Assembly (NCBI GenBank): GCA_023138875.1
Contig: JAGLOO010000011.1
Coordinates: 105,396-169,395, forward strand
DNA from: Bacteroidales bacterium
GTDB taxonomy: Bacteria > Bacteroidota > Bacteroidia > Bacteroidales > GCA-2748055
DNA: 64,000 bases
Direction: 5' to 3'
Part shown: piece after piece, positions 1 through 64,000 of the stretch
How the letters are laid out: every line of letters begins with the position of its first letter
Position numbering within the stretch: the stretch's first letter is position 1
Position numbers and translations under genes: made by a program
The notes under the pieces: model-generated
What the model was told of the DNA's origin: nothing
What the model saw: only the letters and a program-made list of their open reading frames with translations
The model's database searches: none

Positions 1-1
1 C

Positions 2-727
2 GGTTCCTTCTTTGGATTCAGATACAAAGGTGCGTATCCTGCCGATGCCGATGCAGTGGCCAGGGATGCCCGCGGGAATGTGATCAGCGATGAAGCCGGA
101 GTTCCTCTGCCCATGACCTACCTGGGAACCTATATTTTTCGTGGAGGAGATGCCATTTATGAAGACATCAACCACGATGGCAAGATCGACCTGAATGACG
201 TAGTATACATCGGCGATTCGAATCCGGATTTTGTAGGTGGTTTCGGGACTTCTGTCAACTATAAGAATATCGACCTTGCCTGCAGTTTCCACTACCGGCT
301 GGGATTCGATATTGTGAACCAGGTGGCCATGAATACGGAAGGAATGAACGACAGGAACAACCAGAGCAAAGCGGTATTGAGCAGGTGGCGGGTTCAGGGA
401 CAGGATGAGGAAGGTATGCTGCCCAGGGCCTATATGGGTCATCCGGCTAACAACCTGGGTTCTGACCGGTATGTTGAACCTGGTGATTACCTGCGCCTGA
501 TCAGTCTGAAACTCGGCTACAAGCTACGAAAAGACCTCTGCGACAGGTTAAATGTAAGGAGCCTGAGCCTGGCATTCAGTGCCCGAAAGATTATGACACT
601 TACCAGGTATTCCGGCCAGGATCCTGAGGTGGGACAGGATGCCAGCGATCCTTTCTGGATCGGTGTTGACGAGGCGAATACACCACCGCCAAAGATATTT
701 ACAATGAGTATTGCAGTTGGATTCTAG
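2..727 (+). CDS. SusC/RagA-family TonB-dependent outer-membrane receptor, C-terminal part (5' end outside window)
   Basis: Frame is open to the window edge (GSFFGFRYKGAYPADADAVARD...); C-terminal SusC features (GKIDLNDVVYIGDSNPDFVGGFG, final beta-strand ...FTMSIAVGF); followed 12 bp later by a SusD gene. Confidence 0.93.
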   Translation, partial: GSFFGFRYKGAYPADADAVARDARGNVISDEAGVPLPMTYLGTYIFRGGDAIYEDINHDGKIDLNDVVYIGDSNPDFVGGFGTSVNYKNIDLACSFHYRLGFDIVNQVAMNTEGMNDRNNQSKAVLSRWRVQGQDEEGMLPRAYMGHPANNLGSDRYVEPGDYLRLISLKLGYKLRKDLCDRLNVRSLSLAFSARKIMTLTRYSGQDPEVGQDASDPFWIGVDEANTPPPKIFTMSIAVGF

Positions 728-739
728 CATCAATCTTAA

Positions 740-2224
740 ATGAACGGAAAAATGACACATAAGGCAAAACTTCTCACATTGATCGTTGTACTTTCGGTGA
801 CAACTGCCTGTGATGAATGGCTTGACCTCATCCCGCCGCAGGGATTGATCCGGGAGGAGTTCTGGCAGACAAAGGAGGATGCTCATGCTGTGGTGATGGG
901 TGCGTATGAAATCTTTACACAGATGGATGACAGGCTGTTTAAATATGGTGAACTCAGAGCCGATATGGTAGTGGGAGATATAAACCAGTCGCTGGACGAC
1001 CAGAAGGTTGCAGAAAGCAATATCTACCCCGATAACTGGCTCTGCAACTGGAGCCAGTTTTACGAGGTGATCAATTACTGCAATGAGGTTATTAAAAATG
1101 CGCCTCTGGTGCAGGACAGGGATGACACCTTTACTGATTATCTTCTTCAGAGTTATCTTTCAGAGGTCTGTTTTCTACGGTCCCTGGCTTATTTTTACCT
1201 GGTGAGGGTCTACAGGGATGTACCCTATGTCACTGAACCCACTGAAACGGACGATACGGATGTTTACCCGGCCAAAATGGATGGTGAAGAGTTGTTGCGG
1301 TTGCTGATCCCTGAACTGGAAGAGGCCCGGAAATACGCCACCACCGATGGTTACCAGACCCTGGATGAGATCAAGGGACGGGCCACCAAAGTTGCAATCG
1401 ATGCATTGATGGCGGACATCTCGCTCTGGCTTTTTGAATACGGGGATGTCATCACCTATGCGGAAAGAATAGAGTCTTCGGTTGAGTATTCTCTGATGCC
1501 TCCTGGCAGGTGGTTTGAGATCTTTTACCCGGGAAATTCGCTGGAGGGTATTTTCGAGTTCCAGTTCAATGACCAGTTCAACCAGTCAAATGGATTGTAT
1601 GGGCTCACAAGGCGCTATGGTTATAATTATGATCCCAGTCAGAAAGCCATTGAGATGTTCGGGCTCGAATTTGGGAACAATGAACAAAAACGGGGTGAAA
1701 AATCTTCCATAGCGAAATTCGGAGATGACGATTGGGGTATCTGGAAGTATGTGGGCAGGTCGGCTGATGGTGTCACAGAGCGGACAGGCACGGAACAGAA
1801 TAGCTGCAACTGGGTGGTTTACAGGCTGGCCGATGTGTTGCTGATGAAAGCCGAAGCCCTTTCCCAACTCTCCCGGTTCACTGAAGCACTGGAGATCATC
1901 AATGATATCCGGGATCGTGCCGGTTTATCCGATTTGAGCCTGCCCGATGCTCCGGTTGCTTATGAGGATGCCATCCTTCAGGAGCGCGCCCTTGAACTGG
2001 CTTTTGAAGGCAAGCGCTGGTATGATCTGGTGAGGATGGGCAGAAGGAACGATTACAGCCGGAAAAACAAACTTATTGAGATCATTGTTTCCAATGTTCC
2101 TTCTACCCAGAAAAGAATCCTGGCTACCAAACTGACAAACCCTCAGGGTTGGTACATGCCGATCGCGGAATCGGAAATTGAACGTAATCCCAACCTGATC
2201 CAGAATCCATACTACATTTTTTAA
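740..2224 (+). CDS. RagB/SusD-family nutrient uptake outer membrane lipoprotein
   Basis: Lipoprotein-type N-terminus (LSVTTACDEWLDLIPPQ), SusD motifs (FWQTKEDAHAVVMGAYE, AEALSQLSRFTEALEIINDIRDRAGL, ERALELAFEGKRWYDLVRMGR, NPNLIQNPYY). Confidence 0.95.
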   Translation: MNGKMTHKAKLLTLIVVLSVTTACDEWLDLIPPQGLIREEFWQTKEDAHAVVMGAYEIFTQMDDRLFKYGELRADMVVGDINQSLDDQKVAESNIYPDNWLCNWSQFYEVINYCNEVIKNAPLVQDRDDTFTDYLLQSYLSEVCFLRSLAYFYLVRVYRDVPYVTEPTETDDTDVYPAKMDGEELLRLLIPELEEARKYATTDGYQTLDEIKGRATKVAIDALMADISLWLFEYGDVITYAERIESSVEYSLMPPGRWFEIFYPGNSLEGIFEFQFNDQFNQSNGLYGLTRRYGYNYDPSQKAIEMFGLEFGNNEQKRGEKSSIAKFGDDDWGIWKYVGRSADGVTERTGTEQNSCNWVVYRLADVLLMKAEALSQLSRFTEALEIINDIRDRAGLSDLSLPDAPVAYEDAILQERALELAFEGKRWYDLVRMGRRNDYSRKNKLIEIIVSNVPSTQKRILATKLTNPQGWYMPIAESEIERNPNLIQNPYYIF

Positions 2225-2227
2225 ACG

Positions 2228-3790
2228 ATGAAAAAATTAATGATTTTGCTGGGGTTGAGTGTGATCCTGATTGGAACCAGGTCCTGTGATCCCATCGTGG
2301 TGGAGGCCAATTTCGAAGATATGATCGATATGACCATTTATGATTATATCATTGATAATAAAGAAGAGTTCTCCAGCTTTCTGCGCATTCTTCAGGAAGG
2401 TGGTATTGACAGGACACTTGGTGCTTACAATCCCAAGGGCCTGGGATATACGCTCTTTCTGCCCACAAATGATGCAGTTGACCAGTTCATCGAAGAAAAT
2501 GACCAGTTTTCGTCGCTTAATGATCTTTTGTCGGACAAGGAGTATGTTTTTACTTTCAGTCGTTATCATGCGGTCAGCCAGGCCATAAACGCAGATGATT
2601 TTCCCTTTGGCGCCCTTCCGGAATATACCCTCTCAGGCGACATCCTTACGGTGAGTTTTATTGTGGAGCCGGATACTTCCTATTACAGTATCAACAACCA
2701 GGCCCCGGTTGCTGAGCCCAATATTGAGGTGTCCAACGGGTATGTGCATGTAATCAGCCAGGCATTGGAACCGGTCACCTTCACCACCTACGGATGGTTT
2801 GAGCAGAATGAGGGATACTCCATTTTCATGAGTGCAGTGGTGGCCACGGGATATTCGTCGGACTTCGATATCAACATCAAGGATGAAGAGGAAGAGGCGA
2901 GACCATTTACACTGCTCCTGGAGCATGATTCCGTTTTCAACAGACGGGGTATTTTCACTTTTGAGGAGCTGGTGGCTGACATCAGTCCCGATGACAACGA
3001 CTATACAAACGATTTGAACCCATTGAACAATTTTGTGGGGTATCATATGTTGAACGAGATCAGGTTCCTGGATGACTTTGAGGATGTAGCCACCAACTAC
3101 AGCACCTATTCTGACATTCCCCTCAATATTAATGGACTTGGTCTCGATATTATGATCAACAAAGAAAAGCAGGTCTTTGATACGATCATACATGGGTCAG
3201 ATACCACCATTGTAGATTACATCGGATTCAACTATGATGACAGCAATATCCTGACCCAGAGCGGAGCCATCCATTTCATCGGCCAGATATTGAGGCAGGT
3301 TCAGCCCTCAAGGGCTGTCCAGACCTTCGGATTTGGCGAAGAGCCGCTGTTTGATGAATTGAGGCAGGAGCCGGGGGAGTACCTGGTGGAGGATTCTTCC
3401 GCCCTGCTATACATTAAATGGTCTGGTTCTGACCTGTTTTTTGTGGAAGAGGCAGATGAGGATCATCCTGCCTGGAATGGCGACTATATTGTATTGGGAG
3501 GTGACTTTTCAGTTACCTACACGATCCCAAAAATTGTGCAGGGCACTTACCTGGTACTGTTTGGCGCCGAGGCCTTCAGTGATCTGAATGCACTGGTTGA
3601 GGTTTCTATTGATGGCAAGAAGCTTGGTGGCCTTATTGACCTTACTTCAGAGGGATCAGCCGATAATCCTTATGCTCAGATCGAACTTGGGAAGATCAAT
3701 TTTCTCAAGTATGAACATCATACGATTCAGGTAAGGTCCCTTATCCCGGGCACGTTCTTCTGGGATTATATAAGATTTGAACCCAATTAA
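2228..3790 (+). CDS. Fasciclin (FAS1)-domain lipoprotein with C-terminal beta-sandwich region
   Basis: Signal peptide with Cys (GTRSCDP); FAS1 motifs (GYTLFLPTNDAVDQFI, YHAVSQ, NGYVHVISQALEP; second copy FTLLLEHDSVFNRRGIF); C-terminus HHTIQVRSLIPGTFFWDYIRFEP. Confidence 0.85.
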   Translation: MKKLMILLGLSVILIGTRSCDPIVVEANFEDMIDMTIYDYIIDNKEEFSSFLRILQEGGIDRTLGAYNPKGLGYTLFLPTNDAVDQFIEENDQFSSLNDLLSDKEYVFTFSRYHAVSQAINADDFPFGALPEYTLSGDILTVSFIVEPDTSYYSINNQAPVAEPNIEVSNGYVHVISQALEPVTFTTYGWFEQNEGYSIFMSAVVATGYSSDFDINIKDEEEEARPFTLLLEHDSVFNRRGIFTFEELVADISPDDNDYTNDLNPLNNFVGYHMLNEIRFLDDFEDVATNYSTYSDIPLNINGLGLDIMINKEKQVFDTIIHGSDTTIVDYIGFNYDDSNILTQSGAIHFIGQILRQVQPSRAVQTFGFGEEPLFDELRQEPGEYLVEDSSALLYIKWSGSDLFFVEEADEDHPAWNGDYIVLGGDFSVTYTIPKIVQGTYLVLFGAEAFSDLNALVEVSIDGKKLGGLIDLTSEGSADNPYAQIELGKINFLKYEHHTIQVRSLIPGTFFWDYIRFEPN

Positions 3791-3801
3791 ACAGCGCAGC
3801 G

Positions 3802-5340
3802 ATGAATCTTAAGATTAGCACCATAACACTTATCATACCCTTGTTCCTGCTCAGTTGCGAGAAGAAGGCATGGGATGAGCATTATAATGACCAACCAGTA
3901 ACTGTTGATCAGGATATTTGGGAAGTGATCCAGGCCATTGATGACCTTTCCCTGTTCACCGGTTTTATCAAGGAATTCGGATATGATACCCTGTTCAAAG
4001 GAGATGATCCATACACACTTTTCATCCCAACCAATGGTGCATTTAGCCAATTGCTCGATACCGGGATGGTTACACGTGCCATGCTTGACTACCATATCTC
4101 TCTCCATTTTATCCAGTCGATGAATGTTTCAGGAAAGCGCAAGATCCAGACCCTTGGAGAGAAATTTGCTCTTTTCGAAAAGTCAGGGAACGGCATATAT
4201 CTGGATGATATAGCCCTGGATTTTGAGAGTCCGCTCTATAGGAATGGTAAATATTTCACCATGAACAAGGTGGCGCTTCCCAGGCCCAATCTGTATGAAT
4301 TCTTTGCTGTAAACAATCCCGTTCTGCGCAATTATATCGATGACCAGGATTCCATCATTCTTGACAGGGCGTTGAGCCGGCCTTTGGGTTTTGATGAGTT
4401 TGGCAATACAGTCTACGACAGCGTTTTGATTAAATTTAACCTGTTTGAGGAGGAGTTCTTTCCCGTTAGTGAAGAGTTCAGGAACAAGACGGCCACCATC
4501 GTATTTCCGCTCGCGGATGACTACAACGCTGCATTGGATGAGATGGCTCAGATGCTGGGCAATATATACCAGGATCATACCGATATTCCACTCGAATGGC
4601 AAAATGATATCCTCATTCCTTACCTGCTGGAACATGGTGTCTTTGAAAACATGTTGGAGGAATATGAATTTATTCCTCATCCAAGCCTGGATACCCTTAA
4701 AATGAAGAATATCCGGGGAGACAGTGTGGTGATCGAATATGAACCGGCTGATAAAGAGCTTTGCAGCAATGGTTATGCCTATAACTATACCAGTTTCGGC
4801 ATACCCGACACCCTGTTTACCGGGTCATACAGGCATGAAGGTGAATGGTTGTTGCAGGAGAGGGGCTTTAATACTTATGCCTGGAAGGATGAGGTTACGG
4901 TCATCAGTGATGTTACCTTCCCCACCATCAGGGAGCTGGTGCCCTCTGCTTCCAATGATTCTATCCTGAAGGTGAACTTTAATCTTGGATATACCGGTGA
5001 TTACAGTGTGGAATTCAATTTGGAAACGCTTTTTCCCAGGAAATACCTGATGGTGGTCAGAACCCATATGTACGTGGGTGGCATTTATGACATATACGTA
5101 AATGACGAACTGGTCATGACTATGGATTACTATGATTACGTGAGGAACAGGGAGATCTGGTGGAGTGTTCATGAGGGCAGGTATCTGCCCGAACACGGAT
5201 TCAACAGGTTTGATTGCTGGATCGAAAACAGACTGGATTACGGGGAGACCCGGATCAAATTCGTATACAGGGAACCCGGATTGGTGTCCAACAACGGATT
5301 GGTGATAGACTATATTGAGTTCTTTCCCTTTGATGAATAA
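3802..5340 (+). CDS. Fasciclin (FAS1)-domain lipoprotein, paralogous in architecture to the preceding gene
   Basis: Lipobox-like LFLLSCEKK; FAS1 motif DPYTLFIPTNGAFSQLLDTGMVTRAMLDYHI; same C-terminal signature (VIDYIEFFPFDE); 11-bp gap to upstream gene. Confidence 0.83.
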   Translation: MNLKISTITLIIPLFLLSCEKKAWDEHYNDQPVTVDQDIWEVIQAIDDLSLFTGFIKEFGYDTLFKGDDPYTLFIPTNGAFSQLLDTGMVTRAMLDYHISLHFIQSMNVSGKRKIQTLGEKFALFEKSGNGIYLDDIALDFESPLYRNGKYFTMNKVALPRPNLYEFFAVNNPVLRNYIDDQDSIILDRALSRPLGFDEFGNTVYDSVLIKFNLFEEEFFPVSEEFRNKTATIVFPLADDYNAALDEMAQMLGNIYQDHTDIPLEWQNDILIPYLLEHGVFENMLEEYEFIPHPSLDTLKMKNIRGDSVVIEYEPADKELCSNGYAYNYTSFGIPDTLFTGSYRHEGEWLLQERGFNTYAWKDEVTVISDVTFPTIRELVPSASNDSILKVNFNLGYTGDYSVEFNLETLFPRKYLMVVRTHMYVGGIYDIYVNDELVMTMDYYDYVRNREIWWSVHEGRYLPEHGFNRFDCWIENRLDYGETRIKFVYREPGLVSNNGLVIDYIEFFPFDE

Positions 5341-5357
5341 GCTTAAAACAGGATTAC

Positions 5358-8300
5358 ATGAAACGAACATCGAAGATACCGACCTTTATGAGATTTAAGG
5401 CTTTATTCATATTGACGCTGGTGATGGCATCCGGAATTTCCCTGATGTCGCAGGATACCACTGTGGTCAGGGGGGTGATCAGATCCGGCTCGGGCCAACC
5501 CATTCCAAATGTATCGGTGGGCATTGAAGGATCCAGCCTGCTTCCGGTGGTGACCGATGACTCGGGAGCATTTGAGATCCCATCCGTTACCGGTGATGAG
5601 TGGTTGATTGTCAGTCCCGCATTCGATTATAAAATGAGAAGGGTTTATTTGAATGACCGGGAGGATCTCGTGCTTATTCTGACATCAGATGACCTGGAAT
5701 CCGGCGATGACCTGGTGGCATTGCTTTCCGGACAGGTTCCCAGGAGGGATGTCGTACCTTCCTATTCAGAATTGAATACCTCGGATCTGCACCACATCGG
5801 CGCACTATCCATTGATCAGCACATGCAGGGCCAGACACCGGGCATGTATGTGGTCAACAGGTCAGGGATGCCGGGAACCGGTGCGGTTACATCCATCCGG
5901 GGTGTGAGTTCCATTTATGCCAATAACCAGCCCGTATATATCGTTGATGGCTTCCCGCAGATCTCTCATGGCCTGTTTGGTACCAATATTTCCGGACATG
6001 CCTATAACGGCCTGATGGGGGTGAATCCCTTTGATGTGTCAAAGGCCACCATTATGAAAGATCCTTCAGTGGGGTCTGTTTTCGGATCCAAGGGGTCAAA
6101 CGGGATCATCCTCGTGGAAACCCTTGATCCAAGTGCAACCCAGACTTCCATTGAGCTGAACATGAGAACCGGGTATTCGCTGGCTCCTCCAAACCAGATT
6201 CCACAGATGGACGGGGGGCAACATAAAACCCTGATGAATGAAGTGTTGTTCTCATCCGGAATGCATGAGGAGGATATCAGGGAGTTTTATCCAAATCTGT
6301 TCCTCGCAGAAGAGGATGCACGCTATATCGATTACCGGCATAATACGAACTGGCAGGATTATGTGTTTAACAATGCCCTGTTTTACAACCTGAATGTGAA
6401 GGTAAAGGGGGGAGATGAAATTGCCCGTTACGGGCTTTCTTTTGGTTACCTGGACAGTGACGGGATCATCGAAAATACCGGGTACAGTGGTTACAACCTG
6501 CGGTTTGTGAGCCGGCTTAATATTTTTACCTGGCTGAAAATGGATGCAGGTGTCTCCCTGAATTATAACAATTCTGCATTGAAGGATGCGGCCGTTACCA
6601 AAGAGACAAGCCCGATCCGGACCAGCCTTGCGAAATCTCCGCTCCTGAATCCTTACCAGTATGATATTGAGGGTAGAGAGCTGACAACCCTGGCAGAGGT
6701 AGATGAGATTGAGGTGAGTAATCCCCTGGCCACCATAGAGAACTATGAGGCCTTCAACAACAATTACAGTTTTACCTCATTCCTGGGAATGGAAGGGACC
6801 ATCAGCAAGGAGTTATCTGTGGTCAGCAAGTTCAGTTATACTTATGATGTACTCAAGGAACAGATTTTTCAACCCAACCGGGGTATGGAACTCTATTACA
6901 ACAAGGAGGCTTTCAACGTGTCGAAGGCGATGAACAATGACCTGACTTCGCTCTACAACAATACATATTTAAAGTATGAGAAAAAGATAGGAAATAACCA
7001 CCACATCACTTCCAATACCGGACTGTATATGCTGAACAATAAGTTCCAGATGGACTGGGGCCTTACTAAAAATGCCCATGAAAATGATGAATATCGAATG
7101 CTGCAGGACGGACAGAATAACCTGAGGGAGATCGGGGGTAATAACAGGACCTGGAACTGGCTATCTCTTTATGAGTACCTGACATACAGTTACAGGGACA
7201 AGTACCTGGTGACGGCCAGTATTACCCTGGATGGATCTTCGCGCATAGGTGAAAATGCCATCAATACAGTGAACCTGGGTGGATTACCCTTTGGCCTTTT
7301 TTATTCAGGTGGATTGGCCTGGCGCATCTCCAGCGAATCATTCCTGAAGAACCAGGCCTGGCTGGATGACCTGAAGCTCAGGTTTACCGCTGGAAAATGT
7401 GGTAATGATGATATTGGGGAGTCAACTGCAACAAATTACTACCAGGCGGTGAAATTCAGGGAAACGGTTGGACTCTACCCGGCTATCCTTACCAATGACG
7501 AGCTGAGTTATGAAACAGTTACCATGTTAAGTGGTGGGATAAACCTGGCCATACTTGGAAACCGGTTCACAGCCAACATTGAGTATTTTGCCTCTACCAC
7601 CAATGATATGATCATCAACACACCTGTGGAGGCATACCTGGGTTATGACTACCTCATTGAGAACGGAGGCAGCATAGAGAACAAAGGATGGGAACTGGGT
7701 ACATTTATGAGGCTGGTCAACGCCGAATCCTTTAAATGGGATTTGAATGCGTATTTCTCTACGGTCAGGAATCAGGTTACTGCCATTAAGGGCAACAAGC
7801 TGGTCTACTCCGTACCTGGTGCTGAAAGAGTGAATCAGGTCGGTTCCCCGGCAAACAGCTTCTATGGATATATCTACAACGGGGTCTTTGCCACCCAGGC
7901 AGCAGCTGATGCTGCCAACCTTTATAATGACCGTGGTATCCCCTATAATGCCGGGGATGCCTTCTTCTCAGACCTGTCTGGTCCTGAGGGTACACCAGAC
8001 GGGATTATCAATGGCTTTGATAAAACGGAGATTGGCAATCCCCTGCCGGACTATTATGGCGGATTAATCAATTCTTTCTCATATAAAGGATGGACCCTGA
8101 GTGCTTCACTGCAATTTGTATTCGGACATGAGGTCTTTAATTATGTGCGTTATCAGAATGAGAGGATGACGGGTCTTGATAACCAGAGCAGCTACGTGCT
8201 GAACAGGTGGCAGTATGAAGGACAGGAAACGAATGTCCCCAGGGCCTTATGGGAAGATCCTGTCGGCAATTCGGACTTTTCCACCCGCTGGATCGAAGAC

Positions 8301-8534
8301 GGTTCTTATATGCGGGTGAAGTATGTGAAGCTGAGTTATACTACCCCCTCCCAGTTCCTGATGTTTAAGAATGCGGAATTCTATGTTTCAGCCAATAATA
8401 TTTTTACGGTGACCGATTACCTTGGGTATGATCCTGAGTTTGCCTATTCTTATTCACAGCTGTATTCGGGGATTGACTATGGCATGATGCCGCTTCCAAG
8501 GCAATTCATTGTCGGGATCAATATAGGATTGTAA
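5358..8534 (+). CDS. SusC/RagA-family TonB-linked outer membrane protein
   Basis: N-terminal carboxypeptidase-regulatory-like domain, plug (TSIRGVSSIYANNQPVYIVDGFP, SVFGSKGSNGIILVET), C-terminal barrel ending GINIGL; 1058 aa. Confidence 0.95.
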   Translation: MKRTSKIPTFMRFKALFILTLVMASGISLMSQDTTVVRGVIRSGSGQPIPNVSVGIEGSSLLPVVTDDSGAFEIPSVTGDEWLIVSPAFDYKMRRVYLNDREDLVLILTSDDLESGDDLVALLSGQVPRRDVVPSYSELNTSDLHHIGALSIDQHMQGQTPGMYVVNRSGMPGTGAVTSIRGVSSIYANNQPVYIVDGFPQISHGLFGTNISGHAYNGLMGVNPFDVSKATIMKDPSVGSVFGSKGSNGIILVETLDPSATQTSIELNMRTGYSLAPPNQIPQMDGGQHKTLMNEVLFSSGMHEEDIREFYPNLFLAEEDARYIDYRHNTNWQDYVFNNALFYNLNVKVKGGDEIARYGLSFGYLDSDGIIENTGYSGYNLRFVSRLNIFTWLKMDAGVSLNYNNSALKDAAVTKETSPIRTSLAKSPLLNPYQYDIEGRELTTLAEVDEIEVSNPLATIENYEAFNNNYSFTSFLGMEGTISKELSVVSKFSYTYDVLKEQIFQPNRGMELYYNKEAFNVSKAMNNDLTSLYNNTYLKYEKKIGNNHHITSNTGLYMLNNKFQMDWGLTKNAHENDEYRMLQDGQNNLREIGGNNRTWNWLSLYEYLTYSYRDKYLVTASITLDGSSRIGENAINTVNLGGLPFGLFYSGGLAWRISSESFLKNQAWLDDLKLRFTAGKCGNDDIGESTATNYYQAVKFRETVGLYPAILTNDELSYETVTMLSGGINLAILGNRFTANIEYFASTTNDMIINTPVEAYLGYDYLIENGGSIENKGWELGTFMRLVNAESFKWDLNAYFSTVRNQVTAIKGNKLVYSVPGAERVNQVGSPANSFYGYIYNGVFATQAAADAANLYNDRGIPYNAGDAFFSDLSGPEGTPDGIINGFDKTEIGNPLPDYYGGLINSFSYKGWTLSASLQFVFGHEVFNYVRYQNERMTGLDNQSSYVLNRWQYEGQETNVPRALWEDPVGNSDFSTRWIEDGSYMRVKYVKLSYTTPSQFLMFKNAEFYVSANNIFTVTDYLGYDPEFAYSYSQLYSGIDYGMMPLPRQFIVGINIGL

Positions 8535-8544
8535 TGAACATTTA

Positions 8545-10413
8545 ATGAATAAATTGATGAAGAGGATTACTAAATATTCATTCTGGTGGATTACCCTGGG
8601 TCTGTCCATCCTTTTTATGACGTCGTGCGAGAAATTCCTGAATCCGGAACAGGAACTCAGGATTGTTGAGGACAATCTTTACAAGGACTGGTATGAATAC
8701 CGGTCCGTTGAGATGGGGATGTATGCGTTACAGCAGAAGCTGGTGGAACAGCTGTTGGTCCTTGGCGAATTGCGTGGAGATCTCCTGGAAATAACACCCA
8801 ATGCTTCGGCTGATATGGTGGAGGTCTATAATTTCAATATTTCAAAAGCCAACGCATTTGCTTCCCCAACCGGATTCTTTAAGTTAATCGCAGCATGTAA
8901 CAATTTCATACGTATCCTGGAGACAGAGAAACCCTATGTGCTGGATCCTGACAGCCCGGTCAACAATTATGACAAGTTATACGGAGAAGTGCTCTGTATG
9001 CGGGCCTGGGCCTATTTTAATGCGGTCAGGATTTATGGTAAGGTCCCCTATATTCATGAATCACTTACGACCATCGGGGAGATTGAGGCCTATCTTGAAT
9101 CGCCCGGGACCTATATTGACAGTGTTCATGTCAACTTCGCCCGGGATGGGTATTATAACGATACGGTTTTCAATGAGCCCATTGAGCTGGAGAAGCAGTA
9201 TTATGATACGGACCTGGTCGTCGACACGTACACCAACCAGCTCAAAAATAGGGTAAAGGCTGTGGGAGTGAATCACTTTATTGAGAACAATGATGACACC
9301 TGGGAGGTGACCATCTGGAATGATTATGCCATGGATGCTCTGATGGGACAGATGTACCTGACACAGGGTGATCTGGTTCAGGCCTCCACACATTTCCTCA
9401 GGATCATGAATAATCCTTCTGACACCTACAGATACCATATCGATAACAGTTTTAGTTATAGTGCTTGGAGGCGTATATTTGCCCTTATCGACAACAGGGA
9501 ACACATCTACACCATTTGGTTTAACAAATCCAATTTTCAGCAGAATGCCTTCCAGAGCTATTTTGAGGATTGGGGTCCCCATCAGTTCAAGCTGAGACCC
9601 ACTTACCAGGCTGTCCTGAAATGGGAATCTGTATTTAGAAACGCAGTAATCAATGAAGATCAGAATAATCCGGACAAATCGGAGGTCATATTTCCCGGGA
9701 TTCCCTCCGATTTTTACCGTGGGTTCGGGTCCTCCTATCTTTACGTAAGAAATAGCGTGAGCATTTCAGGAAATGAGTACATGGATATGCTCATGCTGCG
9801 GAGGGATGGTGATGACCGGAGCTCAAGGGCCATCATGGAAAACATGGATACGGTCGTGATAAAATACTCCGTCGGCAGGAATTCCTTCGGCCAGGATGCT
9901 AACTACACGATCTACAGGGCTGCTGGCATTCATCTTTATATGGCCGAGATCTATACCTACTGGGTCTATATACAGAATGACCTTCCTATCACCAATACCA
10001 ACGCAGCCCTGGGTATTCTGAACGACGGCAGCAATTATACCCTGGATGCCGGAAGACCAGAAATGGGTATACGCGGGCGGGTCGGATTGGGAGGTGGTAA
10101 TGACGTGGTTTCCGTCAGGAACATCAACTACACCCATGATCCGTTTACCAATGAGATCACCGGTTATATCGATCTGACAGGAAATTTCCTGGGCAAACAA
10201 GAGTACCTGGAGGAACTGGTTATGGAGGAAAAGGCAAGGGAACTGGCCTTTGAAGGAGAGCGGTTCTATGACCTGATGCGGGTGGCCAAACGCAGGAATG
10301 ATCCTTCGTACCTTGCAGAAAAGGTAGCCTCAAAATTCCCGGCAGATAAGCGGGACCAGATCTATAACCACCTTCTGGACGAGAACAACTGGTATATTAA
10401 TTATTTTGAATAG
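8545..10413 (+). CDS. RagB/SusD-family nutrient uptake outer membrane lipoprotein
   Basis: Lipoprotein N-terminus (LFMTSCEKFLNPEQ), GEVLCMRAWAYFNAVRIYGKVPYI, EEKARELAFEGERFYDLMRVAKRR; directly follows SusC. Confidence 0.94.
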   Translation: MNKLMKRITKYSFWWITLGLSILFMTSCEKFLNPEQELRIVEDNLYKDWYEYRSVEMGMYALQQKLVEQLLVLGELRGDLLEITPNASADMVEVYNFNISKANAFASPTGFFKLIAACNNFIRILETEKPYVLDPDSPVNNYDKLYGEVLCMRAWAYFNAVRIYGKVPYIHESLTTIGEIEAYLESPGTYIDSVHVNFARDGYYNDTVFNEPIELEKQYYDTDLVVDTYTNQLKNRVKAVGVNHFIENNDDTWEVTIWNDYAMDALMGQMYLTQGDLVQASTHFLRIMNNPSDTYRYHIDNSFSYSAWRRIFALIDNREHIYTIWFNKSNFQQNAFQSYFEDWGPHQFKLRPTYQAVLKWESVFRNAVINEDQNNPDKSEVIFPGIPSDFYRGFGSSYLYVRNSVSISGNEYMDMLMLRRDGDDRSSRAIMENMDTVVIKYSVGRNSFGQDANYTIYRAAGIHLYMAEIYTYWVYIQNDLPITNTNAALGILNDGSNYTLDAGRPEMGIRGRVGLGGGNDVVSVRNINYTHDPFTNEITGYIDLTGNFLGKQEYLEELVMEEKARELAFEGERFYDLMRVAKRRNDPSYLAEKVASKFPADKRDQIYNHLLDENNWYINYFE

Positions 10414-10494
10414 CACTCCCGGCTGATCAATCATGCAAGTGCCTTTAACGACAGGGTTTTCGTGTTTGATGACTGGCTGTGAAATATTGTTTAC

Positions 10495-12498
10495 TCATGA
10501 TCCAATGTAGGTTTTAATGTTTTTGAGATGGTCCTGTGTATGAACCTGAATGATATAGAGACCAGTACTTATCCCGCAGGTGGAAATCCGGGCCGGGTGA
10601 CCGGGATGATCGATGATCTGAATGAGTGTTCCGCTCATGCTATAAATCCTGATCATCCGGATCTCTGCCGTGTCATCCTGTGTGATGATCAATTGTCCAC
10701 CCGGATCCTTTGAGATCCTCAGTCCATCTACCATCCCCGGGTTACGCATTCCTGTGGTATTGAGGGTGAATTCAATTTTATCGAAATTAAACAGGGGTTC
10801 ATCGATGACACTGAACCGCATAACCTGTGTGCCTTTGCTGAGGTAAATGGGGACGGAGACCTGGTTGGTCTGGAGCCAGCTTCCGGAAGATAGGGTGAAC
10901 AGGGTGTCAGAGGAAGATTCTCCAATAGTAACCAGGAACTGCCCACCGCTTTTCATGGCAGCCAGGTGAACATCCATCAGGTACTCTCCCTCCTGTTCAA
11001 CAGCCACAGTATATTCATACCATTCACCGGGCATTGCGTCACCAATATGGAAGCCTTCTCCCAGGCGGTTATAAATATCCACCCCCTCATCCGGCCGGTA
11101 TTCACCGGCCCGGTTAATGTCGTCTGTATCATGGTATGCCAATCCTTCCCCGCCAGTATCAAAATGCTCTGCTTCTACGATCCCCGGGATGGGCAGCGGT
11201 TCACCCAGGAACAATCCCCTTACCTGGGGAATATATTTGGTCATTAAGATCCTCACCGGTTGAGAATAGAGACCTGTTCCGTTATTGTGAAAGGCAATGA
11301 TCCTGTAGTAGTAATAGATATTGGGAAAGACATTCGTATCCATGAGATCGCCGGCATCAGGAGGAAAGGTGGCATACATCGAAAAACTACCAATGTGAGT
11401 CTTCCTTTCAATCACAATACTATCGCAGTCATCTAACCTGTTGCTCCATTCCAGCCGGATGAGGGTATCCTGGTAATTGGAGAGCTTTGGATTTCCAGGA
11501 GCATCAGCTGTAGTATGGATCAGGATATCTTTGATCTCATTCCATCCGCTGGTTGCTCTTTCCATCACACGGAAAGTTCCCCCATCATCCCATACACACG
11601 GTGTAAATCCATATTGCTGGATCAGTTCCACGTAAGTTCGGTAATGCAACATCCGAAGGTTATACTCGGCATCTTTATGGCAACCAAATTCACCCAGGAA
11701 GACTGGTATGTTATTTGATTCCGCCCAGGTTTTTACTGCGCTGAACTTATTCTTCAAAGCATTAATTTCAATGGGTCCAAATGGCCCGTGCCCTTCCAGA
11801 CCGAAAGGCCAGGGATCATAGGAATGAAAAGAACCAATTAAATAATCGTCTTCGGGAATAACCATGGTCATCAGCTCTTCGGCACCACCCCAGTTATTCC
11901 CCTGGATGATGACATTCCTGGTTGGATTGGTTTTGCGGATGATGGATAGGATTCGCTGATGAAGTTCATCATTCTGTTCTTTGGTAAGGCCTTTGGGTTC
12001 ATTGATAATCTCGAAGATAAGTTTCTCGGATTTATCCTGGAACCTTACTGCAATCTGTGACCAGATGCTGTCGAAACGGGCCCGTTTACCTGCATTGGAG
12101 TAATCCTCTTTGATCCATTCCTCGTGATGTGCGTTGACCACGATGAACAGGTCTCTTTCCAGTCCCCATTCCAGAATCTCTTCAATACGATCCATCCAGC
12201 TCTTGTCAACCATATAGGGCGAACTGTTACCAGTGTGTTCATCCCACCGGACCGGCACCCTTACCACATCAAAACCTGCCTCCTTGTAGAGATCGAAATA
12301 ACGTTCACGGGCAGGGCCATTATTCCATCCTCCCTCATCGGGTGGTTCCAGGGTATTCCCCAGGTTGATCCCTTTCTTCATCCGGGACACAGCTTCGTGA
12401 GGGGTGATCTGGGCTGCTGTATTCCCGGCCAGAATTGTTAATACACAAAAAAGTAACATCCTTAACCTGCTGTTCAATTCCATACGATATGTATTCAT
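10495..12498 (-). CDS. GH5-family endoglucanase/mannanase with CBM6-like domain and T9SS C-terminal sorting domain
   Basis: Signal peptide; GINLGNTLEPP, DVVRVPVRWDEHTG, FEIINEPKG (acid/base), IPVFLGEFG (nucleophile); CBM6-like EAEHFDTGGEGLAYHDTDDINRAGEYR; C-terminal ...GISTGLYIIQVHTQDHLKNIKTYIGS. Confidence 0.9.
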   Translation of the reverse strand: MNTYRMELNSRLRMLLFCVLTILAGNTAAQITPHEAVSRMKKGINLGNTLEPPDEGGWNNGPARERYFDLYKEAGFDVVRVPVRWDEHTGNSSPYMVDKSWMDRIEEILEWGLERDLFIVVNAHHEEWIKEDYSNAGKRARFDSIWSQIAVRFQDKSEKLIFEIINEPKGLTKEQNDELHQRILSIIRKTNPTRNVIIQGNNWGGAEELMTMVIPEDDYLIGSFHSYDPWPFGLEGHGPFGPIEINALKNKFSAVKTWAESNNIPVFLGEFGCHKDAEYNLRMLHYRTYVELIQQYGFTPCVWDDGGTFRVMERATSGWNEIKDILIHTTADAPGNPKLSNYQDTLIRLEWSNRLDDCDSIVIERKTHIGSFSMYATFPPDAGDLMDTNVFPNIYYYYRIIAFHNNGTGLYSQPVRILMTKYIPQVRGLFLGEPLPIPGIVEAEHFDTGGEGLAYHDTDDINRAGEYRPDEGVDIYNRLGEGFHIGDAMPGEWYEYTVAVEQEGEYLMDVHLAAMKSGGQFLVTIGESSSDTLFTLSSGSWLQTNQVSVPIYLSKGTQVMRFSVIDEPLFNFDKIEFTLNTTGMRNPGMVDGLRISKDPGGQLIITQDDTAEIRMIRIYSMSGTLIQIIDHPGHPARISTCGISTGLYIIQVHTQDHLKNIKTYIGS

Positions 12499-12649
12499 AT
12501 TAATGCTCCACTAGTGTTTATGCTTGAAAAAATAGCCCCTCGCTGTTTCCTGAGAGGTTGCATACCGGTATGAAGATCTGTTGTCCTGTCCGAGATGGTA
12601 TAGGTGGGACTCAGGTGTTGAAATCCCATTGTATGCATTCTGACCGGGG

Positions 12650-12689
12650 AGTAAAAAAATAAGAGCCTGCCTGTGCAGACTCTTATTTT
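12650..12689 (-). terminator. Strong rho-independent terminator for the 12708..16592 gene
   Basis: Perfect 10-bp stem AAAATAAGAG/CTCTTATTTT enclosing a nested CTGC-CTGT-GCAG hairpin; on the minus strand followed by a T-run (ATTTTTTTAC), 19 bp past the stop codon. Confidence 0.85.
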
Positions 12690-12707
12690 CAATTATCAAA
12701 GGTAAAG

Positions 12708-15700
12708 TTATTGCTTAATGACCTTATACCGGCCAATTACTTCATCCCCATTGCTGATGGTGATGAAGAACATGCCACCGGGCTGGTCATCCAGTGAGAG
12801 TGTCTCAATTCCGCTGAATACAACGACCTCACGAACTGCAACACCAATGCTGTTGTAGACACGGATCCTGCTGCCCATTTCGGCACCGGCAATATTCAGT
12901 TGTCCGGTACTTGGATTGGGGTAGATCCTGATATCGTCATTGGTCAGATCGTTAATTCCGGTATAATCCAGTTCTACGGTATAATAAACCACATTAACTC
13001 CGTTTCCGGCAGTTACCTGAACCAGATCATCTTTTGCCATCATGTCGGTATCCGCCTTGGCTGCACCTGTGGCATCCTGTACCTCCATGGTTGCTGCCTC
13101 GGCTGGTGTAACATTGGCGCTGAAATCAGTTACAGATTCAGTACCCACTACACCTGAAATGGTGAGTGCCTCCTGGTCAATCAGGTAAACATCAGAGATT
13201 ACATAGGCCAGGTAGTTGGCTATCTCTTCCAGCAACGACAGGAAGTAGGTTTTGGTGGTTTCACCATCTTCGGCAGTAACAACCAACCTGTCATCCAGTA
13301 CTACAAGTCCGCCTGTACGTTCGTAACCAAGTTTATCAAGGAGAACCCAGGTAGCGCCGGTGGCGGGGACCAGATTGTCAAGCATTGCCTTAACAGTGGT
13401 TCCTTGCGGGATCAGTTTGATCAACAATGCATCCTGATCAACTTCAAATACAGAAGAAGTTACATAAGCATCAGATGGATCTGAATCAGGCATGAGCTGG
13501 TATACAATCTTGGTTGCACCATCTTCGGCAATAACTTCGAAGTATACCTGGTCTGTAGCCAGCACATTCACATACAAGGTATCAAAGTTGATGGTTACCA
13601 GTGGTACGGATGCATCATTTGCGTCGATCACGTTCATCATAGCGCCAGCAGGTACAGTCACACCTTCAACCACATCTTTCAGCAGGGTTTCGATCTCAAA
13701 TCCGCTGACAGATGGAGGATCGGTCGCAACGGTGTATTCTGTGGAAGTAAGTACGGCGTCATCACTCAGTCCCTCATCAGTAATCTCAATGAAATACCTG
13801 GTGGTATTGCTCACATCGGCACTTAGGACAACCAGTGAATCCCCATGGGTTAGAACAACATCTGCTGTGATCTCAGCTCCTCCGGATTTCACCGTCAGGC
13901 TCTGTCCTTCGTCAGCCTTGATCAGGTTGGCTATAAACTGGTCAACGGTGGTACCGGTGGTGGCACCCCTGATCTCCTCATCCATAGAGTATCCTCCAGA
14001 TACTTTATAAACCAGTGATGCAACGGTGGACCTGTAGATGGATACATCGTTCATGAAGTGAGAACCAATTCCATCTGTGATCCTGAGGATATCCATGGGC
14101 CAGCCTACACCAATTGAATTGAACCATGGCCTGTCGACTTTGATCCAATGGCTGGTTTCAGCATCGGTTCCAAATGATTCACCAAGTGTGGGAGTACCAA
14201 TGTAGTGCTCAGCCTTCCTGGTGTAACCTGTGGTTTGCTGCATCTCTTCACCACCGACTACATGTGTAAGTCCGGTACCTTCGCCTCCCCATGTGTCAAG
14301 CAACAGGAAGTCATTGGGATCATTGGCAGCCTTTTCGCCGTTCCTTACGGAATCTCCGCCTTCACCGATGATCTTAAAGAGGAAGTAGTGTGTGTTCCAC
14401 TGCTGGAGCGCTGTCCAGTTGTTGGGTGGTGAATCCCACGGGCAGTTTTTGCTAAAATGAACATCACTCTGGTTCTCAGCAGGCCAGTTACCTTCACCAA
14501 ATCCGCCGCCACCGTATGCCTGGCCGGTTGAGATGATATCACCCAGCACAAATACATCACCCGGGAATACGTTGGTAGCCACATTCAGGTCCTGGATACA
14601 CTTGCCGGGATCGGCAGCCCAGACGCTGGTGTCAGGCCATATGCGACCCGGGATGTACTTATGATACCTGTTGTCGAAATCATCCACCCCGGAGGAACCG
14701 GTGATGGCATCGGCCCAATTGTCAACATCTCCGAAGTAGATCATATAATTGCTCATATCGATGGCATCGGTTCCCGGGTTAACGATTTCCATAAAAGCGT
14801 TGGCCCACTGATCCTGCCATACGATCTGTGAGAAGAACGGTTCGCCATTCCAGGGTTGGACATGGGCGGGCATTTTCTCTTTTTCAAGCTGAACGGTGTA
14901 TTCAGTAATGGTTGTGTCGTTTTCCGCTGTGACAGTAAAGGTCACGGTCTTATCGGCAACAGATCCGAACAGGTTCACGGCCCTTTGTACTGCAACGCTG
15001 GCGTTTGTATCATCTGCTTTTCCAACGAGCGCAGGAATCCCATCCACATCGGCAGGTACCTGTACTACATAATTCTCAACGGCACTTGCGAAACTGGGTA
15101 TGGTATCACCCAGCCATCCGTAAATACCCTTGTAAATCTCGGGAATGTCCGGCCAGGTAATCGAGCTCAGGTCAGAATTCCTGGATTTCCTGTACCTCTG
15201 AAGTTTAAGATAGTAGTCCTTCACGGAGCTTCCGTCTTCGGCAGTTACCCTGAGAATATCCCCGTTTTTCAGGTCTGTTCTTTCATTTCCATCTACCCAT
15301 ACAAATTCCCAGCTTGCGTTGGGAGCTTTCTCCAGGTACTTGAAGAGTGAATCGACACGACATGCAAATGGGATCTCGCTGATGGTATCCATACCTGGCA
15401 CCGCATCAGTAACCTCGTAAGGAACACCAGCTCCGTCATAATCACCTTCTTCGGTCATTTCCCTCATAGGAATTACGATATTCGCATCGGCAGTCGCATC
15501 CATAACCTGTATGGTGAACGCCTCTGTTTGCAGGGTATTACCACAGGCAAATATGGTAAGTATGTCACCACTCCTTACAGACACATATGCGGAGTCCTCA
15601 TGGACCGGCGCATAGTCGTAATGCCATGCAAAACCAGGAGTATAATCGAACTGGTACATGATGGAGTCGTCATTCCTGACGCCCCAGGGTACAGAAATGG

Positions 15701-16592
15701 TATTCAGATTCCAGTCGATCTCAATGGTGGATGAAGTCAGTGTAGTTTCGTCCAGGACGGCATTCACATGATTACCAATGGTCCAGAATGCTGCACGCTG
15801 GCGTTCATTATACTGATCGTCCGAAAGGAAGGGAATGGGTATCCACTCCGAATCAGCAAGGTCAATACCTGTGACAAAGGTTGTGTTTCCCTTTTTCACA
15901 TCAAACCTCCGGATGAGGTAATGGTTGCCGGTAGCACCTTCAACACCTGCAACATCTACCATCCCGCCATCGGGATTGGATCCGTTTTCATCGGTGAAAA
16001 GTCCTCCTACCTGGTCAATAATGGCTGAATCGGTGGGTGAAATGTGGTGCCTCAAATAAAAGACATCACGCCCCCCCCAGGTTGTCATCGCATTGGGATA
16101 GTTCAGACGTGGAATGTCACTGCTTGATATGCTGTCAGTCGGATCTCCCGTAGGGGATTCGGAGATATGAACAGGCAGGTCAATAAGTTCCCACATCTCG
16201 GGCTTGGTAAGAAAGCGCTGTGCCCAGTCCTGTGAATATCCGAACTTGGCTACATCCCTGGCATAGGCCTCTTCCGTATAATCACCCACTGCACCGATCA
16301 GGTAAGATTCACCTGGAGCCAGTACAATGTCCGGAAGTCTTTCAATGGACTGGTTGTCGACCTGTGGCCCTTCCGGCCAGCCTGGATCAGGGGGATTGTT
16401 CCATGGAGTGAGCATTCCAAACTCGAAGTCTGATAGGTTCAGGGCTACATCGCCCATGTTGGTAATCTCCACATAGGACTGCTCTGCACGGTCCATTTTT
16501 GCTTCTGTAATTACCAAGGTTCTGATGGTGTCCTGGGCATACATCATACCAAAAGAAACCATCATGAAAAACAGTAGTAGTTTCTGCTTCAT
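12708..16592 (-). CDS. Large secreted lamin-tail-domain protein with multiple repeated beta-sandwich modules and T9SS C-terminal domain
   Basis: Signal peptide MKQKLLLFFMMVSFGMMYAQ (internal Met preferred over the ORF-track start); LTD-like segments (VITEAKMDRAEQSYVEITNMGDVALNLSDFEFG and QDQWANAFMEIVNPGTDAIDMSNYMIYFGD); repeated VTAEDG..K-Y motifs; NDDIRIYPNPSTGQLNI...YKVIKQ C-terminus. Confidence 0.85.
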   Translation of the reverse strand: MKQKLLLFFMMVSFGMMYAQDTIRTLVITEAKMDRAEQSYVEITNMGDVALNLSDFEFGMLTPWNNPPDPGWPEGPQVDNQSIERLPDIVLAPGESYLIGAVGDYTEEAYARDVAKFGYSQDWAQRFLTKPEMWELIDLPVHISESPTGDPTDSISSSDIPRLNYPNAMTTWGGRDVFYLRHHISPTDSAIIDQVGGLFTDENGSNPDGGMVDVAGVEGATGNHYLIRRFDVKKGNTTFVTGIDLADSEWIPIPFLSDDQYNERQRAAFWTIGNHVNAVLDETTLTSSTIEIDWNLNTISVPWGVRNDDSIMYQFDYTPGFAWHYDYAPVHEDSAYVSVRSGDILTIFACGNTLQTEAFTIQVMDATADANIVIPMREMTEEGDYDGAGVPYEVTDAVPGMDTISEIPFACRVDSLFKYLEKAPNASWEFVWVDGNERTDLKNGDILRVTAEDGSSVKDYYLKLQRYRKSRNSDLSSITWPDIPEIYKGIYGWLGDTIPSFASAVENYVVQVPADVDGIPALVGKADDTNASVAVQRAVNLFGSVADKTVTFTVTAENDTTITEYTVQLEKEKMPAHVQPWNGEPFFSQIVWQDQWANAFMEIVNPGTDAIDMSNYMIYFGDVDNWADAITGSSGVDDFDNRYHKYIPGRIWPDTSVWAADPGKCIQDLNVATNVFPGDVFVLGDIISTGQAYGGGGFGEGNWPAENQSDVHFSKNCPWDSPPNNWTALQQWNTHYFLFKIIGEGGDSVRNGEKAANDPNDFLLLDTWGGEGTGLTHVVGGEEMQQTTGYTRKAEHYIGTPTLGESFGTDAETSHWIKVDRPWFNSIGVGWPMDILRITDGIGSHFMNDVSIYRSTVASLVYKVSGGYSMDEEIRGATTGTTVDQFIANLIKADEGQSLTVKSGGAEITADVVLTHGDSLVVLSADVSNTTRYFIEITDEGLSDDAVLTSTEYTVATDPPSVSGFEIETLLKDVVEGVTVPAGAMMNVIDANDASVPLVTINFDTLYVNVLATDQVYFEVIAEDGATKIVYQLMPDSDPSDAYVTSSVFEVDQDALLIKLIPQGTTVKAMLDNLVPATGATWVLLDKLGYERTGGLVVLDDRLVVTAEDGETTKTYFLSLLEEIANYLAYVISDVYLIDQEALTISGVVGTESVTDFSANVTPAEAATMEVQDATGAAKADTDMMAKDDLVQVTAGNGVNVVYYTVELDYTGINDLTNDDIRIYPNPSTGQLNIAGAEMGSRIRVYNSIGVAVREVVVFSGIETLSLDDQPGGMFFITISNGDEVIGRYKVIKQ

Positions 16593-16884
16593 AATGAGTA
16601 AGGTTTTTGTTTGTAAATAGGTGAATTGATAAGTAATTGATTTTGATACAAAGCAATATAGTGAAAAAAAACGATAGGCCAAGACAATCAGGCACGTTTA
16701 AATAGGGTCGACGCATTTAAATTTGAAGGATTTTTAGAGGTGCCATAATTAGTTATTAATCTTTATGCTAGAGGATTGTAATCACATTTCGTGTGGTTTT
16801 TCAGGGAAAGGCCGGAGAAATGATTAAATTTATGGATCGCAATACAGGTAAGTACAATTTTTACCATATCTGAAATAAATATCT

Positions 16885-18396
16885 ATGACACTCAAACCAA
16901 AACTGACACGCAGGGAATTTGTCGGAAACACGGCTGCTGCCACTGCATTTGCCATTGTGCCCAGTCGTGTTCTGGGTGGCCTGAACCATGTTGCTCCCAG
17001 TGATAAACTGAACATTGCCTATATTGGATGCGGAACCCAGGGGATCAGGGAGATGGCCAGTCTGATCACAAATCCTGATGTTCAGATCACCTCGGTCTGT
17101 GATCCCAATAAATTCAGCACGAATTATGTTGACTGGTCGCTGCACGGGATCCGGAATATAGTCCGCAAGGTCCTGGATGAACCTTCGTGGGGATCGGGTT
17201 TGAACGGGATCCCCGGCGGCCGGGATCTGGGGCAGGAGTTGGTGGAAAAGTTTTACGCCAAACAATACGGGTCGGGCAGGTTCAAAGGATGTGCTTCCTA
17301 CAACGATTTCAGGGAATTGCTGGAGAAAGAGAAGGAGATTGATGCCGTGAAGATAATGACCCCCGATCACCTTCATGCGGCAGTTTCCATCGCATCTATG
17401 AAGAAGGGAAAACATGTGGTCATCCATAAACCCATCGCTAACAGGATGCATGAGGCCAGGCTGACCATCGACACAGCCCGCAAAACCGGTGTGAGCACCC
17501 ACCTGCTGGCCTGGAGTGAAAGAAGCGGGCTCGGAGCAGCACTGGACTGGATTACAAAGGGAGCCATCGGTGAGCTCAGGGAGATCCACAACTGGTCCAA
17601 CCGTCCTGTATGGCCGCAGTGGACTGCAAATCCCCTGGAGAAACCACCCGTCCCGGATGGATTTGACTGGCCACTGTGGCTTGGACCGGTGCCCGACCGT
17701 GCGTACCATCCTGACTATACTCATGCTGTATTTCGTGGCTGGTACGATTTTGGCGGTGGGAGCATCGCCGACATGGGACATTACAGCCTCTGGCCCCTGT
17801 TCCTTAAGTTCGGGATCAATACGGCCCCGGTTAGTGCCAGGGCCTATGGTACCACAACGTGCATCGTTGAAGACCATGTGAGTAAAGGAGTGAGAAACAA
17901 TGTGGCTTTCCCCTACTCCAGTATCGTGGAATTTGATTTTCCAAAACAGGAAACCCTGCCTCCATTCAAGCTGTACTGGTATGACGGTGGAATGAAACCT
18001 GTAACCCCGGATGAACTGGATGCTGATGATAAGGAACTCCCCAGGGAAGGAATGATGTTCACAGGCGATAAAGGCAAGATCCTGGCCAGCTTCCATGGCA
18101 GCAGTCCCAGGCTCCTCCCTGAGAAGAAAATGGTTGAATGGACCGGGTCTGCTGAACCGTCCGAGGAGAAGATCAACCGGGATGAACGCACCTGGATTGA
18201 AGCGTTTAAAAGTGGAGACCAGTCGCCCGGAAGTTTCCTGAAGGCCACACCTGTGACGGAAACCATCCTGCTGGGGGCTGTGGCTCTGAGGGTTCGAAAA
18301 AAGGTGGTGTATGACCAGGAGTTGATGAAGATCACCAATATGCCCGAAGCCAATCAGTACATGGTCCGGGAGTACCGGAAGGGATGGGAAATGTAA
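16885..18396 (+). CDS. Gfo/Idh/MocA-family oxidoreductase, Tat-type signal
   Basis: TRREFVGNTAAATAFAIVPSRVLGG Tat-like leader; Rossmann LNIAYIGCGTQGIREMASL; DAVKIMTPDHLHAAVSIASMKKGKHVVIHKPIANRMHEAR. Confidence 0.92.
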   Translation: MTLKPKLTRREFVGNTAAATAFAIVPSRVLGGLNHVAPSDKLNIAYIGCGTQGIREMASLITNPDVQITSVCDPNKFSTNYVDWSLHGIRNIVRKVLDEPSWGSGLNGIPGGRDLGQELVEKFYAKQYGSGRFKGCASYNDFRELLEKEKEIDAVKIMTPDHLHAAVSIASMKKGKHVVIHKPIANRMHEARLTIDTARKTGVSTHLLAWSERSGLGAALDWITKGAIGELREIHNWSNRPVWPQWTANPLEKPPVPDGFDWPLWLGPVPDRAYHPDYTHAVFRGWYDFGGGSIADMGHYSLWPLFLKFGINTAPVSARAYGTTTCIVEDHVSKGVRNNVAFPYSSIVEFDFPKQETLPPFKLYWYDGGMKPVTPDELDADDKELPREGMMFTGDKGKILASFHGSSPRLLPEKKMVEWTGSAEPSEEKINRDERTWIEAFKSGDQSPGSFLKATPVTETILLGAVALRVRKKVVYDQELMKITNMPEANQYMVREYRKGWEM

Positions 18397-18439
18397 TGGG
18401 GAAAGAAGTTAGGAAGTTAGGAAATAATAAGAGTAAAGT

Positions 18440-21400
18440 ATGAAAGGAAGGATATTCTCGTTTGCCCTCATGGTTTTATTATCTACGGGGGTTGCAGCAC
18501 AGGATTTTTCAAAATTTATTGTGACAGACCAGTTTGGCTATCTTCCTGCATCAGGGAAGGTGGCTGTGCTGAGGAATCCTCAGGTGGGATTCGATTCGGA
18601 GGAATCCTTTTCACCCGGCACTTATTATTCGGTGGTGAATGCAACCACCGGGGAAAAGGTTTACAGGGCAACCAGGACGCTCTGGGGTGGTGGAGCCACC
18701 GACCCTTCCTCGGGCGATATGGCCTGGCAGTTTGATTTCTCGGAGGTAGAGGAAACGGGGACTTACTTTATTCTTGATGAGGAAAAGAACCTTCGCTCCT
18801 ATGACTTCGTGATCGCTCATAATGTGTACAACGAGGTACTCAGGCAGGCCATGCGTTCATTCTTTTATCAGCGTGCAGGATTCCGAAAAGAAGCAGCATA
18901 TGCCGGTGTAGGGTGGGCCGATGAAGCAAGCCATGTGGGAGACCTTCAGGACTACAACTGTCGTTCCTTCTTTGATAAGGACAACCCGGATTCCGAAAGG
19001 GATGTGAGTGGTGGATGGTATGATGCGGGTGATTATAATAAGTATACCAACTGGACGGCCAATTATGTGGTGGAGTTGATGAAGGCCTACCTGGAAAAGC
19101 CCGATGCCTGGGGAGATAACTACAATATACCGGAATCGGGGAATGGGATGCCTGATATACTGGATGAGGCCATCTGGGGCATGGATCACCTGCTCCTGAT
19201 GCAGGAGGAGAATGGGAGTGTTCTGACCATTGTGGGCGAGGCTCATGCCAGTCCTCCATCATCAGCCACAGGACCAAGTTATTACGGTCCGGTCAGCACT
19301 TCAGCCACCCTGAATACTTCAGCCGCTTTTGCCATTGGATCCAGGGTTTATCGTGCGGAGGGTTTGGAATCCTATGCGGATACACTCCTGGCAAGGGCTT
19401 TAAAAGCATGGGAATGGGCCGAAGCCTATCCCGACTCGCTGTTCAACAACAATGACCCGGTTTATAGCTCCCTGACCCTCGGGGCCGGCAATCAGGAAGT
19501 GGATGGTTATGGCAGGTTCATGGCTAAAATGGAAGCAGCCTGCTACCTGTTAGGGGAAACCGGGGATGCCCGGTTCCGTGATTTTTTTGACAGCCATTAC
19601 CAGGAGTCCCACATGTTCCAGTGGACCTTTGCTTACCCCTTTGAGGCATTGAACCAGGAGATATTGCTTTATTATACCACCCTGGCGGAAGGAACTCCTT
19701 CAGTCCAGACCCATATAAAGAGTGTCTACAAAGATGCCGTGGTGAACGGAGCTGATAACCTGGCAGCTTATACGGGGAACAAAGATCCTTACCTGGCATA
19801 CACCAGGACTTATACATGGGGCTCAAACGGGGTAAAGTCGTCACAGGGGAGCATGAATTACAACCTGATTACTTATGGGATGGACGACGGCATTACCTCC
19901 CTGGCAAGGGATGGAGCCGAAGGTTACATCCATAACTTACATGGGGTAAATCCTCTGAATTTTGTCTACCTCTCGAACATGTATGCATATGGCGCAGAAA
20001 GCGGTGTCAATGAATTTTACCACTCCTGGTTTTCCAATGGTAATCCGCTCTGGGACAGGGTAGGATCATCGGTTTACGGGCCTGCTCCGGGGTACCTGAC
20101 AGGCGGCCCCAATCCGGGATATGACTGGGCTGGATGCTGTCCAAACGGATGTGGCTCTGCTTCCAACAACCAGAAGTGCAATGCGGAATCCATTACCCCT
20201 CCAAAGGATCAGCCACCCCAGAAATCTTACAAGGATTTCAATACCAGCTGGCCCCTGAACTCCTGGGAGATCACCGAAAACAGCTGCGGCTACCAGGTGA
20301 GGTACATCAGGTTGCTATCTAAATTTGTGACTGCAGGTATGGACTGTAACGGGGATATGGATGGTGGCGCTTTTTTTGATTCATGTGGCACATGTGCCGG
20401 TGGCAATACGGGGATTACTCCCTCCTTCAGTGCCGGCGATTGTGATCATTCACCTGCAGGACCGGGTAATGGTACCATGTTCACAGAAGGGAGGCACCTT
20501 TACACAGCCGTTGGGGAAAAGGTTATTTTGCGCGGCGTGAATGAGATGTTTGTGTGGTCGGACGATACAAGAGGCATACAGTTGCTTCCTGAAATTGCAC
20601 AGACAGGAGCCAATTGTGTTCGCCTGGTCTGGACCGAGGAGTATGGGAACAAGTACGCCCTGGTGGACCTGATCGAAAGGTGCATTGAACATAAAATGAT
20701 TGCGATGCCCGAATGCCATTCTGCCACAGGGGAGTGGGATAACTTGGATGTTTGCATCAATTTCTGGAACCACCCCGGGCTATTAGAAGGTATCCAGCGA
20801 AATAGAGCATGGACTCTGCTGAATATAGGGAATGAAGTGGGTGACCACACGGTGACTGATGAGCAATTCAGAACGGAGTACATGGCAGCCATCGATTCTC
20901 TGCGCACCTGGGGCTATACCGTGCCTATTGTTATTGATGCAACTACATGGGGCCAGAATGTGGATATGATATTCAGGAACTGGAGGGAGATTGAGGAGCA
21001 TGATCCCCTGCATAACATCCTTTTCTCGGTTCACTCTTACTGGTCAGATATTAACAATTATAACAGGGTCGCCATGGAAGCCATCAATGAGGGCCTGCCT
21101 GTGATCATAGGCGAAGGCCCTTCTCCAACGGCATATCCAACCTGCAGTATCCTGGATTATGAAACAGGGCTCGAAGTGACCGGAAGGAATGACATCGGGT
21201 GGCTCTCATGGTCCTGGGGCGGGATGCCCAATGGACATTGCGTACCAAACTTTGATCATACAAAAGACGGGGAATTCGGCAATTGGCGAACCTCCCATGC
21301 TGCCAACATGATGCTGGATCATGAATTCAGCCTGATGAGGACCGCAGAGCGCCCTGCTTCTTTTTTTGACAATGACACGGTCTCTGCCGGAGGTATTTGT

Positions 21401-22156
21401 TTTTCTCCTGTTGTGGGTACCATGACAGTAGGAGATACCCTGATGGTGGAGGTGGTGGTCACTCCGGTAAATGCTTTCAACAAAGCTTATTCATTGGAGG
21501 TTACGGGTGATACAGGGGCGGTATTTCTCGATCCGGTTTCTGGATTGCTGGTTGCCAGGGCAGCGGGAAATTTTCAACTTATAGCCATCAGTGACGATCT
21601 TAAAACTGTAACATTTACCAGGGAAATCCGGGTATTGGACATTCCGGTGACCAGCATCACAATTACTCCATCCGAAGCCCGGATGCTGGTGGGCGATACC
21701 ATATACATCTCTGTGGAGCTGTTGCCGGAAAATGCTACCAACAGGAGCTATACTTTTGAAGTGGTTGATACATTTTCGGTCATTGAATTTGATTCTTTGG
21801 CAGGCATGGTGGTGGCGACCAATGCCGGAGAGGCTCAAATCATTGTAACGTGGGTAAATGGCGAAATTTCGGGAAGTCTTGATATTACAGTTTCGGATGA
21901 GACTTTCACCGGCTTCGCGGAAAAGGCACCTCAGATCACACTGTACCCCAATCCAAATGATGGCCTGCTCTATATTGAATGCGATCAGCAGATCCCTCTT
22001 ACATCGAAGATACTGGACCTGGGCGGAAAGCTCCTGCTGGAAGCACGATTTACAGGGAACACCACCCTCGATACGCGTCGGTTATCGTCCGGCACCTACC
22101 TGGTGGTCCATACAGGTCAGGACCTGGTTCTGAGACATAAATTAATCATTCAATAA
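18440..22156 (+). CDS. Bimodular GH9-GH5 enzyme (cellulase plus mannanase-like module) with Big2-like domains and T9SS sorting domain
   Basis: GH9: N-terminal Ig-like domain, GGWYDAGDYNKYTNW, WEITENSCGYQVRYIRLLSKF; Cys-rich linker DCNGDMDGGAFFDSCGTCAGGNTG; GH5: ILRGVNEMFVWSDD, LLNIGNEVGD, LPVIIGEGPS; two Big2-like repeats; C-terminal ITLYPNPNDGLLYIE...HKLIIQ. Confidence 0.9.
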   Translation: MKGRIFSFALMVLLSTGVAAQDFSKFIVTDQFGYLPASGKVAVLRNPQVGFDSEESFSPGTYYSVVNATTGEKVYRATRTLWGGGATDPSSGDMAWQFDFSEVEETGTYFILDEEKNLRSYDFVIAHNVYNEVLRQAMRSFFYQRAGFRKEAAYAGVGWADEASHVGDLQDYNCRSFFDKDNPDSERDVSGGWYDAGDYNKYTNWTANYVVELMKAYLEKPDAWGDNYNIPESGNGMPDILDEAIWGMDHLLLMQEENGSVLTIVGEAHASPPSSATGPSYYGPVSTSATLNTSAAFAIGSRVYRAEGLESYADTLLARALKAWEWAEAYPDSLFNNNDPVYSSLTLGAGNQEVDGYGRFMAKMEAACYLLGETGDARFRDFFDSHYQESHMFQWTFAYPFEALNQEILLYYTTLAEGTPSVQTHIKSVYKDAVVNGADNLAAYTGNKDPYLAYTRTYTWGSNGVKSSQGSMNYNLITYGMDDGITSLARDGAEGYIHNLHGVNPLNFVYLSNMYAYGAESGVNEFYHSWFSNGNPLWDRVGSSVYGPAPGYLTGGPNPGYDWAGCCPNGCGSASNNQKCNAESITPPKDQPPQKSYKDFNTSWPLNSWEITENSCGYQVRYIRLLSKFVTAGMDCNGDMDGGAFFDSCGTCAGGNTGITPSFSAGDCDHSPAGPGNGTMFTEGRHLYTAVGEKVILRGVNEMFVWSDDTRGIQLLPEIAQTGANCVRLVWTEEYGNKYALVDLIERCIEHKMIAMPECHSATGEWDNLDVCINFWNHPGLLEGIQRNRAWTLLNIGNEVGDHTVTDEQFRTEYMAAIDSLRTWGYTVPIVIDATTWGQNVDMIFRNWREIEEHDPLHNILFSVHSYWSDINNYNRVAMEAINEGLPVIIGEGPSPTAYPTCSILDYETGLEVTGRNDIGWLSWSWGGMPNGHCVPNFDHTKDGEFGNWRTSHAANMMLDHEFSLMRTAERPASFFDNDTVSAGGICFSPVVGTMTVGDTLMVEVVVTPVNAFNKAYSLEVTGDTGAVFLDPVSGLLVARAAGNFQLIAISDDLKTVTFTREIRVLDIPVTSITITPSEARMLVGDTIYISVELLPENATNRSYTFEVVDTFSVIEFDSLAGMVVATNAGEAQIIVTWVNGEISGSLDITVSDETFTGFAEKAPQITLYPNPNDGLLYIECDQQIPLTSKILDLGGKLLLEARFTGNTTLDTRRLSSGTYLVVHTGQDLVLRHKLIIQ

Positions 22157-22166
22157 ACTGGAAAAG

Positions 22167-22420
22167 ATGAAACACATGAAAACAACAATCACCCTTGTAC
22201 TTTTCCTGGGACTGGGCCTGAATCCTGCGAGCGCATTCCCCGTAGCTTGCTGCGGGGTTAGCGAGCGCAAAATAATAAACAAAAGCCGAGGATCTTGAAC
22301 TCCTGAAACTCTATGAAGGCCTTCGGGTGGCCGATGTGGTCGTGGCCAATCATGCTCAGGAAGACGGAGCCTTTACGAAAAGCTGCTTCGCAGGATAGCA
22401 TACCAAGGTAAACAGTTACG
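22167..22420 (+). pseudogene. Decayed signal-peptide gene, possibly RraA-like, carrying a small palindromic insertion
   Basis: MKHMKTTITLVLFLGLGLNPASA leader, then frame disruption; downstream fragment KAEDLELLKLYEGLRVADVV resembles the start of RraA-like proteins; stops follow. No intact ORF. Confidence 0.5.
22227..22268. repeat. REP/MITE-like palindrome CCCCGTAGCTTGCTGCGGGG flanked by 8-bp direct repeats GCGAGCGC
   Basis: 22238..22257 folds as a 9-bp stem with one G-T pair; GCGAGCGC at 22227..22234 and 22261..22268. Confidence 0.6.
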
Positions 22421-22496
22421 ATATTTGAAAGGTCGGAAGGGGTGGAACCGGTACCTGCTGGTTGATACAACGATGAGTAATACACTGACAATAAGG

Positions 22497-22532
22497 AGAA
22501 CAATCAGTAGAACAATCAGGAGAACAATCAGT
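22497..22532. repeat. 12-bp tandem repeat, three copies (AGAACAATCAG[T/G])
   Basis: AGAACAATCAGT AGAACAATCAGG AGAACAATCAGT read directly. Confidence 0.8.
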
Positions 22533-22549
22533 AGCATTGGGATGCCAGG

Positions 22550-23584
22550 TTACATGAGTATGATCCCTGATTTGCGACAATGATCGTGCATCTGGCCCGG
22601 CCAGAGACTGGCCTGGACTTCACCAATGTGGGCCTTCCTGAGGAAATACATACAGAGCCTGGACTGGCCGATTCCTCCTCCTACCGATTCAGGATACTCG
22701 CCGTTGAGCAGCCGCTTATGAAACAGGAGTTCTTTTCGCTCAGACTTTCCCTGGATCTCCAGTTGCCTGATCAGGGCTTTCTTGTCCACGCGGATCCCCA
22801 TGGATGATAATTCAAAAGCATTTTCGAGGATCGGGTTCCAGATCAAAATGTCACCGTTAAGACCCCTGTATCCCTTTTCTGTTTCGGTCGACCAGTCATC
22901 GTAATCAGGTGCCCGTCCGTCATGAGGCTTACCACTGGCCAGGTTGCTGCCAATCCCAACGATAAAAACCGCACCATACTTTTCGGCTATTATATGTTCC
23001 CTTTCTTTTGGATTCAGGTCCGGATAACGAGCATATAACTCCTCTGCATGGATGAAGTAAATGTCATCCGGAAGTGCCGGGAAGATCTCGGGATGGTTCT
23101 CATATACGATAAATTCGGTTCGTTTGATCACAGAATATATCCTCCCGACAATGTCCTTCAGGTATGCCAGATTCCGCTCATCGGGCAGAAGAATCTTTTC
23201 CCAATCCCACTGGTCCACATAAATGGAGTGGATGTTATCCAGCTCTTCATCGGGCCGGAGGGCATTCATGTCGGTGTATATCCCATAGCTGTTGGCTATT
23301 CCATAATCAGCCAGCATCATACGTTTCCATTTGGCAAGGGAATGCACAATCTCAGCTACTGTATTATCCATGTCCTTGACCTCAAATGAGACCGGTCGTT
23401 CAATACCGTTCAGGTCATCATTGATTCCCGTCCCCTGTTGTACAAAAAGTGGCGCAGTTACCCTTCTCAGTTTCAATTCAGCAGCTAGGTTCATTTCGAA
23501 AAAATCCTTCACCATCTTGATGGCTCTTTCTGTCTCCTTCAGGGTGAGTTTGGTCTGATAGTTTTTTGGGATAACGAGTTTCAT
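22550..23584 (-). CDS. asnA: Aspartate--ammonia ligase
   Basis: AsnA-type motifs: PLFVQQGTGINDDLNGIERPVSF, VHSLAKWKRMML, YVDQWDWEKI, GGGIGQSRLCMYFLRKAHIGEVQASLWP. Confidence 0.95.
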   Translation of the reverse strand: MKLVIPKNYQTKLTLKETERAIKMVKDFFEMNLAAELKLRRVTAPLFVQQGTGINDDLNGIERPVSFEVKDMDNTVAEIVHSLAKWKRMMLADYGIANSYGIYTDMNALRPDEELDNIHSIYVDQWDWEKILLPDERNLAYLKDIVGRIYSVIKRTEFIVYENHPEIFPALPDDIYFIHAEELYARYPDLNPKEREHIIAEKYGAVFIVGIGSNLASGKPHDGRAPDYDDWSTETEKGYRGLNGDILIWNPILENAFELSSMGIRVDKKALIRQLEIQGKSERKELLFHKRLLNGEYPESVGGGIGQSRLCMYFLRKAHIGEVQASLWPGQMHDHCRKSGIILM

Positions 23585-23678
23585 GTAAATTTCATTTTGT
23601 AGTTAAAACGCTACTACAAATAACAGATTAAAATATTAAAATTCAAAATGATTCCAGATTGAATAAAACCACAGGAGA

Positions 23679-26594
23679 TTAATGTAAAAATGTTACATCC
23701 CCAGTGAGTACTTCCTTAGCTCCGCTTATGTAGGTCACAAAAGCCTTATAGACATATACGCCCGGACTGGCTAGTTCTCCGGATTTAAGGTAACCATCCC
23801 AACCAATATACAACGTTTCAGTTTCCCAGATCATTTCTCCCCAGCGTGTATAGATTGCCATCCGGAATTCAACAGCATTGATCACATTGGGGTGGAACAC
23901 TGTATTGTCTATGGTGCCTTCTGTCCAACCTCCTCCGGAGGGACCAGTCCCGTTCCAAACAAAAGCATTGGGGAATTCCATTTGCCCTTCACCGGCAATT
24001 ACAGTGATAAGGGATTCCCGGACAATGGTATCCGGGCAATCATTCTCACTCCATACATACAGTGTCACATCATAGGTTCCTTCCACACCATAGATATGGG
24101 ACGGATTCTCATCCGGAGAAGTATTCCCATCTCCGAAATCCCAAAGGTAATAACTTGCATTTATGGAGTTATTCACGAATTTGAAAAGCTGTTTAAGGTT
24201 TTTGGCTTCAGTAGGGTAAGCATTGAAAACAGCCTGTGGGCGCTCGTAAATATACACAATCTGTTCTGTTGTATCAGAACCGGATAAACCAAATGCAGCT
24301 AGTTTTACATGGTGCTCTTTGCTCTGGTAAAAGATGTGCGAGGGATTCCTTTCGGTAGAGAAAGTCCCGTCATCGAAATCCCAGACATAGGAATCGGCGT
24401 ACTCACTTGTATTTGAGAAGGTTATTTCGAGAGGTGGGCATCCTATGGAATCAGGCTCAAAAAGCGCATTGGGTTGTGGTGGTAATATTTGAACCCGCTG
24501 GGTAATGCTGTCCCTGCAAAATGGACTGAAAACTTTAAGTTCTATATCATATATTCCCCACACATCATAGATATGCTGGTTGGGATCTTTTACATTGTCT
24601 CCAGTCGCATCACCGAAATCCCACTCATATGACCAGTTACCGATAGAACTCAAATTAATGAGGAAGATTACCGAGTCCGGATGATTCTGGATTTCCGGAG
24701 TAACAAAGAAATTTGCAGCTGGATTTGCATGCACCCTGATACTATCACTGATGGTGGCAGAACATCCATGAATTGTTTCGACAACGAGCTGGATAGCATA
24801 GAGCGTATCAGTTTTAGAAAAGTCATAGATGGTATCCCCTTCCACGATGGAGAGGATATTATCTGTAATGTCGAATTTATAAGTATGCGTAGTCAGGTGG
24901 GTGTCAGTTACTCTCGATTTACCATCTCCGAAATCCCAGGTGTAAGTGTTATAACCGGCTACAGCTTCAAAATTCATTTCCACCGGGCTGCAAAAACCAT
25001 CATAATTGGTAGAGAGGTTCATAACCGGCAGGGGGTTGACGTCCATGATCAGTGTATCACTCAGATCCGTTTCGCAAGAATTATTATCGTGATGTTCTAT
25101 GATTTTAACCAGTGCATAGGTATTGGTACCCGACTGATTGTTCAGGAAGATCGAAATTGTATCATTGGGAAGATTAATCAGCGTATCCAGTGTTCCTCTG
25201 ATTTCAATGATCAGATCAAAGGTGGAACTATCGGTTCCGGTAATCAGAATGTCAGCGGTAGACTGGTTATTAATTTGCTCGCACCAGGCAGAATCGGGGG
25301 TTAAAAATTCAGCCATGGGAATGTTCATAACATGCACATCCAGGGTGTCAGTCCCGAAACATCCGTATTCATCCGGATCAGTAACAAAGGCAATGCTGTG
25401 GGTCCCGATGCCGGCAACTGCGGGATCAAATATTCCTGTGTTTACATTCGTTATTCCATTCCCCGACCAGGTGCCCAGGGCCGTGGATGCTTCCAGGTCG
25501 TAAGGTGCATCATAAATACAGAATGGATCAACGGGTGTGATTGAGCCATCCGGGGCATCTCTTACAAAGATATCTATTGAATCAACATCTGTACATAAGT
25601 TCCCATCTGTGATTTCATATTTGATTTCATGGGTTCCGGGTCTGGCCACATAGGGTGCGAATTCTCCGGTGACTGCATTGATGATCCCATTACCACTCCA
25701 GGTTCCTCCTCCGGTTGCAGCTGATAGTAAAATGCTGTTGTTGAATTCACAGAGTGTGTCAACCGGCGTGATGGTGGCATCGGGAAGATCCACAATACGG
25801 ATCACAGACCGGTCATATACATATGGGCCCGGATAGGGTTTGCAATAATTCCAGTACCTCAGTTCCACTTCAAATTCCTCTCCAATTTGATTATCATCAC
25901 CCACGGTGATCGGAAGGCTTTTTGAATTGGGCCCCCAGACCTTTGCCGGAGGGCCGGGAAGGGAGTCCATCGGTCCTTCAAAAGGGTAGGTCCTTACAAT
26001 ACCGTCGACTTTGACTGCTGTACCCGACATGTTGTTGCTGGTACCGTAAATCCACTGGAACCAGCGGGTAGTCTCATTGGGAACATCGTTCTCCTGTGGC
26101 GGAACACAATTATAAAGTGAACCGTCATCAAACTGCATGGTTGCTCCGTTACCTATACAGATGGGAAACACATCGGGTTCGGCATTCACTTCACCGCCAT
26201 TTGAGTCCTCATCGTCCCAGATGGTGACAATCTGTTCCTGTGAGGAGGAGGTACAGGTTACTCCATCCACTATGAGGGTGGCTATGGGATGATAGTTACA
26301 CCTGTCATCCTGTGAAGTGTAGGTATGAGTTGCAGTTGTAGCAAAAGTGCCTGCAGGACTTTCTGTGGCAGTGATCGTCTCCTCCGACCCGTCGTCCCAG
26401 TCATAATGGATCTCAACGGTAGTGCCTGCATTGTTCACACCCACATAGGTAACATCCCAATCTACTTCAACAGGTGAACAAAACTGGTCCGGGACAATCG
26501 AATTGGCTTTGGACAGGATGGCACAACTCTGACCGGCCGCATTGAACGGCAGGAAGAAAAGGAACAGTATGCAGGGTATCCATACCCGTTTCAT
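23679..26594 (-). CDS. Multi-PKD-domain surface protein with gliding-motility-type C-terminal domain (T9SS type B)
   Basis: Repeated PKD motifs (YTWDFGDGKSRVTDTHLTTHTY, YEWDFGDATGDNVKDPNQHIY, YVWDFDDGTFSTERNPSHIFY, YLWDFGDGNTSPDENPSHIY), C-terminal FRMAIYTRWGEMIWETE...GWDGYLKSGELASPGVYVYKAF. Confidence 0.92.
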   Translation of the reverse strand: MKRVWIPCILFLFFLPFNAAGQSCAILSKANSIVPDQFCSPVEVDWDVTYVGVNNAGTTVEIHYDWDDGSEETITATESPAGTFATTATHTYTSQDDRCNYHPIATLIVDGVTCTSSSQEQIVTIWDDEDSNGGEVNAEPDVFPICIGNGATMQFDDGSLYNCVPPQENDVPNETTRWFQWIYGTSNNMSGTAVKVDGIVRTYPFEGPMDSLPGPPAKVWGPNSKSLPITVGDDNQIGEEFEVELRYWNYCKPYPGPYVYDRSVIRIVDLPDATITPVDTLCEFNNSILLSAATGGGTWSGNGIINAVTGEFAPYVARPGTHEIKYEITDGNLCTDVDSIDIFVRDAPDGSITPVDPFCIYDAPYDLEASTALGTWSGNGITNVNTGIFDPAVAGIGTHSIAFVTDPDEYGCFGTDTLDVHVMNIPMAEFLTPDSAWCEQINNQSTADILITGTDSSTFDLIIEIRGTLDTLINLPNDTISIFLNNQSGTNTYALVKIIEHHDNNSCETDLSDTLIMDVNPLPVMNLSTNYDGFCSPVEMNFEAVAGYNTYTWDFGDGKSRVTDTHLTTHTYKFDITDNILSIVEGDTIYDFSKTDTLYAIQLVVETIHGCSATISDSIRVHANPAANFFVTPEIQNHPDSVIFLINLSSIGNWSYEWDFGDATGDNVKDPNQHIYDVWGIYDIELKVFSPFCRDSITQRVQILPPQPNALFEPDSIGCPPLEITFSNTSEYADSYVWDFDDGTFSTERNPSHIFYQSKEHHVKLAAFGLSGSDTTEQIVYIYERPQAVFNAYPTEAKNLKQLFKFVNNSINASYYLWDFGDGNTSPDENPSHIYGVEGTYDVTLYVWSENDCPDTIVRESLITVIAGEGQMEFPNAFVWNGTGPSGGGWTEGTIDNTVFHPNVINAVEFRMAIYTRWGEMIWETETLYIGWDGYLKSGELASPGVYVYKAFVTYISGAKEVLTGDVTFLH

Positions 26595-26656
26595 ATGGGT
26601 AATTTATGAAATATTATACGGGACCTGTCCAAAAATGTTAGAATTAGCGAGCATCA

Positions 26657-27943
26657 TTAAAAATCATTGAAATCCCATTCTCCCCGGAATGATCTTGTAA
26701 GCATGCGGTTAGCATCATCATCATCGATGAACTTCTCGTGCGCAGGTGCCCATTTCAGGGGTCTTTCCAAATCATACGCGATGTTCACAATGTTGCATAA
26801 TGAGGCTGTCCTGTGCCCGGTTTCCACATCCGATACGGGGCGGATACGGTTTTTTATACCATCAATCCAATTCTGATAGTGATCATCGCTGCGATACAGG
26901 GCTTTATCACTGCCTTTCAGTTCATTCTCCGTGAGACCTTCAATGTCCGAACGGTAAAAACTCCGGCTCACTTCGATCTTTCCTTCTGTACCCAGGAACT
27001 GAACGGCGTTTGAATCTCCCCAATCCTTATGATTCATCACTACACCATTGGCATATTTCATTTGAAGGCCCCTTTTCGCCCTTTTTTCAGGAGGGATAAA
27101 CTCAATGGGTCCGGAATTGTCCATGCCCAGTGCCCACTGACCGATATCAAACATATGTGCACCCCAGTCTGTAATCGCCCCGCCGCCAAAGTCACGGTAC
27201 AGCCTCCACATGGGCCAGTCAGTGATTTCTATAGGTGGGGACAGGATCTGGTTGTAGTTCCTGTACATGGAAGGACCAACCCATAAGTCCCAGTTCAGAT
27301 AATCGGGAACCGGTTCTTCAGGTAGCTCACAAGCCATCACAGGATCACCCACACTTACATTGATCTCTTTTACCTCGCCGATGTAACCATTATACACCAT
27401 CTCACATGCATGTCTAAAATCTCTCCAGGAACGTTGCATGTTACCTGTCTGAAATATGCGGTCGTATTTCCTGGTGACCGCAACCATGGCCCTTCCCTCT
27501 GCCACGGTGAGTGCCATGGGTTTTTCGCAATAAATATCTTTTCCGGCCCTGGCGGCATCCACAGCCATCATGGCATGCCAGTGGTCGGGCGCGACGATTA
27601 CCACGGCATCAATATCTTTTCTTTCAAGAAGTTCCCGGTAGTTTTCATAAGTGTCTACCAGCTGGGTTCCACCATTTAATTTTTCGGTATTGGCTATTTC
27701 TGCTTTATTTTTGAACCGTGCCAGTTTCTTCTGATCCACGTCGCTTGCAGCAAGAATAATGGTCTCCGCACAGCCATTGATACTGTTCATTAATCCAAGA
27801 CTCTGTTTCCCAACGCCGATAAATCCAAGGGTGATCCTGTCCCCGGGAGAAAGATATCCCGGGCCTCCCATGACATGCCTCGGGATAACGGTGACAGCGC
27901 CTGCACCGAGTGCTGTTTTTCCTATGAAATCTCTTCGGTTCAT
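26657..27943 (-). CDS. Gfo/Idh/MocA-family oxidoreductase, Tat-type signal
   Basis: MNRRDFIGKTALGAGAVTVIPRHVMGG; ITLGFIGVGKQSLGLMNSI; VVIVAPDHWHAMMAVDAARAGKDIYCEKPMALTVAEGRAM. Confidence 0.94.
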   Translation of the reverse strand: MNRRDFIGKTALGAGAVTVIPRHVMGGPGYLSPGDRITLGFIGVGKQSLGLMNSINGCAETIILAASDVDQKKLARFKNKAEIANTEKLNGGTQLVDTYENYRELLERKDIDAVVIVAPDHWHAMMAVDAARAGKDIYCEKPMALTVAEGRAMVAVTRKYDRIFQTGNMQRSWRDFRHACEMVYNGYIGEVKEINVSVGDPVMACELPEEPVPDYLNWDLWVGPSMYRNYNQILSPPIEITDWPMWRLYRDFGGGAITDWGAHMFDIGQWALGMDNSGPIEFIPPEKRAKRGLQMKYANGVVMNHKDWGDSNAVQFLGTEGKIEVSRSFYRSDIEGLTENELKGSDKALYRSDDHYQNWIDGIKNRIRPVSDVETGHRTASLCNIVNIAYDLERPLKWAPAHEKFIDDDDANRMLTRSFRGEWDFNDF

Positions 27944-28025
27944 ATGTATTAGTTTAATTAAATCCGGTAGAATCAGATCATAAAAATAGCAGATGATTGC
28001 TTAATTCCAATAAAATAGGGAAAGA

Positions 28026-28499
28026 TTAGTAGAGGATTTTCCTATCCATCCTGTTCCATTCATCCAGGAGGCTGGCCATTTCCTGCAGGACAATCCGTGC
28101 AGATTTCATCTTCCGTTTCTCCATGGGTAATGAGATCTCTTCATAAAGGATTTTGTCCATAAACCCGATTTTTTCTGCTTCATCGTGCCCCGCACAGAAG
28201 TAAAGGGTGCGGATATCGGCCCAGTATATGGCCGCCAGGCACATGGGACAAGGTTCAAAATTGCTGTAGATGACCGCATCGGTCAGGTGATGCTCTTTCA
28301 CGTTTCTGCATGCATTTCGGATGGCATTGACTTCAGCATGAGCGGTAGGATCATGTGATTTCAATACGGTGTTGTGACCTTTTCCAATGATTTTCCCATC
28401 CTTAACAATAAGCGCTCCAAAGGGACCTCCCTCTCCGGCCTTTATTCCCACGGATGCCTCATCGATGGCAAGTTTCAGGTATGCCTCATGTTTCGACAT
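28026..28499 (-). CDS. Cytidine/guanine deaminase-like nucleoside deaminase (probable guanine deaminase)
   Basis: GPFGALIVKDGKIIGKGHNTV, DPTAHAEVNAIRNAC, FEPCPMCLAAIYWADI zinc-binding HAE/PCxxC motifs. Confidence 0.9.
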   Translation of the reverse strand: MSKHEAYLKLAIDEASVGIKAGEGGPFGALIVKDGKIIGKGHNTVLKSHDPTAHAEVNAIRNACRNVKEHHLTDAVIYSNFEPCPMCLAAIYWADIRTLYFCAGHDEAEKIGFMDKILYEEISLPMEKRKMKSARIVLQEMASLLDEWNRMDRKILY

Positions 28500-28593
28500 C
28501 AGCTCAATTTGTAACTGCAAGATAATCTTCAATGTTGATTTATAGTATATTTATGACTGCTAATTGAGCAAATACATAAAAATCTTCCATGAA

Positions 28594-31029
28594 ATGAAAT
28601 TCGGATATTTTAATGATAGCAGGAGAGAATATATAATTACCAATCCCAGAACACCTTACCCATGGATCAATTACCTGGGTTGCGAGGATTTTTATTCCAT
28701 CATTACCAACACGGCAGGGGGATATAGTTTCTATAAAGATGCCCGCTTAAGACGGATAACCCGGTACAGGTATAACAATGTACCTGTGGATGATGGGGGC
28801 AAATATTTTTATATCAATGAGAACGGGAAGGTGTGGTCGCCCGGGTGGAAACCGGTAAAAACCCCTCTCGATCGATATGAATGCCGGCATGGCCTGGGAT
28901 ATAGTGTAATCACAGGTGAGGTAGACGGGCTGGAAGCAGAGGTTCTCTATATGGTGCCCATTGGTTATCAGGGAGAGGTTCAGCGGGTAAAACTTAAGAA
29001 CAATAGTGACAGGAAGCGTTCATTCTCGCTTTTTTCATTTGTAGAATGGAGCCTGTGGGATGCACTGGATGATGCATCCAACTTCCAGCGGAATTTCTCT
29101 ACCGGGGAGGTTGAGATCGTTGGCTCCACCATTTACCATAAAACGGAGTTCCGTGAGCGTCGCGACCACTACGCTTTCTATACTGTCAATGAAGATCTGG
29201 AGGGTCTGGATACCGACCGTGAAGCCTTCCTGGGATTGTACAATGGATTTGATGCTCCCGATGCGGTAATGGAGTGCCAGTCACGCAATTCACATGCCCA
29301 TGGGTGGTCGCCCGTTGCGTCGCATCATCTGAAGATCGAACTGGAACCGGGTGAGGAAAAACAACTGGTTTTTGTTCTGGGTTACGTGGAAGTTCCTGTA
29401 AAAGAGAAATTCGCTGCGCACCAGGTGATCAATAAGGAACCCGCAGAGGAAATGATCAGCATGTTCAGGTCAGCCGGTGATGTGGACAGGGCTTTCACCG
29501 AACTGGGTAAATTCTGGGATGAACTGTTATCGGTCTACCAGCTTGAGCATCCGGAAGAGGAACTGAACAGGGCGGTGAATATCTGGAACCAGTACCAGTG
29601 CATGGTGACCTTCAATTTTAGCCGCAGCGCTTCCTTCTTTGAATCGGGGATTGGACGCGGCATGGGATTCAGGGATTCCAATCAGGACCTGATCGGATTT
29701 GTTCACCAGGTTCCCGGGCGGGCCAGGGAACGCATCATTGACATTGCATCCACCCAGTTTGAGGACGGGGGAGCCTATCACCAGTACCAGCCTCTGACCA
29801 AAAAGGGCAACGATGCAGTGGGTAGTAATTTTAATGATGATCCGCTCTGGCTGATTCTTTCAACAGATGAGTATATCAGGGAGACGGGTGACTGGAGCAT
29901 TCTGGATGAAATGGTTCCGTTTGATAACGATGAATCCAAAAAAGCCTCCCTGTTCGAGCACTTAAAAAGGTCGTTCTATCACGTGGTTAATACCCTGGGA
30001 CCCCACGGACTGCCGCTCATAGGACGGGCCGACTGGAACGATTGTCTGAACCTGAACTGTTTTTCGGAAACTCCCGGAGAGTCATTCCAAACCACAGAGA
30101 ACAGGGAAGGGGGCGTGGCTGAGTCGGTATTTATCGCAGGGATGTTTGTGCTCTATGGGGGTGCATTTGAACGGCTCTGCAGGAAGCTGGGTAAGAATAA
30201 TGAAGCAGATAAGGCTGCCGGGCATATAGCAGCAATGAAAAAGGTGGTTGACCTGCATGGATGGGATGGCGAATGGTTCATCCGGGCCTATGACCATTTT
30301 GGGGAAAAGGTGGGGAGTAAGGAGTGTGAGGAGGGAAAGATCTTCATTGAATCCCAGGGCATGTGTATTATGGCCGGCATCGGTCTTGATGATGGTCGCG
30401 CCAGGAAAACACTTGATGCTGTGAACGAACGCCTGGATTGTGAATATGGGATCGTTCTGAACAATCCTGCTTTTACAACATATATTGTTAAATACGGGGA
30501 GATCAGTTCCTACCCGGAAGGCTATAAGGAAAATGCAGGGATCTTTTGCCATAATAATCCATGGATCATGATCGCTGAAACACTCACCGGAAACGGGAAT
30601 GCCGCATGGCAGTACTTCAGGAAGATCTGTCCGACTTACCTGGAAGAGATCAGTGACCTTCATAAAACGGAACCTTATGTCTATTCCCAGATGATTGCAG
30701 GCAAAGATGCCCATAAACCCGGTGAGGCCAAAAACAGCTGGTTAACCGGAACGGCTGCATGGAATTTCTATGCCATTTCCCAGTACATTCTTGGCATCAG
30801 ACCTGATTTTGATGGTTTGCTCATTGATCCTGTTATTCCGGAGCAATGGGGAGGGTACCGTGTGACCCGGAAATTCAGAGGCGTCACATACCATATCGAG
30901 GTCTCGAATCCCGATCACGTTTCAAAAGGCGTGAAGGCGGTTCTTCTGAATGGCGAGAGGTTATCCGGTTCACTGGTCCCTATCTGTGAAGAAGGAAGCA
31001 CCCAGGAGGTGAAGGTGGTTATGGGGTAG
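28594..31029 (+). CDS. GH94-family glycoside phosphorylase (cellobiose phosphorylase-like)
   Basis: [29 protein letters not shown] start and [55 protein letters not shown] typical of GH94; ATG at 28594 preferred to the upstream TTG. Confidence 0.92.
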
Positions 31030-31056
31030 CAACTCTTTTGCTTTGCAGTCCCTTGG

Positions 31057-32232
31057 TTAGAGCGCCTTGTTTTTATTAATCAACTGGTTAATAGCCTGTA
31101 CGGAAGCGGCTGACCGAAGTTGGTCCTCAGGGGTATTGATGCAGTAATCCACCAACTGTTCGATGGTGGAAGTGGCCACATGCATGCGTGTATCGGAGGA
31201 AGCATAGTAGATGAATACCTTGCCATCCTCATCAGCGATCCACCCATTGGTAAAGAGTACATTGGATACATCGCCCACACGTTCGTCCTGTAAGGGTCCC
31301 ATGAAAAGTCCACTGGGTTTATGGATCACCTTTGAGGGATCATCCAGTGCAGTCATAAACATATACAGGGTGTACCTCAAACCCGCAGCGCAATTGCGGA
31401 CACCGTGGGCAAGGTTCAGCCAGCCCTTGTCCGTTTTTATGGGTACAGGACCCTGCCCGTTCTTTAACTCATAAATGGTATGGTACCTCTTTGGATCCAT
31501 GATATTCTCTTCCTTCACTTCGGCATTGATCATTGATTCTGACAATCCGAAGGCGATACCTCCTCCTTTTCCGGTATCGATAAAACCATCCTGGGGACGG
31601 GTATAAAATGCATACTTTCCGTCAATAAATTCTGGATGAAGTACTACGTTCCTTTGCTGTCCTCCATAGGTGATCAGGTCGGGCAAACGTTCCCACTCCA
31701 CCAGGTCTTTGGTCCGGGCGATGCCGGCAGCAGCCAGCGCGCTGCTGGTATCCCCTGCAGGAGCATCCGGATCTTTTCTCTCTGTACAGAATACTCCGTA
31801 TATATGTCCATCCTCATGTTGGGTTAACCGCAAATCATAAACATTGGTATCGGGATCTTCGGTTTCGGGCATGGTAAGGGGTCGCTCCCAGAATCTGAAA
31901 TTATCTATTCCGTTAGGGCTCTCCGCGATGGCAAAAAATGATTTCCGATCATTTCCTTCACCTCTCACTGCCACCAGATATTTCCCGTTCCACTTGATGG
32001 CGCCGGAATTCATGGCCGCATTGAATCCGATCCGTTCCATAAAGTATGGATTGGTTTCCGGATTAAAGTCAAAACGCCACTCCAAGGGAAAATGGTCCCG
32101 GGTCAAAATTGGATTTTTGTACCGGTTGAAGATCCCGTTCACGCTGAAAAGTTGCTCATTTTTTCTTGATATCAACGCCTCATGTTTCTTTCTGATGGTG
32201 TCCATGCGTTCCTGAAACAATTTCTCTTTCAT
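31057..32232 (-). CDS. GH130-family phosphorylase, 4-O-beta-D-mannosyl-D-glucose phosphorylase-like
   Basis: NPYFMERIGFNAAMNSGAIKWNGKYLVAVRGEGNDRKSFFAIAESPNGIDNFRFW, GGQQRNVVLHPEFIDGKYAFYTRPQDGFIDTGKGGG, HGVRNCAAGLRYTLYMFMTALDDP, YYASSDTRMHVATSTIE. Confidence 0.95.
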   Translation of the reverse strand: MKEKLFQERMDTIRKKHEALISRKNEQLFSVNGIFNRYKNPILTRDHFPLEWRFDFNPETNPYFMERIGFNAAMNSGAIKWNGKYLVAVRGEGNDRKSFFAIAESPNGIDNFRFWERPLTMPETEDPDTNVYDLRLTQHEDGHIYGVFCTERKDPDAPAGDTSSALAAAGIARTKDLVEWERLPDLITYGGQQRNVVLHPEFIDGKYAFYTRPQDGFIDTGKGGGIAFGLSESMINAEVKEENIMDPKRYHTIYELKNGQGPVPIKTDKGWLNLAHGVRNCAAGLRYTLYMFMTALDDPSKVIHKPSGLFMGPLQDERVGDVSNVLFTNGWIADEDGKVFIYYASSDTRMHVATSTIEQLVDYCINTPEDQLRSAASVQAINQLINKNKAL

Positions 32233-32260
32233 CTTATTCTTTTTTTTTTATTATTTTGCG

Positions 32261-33463
32261 CTAGCAGGATTCAATTCTGCGGCTCAATTCCATGCAGGCC
32301 CGGCCATTGTGGTAGGGGCATTTCCAGAAACCGGCTTTTTCTTTTTCTGTATTGGGCTTGCCTTCCCTGTTCACGCTCCAGTACCATTCACCGTATTTAC
32401 GGTCAATGATCTTATCCTGAATAAACTTCCAGCTATTGATGGTTTTCCGGGCGAATTCTTCATCGCCCGACAGCTGGAATGCGTTGAAATAGCCCACCAT
32501 CGCTTCTGCTTGTGGCCACCAGTGCTTATCCGTATCAAGCCTGTTTTCCAGGGGAAATAGCTCATAGAACAGGCCATGGTCACTGTCCAGACCCATAAAA
32601 TTCTTACGGGCCATGTTCACAGCTACCTGTTCGGTTTTCTCAATCAGATCCGACTGTCCCAGAACTTCTGCTGCTTCGTGAAGCAACCAGGAGCATTCAA
32701 TATCGTGCCCGTAAGAAATTAAAGATGATTTCAGGTTCCAGTCGTCATCAAAAAAGAGATTCAGGTGATGTGTCTCCGGGTCAACAAATTTTTCGATAAA
32801 GAGAACAATGATATTTTTCAGGGCACGTTCCAGCCGGTGGTCTTTCCATACCCTGTAAAGGTTTGTATAGGCCTCCAGGATATGGAGGTGGGTATTCATG
32901 GTTTTGCTCTCATTGTCATCTTTTTCACTGAGTCGAAGATCAGCGACAGGTGTCCAGTCCCTCGCCAGGGCCTCGGTATACCCATTTCTTTCCGGGTCCA
33001 GAGCATGGGCTTCGATCTCTTCAAACAGTGTAATGGCCGTTTTAAGCGCCTGTTCATTCCCGCAGGCCTGCCGGTACTCTGTCATGGCGTAGATCACAAA
33101 GGCTATGGCGTAGATCTGCTTCCGCGAGTTGGCAACTTCTCCTTTATAGTCGAGTTCCCAGAAAACACCGCCAAGTTCCCTGTCCATAAAATAGTCCTGG
33201 ATATATTGGTAGGCCCTTTCGGCCGTTTCCAGGTAGGCCTGTTCCCCGTACATCCTGTATGCGGCAGCAAAGGTCCAGAGAATGCGCGCATTCATGATGG
33301 CCCCTTTGTTCGCTTTCTCCAGGGTCTGGTTAAAGTGTGTGACATGACCGTGAAATCCCCCATATGCGTGATCCGGGGTATACTTCATCCAGAATGACAG
33401 GATGTTCGATTCCAACTCCTGTTCAAGTTCTTTCTTCAGTCTCCTGAACTGACCTGTGATCAT
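32261..33463 (-). CDS. AGE-family epimerase, cellobiose/mannobiose 2-epimerase-like
   Basis: NILSFWMKYTPDHAYGGFHGHV, GAIMNARILWTFAAAYR, YGHDIECSWLLHEAAE, KHWWPQAEAMVGYFNAFQ, WKCPYHNGRACMEL. Confidence 0.93.
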   Translation of the reverse strand: MITGQFRRLKKELEQELESNILSFWMKYTPDHAYGGFHGHVTHFNQTLEKANKGAIMNARILWTFAAAYRMYGEQAYLETAERAYQYIQDYFMDRELGGVFWELDYKGEVANSRKQIYAIAFVIYAMTEYRQACGNEQALKTAITLFEEIEAHALDPERNGYTEALARDWTPVADLRLSEKDDNESKTMNTHLHILEAYTNLYRVWKDHRLERALKNIIVLFIEKFVDPETHHLNLFFDDDWNLKSSLISYGHDIECSWLLHEAAEVLGQSDLIEKTEQVAVNMARKNFMGLDSDHGLFYELFPLENRLDTDKHWWPQAEAMVGYFNAFQLSGDEEFARKTINSWKFIQDKIIDRKYGEWYWSVNREGKPNTEKEKAGFWKCPYHNGRACMELSRRIESC

Positions 33464-35298
33464 TTTGCGGCCGGCCTCTCATCCGGCAGCCTGTCCCACC
33501 ACGTCTTCTTCATAATGATAAAACAAACCACGATAATAGCGATGGAGATACTTAGTGGTAACATTTTTTTCAGAACAATATAGATGGGGAAAATGACTAG
33601 GGCGGTCTGGGCAATGATGCCTACCAGGATGTTGAACATATCCCTCCTGAAGTCGGCATTTTTTCTGAAGCTGGGATCTTCGGCAACCACCTTATCGTGG
33701 ATGGGTTTCCAGAAGCCCCAAGGTCTGACATTCTTATAGAAGTTCTTTAAAGTCTCTTCATCCGTTGGAGGTGAGGTATAGGTGCCGATCAGACATCCGG
33801 CCAGAGAGATCACAAGAATGAGGGGGAAATAGTAGAGATCGAGTGTATCGAAAACGGATGGGAAGATGAGGGCCGGGATGATCCCTGAAACCATGCCCCA
33901 GAAAAATCCCGAACCGTTGAACCGCCACCAGTACCATTTCAAAATATTGGCAGCCATATAACTGCCCCAGAGGGCGGAGACGATCCATTGAAGGATGCTG
34001 TTCACATCCAGGGCAAAGATCCCAAATACAATACTGATGGCCACCACTACGATCCCGGAGATGTAATTGGTACGGCTTACCTGTTTCCTGGAAGCATTGG
34101 GTTTAATGTACTTGATATAGACATCATTGACAATGTAGGCCTGGGCTGCATTCAGTGTGCCCGCAAAGGTCGACATGAATGCTGCCAGCAATCCGGCCAG
34201 GAGCAGTCCCATCATCCCGACCGGTACGAACTGACTGATGGCCGAAGGAAGGATCTGTTCAAAATCGATTCTGCCACCCACCATCAGGTCGAGCTGGTCA
34301 TAGAACACCAGTCCCAGTACCGCAAATCCGGTGATCATGAAATACCTTGTTGGCATCAGCACCACAGAAACAAATCCGGACATCTTGGCGGCATCTTTGG
34401 GAGATTTGGTGGAGAGGATCTTCTGCATGTCATAGTTGGGAGCCGGACCAGCAGCACTTACCAGGATCCCTTTGAAAAGCATCATGGAAAAGAAGATACT
34501 GAACAGGGAATACCCGTCGCTGGCAATCTTGTCATTCACTTCATCAATGATCCCTGTCCAGTTCATATCCAGCCTGACTCCGAAAAAGGGATTCATCCAG
34601 CCATCGGGTACATTCAAGGGGTGGACAGACAGGGCATTCATTGCAATGACGCCAATGACAATGGCAGAGATGGTCATGATGGTATACTGGATCACATCTG
34701 CCCAAACGATGCTGGTCATTCCGCCAAGGATGGCATAGAACATGGCGAATAGGGTAAAGACGATCCCATACATATGGGCTACATATTGGGGAGCCACCTC
34801 AAAAGGAATGTAGGGGGAGACTATTTCCCAGGGGATAAAGATCTCCACAAATTTACCCAGGCCGATGAATCCGTAGGCAAGAAACCCAAGGCAGCTGATC
34901 AGTGCAAATACGATGACGACCCCATGTGAAAGCTTCCCGTCCTTCCCTGAACCAAATCTGGTTCCGATCCACTCGGCTCCTGTGGTGGCATTGGAGCGGC
35001 GCAGCCATATGGATAGGAATACCATGAGAAAGATCTGGTTAAACACAGGCCATAGCCAGGGTATCCAGATGCTTTTTAAACCATATACAAAAGCCAGTGT
35101 AACCAGCCACATGGTTCCGGAGATATCAAACATTCCGGAGGCATTGCTGAGTCCCAGCATGTACCAGGGGAGCTTGTTGCCGCCCAGCATGTAGGCAGTT
35201 TTGTCTTTTTGCGCACGTTTCTTTAGTAACAGGCCTATCACAATGGTCGATGCGAGGTAGGCACAGATGATAAGGATGTCGATGGGGGTAAGTTTCAT
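33460..35298 (-). CDS. Sodium:solute symporter (SSS family), probable disaccharide/sugar symporter
   Basis: Multi-TM SSS protein: MLGGNKLPWYMLGLSNASGMFDISGTMW, GGMTSIVWADVIQYTIM, AAFMSTFAGTLNAAQAYIVNDVY; 4-bp overlap with epimerase gene. Confidence 0.94.
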   Translation of the reverse strand: MKLTPIDILIICAYLASTIVIGLLLKKRAQKDKTAYMLGGNKLPWYMLGLSNASGMFDISGTMWLVTLAFVYGLKSIWIPWLWPVFNQIFLMVFLSIWLRRSNATTGAEWIGTRFGSGKDGKLSHGVVIVFALISCLGFLAYGFIGLGKFVEIFIPWEIVSPYIPFEVAPQYVAHMYGIVFTLFAMFYAILGGMTSIVWADVIQYTIMTISAIVIGVIAMNALSVHPLNVPDGWMNPFFGVRLDMNWTGIIDEVNDKIASDGYSLFSIFFSMMLFKGILVSAAGPAPNYDMQKILSTKSPKDAAKMSGFVSVVLMPTRYFMITGFAVLGLVFYDQLDLMVGGRIDFEQILPSAISQFVPVGMMGLLLAGLLAAFMSTFAGTLNAAQAYIVNDVYIKYIKPNASRKQVSRTNYISGIVVVAISIVFGIFALDVNSILQWIVSALWGSYMAANILKWYWWRFNGSGFFWGMVSGIIPALIFPSVFDTLDLYYFPLILVISLAGCLIGTYTSPPTDEETLKNFYKNVRPWGFWKPIHDKVVAEDPSFRKNADFRRDMFNILVGIIAQTALVIFPIYIVLKKMLPLSISIAIIVVCFIIMKKTWWDRLPDERPAAK

Positions 35299-35316
35299 GT
35301 GTAGGCTTAAGCAGAG

Positions 35317-36468
35317 TTATTGGATGTAAAGATCGGGTAGTTCTGAAAGTGATAACATCAGGCTGTCATTCATAAATTTGATAAAATCCGGAGCGCTGGT
35401 ATGTCCCGGGTAGGGGGCATAGAAATGGTCCGGCCGGCCGTTTCGCCAGAACAGGATCCATGCTGCTTTCCGGGTTGAGGTGTTGGTCTTCAGGGTAGAC
35501 AACACAACATCGGTAAACCATACCGGGTTGGGAATGGCTTCCAGTCCGGTTTCAGAAATGGTCATGAGTTTCGCATGGGCAGTGGACAGGGAGTCCAGTG
35601 TTTCCAGCATGAATACAGTCTGATGAGTCGCTTCTTTTCTATTGAGTCCTTTGTAATCGTCAAATCCCATCACATCCACATAGTCGTCGCCCGGGTAAAA
35701 GGTCATATACTCCTGGGTTGAAGTAAAAAGGTCTGTAGAATATGCAATGATCAGGTGATGAAGCTGTTTCTCATTTCTGAGATAATCAATTGTGAATCGG
35801 AACAGTTCTATATAGCTGTCGGGAGTACAGGATTTGGTGCCCCACCAGAACCATCCGCCATTCATCTCATGGAACGGGCGGAAGATCACAGGTATGGGGA
35901 GCCCGTCGTTGGTTTTCAGGCTGGAGAAGAATTCAGCAGCCAGATCCAGTTTTTCCAGGTAGGTTTCGTGTGCACTCCCCCCGGGAAGCACTGCGTCCAC
36001 GCAGGGAGCAATGTCCCAGCTACTTCCTCCCGATGCATAATTCCGCATGTGCCAGCTGTAAGTGTTGATCCCTCCATTATTAAAAGCTGAGATGGCCCAC
36101 TGCTTCATCTCGCTGAAGGGTACTCCGTCAATATTTTCAGTATCACCCATGTGTCCCAGGTCCCATCCAAACACTGCCGGATGATCTCCGGATACATCAT
36201 GGATATCGGTCCGGAATTCATCGCCTTTCCAGCCCATACCATAGGCCAGCGCATCCTGGTGGCCCAGGAGGACATGGTCGTTTGAGAGTTGGTACAGGTT
36301 GTAATAGAGTGAGCTGGCCATGGGAGTGGCCAGGGTATCGCTTAAAGCTATTGTTGACACATTCTCCGCGATTTCATTCTGGCTTTGCGTGTCTGTTCCG
36401 GATGTACAGGAGGAAAGAACCACCAGGATGAGCAGAAATAGACCGATTATCCTGAACATGGAAATCAA
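35317..36468 (-). CDS. GH26-family beta-mannanase lipoprotein
   Basis: Lipobox LVVLSSCTSG; GH26 motifs LLGHQDALAYGMGW, PVIFRPFHEMNGGWFWWG (acid/base Glu), MTISETGLEAIPNPVWF (nucleophile Glu). Confidence 0.94.
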   Translation of the reverse strand: MISMFRIIGLFLLILVVLSSCTSGTDTQSQNEIAENVSTIALSDTLATPMASSLYYNLYQLSNDHVLLGHQDALAYGMGWKGDEFRTDIHDVSGDHPAVFGWDLGHMGDTENIDGVPFSEMKQWAISAFNNGGINTYSWHMRNYASGGSSWDIAPCVDAVLPGGSAHETYLEKLDLAAEFFSSLKTNDGLPIPVIFRPFHEMNGGWFWWGTKSCTPDSYIELFRFTIDYLRNEKQLHHLIIAYSTDLFTSTQEYMTFYPGDDYVDVMGFDDYKGLNRKEATHQTVFMLETLDSLSTAHAKLMTISETGLEAIPNPVWFTDVVLSTLKTNTSTRKAAWILFWRNGRPDHFYAPYPGHTSAPDFIKFMNDSLMLSLSELPDLYIQ

Positions 36469-36498
36469 GGGTTGGTTACAGCGGGTAAAAATATCATT

Positions 36499-37776
36499 TT
36501 AATGCGAAAGTAAAAATGCGCGTCCGTAGGTAAGCCGGCGCCAGATCCATTCAAGTGGTCCGAATCTGAAATACTTTAGCCAGAGGGGACTGAAAATGAG
36601 CTGGAATAGCCAGATGCCTGCAACCAGGTAGTACAGCTCATAACGCTGCCACTGCCCATACTGCCTGAATGCGATGAAAACGATGGTAGCAATGAACGAA
36701 TGCATCACATAGTTGGTGAGTGCCATCCTTCCCACAGCTGCAATGGCCCGTTTCAGTACCTTCAGGAAGTTCAGTTTGATACAGATCATAATGAGACCCA
36801 CATGACCCATTGTCAGAGTAAGCCTGCCAAGGTCATAGGTTTGATTGAGCCGGAAGTATGTGATGAGATCAAATTGCGACTGGATATATGTTGTTGTTTC
36901 GTACCAGTTCACAGGGATGCCGATTCCATATCCCAGCAGTACCATCAGGCCGTAGAACCGGTACTTCTTTTCGCCATGAAAGATCCGCCACCTGAAAAGG
37001 GCCATGCCAAGCAGCATCATGCTCAGTGCATCCAGGAACCCGTTTCGGTAAAAGTATTCTGTCTGCATGAAACGGACATAGGGAGCCATGGTTTTGAATG
37101 CCGGGAAGTATCCCGAACGCATGGATGAGATGACCCGTTCCCTGGATGCGGCATCCGGTTTATAGGAGGCCAGTTTATAATACCATGTGTTCATGCTTTC
37201 GTACTGGTCTGCCGTGATCTCTTCCCCACCGGCAAGCATTTCTTCTGCAACAATAGTTTCCTCATAGATTCTTTTAACATCATGGTAATCAGCTATTTTG
37301 ATCAACACCAGAACCATTATAAGGAAAGCGGAGAATAGGACCAGCCTTGCAGGAGGGACTTTCCTGACCGGGAACAGGAAAAGGCCTACAATACCGTAAT
37401 AAAAGAGGACTTCACCCGGAAAGATGAGGAAATAAGCATGAATGATGCCAAACAGGATGAGCCAGATGGTCCTCCGGTACCAGGCATTCGCAATTTCCAG
37501 TCCACCGCCTTTCTCCTCTTTGACAGCCGTAAACAGGATCACTCCTGCTCCAAACAGCATGCTGAAGATGCCCCGCATGGTCCCTTCGATCAGCAGGTTG
37601 TTGATGAAGAAGATCCGCAGGTTCCATCCGGAGTCTCCACCATGTCCGGATGGATCCCAGTATGCAGGATCGGGCAGGGAAAGACTCACCACATTCATCA
37701 ACAGGATACCGAGAAGTGCAACACCCCTGAGGACATCCACCGAGTTGATCCGTTCTTGTGCTCGAACTGGTTCCAT
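36499..37776 (-). CDS. DUF418-family multi-pass membrane protein
   Basis: RINSVDVLRGVALLGILLMNVVSLSLP; C-terminal RMALTNYVMHSFIATI...QLIFSPLWLKYFRFGPLEWIWRRLTYGR. Confidence 0.92.
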   Translation of the reverse strand: MEPVRAQERINSVDVLRGVALLGILLMNVVSLSLPDPAYWDPSGHGGDSGWNLRIFFINNLLIEGTMRGIFSMLFGAGVILFTAVKEEKGGGLEIANAWYRRTIWLILFGIIHAYFLIFPGEVLFYYGIVGLFLFPVRKVPPARLVLFSAFLIMVLVLIKIADYHDVKRIYEETIVAEEMLAGGEEITADQYESMNTWYYKLASYKPDAASRERVISSMRSGYFPAFKTMAPYVRFMQTEYFYRNGFLDALSMMLLGMALFRWRIFHGEKKYRFYGLMVLLGYGIGIPVNWYETTTYIQSQFDLITYFRLNQTYDLGRLTLTMGHVGLIMICIKLNFLKVLKRAIAAVGRMALTNYVMHSFIATIVFIAFRQYGQWQRYELYYLVAGIWLFQLIFSPLWLKYFRFGPLEWIWRRLTYGRAFLLSH

Positions 37777-37816
37777 CTATTAAACGGGGAATTTCACGTC
37801 ATTGAAATTACAAAAA

Positions 37817-37853
37817 TATATGCCCCCTGGCAAAAAGAGCGCAGGGGCATATA
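37817..37853. promoter_or_regulatory. Strong hairpin (bulged 12-bp stem) in the divergent promoter region of DUF418/SSADH genes
   Basis: TATATGCCCC(C)TG-gcaaaaagagcg-CAGGGGCATATA, followed on the minus strand by ATTTTTG. Confidence 0.6.
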
Positions 37854-37944
37854 ATATACTTATCTATGAAAAACTGAGGATGTTTTGATAATCCCCTCGA
37901 TTCTCCTAAATTGCGTATTCCGAAAAAGTTAAGGTAAATCAAAC

Positions 37945-39303
37945 ATGTCTGTTCTTAAGAGTGTCAATCCGTATAACCCCTCCAGGATCGTGAATTATCC
38001 TCAGGTTACCGATATGAACCTGGTGGTGCTTTTGGGAAGGGCAAGGACAGCCTTTAAGACCTTCAGAAACACATCTTTTAAATACAGGGAACAGCTGATG
38101 ATGCGGGTTGGTTCCATCCTCAGGGACCGCAGCAGGGAATTTGCAGAATTGATTACCCGGGAAATGGGTAAGCCGGTGAATGAAGCAGAGGCTGAGGTCA
38201 GGAAATGTGCATGGGTTTGTGAGTTTTACGCTGAACATGCAGAGGAATTCCTGGAGAGGAGGATTGTGGAAACTGAAGCGGAAGAAAGCCAGGTAATTTA
38301 CCAGCCACTCGGACCAATCCTGGCCATCATGCCCTGGAATTTCCCATTCTGGCAGGTATTCCGGTTTGCGGCTCCCTCCCTGATGGCTGGCAATACGGCG
38401 CTGTTGAAGCATGCATCCAATGTACAGGGTTGTGCCCAGGCCATCGAGGAGATCTTCACAAAAGCGGGGAGCGAAGTGGGCGTTTTTCAGAACCTGGCCA
38501 TCAGTTCAGACCGTGTCGCCGGCGTGGTGGCTCATGAATACATCAAAGCGATAACACTAACAGGAAGTGAAACAGCCGGCATTGCGGTAGCATCAGAGGC
38601 TGGCAGACACCTGAAAAAGTGTGTACTGGAGCTGGGTGGGAACAATGCATTTGTAGTATTAAATGATGCAAACCAGGAGCTGGCTCTGAATATTGCCCTG
38701 TCGGCAAGATTGCAAAACGCGGGACAGAGCTGCATTGCAGCTAAACGTTTTATCCTGGAATCGTGGATCGCTGAAGACTTTGTTCCTCAACTTATGAAAC
38801 GTGTCGGACAACTTGTGGTTGGAGATCCCATGGAGGAGGAGACTGATATTGGCCCGCTTTCATCAGTAAAGCAGGCAGAGGAGGTGGAGAAGCAGGTAAA
38901 AGACTCGGTGGAGAAGGGTGCGAAATTGATTACCGGTGGTCACCGAAATGGTGCTTTTTATGAGCCCACCATCATCACAGGTGTGCAGCCCGGGATGCGG
39001 GTGTTTGATGAAGAGGTATTCGGACCGGTTTTTGCCGTTCTGGAGGCAGACTCGCCAGAGCATGCACTGGAGCTGTCCAACCAGTCCAGGTTCGGCCTGG
39101 GCCTTCAGGTTTTTACCCAATCTGAAAGTTCAGCTCAATTATTTATAGCAGGGGCTGATGAGGGGGCGGTGTTTATCAATGCCATGGTAAAATCGGATCC
39201 CAGGTTACCCTTTGGAGGGGTGAAGAACTCGGGATATGGCAGAGAGCTTTCTGTGGAAGGTATCCGGGAATTTGTAAACATTAAAACAATCTGGATAGAT
39301 TAG
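37945..39303 (+). CDS. NAD(P)-dependent aldehyde dehydrogenase, succinate-semialdehyde dehydrogenase-like
   Basis: ITREMGKPVNEAEAEVRKCAWVCEFYAEHAEEFL, PLGPILAIMPWNFPFWQVFRFAAPSLMAGNTALLKHA, VLELGGNNAFVVL, NAGQSCIAAKRFI. Confidence 0.95.
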   Translation: MSVLKSVNPYNPSRIVNYPQVTDMNLVVLLGRARTAFKTFRNTSFKYREQLMMRVGSILRDRSREFAELITREMGKPVNEAEAEVRKCAWVCEFYAEHAEEFLERRIVETEAEESQVIYQPLGPILAIMPWNFPFWQVFRFAAPSLMAGNTALLKHASNVQGCAQAIEEIFTKAGSEVGVFQNLAISSDRVAGVVAHEYIKAITLTGSETAGIAVASEAGRHLKKCVLELGGNNAFVVLNDANQELALNIALSARLQNAGQSCIAAKRFILESWIAEDFVPQLMKRVGQLVVGDPMEEETDIGPLSSVKQAEEVEKQVKDSVEKGAKLITGGHRNGAFYEPTIITGVQPGMRVFDEEVFGPVFAVLEADSPEHALELSNQSRFGLGLQVFTQSESSAQLFIAGADEGAVFINAMVKSDPRLPFGGVKNSGYGRELSVEGIREFVNIKTIWID

Positions 39304-39339
39304 GGGCGGATGCACTGTCAGAGAATAAATTATTAACAC

Positions 39340-41967
39340 ATGAAACGAACACTATTTGTCGCAGCGATGCTGTTTTCCCTGATGGGTTTAGTGGCACAGA
39401 GTGGATTATATACAAAACCAGCAGATTATTTTGGATTTGAACCTGGGTCGGACCGGAACCTGTTTACCTACGAGCAGTTGATCGGGTACCTCCAGGAACT
39501 GGATAAAGAATCTCCCCGTGTCAAGCTGGAGGAAATAGGGACTTCACCTATGGGAAGGCCTATGTATATTGCATTTATCTCCAGTGAAGAGAATGTCAAT
39601 AACCTGGATACCCTTAAGGTTATTAACAGGGAGCTGGCGCTGAATGCAAAACTTGGTAAGGCTAAACTTGAAAAGATGACAAGTGTCGGAAAGGTTTTCG
39701 TGCTGGCTACCCTCTCCATGCATTCCGGGGAGGTGGGTCCTTCCCAATCGGCACCCCTCATTGCATATGACCTTGCCACCACAACCGATAAGAAAAAGCT
39801 GGAATGGCTCGACAATATGGTCTATATGATGGTTCCCTGTCACAATCCCGATGGGATGAACATGATCGTGGAGAATTATAAGAAACACGTGGGGACCAAG
39901 TATGAGGGTGCATCTCTGCCGCAGGTGTATCACAAATATGTGGGACATGACAATAACCGCGATTTTGTGATCCTTACCCAGGCTGATAACAGGGCCATTT
40001 CCCGCATATATAGCCAAATCTGGTTTCCCCAGGTGTTGGTAGAAAAACACCAGATGGGATCTACAGGAACACGGTATTTTGTCCCACCCAATCATGATCC
40101 CGTTGCAGAAAATGTACCGGCTGGAGTTTTTCACTGGGGGGGGATATTCGGACAGCACATGGCCACCGACATGACAGCCGAGGGCCTGGCCGGGGTATCT
40201 CAGCATTACCTCTTTGATGATTACTGGCCCGGATCCACCGAAACCTGTATCTGGAAGAATGTGATCGGATTCCTTACCGAGGCAGCCAGCACCCAAACGG
40301 CTACTCCCATCTTTATTGAGCCCACCGAGCTGTCTGTACACGGCAAAGGATTATCGGAATACAAGAAAAGCATCAACATGCTTCTACCCTGGGAGGGTGG
40401 ATGGTGGCACCTGGGTGACATCGTTGAATATGAGGTGGTTTCCACCATGTCGATCATCAAGACGGCTTCTCTTTACAGGGAGGATATCCTGAACTTCAGG
40501 AACAGAATGTGCAGGGATCAGGTGGAGAAAGGAAGAACAGAAGCCCCGTATTATTATATCATGCCTGAACATCAGCACGATGTGGGTGAGCTGGTTAACC
40601 TGGTCAACCTGATGAAGGAGCATGGTGTGGAGGTGTACGAACTGACCGAAGAACTTGTACTGGAAGGAAAACTTTTTAAATCGGGCGATGTGGTCATTCC
40701 CCTGGCTCAGCCGTACAGGGCTTTTATCAAAGAAGTTATGGAGACTCAGGAATTCCCGGAACGTCATTACACACCCGGCGGAGAGCTTATCAAACCCTAT
40801 GATATCACCAGCTGGTCGTTGCCACTTCACAGGTATGTTACGTCCCATGAAATCGACACCCGCAGCAAGGAGCTTGAAGGTAAGCTTAGTCTGATCGATG
40901 GGGAATACGACCTTTCGAATCCCATTGACATGGAAGTACATGCCATGGTGTTACCGGTTGCAAGCAATGAATCATTCAGGGCGGTATTCAAGGCATTGGA
41001 AGAGGGTCTGAGGGTGGAACGACTCAATGTGGATGTTGAGTTGAAAGCAGAGAAGTTTGAACATGGAAGTTTTATCGTTTACTATGATTCAAGAAAAAAG
41101 AGCGGCTGGGATGCAGTGCTGGATGAGGTTCCCTTTCAGCCTGGTTTAATTTCCAACAAACGGGCGCTGAATGCCGATCCGCTGGAAATGCCCCGTATTG
41201 CCCTGGTGGAGACCTATTTTCATGACATGGATGCGGGTTGGACCAGGTACCTGTTTGATACCTACCACATTCCATTCACAGTATTGCATCCCGATCAGTT
41301 CCCGGAAACCTCTCTTGCAGGGAAGTTTGATGTGATCATCATACCGGATACTGACAAATCCATCCTGATGACCGGTAAAAGGAAGTCAGGAGATTCATAT
41401 TATATGGGAAGTTATCATCCCGATTATATAAAAGGAATGGATAAAAAGGGATTTGAAAATCTGATGACCTTCAGCGATAAGGGAGGGATCGTCATTGCGT
41501 GGGGAAGGTCCACAAATCTTTTTGAAGGAATACTGAAAATCAAAGGGAAGGATTCCGAGGAGGAATTTCAGCTTCCATTCCGGGATATCTCATCCAATCT
41601 GGCCAAAGATGGTCTTTATGTCCCCGGAAGCCTTGTCAAGGTGAATGTGCTTGAAGACCACCCGCTGACTCTGGGAATGCCAGGCAGCATCGGTGTCTTC
41701 TCACGTGGGCGTCCGGTTTTCCGGACCTCGGTCCCCATATTTGATATGGACCGGCGTGTGATCGGTACATATCCTGAAAAGGATGTGTTAATGAGCGGGT
41801 ACAGCGCAAAAGACGAAAAGATGGGCAACAGGGCTGCTATGATCTGGATGAAGAAGGGGAAAGGTCAGTTTGTGTTCTACGGTTTCAATCCGCAATTCAG
41901 GGCATCTACCCAGGCCTCATATAAATTGCTGTTCAATGCCATATTGCTGGACAAATATACATTTTGA
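39340..41967 (+). CDS. M14-family zinc carboxypeptidase-like secreted peptidase
   Basis: Signal peptide; YEQLIGYLQELDKESPRVKLEEIGTSPMGRPMYIAFIS, STLSMHSGEVGPSQSA region, MMVPCHNPDGMN, VLVEKHQMGSTGTRYFVPP; C-terminal amidotransferase-like region. Confidence 0.88.
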   Translation: MKRTLFVAAMLFSLMGLVAQSGLYTKPADYFGFEPGSDRNLFTYEQLIGYLQELDKESPRVKLEEIGTSPMGRPMYIAFISSEENVNNLDTLKVINRELALNAKLGKAKLEKMTSVGKVFVLATLSMHSGEVGPSQSAPLIAYDLATTTDKKKLEWLDNMVYMMVPCHNPDGMNMIVENYKKHVGTKYEGASLPQVYHKYVGHDNNRDFVILTQADNRAISRIYSQIWFPQVLVEKHQMGSTGTRYFVPPNHDPVAENVPAGVFHWGGIFGQHMATDMTAEGLAGVSQHYLFDDYWPGSTETCIWKNVIGFLTEAASTQTATPIFIEPTELSVHGKGLSEYKKSINMLLPWEGGWWHLGDIVEYEVVSTMSIIKTASLYREDILNFRNRMCRDQVEKGRTEAPYYYIMPEHQHDVGELVNLVNLMKEHGVEVYELTEELVLEGKLFKSGDVVIPLAQPYRAFIKEVMETQEFPERHYTPGGELIKPYDITSWSLPLHRYVTSHEIDTRSKELEGKLSLIDGEYDLSNPIDMEVHAMVLPVASNESFRAVFKALEEGLRVERLNVDVELKAEKFEHGSFIVYYDSRKKSGWDAVLDEVPFQPGLISNKRALNADPLEMPRIALVETYFHDMDAGWTRYLFDTYHIPFTVLHPDQFPETSLAGKFDVIIIPDTDKSILMTGKRKSGDSYYMGSYHPDYIKGMDKKGFENLMTFSDKGGIVIAWGRSTNLFEGILKIKGKDSEEEFQLPFRDISSNLAKDGLYVPGSLVKVNVLEDHPLTLGMPGSIGVFSRGRPVFRTSVPIFDMDRRVIGTYPEKDVLMSGYSAKDEKMGNRAAMIWMKKGKGQFVFYGFNPQFRASTQASYKLLFNAILLDKYTF

Positions 41968-41984
41968 ACATAAAATATCCGGTA

Positions 41985-42860
41985 ATGAAAAATATTCACA
42001 GTTGGCTCATGGTTGTTATTCTCATCTCCTTTCCATTGTCTCTATTTGCCCAGAAACCGGCATATGTACTTTTCAGGGAGGATGGGAAAAAGGTGAAGTA
42101 TGAAAAAATGGTGGAAGCTGCCTCCGGGGCAGATGTTGTGCTATTCGGCGAGCTTCATAACAATCCCATTGCCCACTGGCTTCAGCTTGAACTAACAAGG
42201 GACCTGCATGACAACAGGGGTGAAGACCTGGTCCTTGGAGCCGAAATGTTCGAGGCTGACAATCAGCTGATCATGGATGAGTACATGTCCGGATTGATCT
42301 CTGAAGCAAAATTCGAGGAGGAAGCCAGGTTATGGAAGAATTATAAGACGGATTACAAACCGCTGGTCCTGTTTGCAAAGGAACATGACCTGATGTTCGT
42401 TGCAACCAACATACCCAGGCGATATGCCAATTCGGTGCTCAAGCAGGGTATCTCAGTGCTGGATAGCCTGAGTGAGGAGGCAGAAGCATTCATTGCCCCG
42501 CTTCCCATAAAATATGATACATCGCTCAATTGCTACAATCGGCTGATCCATGGTGGAGAAATGACCGGTCGTCCGGGCAGTATCAACCTGGCCGATGCAC
42601 AGGCTGTCAAGGATGCTACCATGACACATTTTATTCAGGAGAACTGGAAGCCGGGGAGATTGTTCATCCACTATAACGGGGCTTACCATTCCGATCATTT
42701 TGAGAGCATGAACTGGTTCCTGCACCGGAACAACCAGAAGCTCAAGATCGTCACAATCTCCACAGTCTCTCAGGATGTACCGGATGAACTGGAAGAGGGA
42801 TCCATGGGGAAGGCGGACTTTATTATAGCCGTTCCTTCCTCCATGACAAAAACGCATTAA
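41985..42860 (+). CDS. ChaN-family (haem-binding/Tiki-like) lipoprotein-like protein
   Basis: ADVVLFGELHNNPIAHWLQLELTRDL, LVLGAEMFEADNQLIMDEYM, ATNIPRRYANSV, NWKPGRLFIHYNGAYHSDHFESM; ATG at 41985 chosen over upstream TTG. Confidence 0.88.
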   Translation: MKNIHSWLMVVILISFPLSLFAQKPAYVLFREDGKKVKYEKMVEAASGADVVLFGELHNNPIAHWLQLELTRDLHDNRGEDLVLGAEMFEADNQLIMDEYMSGLISEAKFEEEARLWKNYKTDYKPLVLFAKEHDLMFVATNIPRRYANSVLKQGISVLDSLSEEAEAFIAPLPIKYDTSLNCYNRLIHGGEMTGRPGSINLADAQAVKDATMTHFIQENWKPGRLFIHYNGAYHSDHFESMNWFLHRNNQKLKIVTISTVSQDVPDELEEGSMGKADFIIAVPSSMTKTH

Positions 42861-42883
42861 GAGTTAGTCAATTGGTCGAGTGG

Positions 42884-43654
42884 TTACTCAGGAAATACGA
42901 AATCGACCAGTTCCCAGATCTCTGCGCTGACTAATTTTCTGGTTTCATTTACTTTTTCGGAGACTTCGTCCCAGCTTTTATCGGGATGCACTATGGGGAG
43001 AAGATCCTCTCCCACTCCTCCAGTCAGTTGCTCCACAGTATTGAAACCATCGACGGCTGTGTATGTGGCCTGTCCTTCCTTGAAGGGCCAGAATGACCAG
43101 ACACCCCAGTGGGCTTTATACCCCCGCTTAATGGCCTCTTCATGAAGGGGCTTGAAAATATCCTCTTCCATCTTCACATACTCAGATTCCTGGCCTGGTT
43201 TCACCTTCATGTGGTTTATCACGATGTACTTTACTGGTCCGTTGTTTTCAGCCGAGAGTACCTCATGAACCACATCTGTGGCAACCAGGACCCTTGAATC
43301 TAATGTCTTTGCAAGGATCTCAGCATCCTCCCCATTCCAGAATTCATCGTAAAAACCCTCCGGGTTAGGAGTGAATGAGTGGGCCCAATCTTTGTACCAG
43401 TGAATGGTGACGTACTGGAATTCATCTCCGTAGCCTGCATAGCGGTTTCTCCACAATTGCCAGCCTACTGACAGACCATCCTCAATCCTTTTTTGATGGA
43501 TCTTTTTCCAGGCCTTCTCCACCTCCAGATAGGTGCTCTCAGATTCCTGAGTGACTTTCATATACTCGATTACAAGCGTTGTATTCTGAGCCAGAAGAGT
43601 ACAGGGAAGCGCTGCCAGTAGCAGAAAAGATAAAATTTTCATTACTGATTTCAT
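42884..43654 (-). CDS. Secreted protein of unknown function
   Basis: Signal peptide MKSVMKILSFLLLAALPCTLLAQ; two similar halves (EYMKVTQESESTYLEVEKAWKKIHQKRIEDGLSVGWQLW and NHMKVKPGQESEYVKMEEDIFKPLHEEAIKRGYKAHWGVW) suggest tandem alpha/beta-barrel-type domains. Confidence 0.75.
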   Translation of the reverse strand: MKSVMKILSFLLLAALPCTLLAQNTTLVIEYMKVTQESESTYLEVEKAWKKIHQKRIEDGLSVGWQLWRNRYAGYGDEFQYVTIHWYKDWAHSFTPNPEGFYDEFWNGEDAEILAKTLDSRVLVATDVVHEVLSAENNGPVKYIVINHMKVKPGQESEYVKMEEDIFKPLHEEAIKRGYKAHWGVWSFWPFKEGQATYTAVDGFNTVEQLTGGVGEDLLPIVHPDKSWDEVSEKVNETRKLVSAEIWELVDFVFPE

Positions 43655-43778
43655 TGTGCTGGATTTAGATGAATATAAGTTATTATCGTACATCAAGTTA
43701 CGACATTATCTGAGCCACCGCGCAGATAAAGGCATGTTTAACAAACGTTTATGATTTTCAATGATTGTGCATTCAGGA

Positions 43779-44690
43779 CTAAAGGGGTGAATCATCCTTT
43801 TCGGCCGGCCGGGTGTAAAAGCGCTGGGTGGGGTAAGCGAATTCAATATCTTTTCTTTTTGCAAATGCCCTGAGTACATCCTCCCAGATCTCATGTTCGG
43901 TGACCCGGCGCTTGCGAGCATCGCAAATGTATCTCATGGTCAGCAGGATACCGCTCTCCTTTACAGATGTATAAACAATGGGGGTCAGGTACTGGTAAAA
44001 GATCATGTATTTTTTGCTGGCTTCAATGATCTTTCTTTCCGCATCAGCAGACAGATTTTCTGTATGTTCGCTGACGATGTTTTGCAGAAGATCCCTGGCC
44101 ATTCTCCAGTTGCTCTCGAAGGTAACCAGAACGGGCATTTCATTCCAGATAAATCTGAACCCTGCACTGTAATTGGCCTGGGTTTGGGTGAATACCGTCC
44201 CGTTGGGAATGTGGATGATCCTGCCGGTGCTCTGATCGGCATCCACCCAGTTACCGATCTCAAGAAGGGTGAACTGGAAAAGTCTGAGATCGATTACATC
44301 TCCTGCATGTTCACCGATCTGAACCCTGTCGCCCAGAGAAAAGGGTTTGCGTGCAAGAATAAATATCCAGCCTGCGATGTTAGTCAGCATATCTTTCAGG
44401 GCAATGGCAAGGCCTGCCGTGAGCAGACCCAGGAACGCACCAAACTGACCAATGGCCTTGATCCAGACACTGCCTATGAGGATGATCGTCAGGAAGCCAA
44501 CTGTAAACGAGACTGAACGCCTCCAGGTATACCTTGATTTGGGATCTTCAGTGAACCTCCAGACGATTTTCAGGATGGCAAACCGCATCGCGCCAAGCAC
44601 CACCATGATAACGATCGAATAAAGGATCTTGGTCTGGTTCTCGGGGCTTATTCCGATGGAATTCTTAAAAAAATCGGTCATCTGGTGCAT
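43779..44690 (-). CDS. MscS-family mechanosensitive ion channel
   Basis: IALKDMLTNIAGWIFILARKPFSLGDRVQIGEHAGDVIDLRLFQFTLLEI...IIHIPNGTVFTQ. Confidence 0.93.
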   Translation of the reverse strand: MHQMTDFFKNSIGISPENQTKILYSIVIMVVLGAMRFAILKIVWRFTEDPKSRYTWRRSVSFTVGFLTIILIGSVWIKAIGQFGAFLGLLTAGLAIALKDMLTNIAGWIFILARKPFSLGDRVQIGEHAGDVIDLRLFQFTLLEIGNWVDADQSTGRIIHIPNGTVFTQTQANYSAGFRFIWNEMPVLVTFESNWRMARDLLQNIVSEHTENLSADAERKIIEASKKYMIFYQYLTPIVYTSVKESGILLTMRYICDARKRRVTEHEIWEDVLRAFAKRKDIEFAYPTQRFYTRPAEKDDSPL

Positions 44691-44780
44691 GACAGGGGAT
44701 CATTGATCTTACCTAAAAATAGTGAATAATCTTCAAATACTCTCAGGATAACGCACAGATTATTAAAATGTTTATCCACC

Positions 44781-45761
44781 TTACATCCGTGCAAGGGCCA
44801 TGGTGGAGGCATGGAGGGAGATGGTAATGAACAGGTAGAGATTCCTGGAAGTGGCAGGTGAAAACCGCAGGAACCTGTATTTAATGGAACCGGCATGGCA
44901 GGATGAAACACAATCACCGCACAGGGTGCAGGTAAGTCCCGGTTTCCTGGCTGCAATATCAGACTTATTCAATGCATCGTATTTACAATAACGGGTGCAG
45001 ACCATGCAATCGGTACAGCTGTTGTTGTCAATATACATCCTGAATGGATTCACGAACCGGGTCAGGTTTACGATGGTACCAATGGGACAATAGGCAGTGC
45101 ACTGCACCATTCGTCTTTCTTTTCGGGATATCCACAGGATGATACCCAGCCCTGTAATCCCGAAACCGCCTGCCATAAGTGTAGCGGTTATTACGGGAGC
45201 TTTCATCCACCTGAGTATTATTGCAGCTGCTACCACCAGGATGATCACCGTGGACTTCAGTGCCCATTTGTTGCGGATGGGACCCTGCCGGGTTTTACCG
45301 TCTGCAGCCAGAGAATCAATAGCGCCAAAATAGCAGAGGTGGCTGCACCAGGCTGGTCCCGAGAGGATGACTGTACTCACAAACAGGATGGTCATTACCG
45401 ATAAGTGTCCTCTGTAAACGGGACCTGTAAGGATCATCATGGGAACAGGCAGGTGCAGATTCCCGGTCATCAGGAATGTATCAAATCCAAACAATCCCAG
45501 GATTAGCTGTGAGAAAAAGAGAATGGAAAAGGCAAACCAGGTATATTTTCTCCAGGACTGGACCTTTCGGGGATCCTGCATATTGTAAGCAACCAGCGCA
45601 CCATAAAAACCAATGAGTGCGATCTCAATCCATCCCCCTCCTTTCATCAAACGTTCAAGCAAGAGCATGGGATTGTCCACTTTTACCTGGACAAATGAGA
45701 GCAGGGAAACGGTGAAGAGAAATACCAGCAGGGGCAGTCTGAATGTTTTAAACCGGGTCAT
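44781..45761 (-). CDS. 4Fe-4S polyferredoxin-type membrane protein (NapH-like)
   Basis: Membrane segments, SGPAWCSHLCYFGAID and CTAYCPIGTIVNL motifs, and ferredoxin motifs CTDCMVCTRYCKYDAL, CTLCGDCVSSCHAGSI. Confidence 0.85.
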   Translation of the reverse strand: MTRFKTFRLPLLVFLFTVSLLSFVQVKVDNPMLLLERLMKGGGWIEIALIGFYGALVAYNMQDPRKVQSWRKYTWFAFSILFFSQLILGLFGFDTFLMTGNLHLPVPMMILTGPVYRGHLSVMTILFVSTVILSGPAWCSHLCYFGAIDSLAADGKTRQGPIRNKWALKSTVIILVVAAAIILRWMKAPVITATLMAGGFGITGLGIILWISRKERRMVQCTAYCPIGTIVNLTRFVNPFRMYIDNNSCTDCMVCTRYCKYDALNKSDIAARKPGLTCTLCGDCVSSCHAGSIKYRFLRFSPATSRNLYLFITISLHASTMALARM

Positions 45762-46078
45762 TACGACTCCATGGTTTTGATGGCCAGCAGTTTTAGTGTT
45801 TCGTTTCCGCTGTTCTGCCACTCCCTCATCAGGCCTGGCCTGACAGCGATGGACTGATGTGCTTTCATATAAAACTCTTCATCCCCGATGATCAGGGTGC
45901 CTGTTCCATCCAATACGTAGAAGATGATCCGCCAATCATTGGCATGTTTCTCAATACATTCACCCGGTTTCAGGTCAAGCCGGATGATCTCATGATTACC
46001 GGCCTGGAACATAAGCCAGGCATCCTGCGGTATAGGCAATTTCCGGGCATTGCCCGTATCGGTCAGTTTCTGGTACAT
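45761..46078 (-). CDS. Cupin-domain protein
   Basis: IIRLDLKPGECIEKHANDWRIIFYVLDGTGTLIIGDEEFYMKAHQSIAVRPGLMREWQNSGNETLKLLAIKT. Confidence 0.88.
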   Translation of the reverse strand: MYQKLTDTGNARKLPIPQDAWLMFQAGNHEIIRLDLKPGECIEKHANDWRIIFYVLDGTGTLIIGDEEFYMKAHQSIAVRPGLMREWQNSGNETLKLLAIKTMES

Positions 46079-46079
46079 A

Positions 46080-46988
46080 TTAGATCCACTCTTCCTGCAG
46101 GATTTCCCCTTCCACCCCAACGATCACCGATTTTATGGGTACCTTTCTTTCGGCGTGTCCTGCGGCGGTCTTAACCATTTGCAATAAACCACCGCAGCAG
46201 GGAACCTGCATCATCATCACCGTTAAGGTATTGATTTTTGCATCATCTATCAAAGATTTGATCTTGGAAACGTACGTTTCAAGGCCTGAATCCAGTTTTG
46301 GACAGGCAATGGCAAGGCTTTTTCCTTTCAGCCAGGTTGAGTGAAAGTTACCAAGCGAGAATGCCACACAATCTGCTGCCAGCACCAGATCTGACTGCTG
46401 GAAGTAGGAGGCGCCCGGGTTGATAAGGTGCATCTGCACCGGCCATTGCTTTAACTCCGAGGGCTGTTCACCCTGCACCTGGCTATTCAAAGTTAGCGAT
46501 CCTGCTGCCATAGCTACTGGCATAGCGGCTACCGATTGTGGATTGAAACTACGTGCTTCTGATCCCGGACAGCCACACGCCAGCTGTTCCTCCTCAGTAT
46601 TTGCATTGTGTACCCTGTTCATCACTTCATTTAAGTTAAATTCCAGTTCATTTTCGTGGTCTTTTAAAAATTGAACACCCTCCTTGAGGAACTCCATTTC
46701 ATTGTGTTCTTTCAGGTGCTGCAGGTGGGCAACCACGGTATTCTCACCCTTTTCCACCATGATCTCCATCACACTGGTTTCATTGTAGGGCTCAGCTTCC
46801 CTTTTTTCAATGGTAATGGCACCCTGTGGACAGTACCCCAGGCATGCCCCCAGTCCGTCGCACATAAGGTCACTAACGAGCCTTGCTTTTCCGTCGATCA
46901 TCTGCAGGGCTCCTTCGTGACAGTTGGGGATGCATTGTTCGCAGCCGTCACATAATTCTTCGTCGATTTTTACTACTTCACGCAACAT
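46080..46988 (-). CDS. 4Fe-4S ferredoxin-domain protein
   Basis: CDGCEQCIPNCHEGALQ and CDGLGACLGYCPQGAI; internal Met at 46988 preferred. Confidence 0.88.
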   Translation of the reverse strand: MLREVVKIDEELCDGCEQCIPNCHEGALQMIDGKARLVSDLMCDGLGACLGYCPQGAITIEKREAEPYNETSVMEIMVEKGENTVVAHLQHLKEHNEMEFLKEGVQFLKDHENELEFNLNEVMNRVHNANTEEEQLACGCPGSEARSFNPQSVAAMPVAMAAGSLTLNSQVQGEQPSELKQWPVQMHLINPGASYFQQSDLVLAADCVAFSLGNFHSTWLKGKSLAIACPKLDSGLETYVSKIKSLIDDAKINTLTVMMMQVPCCGGLLQMVKTAAGHAERKVPIKSVIVGVEGEILQEEWI

Positions 46989-47044
46989 AAGATAGAATGT
47001 TAGAATGTTGGTGCAAAGATGCAGGATAGTGTTGATTAAAATCG

Positions 47045-47058
47045 GTAACAAATGTTAC
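47045..47058. promoter_or_regulatory. Inverted repeat GTAACA-AA-TGTTAC, candidate regulator site in a divergent promoter
   Basis: Perfect 6-bp arms; 57 bp upstream of the ferredoxin start (minus), 63 bp upstream of the lipoprotein start (plus). Confidence 0.4.
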
Positions 47059-47087
47059 ATGGGGAAAAATTCCGGTAAGGTTTTTGC

Positions 47088-47095
47088 TATATTTG
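47088..47095 (+). promoter_or_regulatory. Bacteroidota-type -7 promoter element TATATTTG (TAnnTTTG consensus)
   Basis: Exact match to TAnnTTTG 25 bp upstream of the 47121 start; no clear -33 TTG seen at the right spacing. Confidence 0.4.
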
Positions 47096-47120
47096 AATTT
47101 GCAGATTTAAAGACCACATC

Positions 47121-47891
47121 ATGTATCCTGTTAGAGAGTGGAACAAGCCATCCTTCGGAATGGCTATTCTTTTATTGATATTCATCATGGTTTTCCTGCT
47201 TCCTTCCTGTAAAAAGGAGGAGGGGCTGGGTGGTACAGGGGCCATCTCAGGGACCATCATTGAACAGTTCTACAATGATGATTATTCCAGCCTGGTTTAT
47301 CAGAAAGCAGCGGTTGACGAAGAGGTTTTTATGATGTTTGGCGAGGATAAGAATCTGGGGGACCGTACATTCACCAGTATTACAGGCAATTTCAGATTTA
47401 ATTATCTCTTCCCGGGGCGATATTATATCTACTACCAGTCCCGGGATTCAACTTCGATCCTGGATGAGATACACGAAAAGCTTTACCTGGTGGATATGGA
47501 CAGGGGAGAGGAGGTGGACCTGGGGAACCTTGTGAAATTGAGTACACTTGATTACAATGATGGTGCGGCGATTATTAAAGGTGTGGTGAAGGTCATCAAA
47601 TATGTGGACGAATCCAGGTGGCCGAACCTGGTAATCGAATACATTGATTTTGCTCATGAGCATGAGGTTTATCTTAAATCGGGCAATCATACATTTTACG
47701 ATGAACGGATAAGAACCCAGCATGACGGATATTTCGAATTCAGCAATTTGATTCCGGGGGATTACCTGGTGTTCCTGTATTCGGATGATGTAACACGGGT
47801 AATCAAAAATGTAGTCCTGAAATTTGAAGTCACTATTTCGGAGTTTGACCAGGTGGTTGACCTTGGAGAGATAACCATTGAAAACCTATAA
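47121..47891 (+). CDS. Putative lipoprotein of unknown function with carboxypeptidase-regulatory-like repeats
   Basis: Lipobox-like FLLPSCKKEEG; FRFNYLFPGRYYIYYQSRD and YFEFSNLIPGDYLVFLYSDD resemble CarboxypepD_reg/SpaA-type folds. Confidence 0.75.
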   Translation: MYPVREWNKPSFGMAILLLIFIMVFLLPSCKKEEGLGGTGAISGTIIEQFYNDDYSSLVYQKAAVDEEVFMMFGEDKNLGDRTFTSITGNFRFNYLFPGRYYIYYQSRDSTSILDEIHEKLYLVDMDRGEEVDLGNLVKLSTLDYNDGAAIIKGVVKVIKYVDESRWPNLVIEYIDFAHEHEVYLKSGNHTFYDERIRTQHDGYFEFSNLIPGDYLVFLYSDDVTRVIKNVVLKFEVTISEFDQVVDLGEITIENL

Positions 47892-47905
47892 GAATCACAG
47901 AAAAT

Positions 47906-48325
47906 ATGTTTGACAGGAAGATATTCACGCTAATGGTCCTTTTATTGTCCGTGGTAGTAGCAGGTTACGGTCAGAGTAAAAAGAACATTAGAGAGAAGGG
48001 AATTGTTTCGAAAACAGTCCATGAATATTTCATAGAGGAAGGGATGGATGAACCGGTTGTTGAATCAATAGAGCGATTCAATGAGGAAGGTGATGTGATC
48101 GAAATTCAGGAATTCAACAGGAAGGGAGAGGTCAGAAAGTGGGAAAAGTATATGTATAATGATGATGGAAAACTGGTGGAAGAGGTATTCCTTGATGCAA
48201 AGGGCAGGATCGACAGGACAGAAAAGAGTATTTATGAAGATAACCTGCGGGTAGAGAAACAATATTACAACAACAGGGGAAAACTCTACAAGAAGAAGAA
48301 ATACCTGTATGAGTATAGCCAGTAG
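47906..48325 (+). CDS. Small secreted protein of unknown function (MORN-like/YD-like repeats)
   Basis: Signal peptide; repeats EEGDVIEIQEFNRKGEVRKWEKYMYNDDGKLVEEVFLDAKGRIDRTEKSIYEDN. Confidence 0.75.
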   Translation: MFDRKIFTLMVLLLSVVVAGYGQSKKNIREKGIVSKTVHEYFIEEGMDEPVVESIERFNEEGDVIEIQEFNRKGEVRKWEKYMYNDDGKLVEEVFLDAKGRIDRTEKSIYEDNLRVEKQYYNNRGKLYKKKKYLYEYSQ

Positions 48326-49097
48326 CATAAATAGCAGCCTGTCAGGTTTCAAAAGCATCACCCTGGAAGAGGTGCAGCGGGCAAGTCTGATGAGGAGAAA
48401 AGACAGTAAGTATATATATAGTTATATCCATGTTCCCGGTATCCTGTCGTCGCTGAAAAAGGAGTACAGGGTACTGGAGATTGATGGCCGGCGTTCGCAC
48501 AATTATCAGACCTATTATTATGATACCCTGGGCCTTGATATGTACCATATGCACCACAGAGGCAGGGTAAACCGGCATAAAATCAGGTTCAGGAAATATA
48601 AATCCACCGATGCGGTTTTCCTGGAAGTAAAGAAAAAAGATGCCAAGGGGGTTACCATTAAGAACCGCATGCAGACGATGAGTAATGTAGCGTCCATAAT
48701 GAGTAAAGAAGAGGAGTTTCTTGCTTACTATACTCCCTACGAAAATGAAAAAATGCGGCCTGTACTGGAAAACAGCTTCAACAGGATCACCCTGGTTAAC
48801 CAGAACCAGGCCGAAAGGATCACCATCGATTACCAACTCTGGTTTTCCAGTCAGGTTTCAGAGGAAAGCCTGGAATTGCCTGGAATTTCAATAGCAGAGA
48901 TTAAATTCGAGAACCATCTTTCCGGTTCCCCGTTTCATGCAGCAATGCGTCAAAATCACATCATCCCCCGGCGATTCAGCAAGTATTGCATTGGGATGGC
49001 TATGCTCAACCCGGAATTGAAGCAAAACCTGTTTAAAGAGAAGGTCCGCCGGGTATATCAAATAAATAACCACTATTTGCAATCCATAAAAAACTAA
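48309..49097 (+). CDS. VTC-domain (polyphosphate polymerase-like) protein
   Basis: LMRRKDSKYIYSY, YQTYYYDTLGLDMYHMHHRGRVNRHKIRFRKYKSTDAVFLEVKKKDAKGVTIKNRM, RPVLENSFNRITLV, ISIAEIKFEN: basic tunnel-type motifs of the VTC/CYTH-like superfamily. Starts inside the preceding gene. Confidence 0.85.
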   Translation: MSIASSINSSLSGFKSITLEEVQRASLMRRKDSKYIYSYIHVPGILSSLKKEYRVLEIDGRRSHNYQTYYYDTLGLDMYHMHHRGRVNRHKIRFRKYKSTDAVFLEVKKKDAKGVTIKNRMQTMSNVASIMSKEEEFLAYYTPYENEKMRPVLENSFNRITLVNQNQAERITIDYQLWFSSQVSEESLELPGISIAEIKFENHLSGSPFHAAMRQNHIIPRRFSKYCIGMAMLNPELKQNLFKEKVRRVYQINNHYLQSIKN

Positions 49098-49101
49098 TGC
49101 C

Positions 49102-49770
49102 ATGCCGGAATTTCTGAATATTGAGTTGATGAACTGGGAAGATTTTCTCGACCTGGTTATCAGGACGGTCTTTAATCTATTGGTGGTCTTAATCATGGTA
49201 CGGTACCTTTATTACAAAACAACTCCCCGGAAGGACTACCTGTTTACCTATATATTGATCAGTCTGGTGGTTTTCTTTATGGTCTTTCTCCTGGAGAACA
49301 TCAAGATCGAACTTGGATTTGCCCTGGGACTTTTCGCAATCTTTGGCATCATCCGGTACCGGACAAGGCAGATCCCCATCCGGGAGATGACGTATTTGTT
49401 CCTGGTGATCGGGATCTCTGTAATCAATGCGCTGTCAAACAGGAAAGTAAGTTATGCAGAGTTACTTCTCACCAATGCAGTGTTATTATTTGTCACCTAC
49501 CTTCTGGAGAAGGTATTCCTGCTGAAGCACGAAACGAAGAAAGTGATCAATTATGAAAACGTTGATTTGATAAAGCCCGACAGAAGAGCAGAGTTAACAC
49601 GGGATCTTGAAGAACGCACGGGGCTTACTATCAATAGGTTAGATATAGGACGAATCGATTACCTGAGGGATTCTGCCAGGATCATTATTTATTACTTCGA
49701 GGATGATAACTGGTTGAATGATGGTGATGATGTCCTGCAAATGCCAGGGAATGACAACGATGACGATTAG
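49102..49770 (+). CDS. DUF4956-family membrane protein
   Basis: Multi-TM N-terminal half, LGFALGLFAIFGIIRYRTRQIPIREMTYLFLVIGISVINAL, cytosolic C-terminal domain. Confidence 0.88.
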   Translation: MPEFLNIELMNWEDFLDLVIRTVFNLLVVLIMVRYLYYKTTPRKDYLFTYILISLVVFFMVFLLENIKIELGFALGLFAIFGIIRYRTRQIPIREMTYLFLVIGISVINALSNRKVSYAELLLTNAVLLFVTYLLEKVFLLKHETKKVINYENVDLIKPDRRAELTRDLEERTGLTINRLDIGRIDYLRDSARIIIYYFEDDNWLNDGDDVLQMPGNDNDDD

Positions 49771-50440
49771 AAGATATTCCCTGTTTTTATCCATCCTTAT
49801 TCTGTTTACAACCGGAGAGTTGATCGGACAGCGGAAAGATTTTAGTTCATGGTACGAGTTTGAAATTGATAAAGGATTGAACAACGGAGTTGATCTTTCT
49901 TTAGAAGTCGAACAGCGATTTAAAAACAACAGTCTGAAATATGACCGCACTCAACTCACGTTGGCGGGCGAATACGATATAACCGATTATTTCAGTACTG
50001 CTGTCGGTTTTAGGGCATTGCTCACCACCAACCGGGAATTGCAGTTACAGAGAAGGTACAGGATGCATGTGGATGCAACAGGGAGTCACTCTATATCCGG
50101 ATTTGATCTCTCACTGCGACTGAGATTGCAGTATGGTTTTGATGACCAGGTTTTCGTTGGATATTTCAGAGACAACAACCTGGTGAACCGGAACAGGTTA
50201 AAGATTGAACACCATCTATTCGGATCCAGACTGGGATTTTTCGCAACCATAGAAAGCTGGCATATGTTCATCGGTGATCCCGGCCGTCTGTTTTACAAGA
50301 TGCGGTATTCAGCAGGGGCGCAGTATACCTTGAATTTCCGGTCCGAGTTCAGTCTCAGGTATATCCTGGAGGATGAATTCAATGTGGTTAATCCACTTCA
50401 GTCCCACATCCTTGTATTAGGCTATTCTCACAGTCTTTAA
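49751..50440 (+). CDS. DUF2490-family outer-membrane beta-barrel-like protein
   Basis: Signal-peptide-like N-terminus (SLFLSILILFTTGELIGQ), WYEFEIDKGLNNGVDLSLEVEQRFKNN...YDRTQLTLAGEYDITDYFSTAVGFRAL beta-strand pattern; overlaps the DUF4956 gene by 20 bp. Confidence 0.82.
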   Translation: MTTMTIRRYSLFLSILILFTTGELIGQRKDFSSWYEFEIDKGLNNGVDLSLEVEQRFKNNSLKYDRTQLTLAGEYDITDYFSTAVGFRALLTTNRELQLQRRYRMHVDATGSHSISGFDLSLRLRLQYGFDDQVFVGYFRDNNLVNRNRLKIEHHLFGSRLGFFATIESWHMFIGDPGRLFYKMRYSAGAQYTLNFRSEFSLRYILEDEFNVVNPLQSHILVLGYSHSL

Positions 50441-50446
50441 CAGGAG

Positions 50447-52657
50447 CTATTGCTTGATCAATTTACACACCTCCCTTATTTTCAGCCCATCGGAAATCTC
50501 AAGGGTGTACATTCCATCGGGCAGATAAGACAGGTTTGGAAGTTCAAAGCTGAATTCATATTCTGTTAATCCAATGTTTGACTGGAACACCATTCTCCCG
50601 TTCATGTCATACAAACAGATGCGTACCTTTGAGGAGGAGCTGTGGGGCAGGGAGACAAAGGTGCGGGACAGGTCTGAAGGGTTTGGATACACCCTCACTG
50701 TTTCCGGTTTCGGTATCACCAGGTCCCGGGCTAAACTTACCGGGATGCATAAGCCTCCCCATTTATCATCCATCCAACCAAGACGGTCATTGATCCAGGA
50801 TCGGAGATACAACATTTCTGCGCCATAGCTGTGAGCCACATAACTGTTGGGCCAGACATACATCCCAAAAATCGGCCATCGCCGAAAGTTCCTCCCAATG
50901 GCATCATCGAGTTCCGTCAGGAAGCTATCTATCAGTGTGGAGACTTCCAGGGGATCAAGAACGGTACCAGACAGTTCATCCCACCGGCAATACAGCTGGT
51001 TTCGGAACCATGGGTCCTGCATTGCCCTTGCCCACCAGTAGATGGTATTGGAAAGGGTGTAAGTCCAGTTTTTGGTGAGGTGGACATCCTCGGTATAGTC
51101 ATTGTTCCCGTAGGTGAGGTTGTAGTCCCACGGCGGACCGTTTACCAGTTTGCCTCCATTGGTATCTTTTTGCTTGTAGAAGTAGTGACTGAGCCTGAAT
51201 CCGTCCACATCCTTGGCAAATTCATTGAGTATCATCAGGTCAATGAATGATGGGATATCCAGGTAAGAGCGGTAGCCACTCACTGGGTCTTTAAAGTTCG
51301 GGGAGACCAGCGCCTGTTCAAATTTCAGAAGGTGTCCCCTGATGTAATTTCTCTGATCAACAGTGAGTTCATCGTATTCAGGATCGAAATACTGATAGGT
51401 GATGCGCCCATAACCTGATATGGGCGGCTGTACAGGCGATTCCCAGTAATGGATGGGATCCATTCCAGAGGTTTTGTCGACCCGCATCAAATACCCCCCC
51501 GATATATCAACAGCCGTTGTGTCCTTCGGGGTGAGTTTTGCCATATCCACCCGGTTCTTATCCCGCTTGATCTTTTCCGTGAGCACGTAGAGCCCTTTGT
51601 AACCATCGTTGATCACCAGTTCTATAAGCCTGGTCCGTGGTGCGTAGTGACCAAATTTTTCAAAGAGGCGGTAGGTGATGACATTCCTGATGAGGCTCTT
51701 ATCTCCGTAGGGACCGTACAGTACAAAGTCGTTTTCCTCTGGCAGGTCCAGCAGGGAAACATTGTTGTTGGTACCGCTGTCGGTCTGGGTCTCGATGCTA
51801 AAGGATTTCTTGGGGTATAGCCATAGTGACGACTCACCTCTCAGTTCGATGGATATCTGTCCGTCGTATTCGTTAAAAGGATCCTCTATTGAATTATACC
51901 TTCCATAGTCTTTGTAAATCAATCCCATCCGGGCCGTGATCCGGGGTTCATTTGGAATTACCTGCCCGTCAGTATCTATCACCATCAGAGGGAGGAGGGT
52001 GCTGTCTTCATGGAAAGGGAGATAAAACCATGAGGGCGTTTCATGGAAATAGTGATCTTCCGTGTGAATCCCTGCATGCAGAAAAATATTGCTGGAAAGA
52101 TCGGAAGAGCCTTCGGATATGTTGTGAACCTCTATGGCCAGCACATTATCGCCTGCAACCAGTTCCTCCTGTATGATCTCATTAATCCCAATCCTTAACG
52201 GATCCATTCCCTGGTATAGGCTGGCCTCATGGTGACCTTCGGCCGACTGATACCACAGGGTTGTGCTGCCCTTCGCTCGCATATTGTACCTGCCCAGTTC
52301 AGTACCATTCAGGTAAGCCACGAAGCCATCGTCAAAATCCACATCCAGGATAAGTTCGGCGATCACTCCGGGATCGGTTATCTCAAAATGGTACCTGCAA
52401 TATACTGAGATGGCCGGGTCAATGATTGTAAGATCATCACCATCACCATACCCCACACCCCCCTGTCCGCTGTCCCAGGTTGAGTCATCATACCCCCTGT
52501 TGATCCATGCAGGGTCCACCGGGGCGCCCGGGATAAGGTAGCGGCAAGTACTACCCACCCTCACAATGGATTCCCAGTGATCGATATCTCCTCCCATCAA
52601 CTGGAGAGGAAGAACAGAAAGCATTAGAACCGTCACATATTTCAGAACTGTTCTCAT
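50447..52657 (-). CDS. CotH kinase-family secreted protein with T9SS C-terminal sorting domain
   Basis: CotH motifs: GQISIELRGESSLWLYPKKSFSIETQ, FVLYGPYGDKSLIRNVITYRLFEKFGHYAPRTR, GLYVLTEKIKRDKNRVDMAKL, GGYLMRVDKT, GPPWDYNLTYGN; C-terminal VRVYPNPSDLS...VCKLIKQ. Confidence 0.9.
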   Translation of the reverse strand: MRTVLKYVTVLMLSVLPLQLMGGDIDHWESIVRVGSTCRYLIPGAPVDPAWINRGYDDSTWDSGQGGVGYGDGDDLTIIDPAISVYCRYHFEITDPGVIAELILDVDFDDGFVAYLNGTELGRYNMRAKGSTTLWYQSAEGHHEASLYQGMDPLRIGINEIIQEELVAGDNVLAIEVHNISEGSSDLSSNIFLHAGIHTEDHYFHETPSWFYLPFHEDSTLLPLMVIDTDGQVIPNEPRITARMGLIYKDYGRYNSIEDPFNEYDGQISIELRGESSLWLYPKKSFSIETQTDSGTNNNVSLLDLPEENDFVLYGPYGDKSLIRNVITYRLFEKFGHYAPRTRLIELVINDGYKGLYVLTEKIKRDKNRVDMAKLTPKDTTAVDISGGYLMRVDKTSGMDPIHYWESPVQPPISGYGRITYQYFDPEYDELTVDQRNYIRGHLLKFEQALVSPNFKDPVSGYRSYLDIPSFIDLMILNEFAKDVDGFRLSHYFYKQKDTNGGKLVNGPPWDYNLTYGNNDYTEDVHLTKNWTYTLSNTIYWWARAMQDPWFRNQLYCRWDELSGTVLDPLEVSTLIDSFLTELDDAIGRNFRRWPIFGMYVWPNSYVAHSYGAEMLYLRSWINDRLGWMDDKWGGLCIPVSLARDLVIPKPETVRVYPNPSDLSRTFVSLPHSSSSKVRICLYDMNGRMVFQSNIGLTEYEFSFELPNLSYLPDGMYTLEISDGLKIREVCKLIKQ

Positions 52658-52770
52658 TTATATGGGCAATTGGTTTTGGAACATTCTGCTATGAATAAGG
52701 ACAAAGATAATCTTCGAAGGGTTGTAATCACAGAAAGGAATGAAAACTTTTTTTATGAAACCGGGTTATT

Positions 52771-53469
52771 ATGAATGTAATGGAAAAGGTTTCAGAGGAT
52801 ATTTTATCTATACTAACAGAATGTTCGCTATTCAATGGATTGAACCAGGATGAACTTTCAGAGATCCTCTCCGGGATTTCTAACCAGGTAAGGACCTATG
52901 CAAAGGGCGATCTGATTGCTTTGGCAGGTGATGAAGTTTTTTTTCTGCATATCATATTCAGGGGGAGCGTCAGAGGAGAGATGGTGGATTTCGCCGGCAA
53001 GGTCATTAAGATCGAGGATATTATTCCGCCTCGTCCACTGGCTCCTGCCTTCGTATTTGGGAAGCAGAACAGATACCCGGTGAATATCATAGCCAATGAC
53101 CATGTGGAAATCATATCAATCCCCAGGGACTCTTTCCTGATGATGATGCAGAGCAGTGAGTTGATTCTAAGGAACTTTGTGGACAATGTATCGAGCCGGG
53201 GGCAGTTTCTCTCCAATAAAATCAAATTTCTCTCTTTCTCGACCATTAAAGGGAAGCTGGCCCAGTACCTCCTGGACCTCTCCGGGAAAGTAGATTCTGA
53301 CCGGCTGACCCTGCCGTTTTCTCAGTCCCAGCTGTCGGAGCTATTTGGTGTCACGCGCCCTTCTGTAGGTCGTGCCATCAGTGAAATGAACCAGGACGGG
53401 ATCATCAGGAGTGAAGGGAAAGAGGTGATTCTGCTTGATAAATCAAGACTCTCAGCATTGTTAAAGTAG
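52771..53469 (+). CDS. Crp/Fnr-family transcriptional regulator
   Basis: N-terminal cyclic-nucleotide-binding-like domain (FNGLNQDELSEILSGI...YAKGDLIALAGDE) and C-terminal HTH SQSQLSELFGVTRPSVGRAISEMNQDGII. Confidence 0.93.
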   Translation: MNVMEKVSEDILSILTECSLFNGLNQDELSEILSGISNQVRTYAKGDLIALAGDEVFFLHIIFRGSVRGEMVDFAGKVIKIEDIIPPRPLAPAFVFGKQNRYPVNIIANDHVEIISIPRDSFLMMMQSSELILRNFVDNVSSRGQFLSNKIKFLSFSTIKGKLAQYLLDLSGKVDSDRLTLPFSQSQLSELFGVTRPSVGRAISEMNQDGIIRSEGKEVILLDKSRLSALLK

Positions 53470-53537
53470 GTAATAATAAGAGGACTTTTGACAGCCTTTA
53501 AAACTCCTTTATTCCAAAGGTGCTGTCCACTGTTCCT

Positions 53538-54593
53538 TTAGCAAATTCTGGGTAATTGCTCCCCCGAGATCATGTCAATAATGCGGGTGGTGCCAATGGT
53601 CGTTTCCAGATGAAGGATACCCGGATGTGTGGCTGTAACCCTGCCAATGATGCGGCTTTCCCGTCCCTCATCGTGCGACCGCATGATGGCCAGCACCTCC
53701 CCGGCATGTTCTTCCGGCAGGATCACCAGGATCTTTCCTTCATTGGCAATGTAAAGCGGATCAAATCCCATGAGCTCGCAGGCACCGCGAACACCGTTGT
53801 TTACGGGAAGGACATTTTCAAAAAGGGTTATCCCGGTACCGGAAGATTGACAGATCTCATTCAGGGCACTGGCCAGTCCACCTCGTGTCGGATCCCTCAA
53901 TACATGAATGTCAGGTTGTCTTTTAAATACCTCCTGCATCATGCCATTCAACGGCATGGTGTCGCTCTCAACCGGAGAATCAAGGGCCAGTCCTTCACGG
54001 GTCAACATGATGGAGATCCCATGATCTCCTATTGTCCCGTTGATGATCACCACATCACCTTCTTTGCACCGGATTGGTGCAATATTCAGTCCTGGAAGAA
54101 CCTGCCCAATTCCTGTTGTATTGATAAAGATCCGGTCCCCTTTGCCCTTTTCCACCACTTTGGTGTCGCCGGTAACAATTTTCACACCTGCTGTAAGGGC
54201 TGCATTCCCGATGGATTGGACAACTTTCCACAGTTCCTCCAGGAGGAATCCCTCTTCCAGGATGAAGGCCAGTGAAATGTATAAGGGTTTTGCCCCACAA
54301 CAAACCAGGTCATTGACTGTTCCGTTGATGGCAAGATCGCCAATATCACCTCCCGGGAAAAAGATAGGATTCACCACGAAAGAATCGGTTGTAAAAGCCA
54401 ACTGTCCTTTGATTGCCGGAAGGAACGCTCCGTCATGACCCTGCATCAGAAATTCGTTTCCCAGTCCGGTATAGAACATTTTCTCGATCAGCTGGTTCGT
54501 CAGTTTCCCCCCTCCACCATGGGCCATCAGGATGTGTTCATGTTCTGACTTTGGAATGGGACACTGGAGACTGTATGTACCTGTTCGGGCCAT
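53538..54593 (-). CDS. hypE: Hydrogenase expression/formation protein HypE
   Basis: MAHGGGGKLTNQLIEKMF, GHDGAFLPAIKGQLAFTTDSFVVNPIFFPGGDIGDLAINGTVNDL, DPTRGGLASALNEI, C-terminal ...GEQLPRIC; Met at 54593 chosen, 4 bp after hypD. Confidence 0.96.
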   Translation of the reverse strand: MARTGTYSLQCPIPKSEHEHILMAHGGGGKLTNQLIEKMFYTGLGNEFLMQGHDGAFLPAIKGQLAFTTDSFVVNPIFFPGGDIGDLAINGTVNDLVCCGAKPLYISLAFILEEGFLLEELWKVVQSIGNAALTAGVKIVTGDTKVVEKGKGDRIFINTTGIGQVLPGLNIAPIRCKEGDVVIINGTIGDHGISIMLTREGLALDSPVESDTMPLNGMMQEVFKRQPDIHVLRDPTRGGLASALNEICQSSGTGITLFENVLPVNNGVRGACELMGFDPLYIANEGKILVILPEEHAGEVLAIMRSHDEGRESRIIGRVTATHPGILHLETTIGTTRIIDMISGEQLPRIC

Positions 54594-54597
54594 GGGG

Positions 54598-55704
54598 TCA
54601 ATTTCTTTGGTTGGGGATTGCTGCCCTGTTGTACCTGTAATAAGCTGCACACGCACCTTCCGATGAAACCATGGGGGCTCCCAGCGGCTTCTCCGGTGTG
54701 CATGAGGAGCCAAACGACATGCAATCAGAAGGCTTTTTTTGTCCGGTCAGGATGGCACCGGCGATGCACGATCCGGATTCCTCTGATTCCATGTGCTGGA
54801 GATTAAACCTTAATACTGCATCAAATTTCCGGTACCCGTCAGCCAGGCGAAATCCACTGATGGGAATGGTCCCGATACCCCTCCAGTTCCTGTCGGTGGG
54901 TTCAAACACCTCGCCAAGGATTTTCTGTGCGGCTCTATTCCCCTCGGCCCTTACTGAGCGGGGATAAGCATTTTCAACCCCGTATCGTTGCTGCTCCAGC
55001 ATCTGCAGGGTCCTGTATATTCCCAGCAGGATATCCACCGGTTCGAACCCGGTCACCACGATGGGCACCTTGTATTTCTCTGCTACGGGAATATATTCAT
55101 AAGTACCCATAACGGTGCATACATGTCCGGCAGCAAGGAAACCGTCAATCCGGTTATCCTCGGAACTAAGCAGTGCTTCAATGGCCGGTGGAACGAGAAC
55201 ATGCGAAATAAGTACAGAGAAATTTTCCAGGTTGCGTTTCCGGGCTTCTTTAATGGCCATGGCCACAGCGGGGGCAGTAGTTTCAAATCCCACAGCAAAG
55301 AATACCACCTGCTTTCCCGGATTCCCGGCAGCAATATCAAGGACGTCCAATGGGGAATAGACCATCCGGATGTCTCCTCCCAGGGCCTTAACCCTGAGGA
55401 GATCTGTATGTGATCCCGGAACCCTTAACATGTCACCAAAGGATGTGAGGATCACTTCAGGATATTCACCCAACGCTATCGCCCTGTCGATCATTTCAAC
55501 CGGTGTGACACAGACCGGACAGCCCGGGCCATGGATCAGGGTGATCTCCGATGGGAGAATCTGCATCAGGCCATATTTCATAATGGAATGGGTCTGACCA
55601 CCGCAGATCTCCATGATGGTCCATTTCCTGGTCACCTCTTTCCTGATCTTCCGGGAAAGGTTGTTCACCAGGTCCCTGTTCCTGTATTCATCAATATGCT
55701 TCAT
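54598..55704 (-). CDS. hypD: Hydrogenase formation protein HypD
   Basis: [83 protein letters not shown]. Confidence 0.97.
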
Positions 55705-55933
55705 CTGTTTCCCCCATCTCGCGAAGCGCATTCAGGGTATACTCTGCGTCTTTCTCATCTACCTTACTGAGCGCAGTACCCACATGGGCCATGATATAAT
55801 CGCCCACCTTCACATCGTCCAGCCATTGAATGGAAATATCCCTGACAGCCTCTCCGAACTGAACCCTGGCCATCTTTATATCGGGATTACTTGTATCGAT
55901 GGATAGAATTCTACCCGGTACTGCCAAACACAT
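55691..55933 (-). CDS. hypC: HypC/HybG/HupF-family hydrogenase formation chaperone
   Basis: [13 protein letters not shown]...[24 protein letters not shown]; overlaps hypD by 14 bp. Confidence 0.96.
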
Positions 55934-55943
55934 AAAATCCTCC

Positions 55944-55970
55944 TATTTGACTTTAAATATATGTCAAATA
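55944..55970. promoter_or_regulatory. Inverted repeat TATTTGAC-N11-GTCAAATA between divergent hypC and hypF
   Basis: Perfect 8-bp arms, with a further GTCAAA at 55980..55985. Confidence 0.4.
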
Positions 55971-56017
55971 ATCTTGCGGGTCAAAGTATTGATATTTCTT
56001 TTTAAATTACATGGGTA

Positions 56018-58291
56018 ATGAAAGAAGTAACTTACAGGCTCCTGGTCACCGGACTGGTTCAGGGGGTCGGATTCCGGCCCTTCATTTACAGGCTGGCAAG
56101 AGTACATGAACTTCAGGGTTGGGTTGAGAACCGGAATAATGGTGTGGTGGTGAAAGTTACCGGAGCCGGTAAAAGGATACAGAAATTCCATGATGACCTG
56201 GTGAGCCGGGCTCCTGATGCCTCATCCATCGAGGCGATTGAATTTGAAAGAGCAGACCATGAGCCGTTTAGTTCTTTCGAGATACGGGAGAGTGCCGATA
56301 TTGCCATGGGTGTTACCGAAATCAGTCCGGATATTGCAGTTTGTCCGGATTGTCTTGCCGATATGAAGGCCCAGGTCCACAGGATCAATTATCCGCTGAT
56401 TAATTGTACCCATTGTGGTCCAAGGTTTACCATTATCCGTGATCTGCCTTATGACCGTCCCCATACCACCATGGCTCCATTCCGGATGTGCCCTGATTGC
56501 CGGTCAGAATTTGAAAACATCATGGACCGCCGGTTTCATGCGCAGCCGGTGGCATGCAACCGATGCGGCCCGGTATACAGGATGCAGTCAGGAGAAGGGA
56601 TCACAGAAAACCTGCATGAGATCCTGGTCAGAATAAAGGATTCCATTGCAGAAGGCGCCCTGCTGGCAGTCAAGGGTACGGGGGGATTTCACCTGGTGAG
56701 TGATGCTTTCAGCAGGGAAGGGGTAAAGAAACTGAGGCGGATGAAGCAGCGGGACGGGAAGCCTTTTGCACTCATGTTCAGAAATGTGGAAGAGGCCCGC
56801 CTTTACGTTGAGATCAGTCCTGTCGAGGAGGATCTGCTTTCCTCATGGCGCAGGCCCATTGTATTGCTCAGTAAGAAGCAGGAGATCACCGAAGGAATTT
56901 CAGACGGTCTGTCGACCCTGGGTATCATGTTGCCCTACATGCCGTTCCATCACCTGATGTTTGAACATTTGGATACTCCTGCGCTGGTAATGACCAGTGG
57001 GAACTTCTCAAACGAGCCCATCCTGATATCAAATGGAGAGGTAACGGATCAGTTTTCCGGACATGTGGATGGTATCATCACCTATAACCGGGAGATTTTT
57101 AACCGGGTGGATGACTCTGTAGCTGCAGTGATCCGGCAAACTCCTGTGGTGTTTCGGCGTGCACGCGGATACGCACCTGCTCCCATCAGGACTGGGCTGA
57201 ACCTTGAAGGGATCCTGGGGACAGGCGCCGAATTGACAGGTTCTTTCTGTATGGGAAAAGGTCAGCATGCCATCATGAGCCAGTATGCAGGTGATCTGAA
57301 AAACCTGGAGACATTCGATTTCTACCGGGAAATCTATGAGCGGTTCTGCCGCATGTTCAGGTTCACCCCGGAGCTGGTGGTGAGCGATCTGCATCCCGAT
57401 TATCTCTCTACCCGCTTTGCACTCCAGTTGGTTGAGGAGCATTCCGGCATAGAACACCTCAGCGTTCAGCATCACCATGCTCATATTGCATCGGGTATGC
57501 TTAATTCCGGTCTTGAGGGAGAGGTGATCGGCTTCTGCTTTGATGGTGCCGGATTGGGGACGGATGGCAGCCTCTGGGGAGCTGAGGTGATGAAAGCCGG
57601 TTACCTGGATTTTGAACGGTTATTTCATTTTGAAAACATATCCTTGCCGGGGGGTGACAAGGCCACGGACGAGCCCTGGAGGATGGCAGTATCCTACCTG
57701 TACAGGAGTTTTGGAGATGGGTTGTGGGACTTGAAAATACCTTTGATTGAAACATTTTCGGGCAAGGAAATCAGTAACATCATGTCATTGATCGATAAAA
57801 AGATCAATTCGCCCCTGGCATCCAGCGCAGGCAGGTTGTTTGATGCAGTGGCGGCCATTACCGGACTCAACTACAAATCCACTTACCAGGCCGAAGCTCC
57901 CATGTTGCTCGAATCGGCCATCGATCGCTCCGAACAAGGGTGTTATGCTTTTGAATTAGTGGATCGGCAGATCTCATTCCTTCACATGATCCGTCAGATC
58001 GTGGATGATATTCACAGCGGCATATCCACCGGGAGGATCGCTGCAAAGTTTCATCATACGCTTGTTGAACTTATCCTGCGGCTGGCCACCGAGATCAGGA
58101 GCCAGTATGGATTAGACCGGGTTGTACTTGGAGGAGGGACCTTTCAAAACAGGTATCTGACAAAAAAAGTGCTTGATAAACTGGAAAGTGAGCGATTTGA
58201 AGTGTATCTTCCGGACAGGATCCCGGTGAATGACCAGGGAATAGCACCGGGACAGCTGGCCATCGGGGCCCACAGGAGGGGATCCTGGTAA
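56018..58291 (+). CDS. hypF: Carbamoyltransferase HypF
   Basis: Acylphosphatase domain (LVTGLVQGVGFRPFIYRLA), zinc fingers (CPDCLADM...CTHCGPRFTI, CPDCRSEF...CNRCGP), YrdC-like and Kae1-like domains (QHHHAHIASGML, FCFDGAGLGTDGSLWGAE, VVLGGGTFQN). Confidence 0.97.
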   Translation: MKEVTYRLLVTGLVQGVGFRPFIYRLARVHELQGWVENRNNGVVVKVTGAGKRIQKFHDDLVSRAPDASSIEAIEFERADHEPFSSFEIRESADIAMGVTEISPDIAVCPDCLADMKAQVHRINYPLINCTHCGPRFTIIRDLPYDRPHTTMAPFRMCPDCRSEFENIMDRRFHAQPVACNRCGPVYRMQSGEGITENLHEILVRIKDSIAEGALLAVKGTGGFHLVSDAFSREGVKKLRRMKQRDGKPFALMFRNVEEARLYVEISPVEEDLLSSWRRPIVLLSKKQEITEGISDGLSTLGIMLPYMPFHHLMFEHLDTPALVMTSGNFSNEPILISNGEVTDQFSGHVDGIITYNREIFNRVDDSVAAVIRQTPVVFRRARGYAPAPIRTGLNLEGILGTGAELTGSFCMGKGQHAIMSQYAGDLKNLETFDFYREIYERFCRMFRFTPELVVSDLHPDYLSTRFALQLVEEHSGIEHLSVQHHHAHIASGMLNSGLEGEVIGFCFDGAGLGTDGSLWGAEVMKAGYLDFERLFHFENISLPGGDKATDEPWRMAVSYLYRSFGDGLWDLKIPLIETFSGKEISNIMSLIDKKINSPLASSAGRLFDAVAAITGLNYKSTYQAEAPMLLESAIDRSEQGCYAFELVDRQISFLHMIRQIVDDIHSGISTGRIAAKFHHTLVELILRLATEIRSQYGLDRVVLGGGTFQNRYLTKKVLDKLESERFEVYLPDRIPVNDQGIAPGQLAIGAHRRGSW

Positions 58292-58302
58292 ATAATTAAC
58301 AG

Positions 58303-58653
58303 ATGCACGAGCTATCTATTGCCATAAGCATCGTGGATATTGCCTCCAGGCAGGCTGAGGCAGCATCGGCAATGTCAGTCAGCCGGGTTGAGCTCGATAT
58401 CGGGACCATGTCGGGGATTGAATACGAATCACTGAAATTCGCCCTCTCGGTGGCTGTGAAAGACAGCATTCTTGAGGGGACAGAATTCAGGATCAATCGC
58501 GTTGAACCCCTTTGCGAGTGTCTCTCCTGCACCCACCTCTTTATTCCCAACGGATTATTCGGACAGTGTCCGGAATGCGGTGAAAAAAATACATCCCTGA
58601 TCCGGGGGAAGGAATTGCAGATAAAATCGTTGTTAGTTGAACAAAAGGAATAA
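58303..58653 (+). CDS. hypA: Hydrogenase maturation nickel metallochaperone HypA
   Basis: MHELSIAISIVDIA; Zn site CECLSCTHLFIPNGLFGQCPECGE. Confidence 0.96.
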   Translation: MHELSIAISIVDIASRQAEAASAMSVSRVELDIGTMSGIEYESLKFALSVAVKDSILEGTEFRINRVEPLCECLSCTHLFIPNGLFGQCPECGEKNTSLIRGKELQIKSLLVEQKE

Positions 58654-58655
58654 TT

Positions 58656-59486
58656 ATGTGCGACACATGCGGATGCGGTCAGGAAGGAAATCCGGTAAAG
58701 ATCTCACGTCCGGGCGAGACTGATCACCACCACGATCATCCACACGACCACGACCATGATCATTCACATGACCATGACCATACCCATGACCATACCCATG
58801 GCCACCACCATGATCATGATGACCATGTCCACGGTACCACTCAGAGACTGATCAAGCTGGAGGAGGATATCCTGGGAAAGAATAACCTGTTGGCCAGCCG
58901 GAACAGCGGGTACTTTGAAGCGAAGGGAATTGTGGCATTGAACCTGATGAGTTCCCCGGGATCGGGCAAAACAACACTCCTGGAGCGAACCATCCAGGCC
59001 CTGGAAGGAAAAAGGAAAGTGGCAGTGATAGAAGGGGACCAGCAGACCCTCAATGACGCTGAGCGAATCGATCGCACCGGAGCACCCGTAGTCCAGGTGA
59101 ACACCGGAAATGGCTGCCACCTGGATGCTGAAATGATCAGGCAGGCTTTAAAAACCCTGGAGCCCGAAGAGGGGAGTATACTCTTTATCGAAAACGTGGG
59201 CAACCTGGTATGTCCATCGCTGTTTGAACTGGGTGAAAGAAACCGGATCGTAATAATCAGCGTGACAGAAGGGGAGGACAAGCCGGTGAAATATCCCACC
59301 ATGTTCCAGCATGCCGATGTTTGCATCATTAATAAAACAGATCTGCTCCCTTATGTGGACTTTGATGTGACAAAGGCCATATCATATGCCCAATCGGTCA
59401 ATCCGGCATTAACTTTCATGGAACTATCTGCAAAGACCGGGGAAGGTGTGGAAGACTGGATCCAGTGGATCCTTGACCTTCAGTGA
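58656..59486 (+). CDS. hypB: Hydrogenase nickel incorporation GTPase HypB with N-terminal CxxCxC and His-rich region
   Basis: MCDTCGCGQ; DHHHDHPHDHDHDHSHDHDHTHDHTHGHHHDHDDHVHG; P-loop NLMSSPGSGKTTLLE; VINKTDLLPY-type IINKTDLLPYVDFD. Confidence 0.97.
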   Translation: MCDTCGCGQEGNPVKISRPGETDHHHDHPHDHDHDHSHDHDHTHDHTHGHHHDHDDHVHGTTQRLIKLEEDILGKNNLLASRNSGYFEAKGIVALNLMSSPGSGKTTLLERTIQALEGKRKVAVIEGDQQTLNDAERIDRTGAPVVQVNTGNGCHLDAEMIRQALKTLEPEEGSILFIENVGNLVCPSLFELGERNRIVIISVTEGEDKPVKYPTMFQHADVCIINKTDLLPYVDFDVTKAISYAQSVNPALTFMELSAKTGEGVEDWIQWILDLQ

Positions 59487-59511
59487 TCACACATTTTTTA
59501 AGATTGATGAA

Positions 59512-60801
59512 TCAGTCATCAATGGCCTGGTTTACCAGCAATCGAAATTTCCAGCCGGTTTCATCATTGACCGGCCCCTGGGTTTGCTTCATGATGACGC
59601 CGATCGTCTGTTCCTTTGGATCTGCAAAATACTGGGTGTTGAAATAACCTCCCCAGGAAAATGTACCTTCGCTGCCTTCACCACCTGCATCCTGACCTTT
59701 TGATGTAACAACACCAAAAGCCAATCCATAATATGCAACTGCATCTCCATACAAATCACCTGTTTGATTACCCATCAGGACCTGAACAGTCGTTCTGCTA
59801 AGGATCCTGACACCATTCAATTCACCACCATTCAGATACATTTGGAGAAACGTTGCATAATCTTTTGCCGAACTGGATAACCCTGCTCCCCCTGAGAAGA
59901 AGCGTTTGGCCCCTTTGACTGGATAATCTGTATCGTAAAAAGTGACAGGATAACGAATCCAATCCCCATTTTCCTTTTTTTGAACAGAAACAAGCCGGTC
60001 TGCTATTGAACCGGGCAGGTAAAACCAGGTGTCGTCCATGCCCAATGGATCGAACAGGTGCTTTCTGAGATATACATCGAAAGGCATCCCTGAGACAACT
60101 TCAATAAAATACCCCAGGACATCCAGTCCTTCACTGTAAGTAAATTCCTCACCAGGATTGTGATGCAGGGGCAGTTTTGCCAGCTTCTTTACACTCTCCT
60201 CAATGCTGATCTTTTCTGTTGTAAACAGATCCGTGATCCCTGCTTTATTGTAAATCATTTGAAAACGCTCATCCCCATCGATAACGCCATAGCCAATTCC
60301 CGATGTATGGGTAAGCAAATGCCGGATTGTAATTTCTTTAACAGCAGGCACAGTGGTATAGGTGGTGTCGCTGTATTTAAATGATTCCAACACCCCGGGA
60401 TTTTTAAACCCGGGTATGTATTTGGAAATGGGGTCATCCAATCTGAATTTACCCTCTTCCCAGAGCATCATCACTGCTGTTGATGTAATGGCTTTTGTCT
60501 GGGAAGCAATTCTGAAAATGTCATCTTTTTTCATCTTTCTGTCCGATTCGGTGTCAGCCATCCCATAGGCTTCATGAAATACAACTTTCCCATTTCTTGC
60601 CACCAATGCTACAATTCCCGGTACATCACCGTTATTAATTGACTCCTTGAATATCGCATCCATTCGGTTCAGTCTTTCTGTTGACATGCCAACACTTTCC
60701 GGAGTTGCCGTGGTGAGTGGAGCAGATGTTTGAATGGATCCGGTTTGTGCATTTGCTGAGACTGCCAATGCAATGATGATGATTACAATTAGATTTCTCA
60801 T
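59512..60801 (-). CDS. Serine hydrolase, beta-lactamase/class C family (esterase-like)
   Basis: Signal peptide; FRIASQTKAITSTAVMML (SxxK), FTYSEGLDVLGYFIEVVSG (YxN-like YSE), GVSSSAKDYATFLQMY-type GAGLSSSAKDYATFLQMYLNGG. Confidence 0.92.
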   Translation of the reverse strand: MRNLIVIIIIALAVSANAQTGSIQTSAPLTTATPESVGMSTERLNRMDAIFKESINNGDVPGIVALVARNGKVVFHEAYGMADTESDRKMKKDDIFRIASQTKAITSTAVMMLWEEGKFRLDDPISKYIPGFKNPGVLESFKYSDTTYTTVPAVKEITIRHLLTHTSGIGYGVIDGDERFQMIYNKAGITDLFTTEKISIEESVKKLAKLPLHHNPGEEFTYSEGLDVLGYFIEVVSGMPFDVYLRKHLFDPLGMDDTWFYLPGSIADRLVSVQKKENGDWIRYPVTFYDTDYPVKGAKRFFSGGAGLSSSAKDYATFLQMYLNGGELNGVRILSRTTVQVLMGNQTGDLYGDAVAYYGLAFGVVTSKGQDAGGEGSEGTFSWGGYFNTQYFADPKEQTIGVIMKQTQGPVNDETGWKFRLLVNQAIDD

Positions 60802-60862
60802 CTTTTTAATATTATATAATTACCTGAAAATAATTAAAATCATATGTGTTTCATCATAAGGA

Positions 60863-62749
60863 CTAGGGAAATTCTATCCCGTGATCTGAAGGGTCAATGC
60901 TCCATTTCTTGAAGAGCCATTGGATCACCCTGGCATCGTAGTCGCTTCCCATGTTCAGTTCTTCATATTTGTCCCTGATGATGGAAACGCAATCTGACAT
61001 GAATTCTTCAGGTTTGCCATTAATATGGTCTATGCTGTTCAGCGCGTGGGTCCTGGCCATGGGCTCATCGCATTGCAATACCCTGTTGTATGCTTCAATA
61101 GCGCTTTTTGTCTCTCCCAGCAGATATAGAATTTCAGCACCGGTCACACTGACGTTCCAGGATTCATCATAAGCAGCTCTCTCAATCACCTTAATTGCAG
61201 GCCGTACCTCTTCACCCAGCAGCAGCAGTCCCTGTGCAGCCCAGTAGCGAATGGCACTGTCGTCATGGTCCAGTAGCTCAATGAAAGTATCCAGGTGATC
61301 CGGATCGTTTTCTGAGGCCAGCACCGCTGCAGCCATAATCTCACCGTAGGGCACATCATCACTCCTCATATAATCATAGATGGGGGTGCTTCCAGCGCGG
61401 ATGTTCCTGTCAGCTTCAGGAATAAATCCGGCATCCAGGATAGATGCACCCATGGCAAGGCAGGCTTTGCGCATGGTTTCCAGCTTTTCGGCGTATGCCG
61501 GATCATCCGCAAGGTTGTTGACTTCCCATGGATCGTTTTCCGTATTATAAAGCTCTTCAGCCGGTTTTGAATTCCACCAACGTGACTGGACCTCATTGCA
61601 TTGTCCTGATTTAAATGCTTCTTCCCAGGATCTCATGGAAGGTGCGCGCCACAGGTAAGCCAGGTGTTGCAGGTAGATCCTGGAAGAGTTGTAGTTCCTG
61701 GTATATCTGAAATTCCTGTCAACGATGGAGCGGGACATGTCATAGCGTCCGTCCATGCGGTCGCGAAACATGTAGATGTAGCCCGGTTCATCTTTTTGAT
61801 ACTTGCCAAGGAAAGCTTGACCCTGCATATATTCCGGGGCTTCCTGGCCAATCAGGCTCAAAAGGGTGGGGGCCAGGTCCACAAAACTCACCAGTCGATC
61901 AACTATTGAACCGGTTGTTTTTGAGGGATAGAGGTGTTTATACTTTTCCGGGATGTGTATGATAAAGGGGACATGGGTGCCTGTTTCATAGAGAAACCGC
62001 TTGCTACGTCCCAGTATTCCGCCATGGTCACTGTAATAAAATACGATGGTGTTTTCTGCAAGGCCAGCTTCTTCCAGCTCCTTCAGGACCTCCCCGACCC
62101 TGGTATCCATATCCTCCACTTTGTCATAATACTGAGCCCAGTCGTGCCTCATCTCAGGTGTATCCGGATGGTAGGGCGGGAGTACAACCTCATCAGGGCT
62201 ATGTCTGAGCTGATCATTGGGTATGGAAGTATGGATGGAGCTTTCGTGACTGGTGCCGATATTAAAGATGGCGAAAAAGGGTTGATCTTTGTCGCGGTTC
62301 CTGTAGTGTGCTTCCCTTCCACATTCGTCCCACATGGCGTTCAGGTCCACACTGCTGGTGTTGTAATCTGTTTTGCTGTTGTTGGTGCAGTAGTATCCTT
62401 TGCCCATAAGGTATTCCGTATAGTACCTTACAGTTTCCGATTTTGAATACCTGCTTCGCATCTGCTCATTCCCGTTCGAACAGGCATATACCCCGGTGAT
62501 AATGGTATTTCGTGCAGGGGCACAGACCGGAGTATTGGCATAAGCATTGGTATAAAGGAAACCTTCGGAGGCCAGCCGGTCCAGGTTGGGGGTGGTGGCA
62601 AATGTATCACCATAACAACCCAGGAACCTGCTGTTATCCTCGCTGGTGATCCAGAGAATGTTGGGCAAATCGGTCTCTTGTTGGTTACATCCTGAAAACA
62701 GGAGTGCGAGCAGGAGGAGTGCTGGTAAGAAAAATATTCTTGTATTCAT
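60863..62749 (-). CDS. Sulfatase-family lipoprotein with C-terminal HEAT-like region
   Basis: Lipobox LLFSGCNQ; NILWITSEDNSRFLGCYGD, VCAPARNTIITG (C-x-P/A-x-R formylglycine-type motif), VFYYSDHGGILGRSKRFLYETGTHVPFIIH. Confidence 0.93.
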   Translation of the reverse strand: MNTRIFFLPALLLLALLFSGCNQQETDLPNILWITSEDNSRFLGCYGDTFATTPNLDRLASEGFLYTNAYANTPVCAPARNTIITGVYACSNGNEQMRSRYSKSETVRYYTEYLMGKGYYCTNNSKTDYNTSSVDLNAMWDECGREAHYRNRDKDQPFFAIFNIGTSHESSIHTSIPNDQLRHSPDEVVLPPYHPDTPEMRHDWAQYYDKVEDMDTRVGEVLKELEEAGLAENTIVFYYSDHGGILGRSKRFLYETGTHVPFIIHIPEKYKHLYPSKTTGSIVDRLVSFVDLAPTLLSLIGQEAPEYMQGQAFLGKYQKDEPGYIYMFRDRMDGRYDMSRSIVDRNFRYTRNYNSSRIYLQHLAYLWRAPSMRSWEEAFKSGQCNEVQSRWWNSKPAEELYNTENDPWEVNNLADDPAYAEKLETMRKACLAMGASILDAGFIPEADRNIRAGSTPIYDYMRSDDVPYGEIMAAAVLASENDPDHLDTFIELLDHDDSAIRYWAAQGLLLLGEEVRPAIKVIERAAYDESWNVSVTGAEILYLLGETKSAIEAYNRVLQCDEPMARTHALNSIDHINGKPEEFMSDCVSIIRDKYEELNMGSDYDARVIQWLFKKWSIDPSDHGIEFP

Positions 62750-62849
62750 TTGTTGAAATTAGGATTAATTTTCCTGATAATACAACCCAGGTTTTATTTT
62801 CTTGTCTTTGATATCAAAACAGGTTTATTAATTGAAAAATCTACATCGA

Positions 62850-63546
62850 ATGAAACGAATAATCCCAGGTCTTTTGATCTTAATATTGGTAGGGCAATCA
62901 GCCCAGGCACAGAGTGATACTGCAGCATATGAACACCGTCCTTTCCAGTTTACTTTCATTTTCCCTCCGCTTAGCACCAACGGAGTGGACAATGTGAATA
63001 TCATCAATGATGTCTCCCTGAACCTCTTTCTCGGGGTTTCAGGAGGTGTTGAGGCATTTGAAGCAGGAGCATTCATCAATGTGGACAAGTATTATGTAGA
63101 AGGGTACAGCTGGCAGGCTTTGGAAATACGGTAGGAGGTTATACTTCCGGATTCCAGGGAGCCGGTTTCTTCAACATAGCCAATGGATGTTTGGCGGCGG
63201 ACTGGGAACCGGGTTTGACCTTTCTGAGAATATGATGCTTAACATTGAGGGGACTGTCCACCAGGAACTTTGGATTGGGAATCCGGCCAATGCTTATTTC
63301 CTGTACATTGACAGGTTGAACCTGTACAATTCGGTGAAATTCCTGTTTGGCTGGAATATGGATGACAATGTTTCCATCCACGTAGGTCCCACTTTCAATG
63401 TATCGGTGAGCCATTCCAACCCGGATTTTGGGGTCATGTCATGGCATGAAATATCGCCATACTCCATCTATAACCACACCAGTAATAATTACGAGCAAAC
63501 CAACGTGCAGATGTGGGTCGGTTTGCAAGGCAGTATCAGTTTTTAA
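62850..63546 (+). pseudogene. Disrupted secreted/outer-membrane protein gene with GFQGAGFFNIANG-type repeat remnant (two frame breaks)
   Basis: Frame 0 MKRIIPGLLILILVGQSAQAQ...INVDKYYVEG; then another frame VQLAGFGNTVGGYTSGFQGAGFFNIANG; then a third frame MFGGGLGTGFDLSENMMLNIEGTVHQELWIG...GLQGSISF. Confidence 0.7.
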
Positions 63547-63575
63547 TCAGCATCATCAGGGATCGCATTTTATTG

Positions 63576-63648
63576 GCTCCCAGGCTCCTCCTTTTCTGTG
63601 CTTGTCGTCAAAGCAGTGCATGACCTCGGGGGGAGGCGGGAGCTTTTT
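63576..63648 (+). terminator. Probable rho-independent terminator downstream of the disrupted gene
   Basis: GCTCCC(63576..63581)/GGGAGC(63638..63643) plus inner CCTCC/GGAGG, followed by TTTTT; large loop. Confidence 0.45.
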
Positions 63649-63763
63649 ATTGATTATGCGTACTAAATACATTTAAAAGATTTTAAAAACTTAATGCATT
63701 ATTTGTAAAAGATATATCAAGTATATAAAAAAATAGTTAATTTAGCGATTCTTATTTAAAAAT

Positions 63764-64000
63764 ATGTTAAGCTATTTTCAAAAAGAATCCTCTAACAGAT
63801 TAAAGGGGGTTGAAAAGAAAAAACATCGTTTTAAACAAAGGATCATAAGGTACCTGTTTCTGCATGGAGAAAGTACGTGTAATGATATTGCCCGACATAT
63901 AAAACTCAGCAACCCGTCAGTTCAGACAAATCTCAATGAACTGATATCGGATGCTGTGATTGAGGACAAAGGTCAGGGAAATTCTACAGGAGGCAGACGG
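63764..64000 (+). CDS. N-terminal part of a ROK-family (NagC/XylR-type) transcriptional regulator, truncated by window end
   Basis: MLSYFQKESSNRLKGVEKKKHRFKQRIIRYLFLHGESTCNDIARHIKLSNPSVQTNLNELISDAVIEDKGQGNSTGGRR: winged HTH followed by the GQGNSTGGRR linker typical of ROK regulators. Confidence 0.8.
   Translation, partial: MLSYFQKESSNRLKGVEKKKHRFKQRIIRYLFLHGESTCNDIARHIKLSNPSVQTNLNELISDAVIEDKGQGNSTGGRR

Follow-up and report, generated by a model that had tools for sequence, protein, structure and literature searches.

A VTC-DUF4956 gene cassette with alternating envelope parts and an optional CotH-family kinase in Bacteroidota: a candidate system for polyphosphate synthesis and export

Introduction

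Why would a bacterium keep a protein of the yeast Vtc4 type in one tight gene cluster with a membrane protein, a putative outer-membrane barrel and a kinase predicted to be secreted? Polyphosphate in bacteria is generally attributed to PPK enzymes. The question is raised by a cassette at positions 47121-52657 of the stretch of DNA analysed here (the window), which comprises 64,000 nt of contig JAGLOO010000011.1 from a Bacteroidales bacterium, whose genome also encodes PPK1 for ordinary polyphosphate. An earlier note on this DNA had called the system uncharacterised. This description needs to be narrowed, as the trio of VTC, DUF4956 and CotH genes has been published in Gram-positive Pel operons, where phenotypes have been reported on deletion of two of them (PMC7112168, PMC12345266). 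Here, we ask what the cassette is made of, how firmly its parts belong together across the Bacteroidota, and which biological activity may best account for them.

Results

Organization of the cassette

The five plus-strand genes together occupy 47121-50440, and the CotH gene converges on them with 6 bp between it and the end of the DUF2490 gene (Table 1). The VTC start is located 17 bp within the preceding small-protein gene, and the DUF2490 ATG at 49751 creates a 20 bp overlap with DUF4956, with a further in-frame ATG at 49718. This layout, including the overlaps and the convergent gap, agrees in all coordinates with the earlier note, and the Pfam matches bear out its VTC and CotH assignments. 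In Pfam searches, the lipoprotein displays weak prealbumin/SdrD_B-like similarity, with SdrD_B (1.4e-6) slightly under its cut-off and SpaA (7.9e-5) slightly over; the small secreted protein has no Pfam match over cut-off. Gene-order comparison places lipoprotein homologues at the same position in many loci, and the small-protein gene likewise keeps its position in relatives. Promoter matches equalled the number in shuffled sequence and terminator matches were only slightly above it, and neither was used as evidence.

Table 1. Genes of the cassette in window coordinates
Feature	Length (aa)	Position	Strand	Basis
Lipoprotein, first gene of the cassette	256	47121..47891	+	lipobox LPSC read in sequence
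Small secreted protein with short repeats	139	47906..48325	+	signal peptide in sequence
VTC-domain protein, Vtc4-type triphosphate tunnel	262	48309..49097	+	PF09359 1.3e-28
DUF4956 inner-membrane protein	222	49102..49770	+	PF16316 1.2e-53
DUF2490 putative outer-membrane beta-barrel, signal peptide	229	49751..50440	+	PF10677 2.3e-15
CotH-family secreted kinase, signal peptide and T9SS sorting tail	736	50447..52657	-	PF08757 8.1e-49

A Vtc4-like protein next to a membrane protein of different build

The VTC profile matches yeast Vtc4 at 3.8e-18. With the AlphaFold model (pLDDT 95) as query, Foldseek returned Vtc4 on top at 1.3e-13 and the best TTM hydrolase, ygiF, at 1.5e-8; the lead of Vtc4 over TTM hydrolases and cyclases is about five orders of magnitude. 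The tunnel residues K34, R93, R95, E106, K108, R159, E197 and K225 are present in 48/48 close relatives and R170 in 47/48; accordingly, the positions aligned to Vtc4 K200, R264, R266, K281, R361, E426 and K458 are kept in 47-48 of the 48, and they are nearly as conserved in 26 diverse VTC members. R222, aligned to Vtc4 K455, is variable. Four acidic-patch positions mark TTM hydrolases (PMC4641920), and their counterparts, as placed by sequence alignment rather than superposition, are the basic R30, K118 and K199 and the acidic D32. Pfam finds the VTC domain alone in the 262-aa protein, with SPX absent. The VTC protein thus appears Vtc4-like in predicted fold and in tunnel residues, and it may be a polymerase; the open-access literature searched yielded no assay of enzyme activity for a bacterial VTC protein.

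In the DUF4956 model (pLDDT 86.6), five predicted helices precede a C-terminal domain of weakly ACT-like fold, with weak structural matches to aspartate kinase regulatory domains. The model search matched the membrane part to no solved protein, and neither Vtc1 nor any solved channel showed detectable likeness to DUF4956. Comparison with MgtC (PF02308) by hhalign gave 79% with a diverse profile and none with a narrow one, and there was no Pfam match. Two arginines at the end of helix 3, R85 and R87, are invariant in 26 diverse members. Basic TM1 residues of the yeast channel affect polyphosphate synthesis (PMC9911596), and conceivably R85 and R87 contact a polyphosphate chain. DUF2490 has been catalogued among putative porins, as family TC 1.B.81 (PMC4827864).

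A predicted T9SS-secreted kinase

The CotH protein reaches 167 bits against a PF08757 cut-off of 23.8. Its C-terminal tail matches Por_Secre_tail (1.6e-7) and the T9SS sorting domain TIGR04183 (7.7e-11), and the genome encodes the T9SS protein SprA. The sorting tail that had been read on CotH thus holds up, and with a sorting domain on the protein and a T9SS in the genome it is a probable T9SS cargo. D485 and D511 align to B. subtilis D228, whose exchange in D228Q inactivates CotH, and to its partner; both are invariant in 32/32 sequences. The Asn following the catalytic Asp is found in 24/32 and is replaced by Ser490 in the window's CotH and its subfamily. The set of 32 takes in a divergent family (c8) located beside VTC-less DUF4956 genes, of which one member passes the Pfam CotH cut-off and the others match nothing. 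The genome carries several more CotH genes far from the cassette.

VTC, DUF4956 and CotH are linked across the phylum

Among 248 Bacteroidota genomes, VTC was found in 43, DUF4956 in 68 and CotH in 96. All 43 VTC genomes contain DUF4956 (hypergeometric P 8e-31) and 42 of them contain CotH (P 1.5e-19), these P values ignoring genome relatedness. In 45/47 loci, a same-strand DUF4956 gene follows VTC at a distance of no more than 1 kb. CotH lies within 10 kb of VTC in at least 13/47 loci against 0.9 expected (P 4e-12), at least about 14 times chance; all 13 cases listed are same-strand, and the window's own convergent locus is not among the matches listed. Three of the 14 named control genomes, an archaeon among them, have VTC matches, and the DUF4956 matches fall in those three as well. 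The linkage of the trio is real and far above chance, and the neighbourhood that the earlier note had named does exist.

Gene order was then compared across 94 loci from relatives and 80 named contigs, all non-redundant and flanked by 3.5 kb or more; genome-contig loci were picked by DUF4956 alignment similarity, the broad VTC alignment having no sufficiently conserved stretch. VTC is immediately upstream of DUF4956 on the same strand in 81/94 loci, and no more than 60 bp separate the two in 103/104 pairs, 66 of which overlap when starts are taken from the longest frame. The order of the cassette is conserved over the phylum more than chance would allow. DUF2490 is nearby in 46/94 loci and an HlyD-like adaptor in 17/94, with both in a single locus; the two look like nearly exclusive alternatives. 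Because they alternate, an envelope step is suggested to be part of the cassette's job. CotH is near in 29/94 loci, namely in 27/62 with an envelope part versus 2/32 without (Fisher p 1.3e-4), and about a quarter of the loci (23/94) hold VTC-DUF4956 with neither an envelope part nor CotH detected. The near-obligatory core is therefore VTC-DUF4956, and CotH, which had been proposed as a cassette member, is linked to it above chance but optional.

Members of the window's genus have a convergent CotH gene 2-11 bp from DUF2490, whereas elsewhere CotH is mostly co-directional and abuts or overlaps cassette genes in several families. The convergent orientation looks particular to the closest relatives only, and a transcript shared with CotH falls away for the window's genome. 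Among the neighbours identified in these loci, those that recur are T9SS genes, arylsulfotransferases, response regulators and housekeeping genes; no cluster for glycan synthesis recurs in this set. The arylsulfotransferase profile (c15) was left out of the counts, since its iteration drifted to other proteins (93 matches). None of the loci compared showed a fusion of genes from different cassette families. A long VTC frame in one locus (L078), considered as a fusion, was rejected as a high-GC open frame.

Discussion

How might these parts work together? We envision a scenario whereby the cytosolic VTC protein makes polyphosphate from ATP and passes the chain via DUF4956 to the periplasm, much as Vtc4 does with the Vtc1/3/4 channel of yeast. 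A DUF2490 barrel or, in other lineages, an HlyD-like periplasmic adaptor would then carry or position the polyphosphate outward, and T9SS-secreted CotH might phosphorylate surface proteins. The established phosphate donor of CotH is ATP. Beyond the reach of the cytosolic ATP pool, the exported polymer, or a nucleotide supplied with it, could possibly serve CotH as a phosphate source; we know of no precedent for polyphosphate as a CotH phosphate donor, and this use of the polymer is the least certain step. Because PPK1 is present and envelope parts recur, a role in making a phosphate polymer and moving it outward fits better than storage. The activity, the cargo and the phosphate donor of the cassette are what we infer, and we favour this synthesis and export cassette tentatively, judging it almost as probable as not. 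In its favour are the lead of Vtc4 in the fold search, the conserved tunnel residues, the three basic counterparts of acidic-patch positions, the short VTC-DUF4956 gaps, the alternation of envelope parts, the association of CotH with them and the coupled system of yeast. Counting against it are the missing likeness of DUF4956 to Vtc1, the acidic D32 and the bare VTC-DUF4956 loci. The chief published finding at odds with a simple export reading comes from S. intermedius, in which Pel rose when the DUF4956 gene was deleted and fell when the CotH gene was deleted, while loss of the VTC gene had no reported effect (PMC12345266). That polyphosphate made at the inner membrane and exported across the envelope feeds extracellular protein phosphorylation by T9SS-secreted CotH as a general bacterial machine is a wider proposal, and an unlikely one.

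Alternatively, VTC-DUF4956 may be a regulatory or nucleotide-sensing membrane module that tunes the envelope or an exopolysaccharide, with CotH as its effector kinase and no polymer exported. The S. intermedius deletions, which shift Pel amounts without abolishing Pel (PMC12345266), are in keeping with such a role, as are the weak ACT-like matches of the DUF4956 C-terminal domain and the weak profile link to MgtC. That link is gone with the narrower profile, however, the tunnel residues of VTC are kept at nearly 100%, beyond the needs of a sensor, and the recurring outer-membrane barrel or adaptor would be left unexplained; we hold this possibility to be unlikely. A further reading is that the trio is an exopolysaccharide accessory module, acting in Bacteroidota on another surface glycan. 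Streptococci, clostridia and bifidobacteria carry the trio in their Pel loci (PMC7112168), and a C. perfringens locus holds a trio-like set and a glycosyltransferase (PMC2879425); both speak for such a module. The genome, however, encodes no PelG over cut-off, and the neighbours identified lack a recurring glycan-synthesis cluster; we regard this module as fairly improbable.

Does CotH belong to the system at all? VTC-DUF4956 might make or export polyphosphate next to a CotH gene that is an unrelated neighbour, its convergence in the genus being incidental. Such independence would sit well with the convergent orientation in the window and close relatives, with the majority of VTC loci that have no CotH nearby, and with the distant CotH genes of the same genome. 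It is harder to reconcile with the enrichment of CotH near VTC, always on the same strand in the cases listed, with the co-directional CotH genes that abut or overlap cassette genes, and with the recurrence of the trio in Gram-positive Pel loci (PMC7112168). We consider an incidental CotH quite unlikely.

Within the open-access literature searched, a Pel-free trio across the Bacteroidota, together with an outer-membrane module, appears new, and so do the DUF2490/HlyD alternation, its association with CotH, and the residue-level case for an enzyme of the Vtc4 type. The earlier note had set out beforehand three observations that would speak against its reading: no HMM assignment, lost basic tunnel or active-site residues, and an unconserved neighbourhood. 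In each case, the opposite was found. A corollary of the trio not being confined to Pel loci is that it probably does something more basic than regulating Pel. The cassette suggests that these Bacteroidota may make a phosphate polymer, export it and use it at their surface, and it makes the origin of polyphosphate and the phosphate supply of secreted kinases testable in genetically tractable Bacteroidota.

Comparison with known systems

The accessory genes of Gram-positive Pel operons are cotH, PPP, DUF4956 and DUF4832 (PMC7112168, PMC12345266). Both settings bring together VTC (there named PPP), DUF4956 and CotH, but the cassette adds DUF2490, the lipoprotein and the small secreted protein and, with no PelG over cut-off in the genome, is not contiguous with pel genes. 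Synteny of the trio has been stated as not found beyond the Pel locus (PMC12345266); the Bacteroidota loci contradict this statement. NELoc-2 of C. perfringens likewise holds VTC-domain genes, membrane-protein genes and CotH in one locus, although that locus is Gram-positive and contains a glycosyltransferase; its membrane genes were called tubulin/FtsZ GTPase by the authors (PMC2879425), and our guess is that they are DUF4956. Bacteroides thetaiotaomicron BT3498-BT3499 are adjacent DUF4956 and DUF2490 genes, which appear only in an iron-stimulon table (-7.6, p 0.175) (PMC10434189). The Bacillus CotH kinase (PMC7821199) shares the CotH domain and both catalytic aspartates with the window's CotH; the former belongs to the spore coat, whereas the latter is predicted to be T9SS-secreted and carries Ser490 in place of the usual Asn.

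The yeast VTC complex, with its Vtc4 polymerase and Vtc1/Vtc3 channel, differs from the cassette in several respects: the bacterial VTC protein is devoid of SPX, DUF4956 is not detectably related to Vtc1, the components are encoded by separate genes and have envelope and kinase partners, and polymerase activity is a prediction. Both nevertheless share the TTM fold with the Vtc4 tunnel residues, and both pair a cytosolic polymerase-like domain with a membrane protein. In yeast, polyphosphate synthesis and membrane translocation are coupled (PMC9911596), and the cassette may follow the same logic.

A second DUF4956 gene and other neighbours

The source genome (G000) encodes a second DUF4956 gene, lacking a VTC partner, which adjoins a gene whose secreted product belongs to a divergent CotH-like family. 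This pairing was also seen in the compared loci L059, L097, L098 and L176. The family found beside VTC-less DUF4956 retains both catalytic Asp residues, and one member, in L097, scores above the Pfam CotH cut-off. The source genome also has two more CotH genes, both detected as split matches and one of them containing an internal TAA; these may represent broken or frameshifted copies.

Coordinates of the DUF4956 and CotH-related genes (Cnn, contig of G000)
Feature	G000	Compared locus	Remark
Second DUF4956 gene	G000:C56:66250-66771	L032 8691-9314	without VTC
Divergent CotH-like secreted protein		L032 9327-10388	~350 aa
CotH gene	G000:C78:1250-1851		split match
CotH gene	G000:C20:66823-67610		split match
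Divergent CotH-like member		L097 10529-11611	above cut-off

Arylsulfotransferase-like genes recur in the vicinity of the cassette (L058, L060, L073, L081, L095, L119, L121, L150, L173, L183), frequently close to CotH, and the two that were scanned are both arylsulfotransferases with a T9SS tail. T9SS genes, including those for the sortase PorU, PorV, GldJ and a PorP-family protein, adjoin the VTC-DUF4956 pair in L091, L132, L136, L140, L141, L142, L164 and L166, which are mostly from Flavobacteriales; this proximity may be a chance effect of a stable chromosomal neighbourhood. The contig of L132 (PBNL01000005.1) is titled Euryarchaeota archaeon SP189 and encodes PorU together with one PorP-family and one GldJ-like protein, and therefore appears to be DNA from Bacteroidota that was mislabelled or misbinned.
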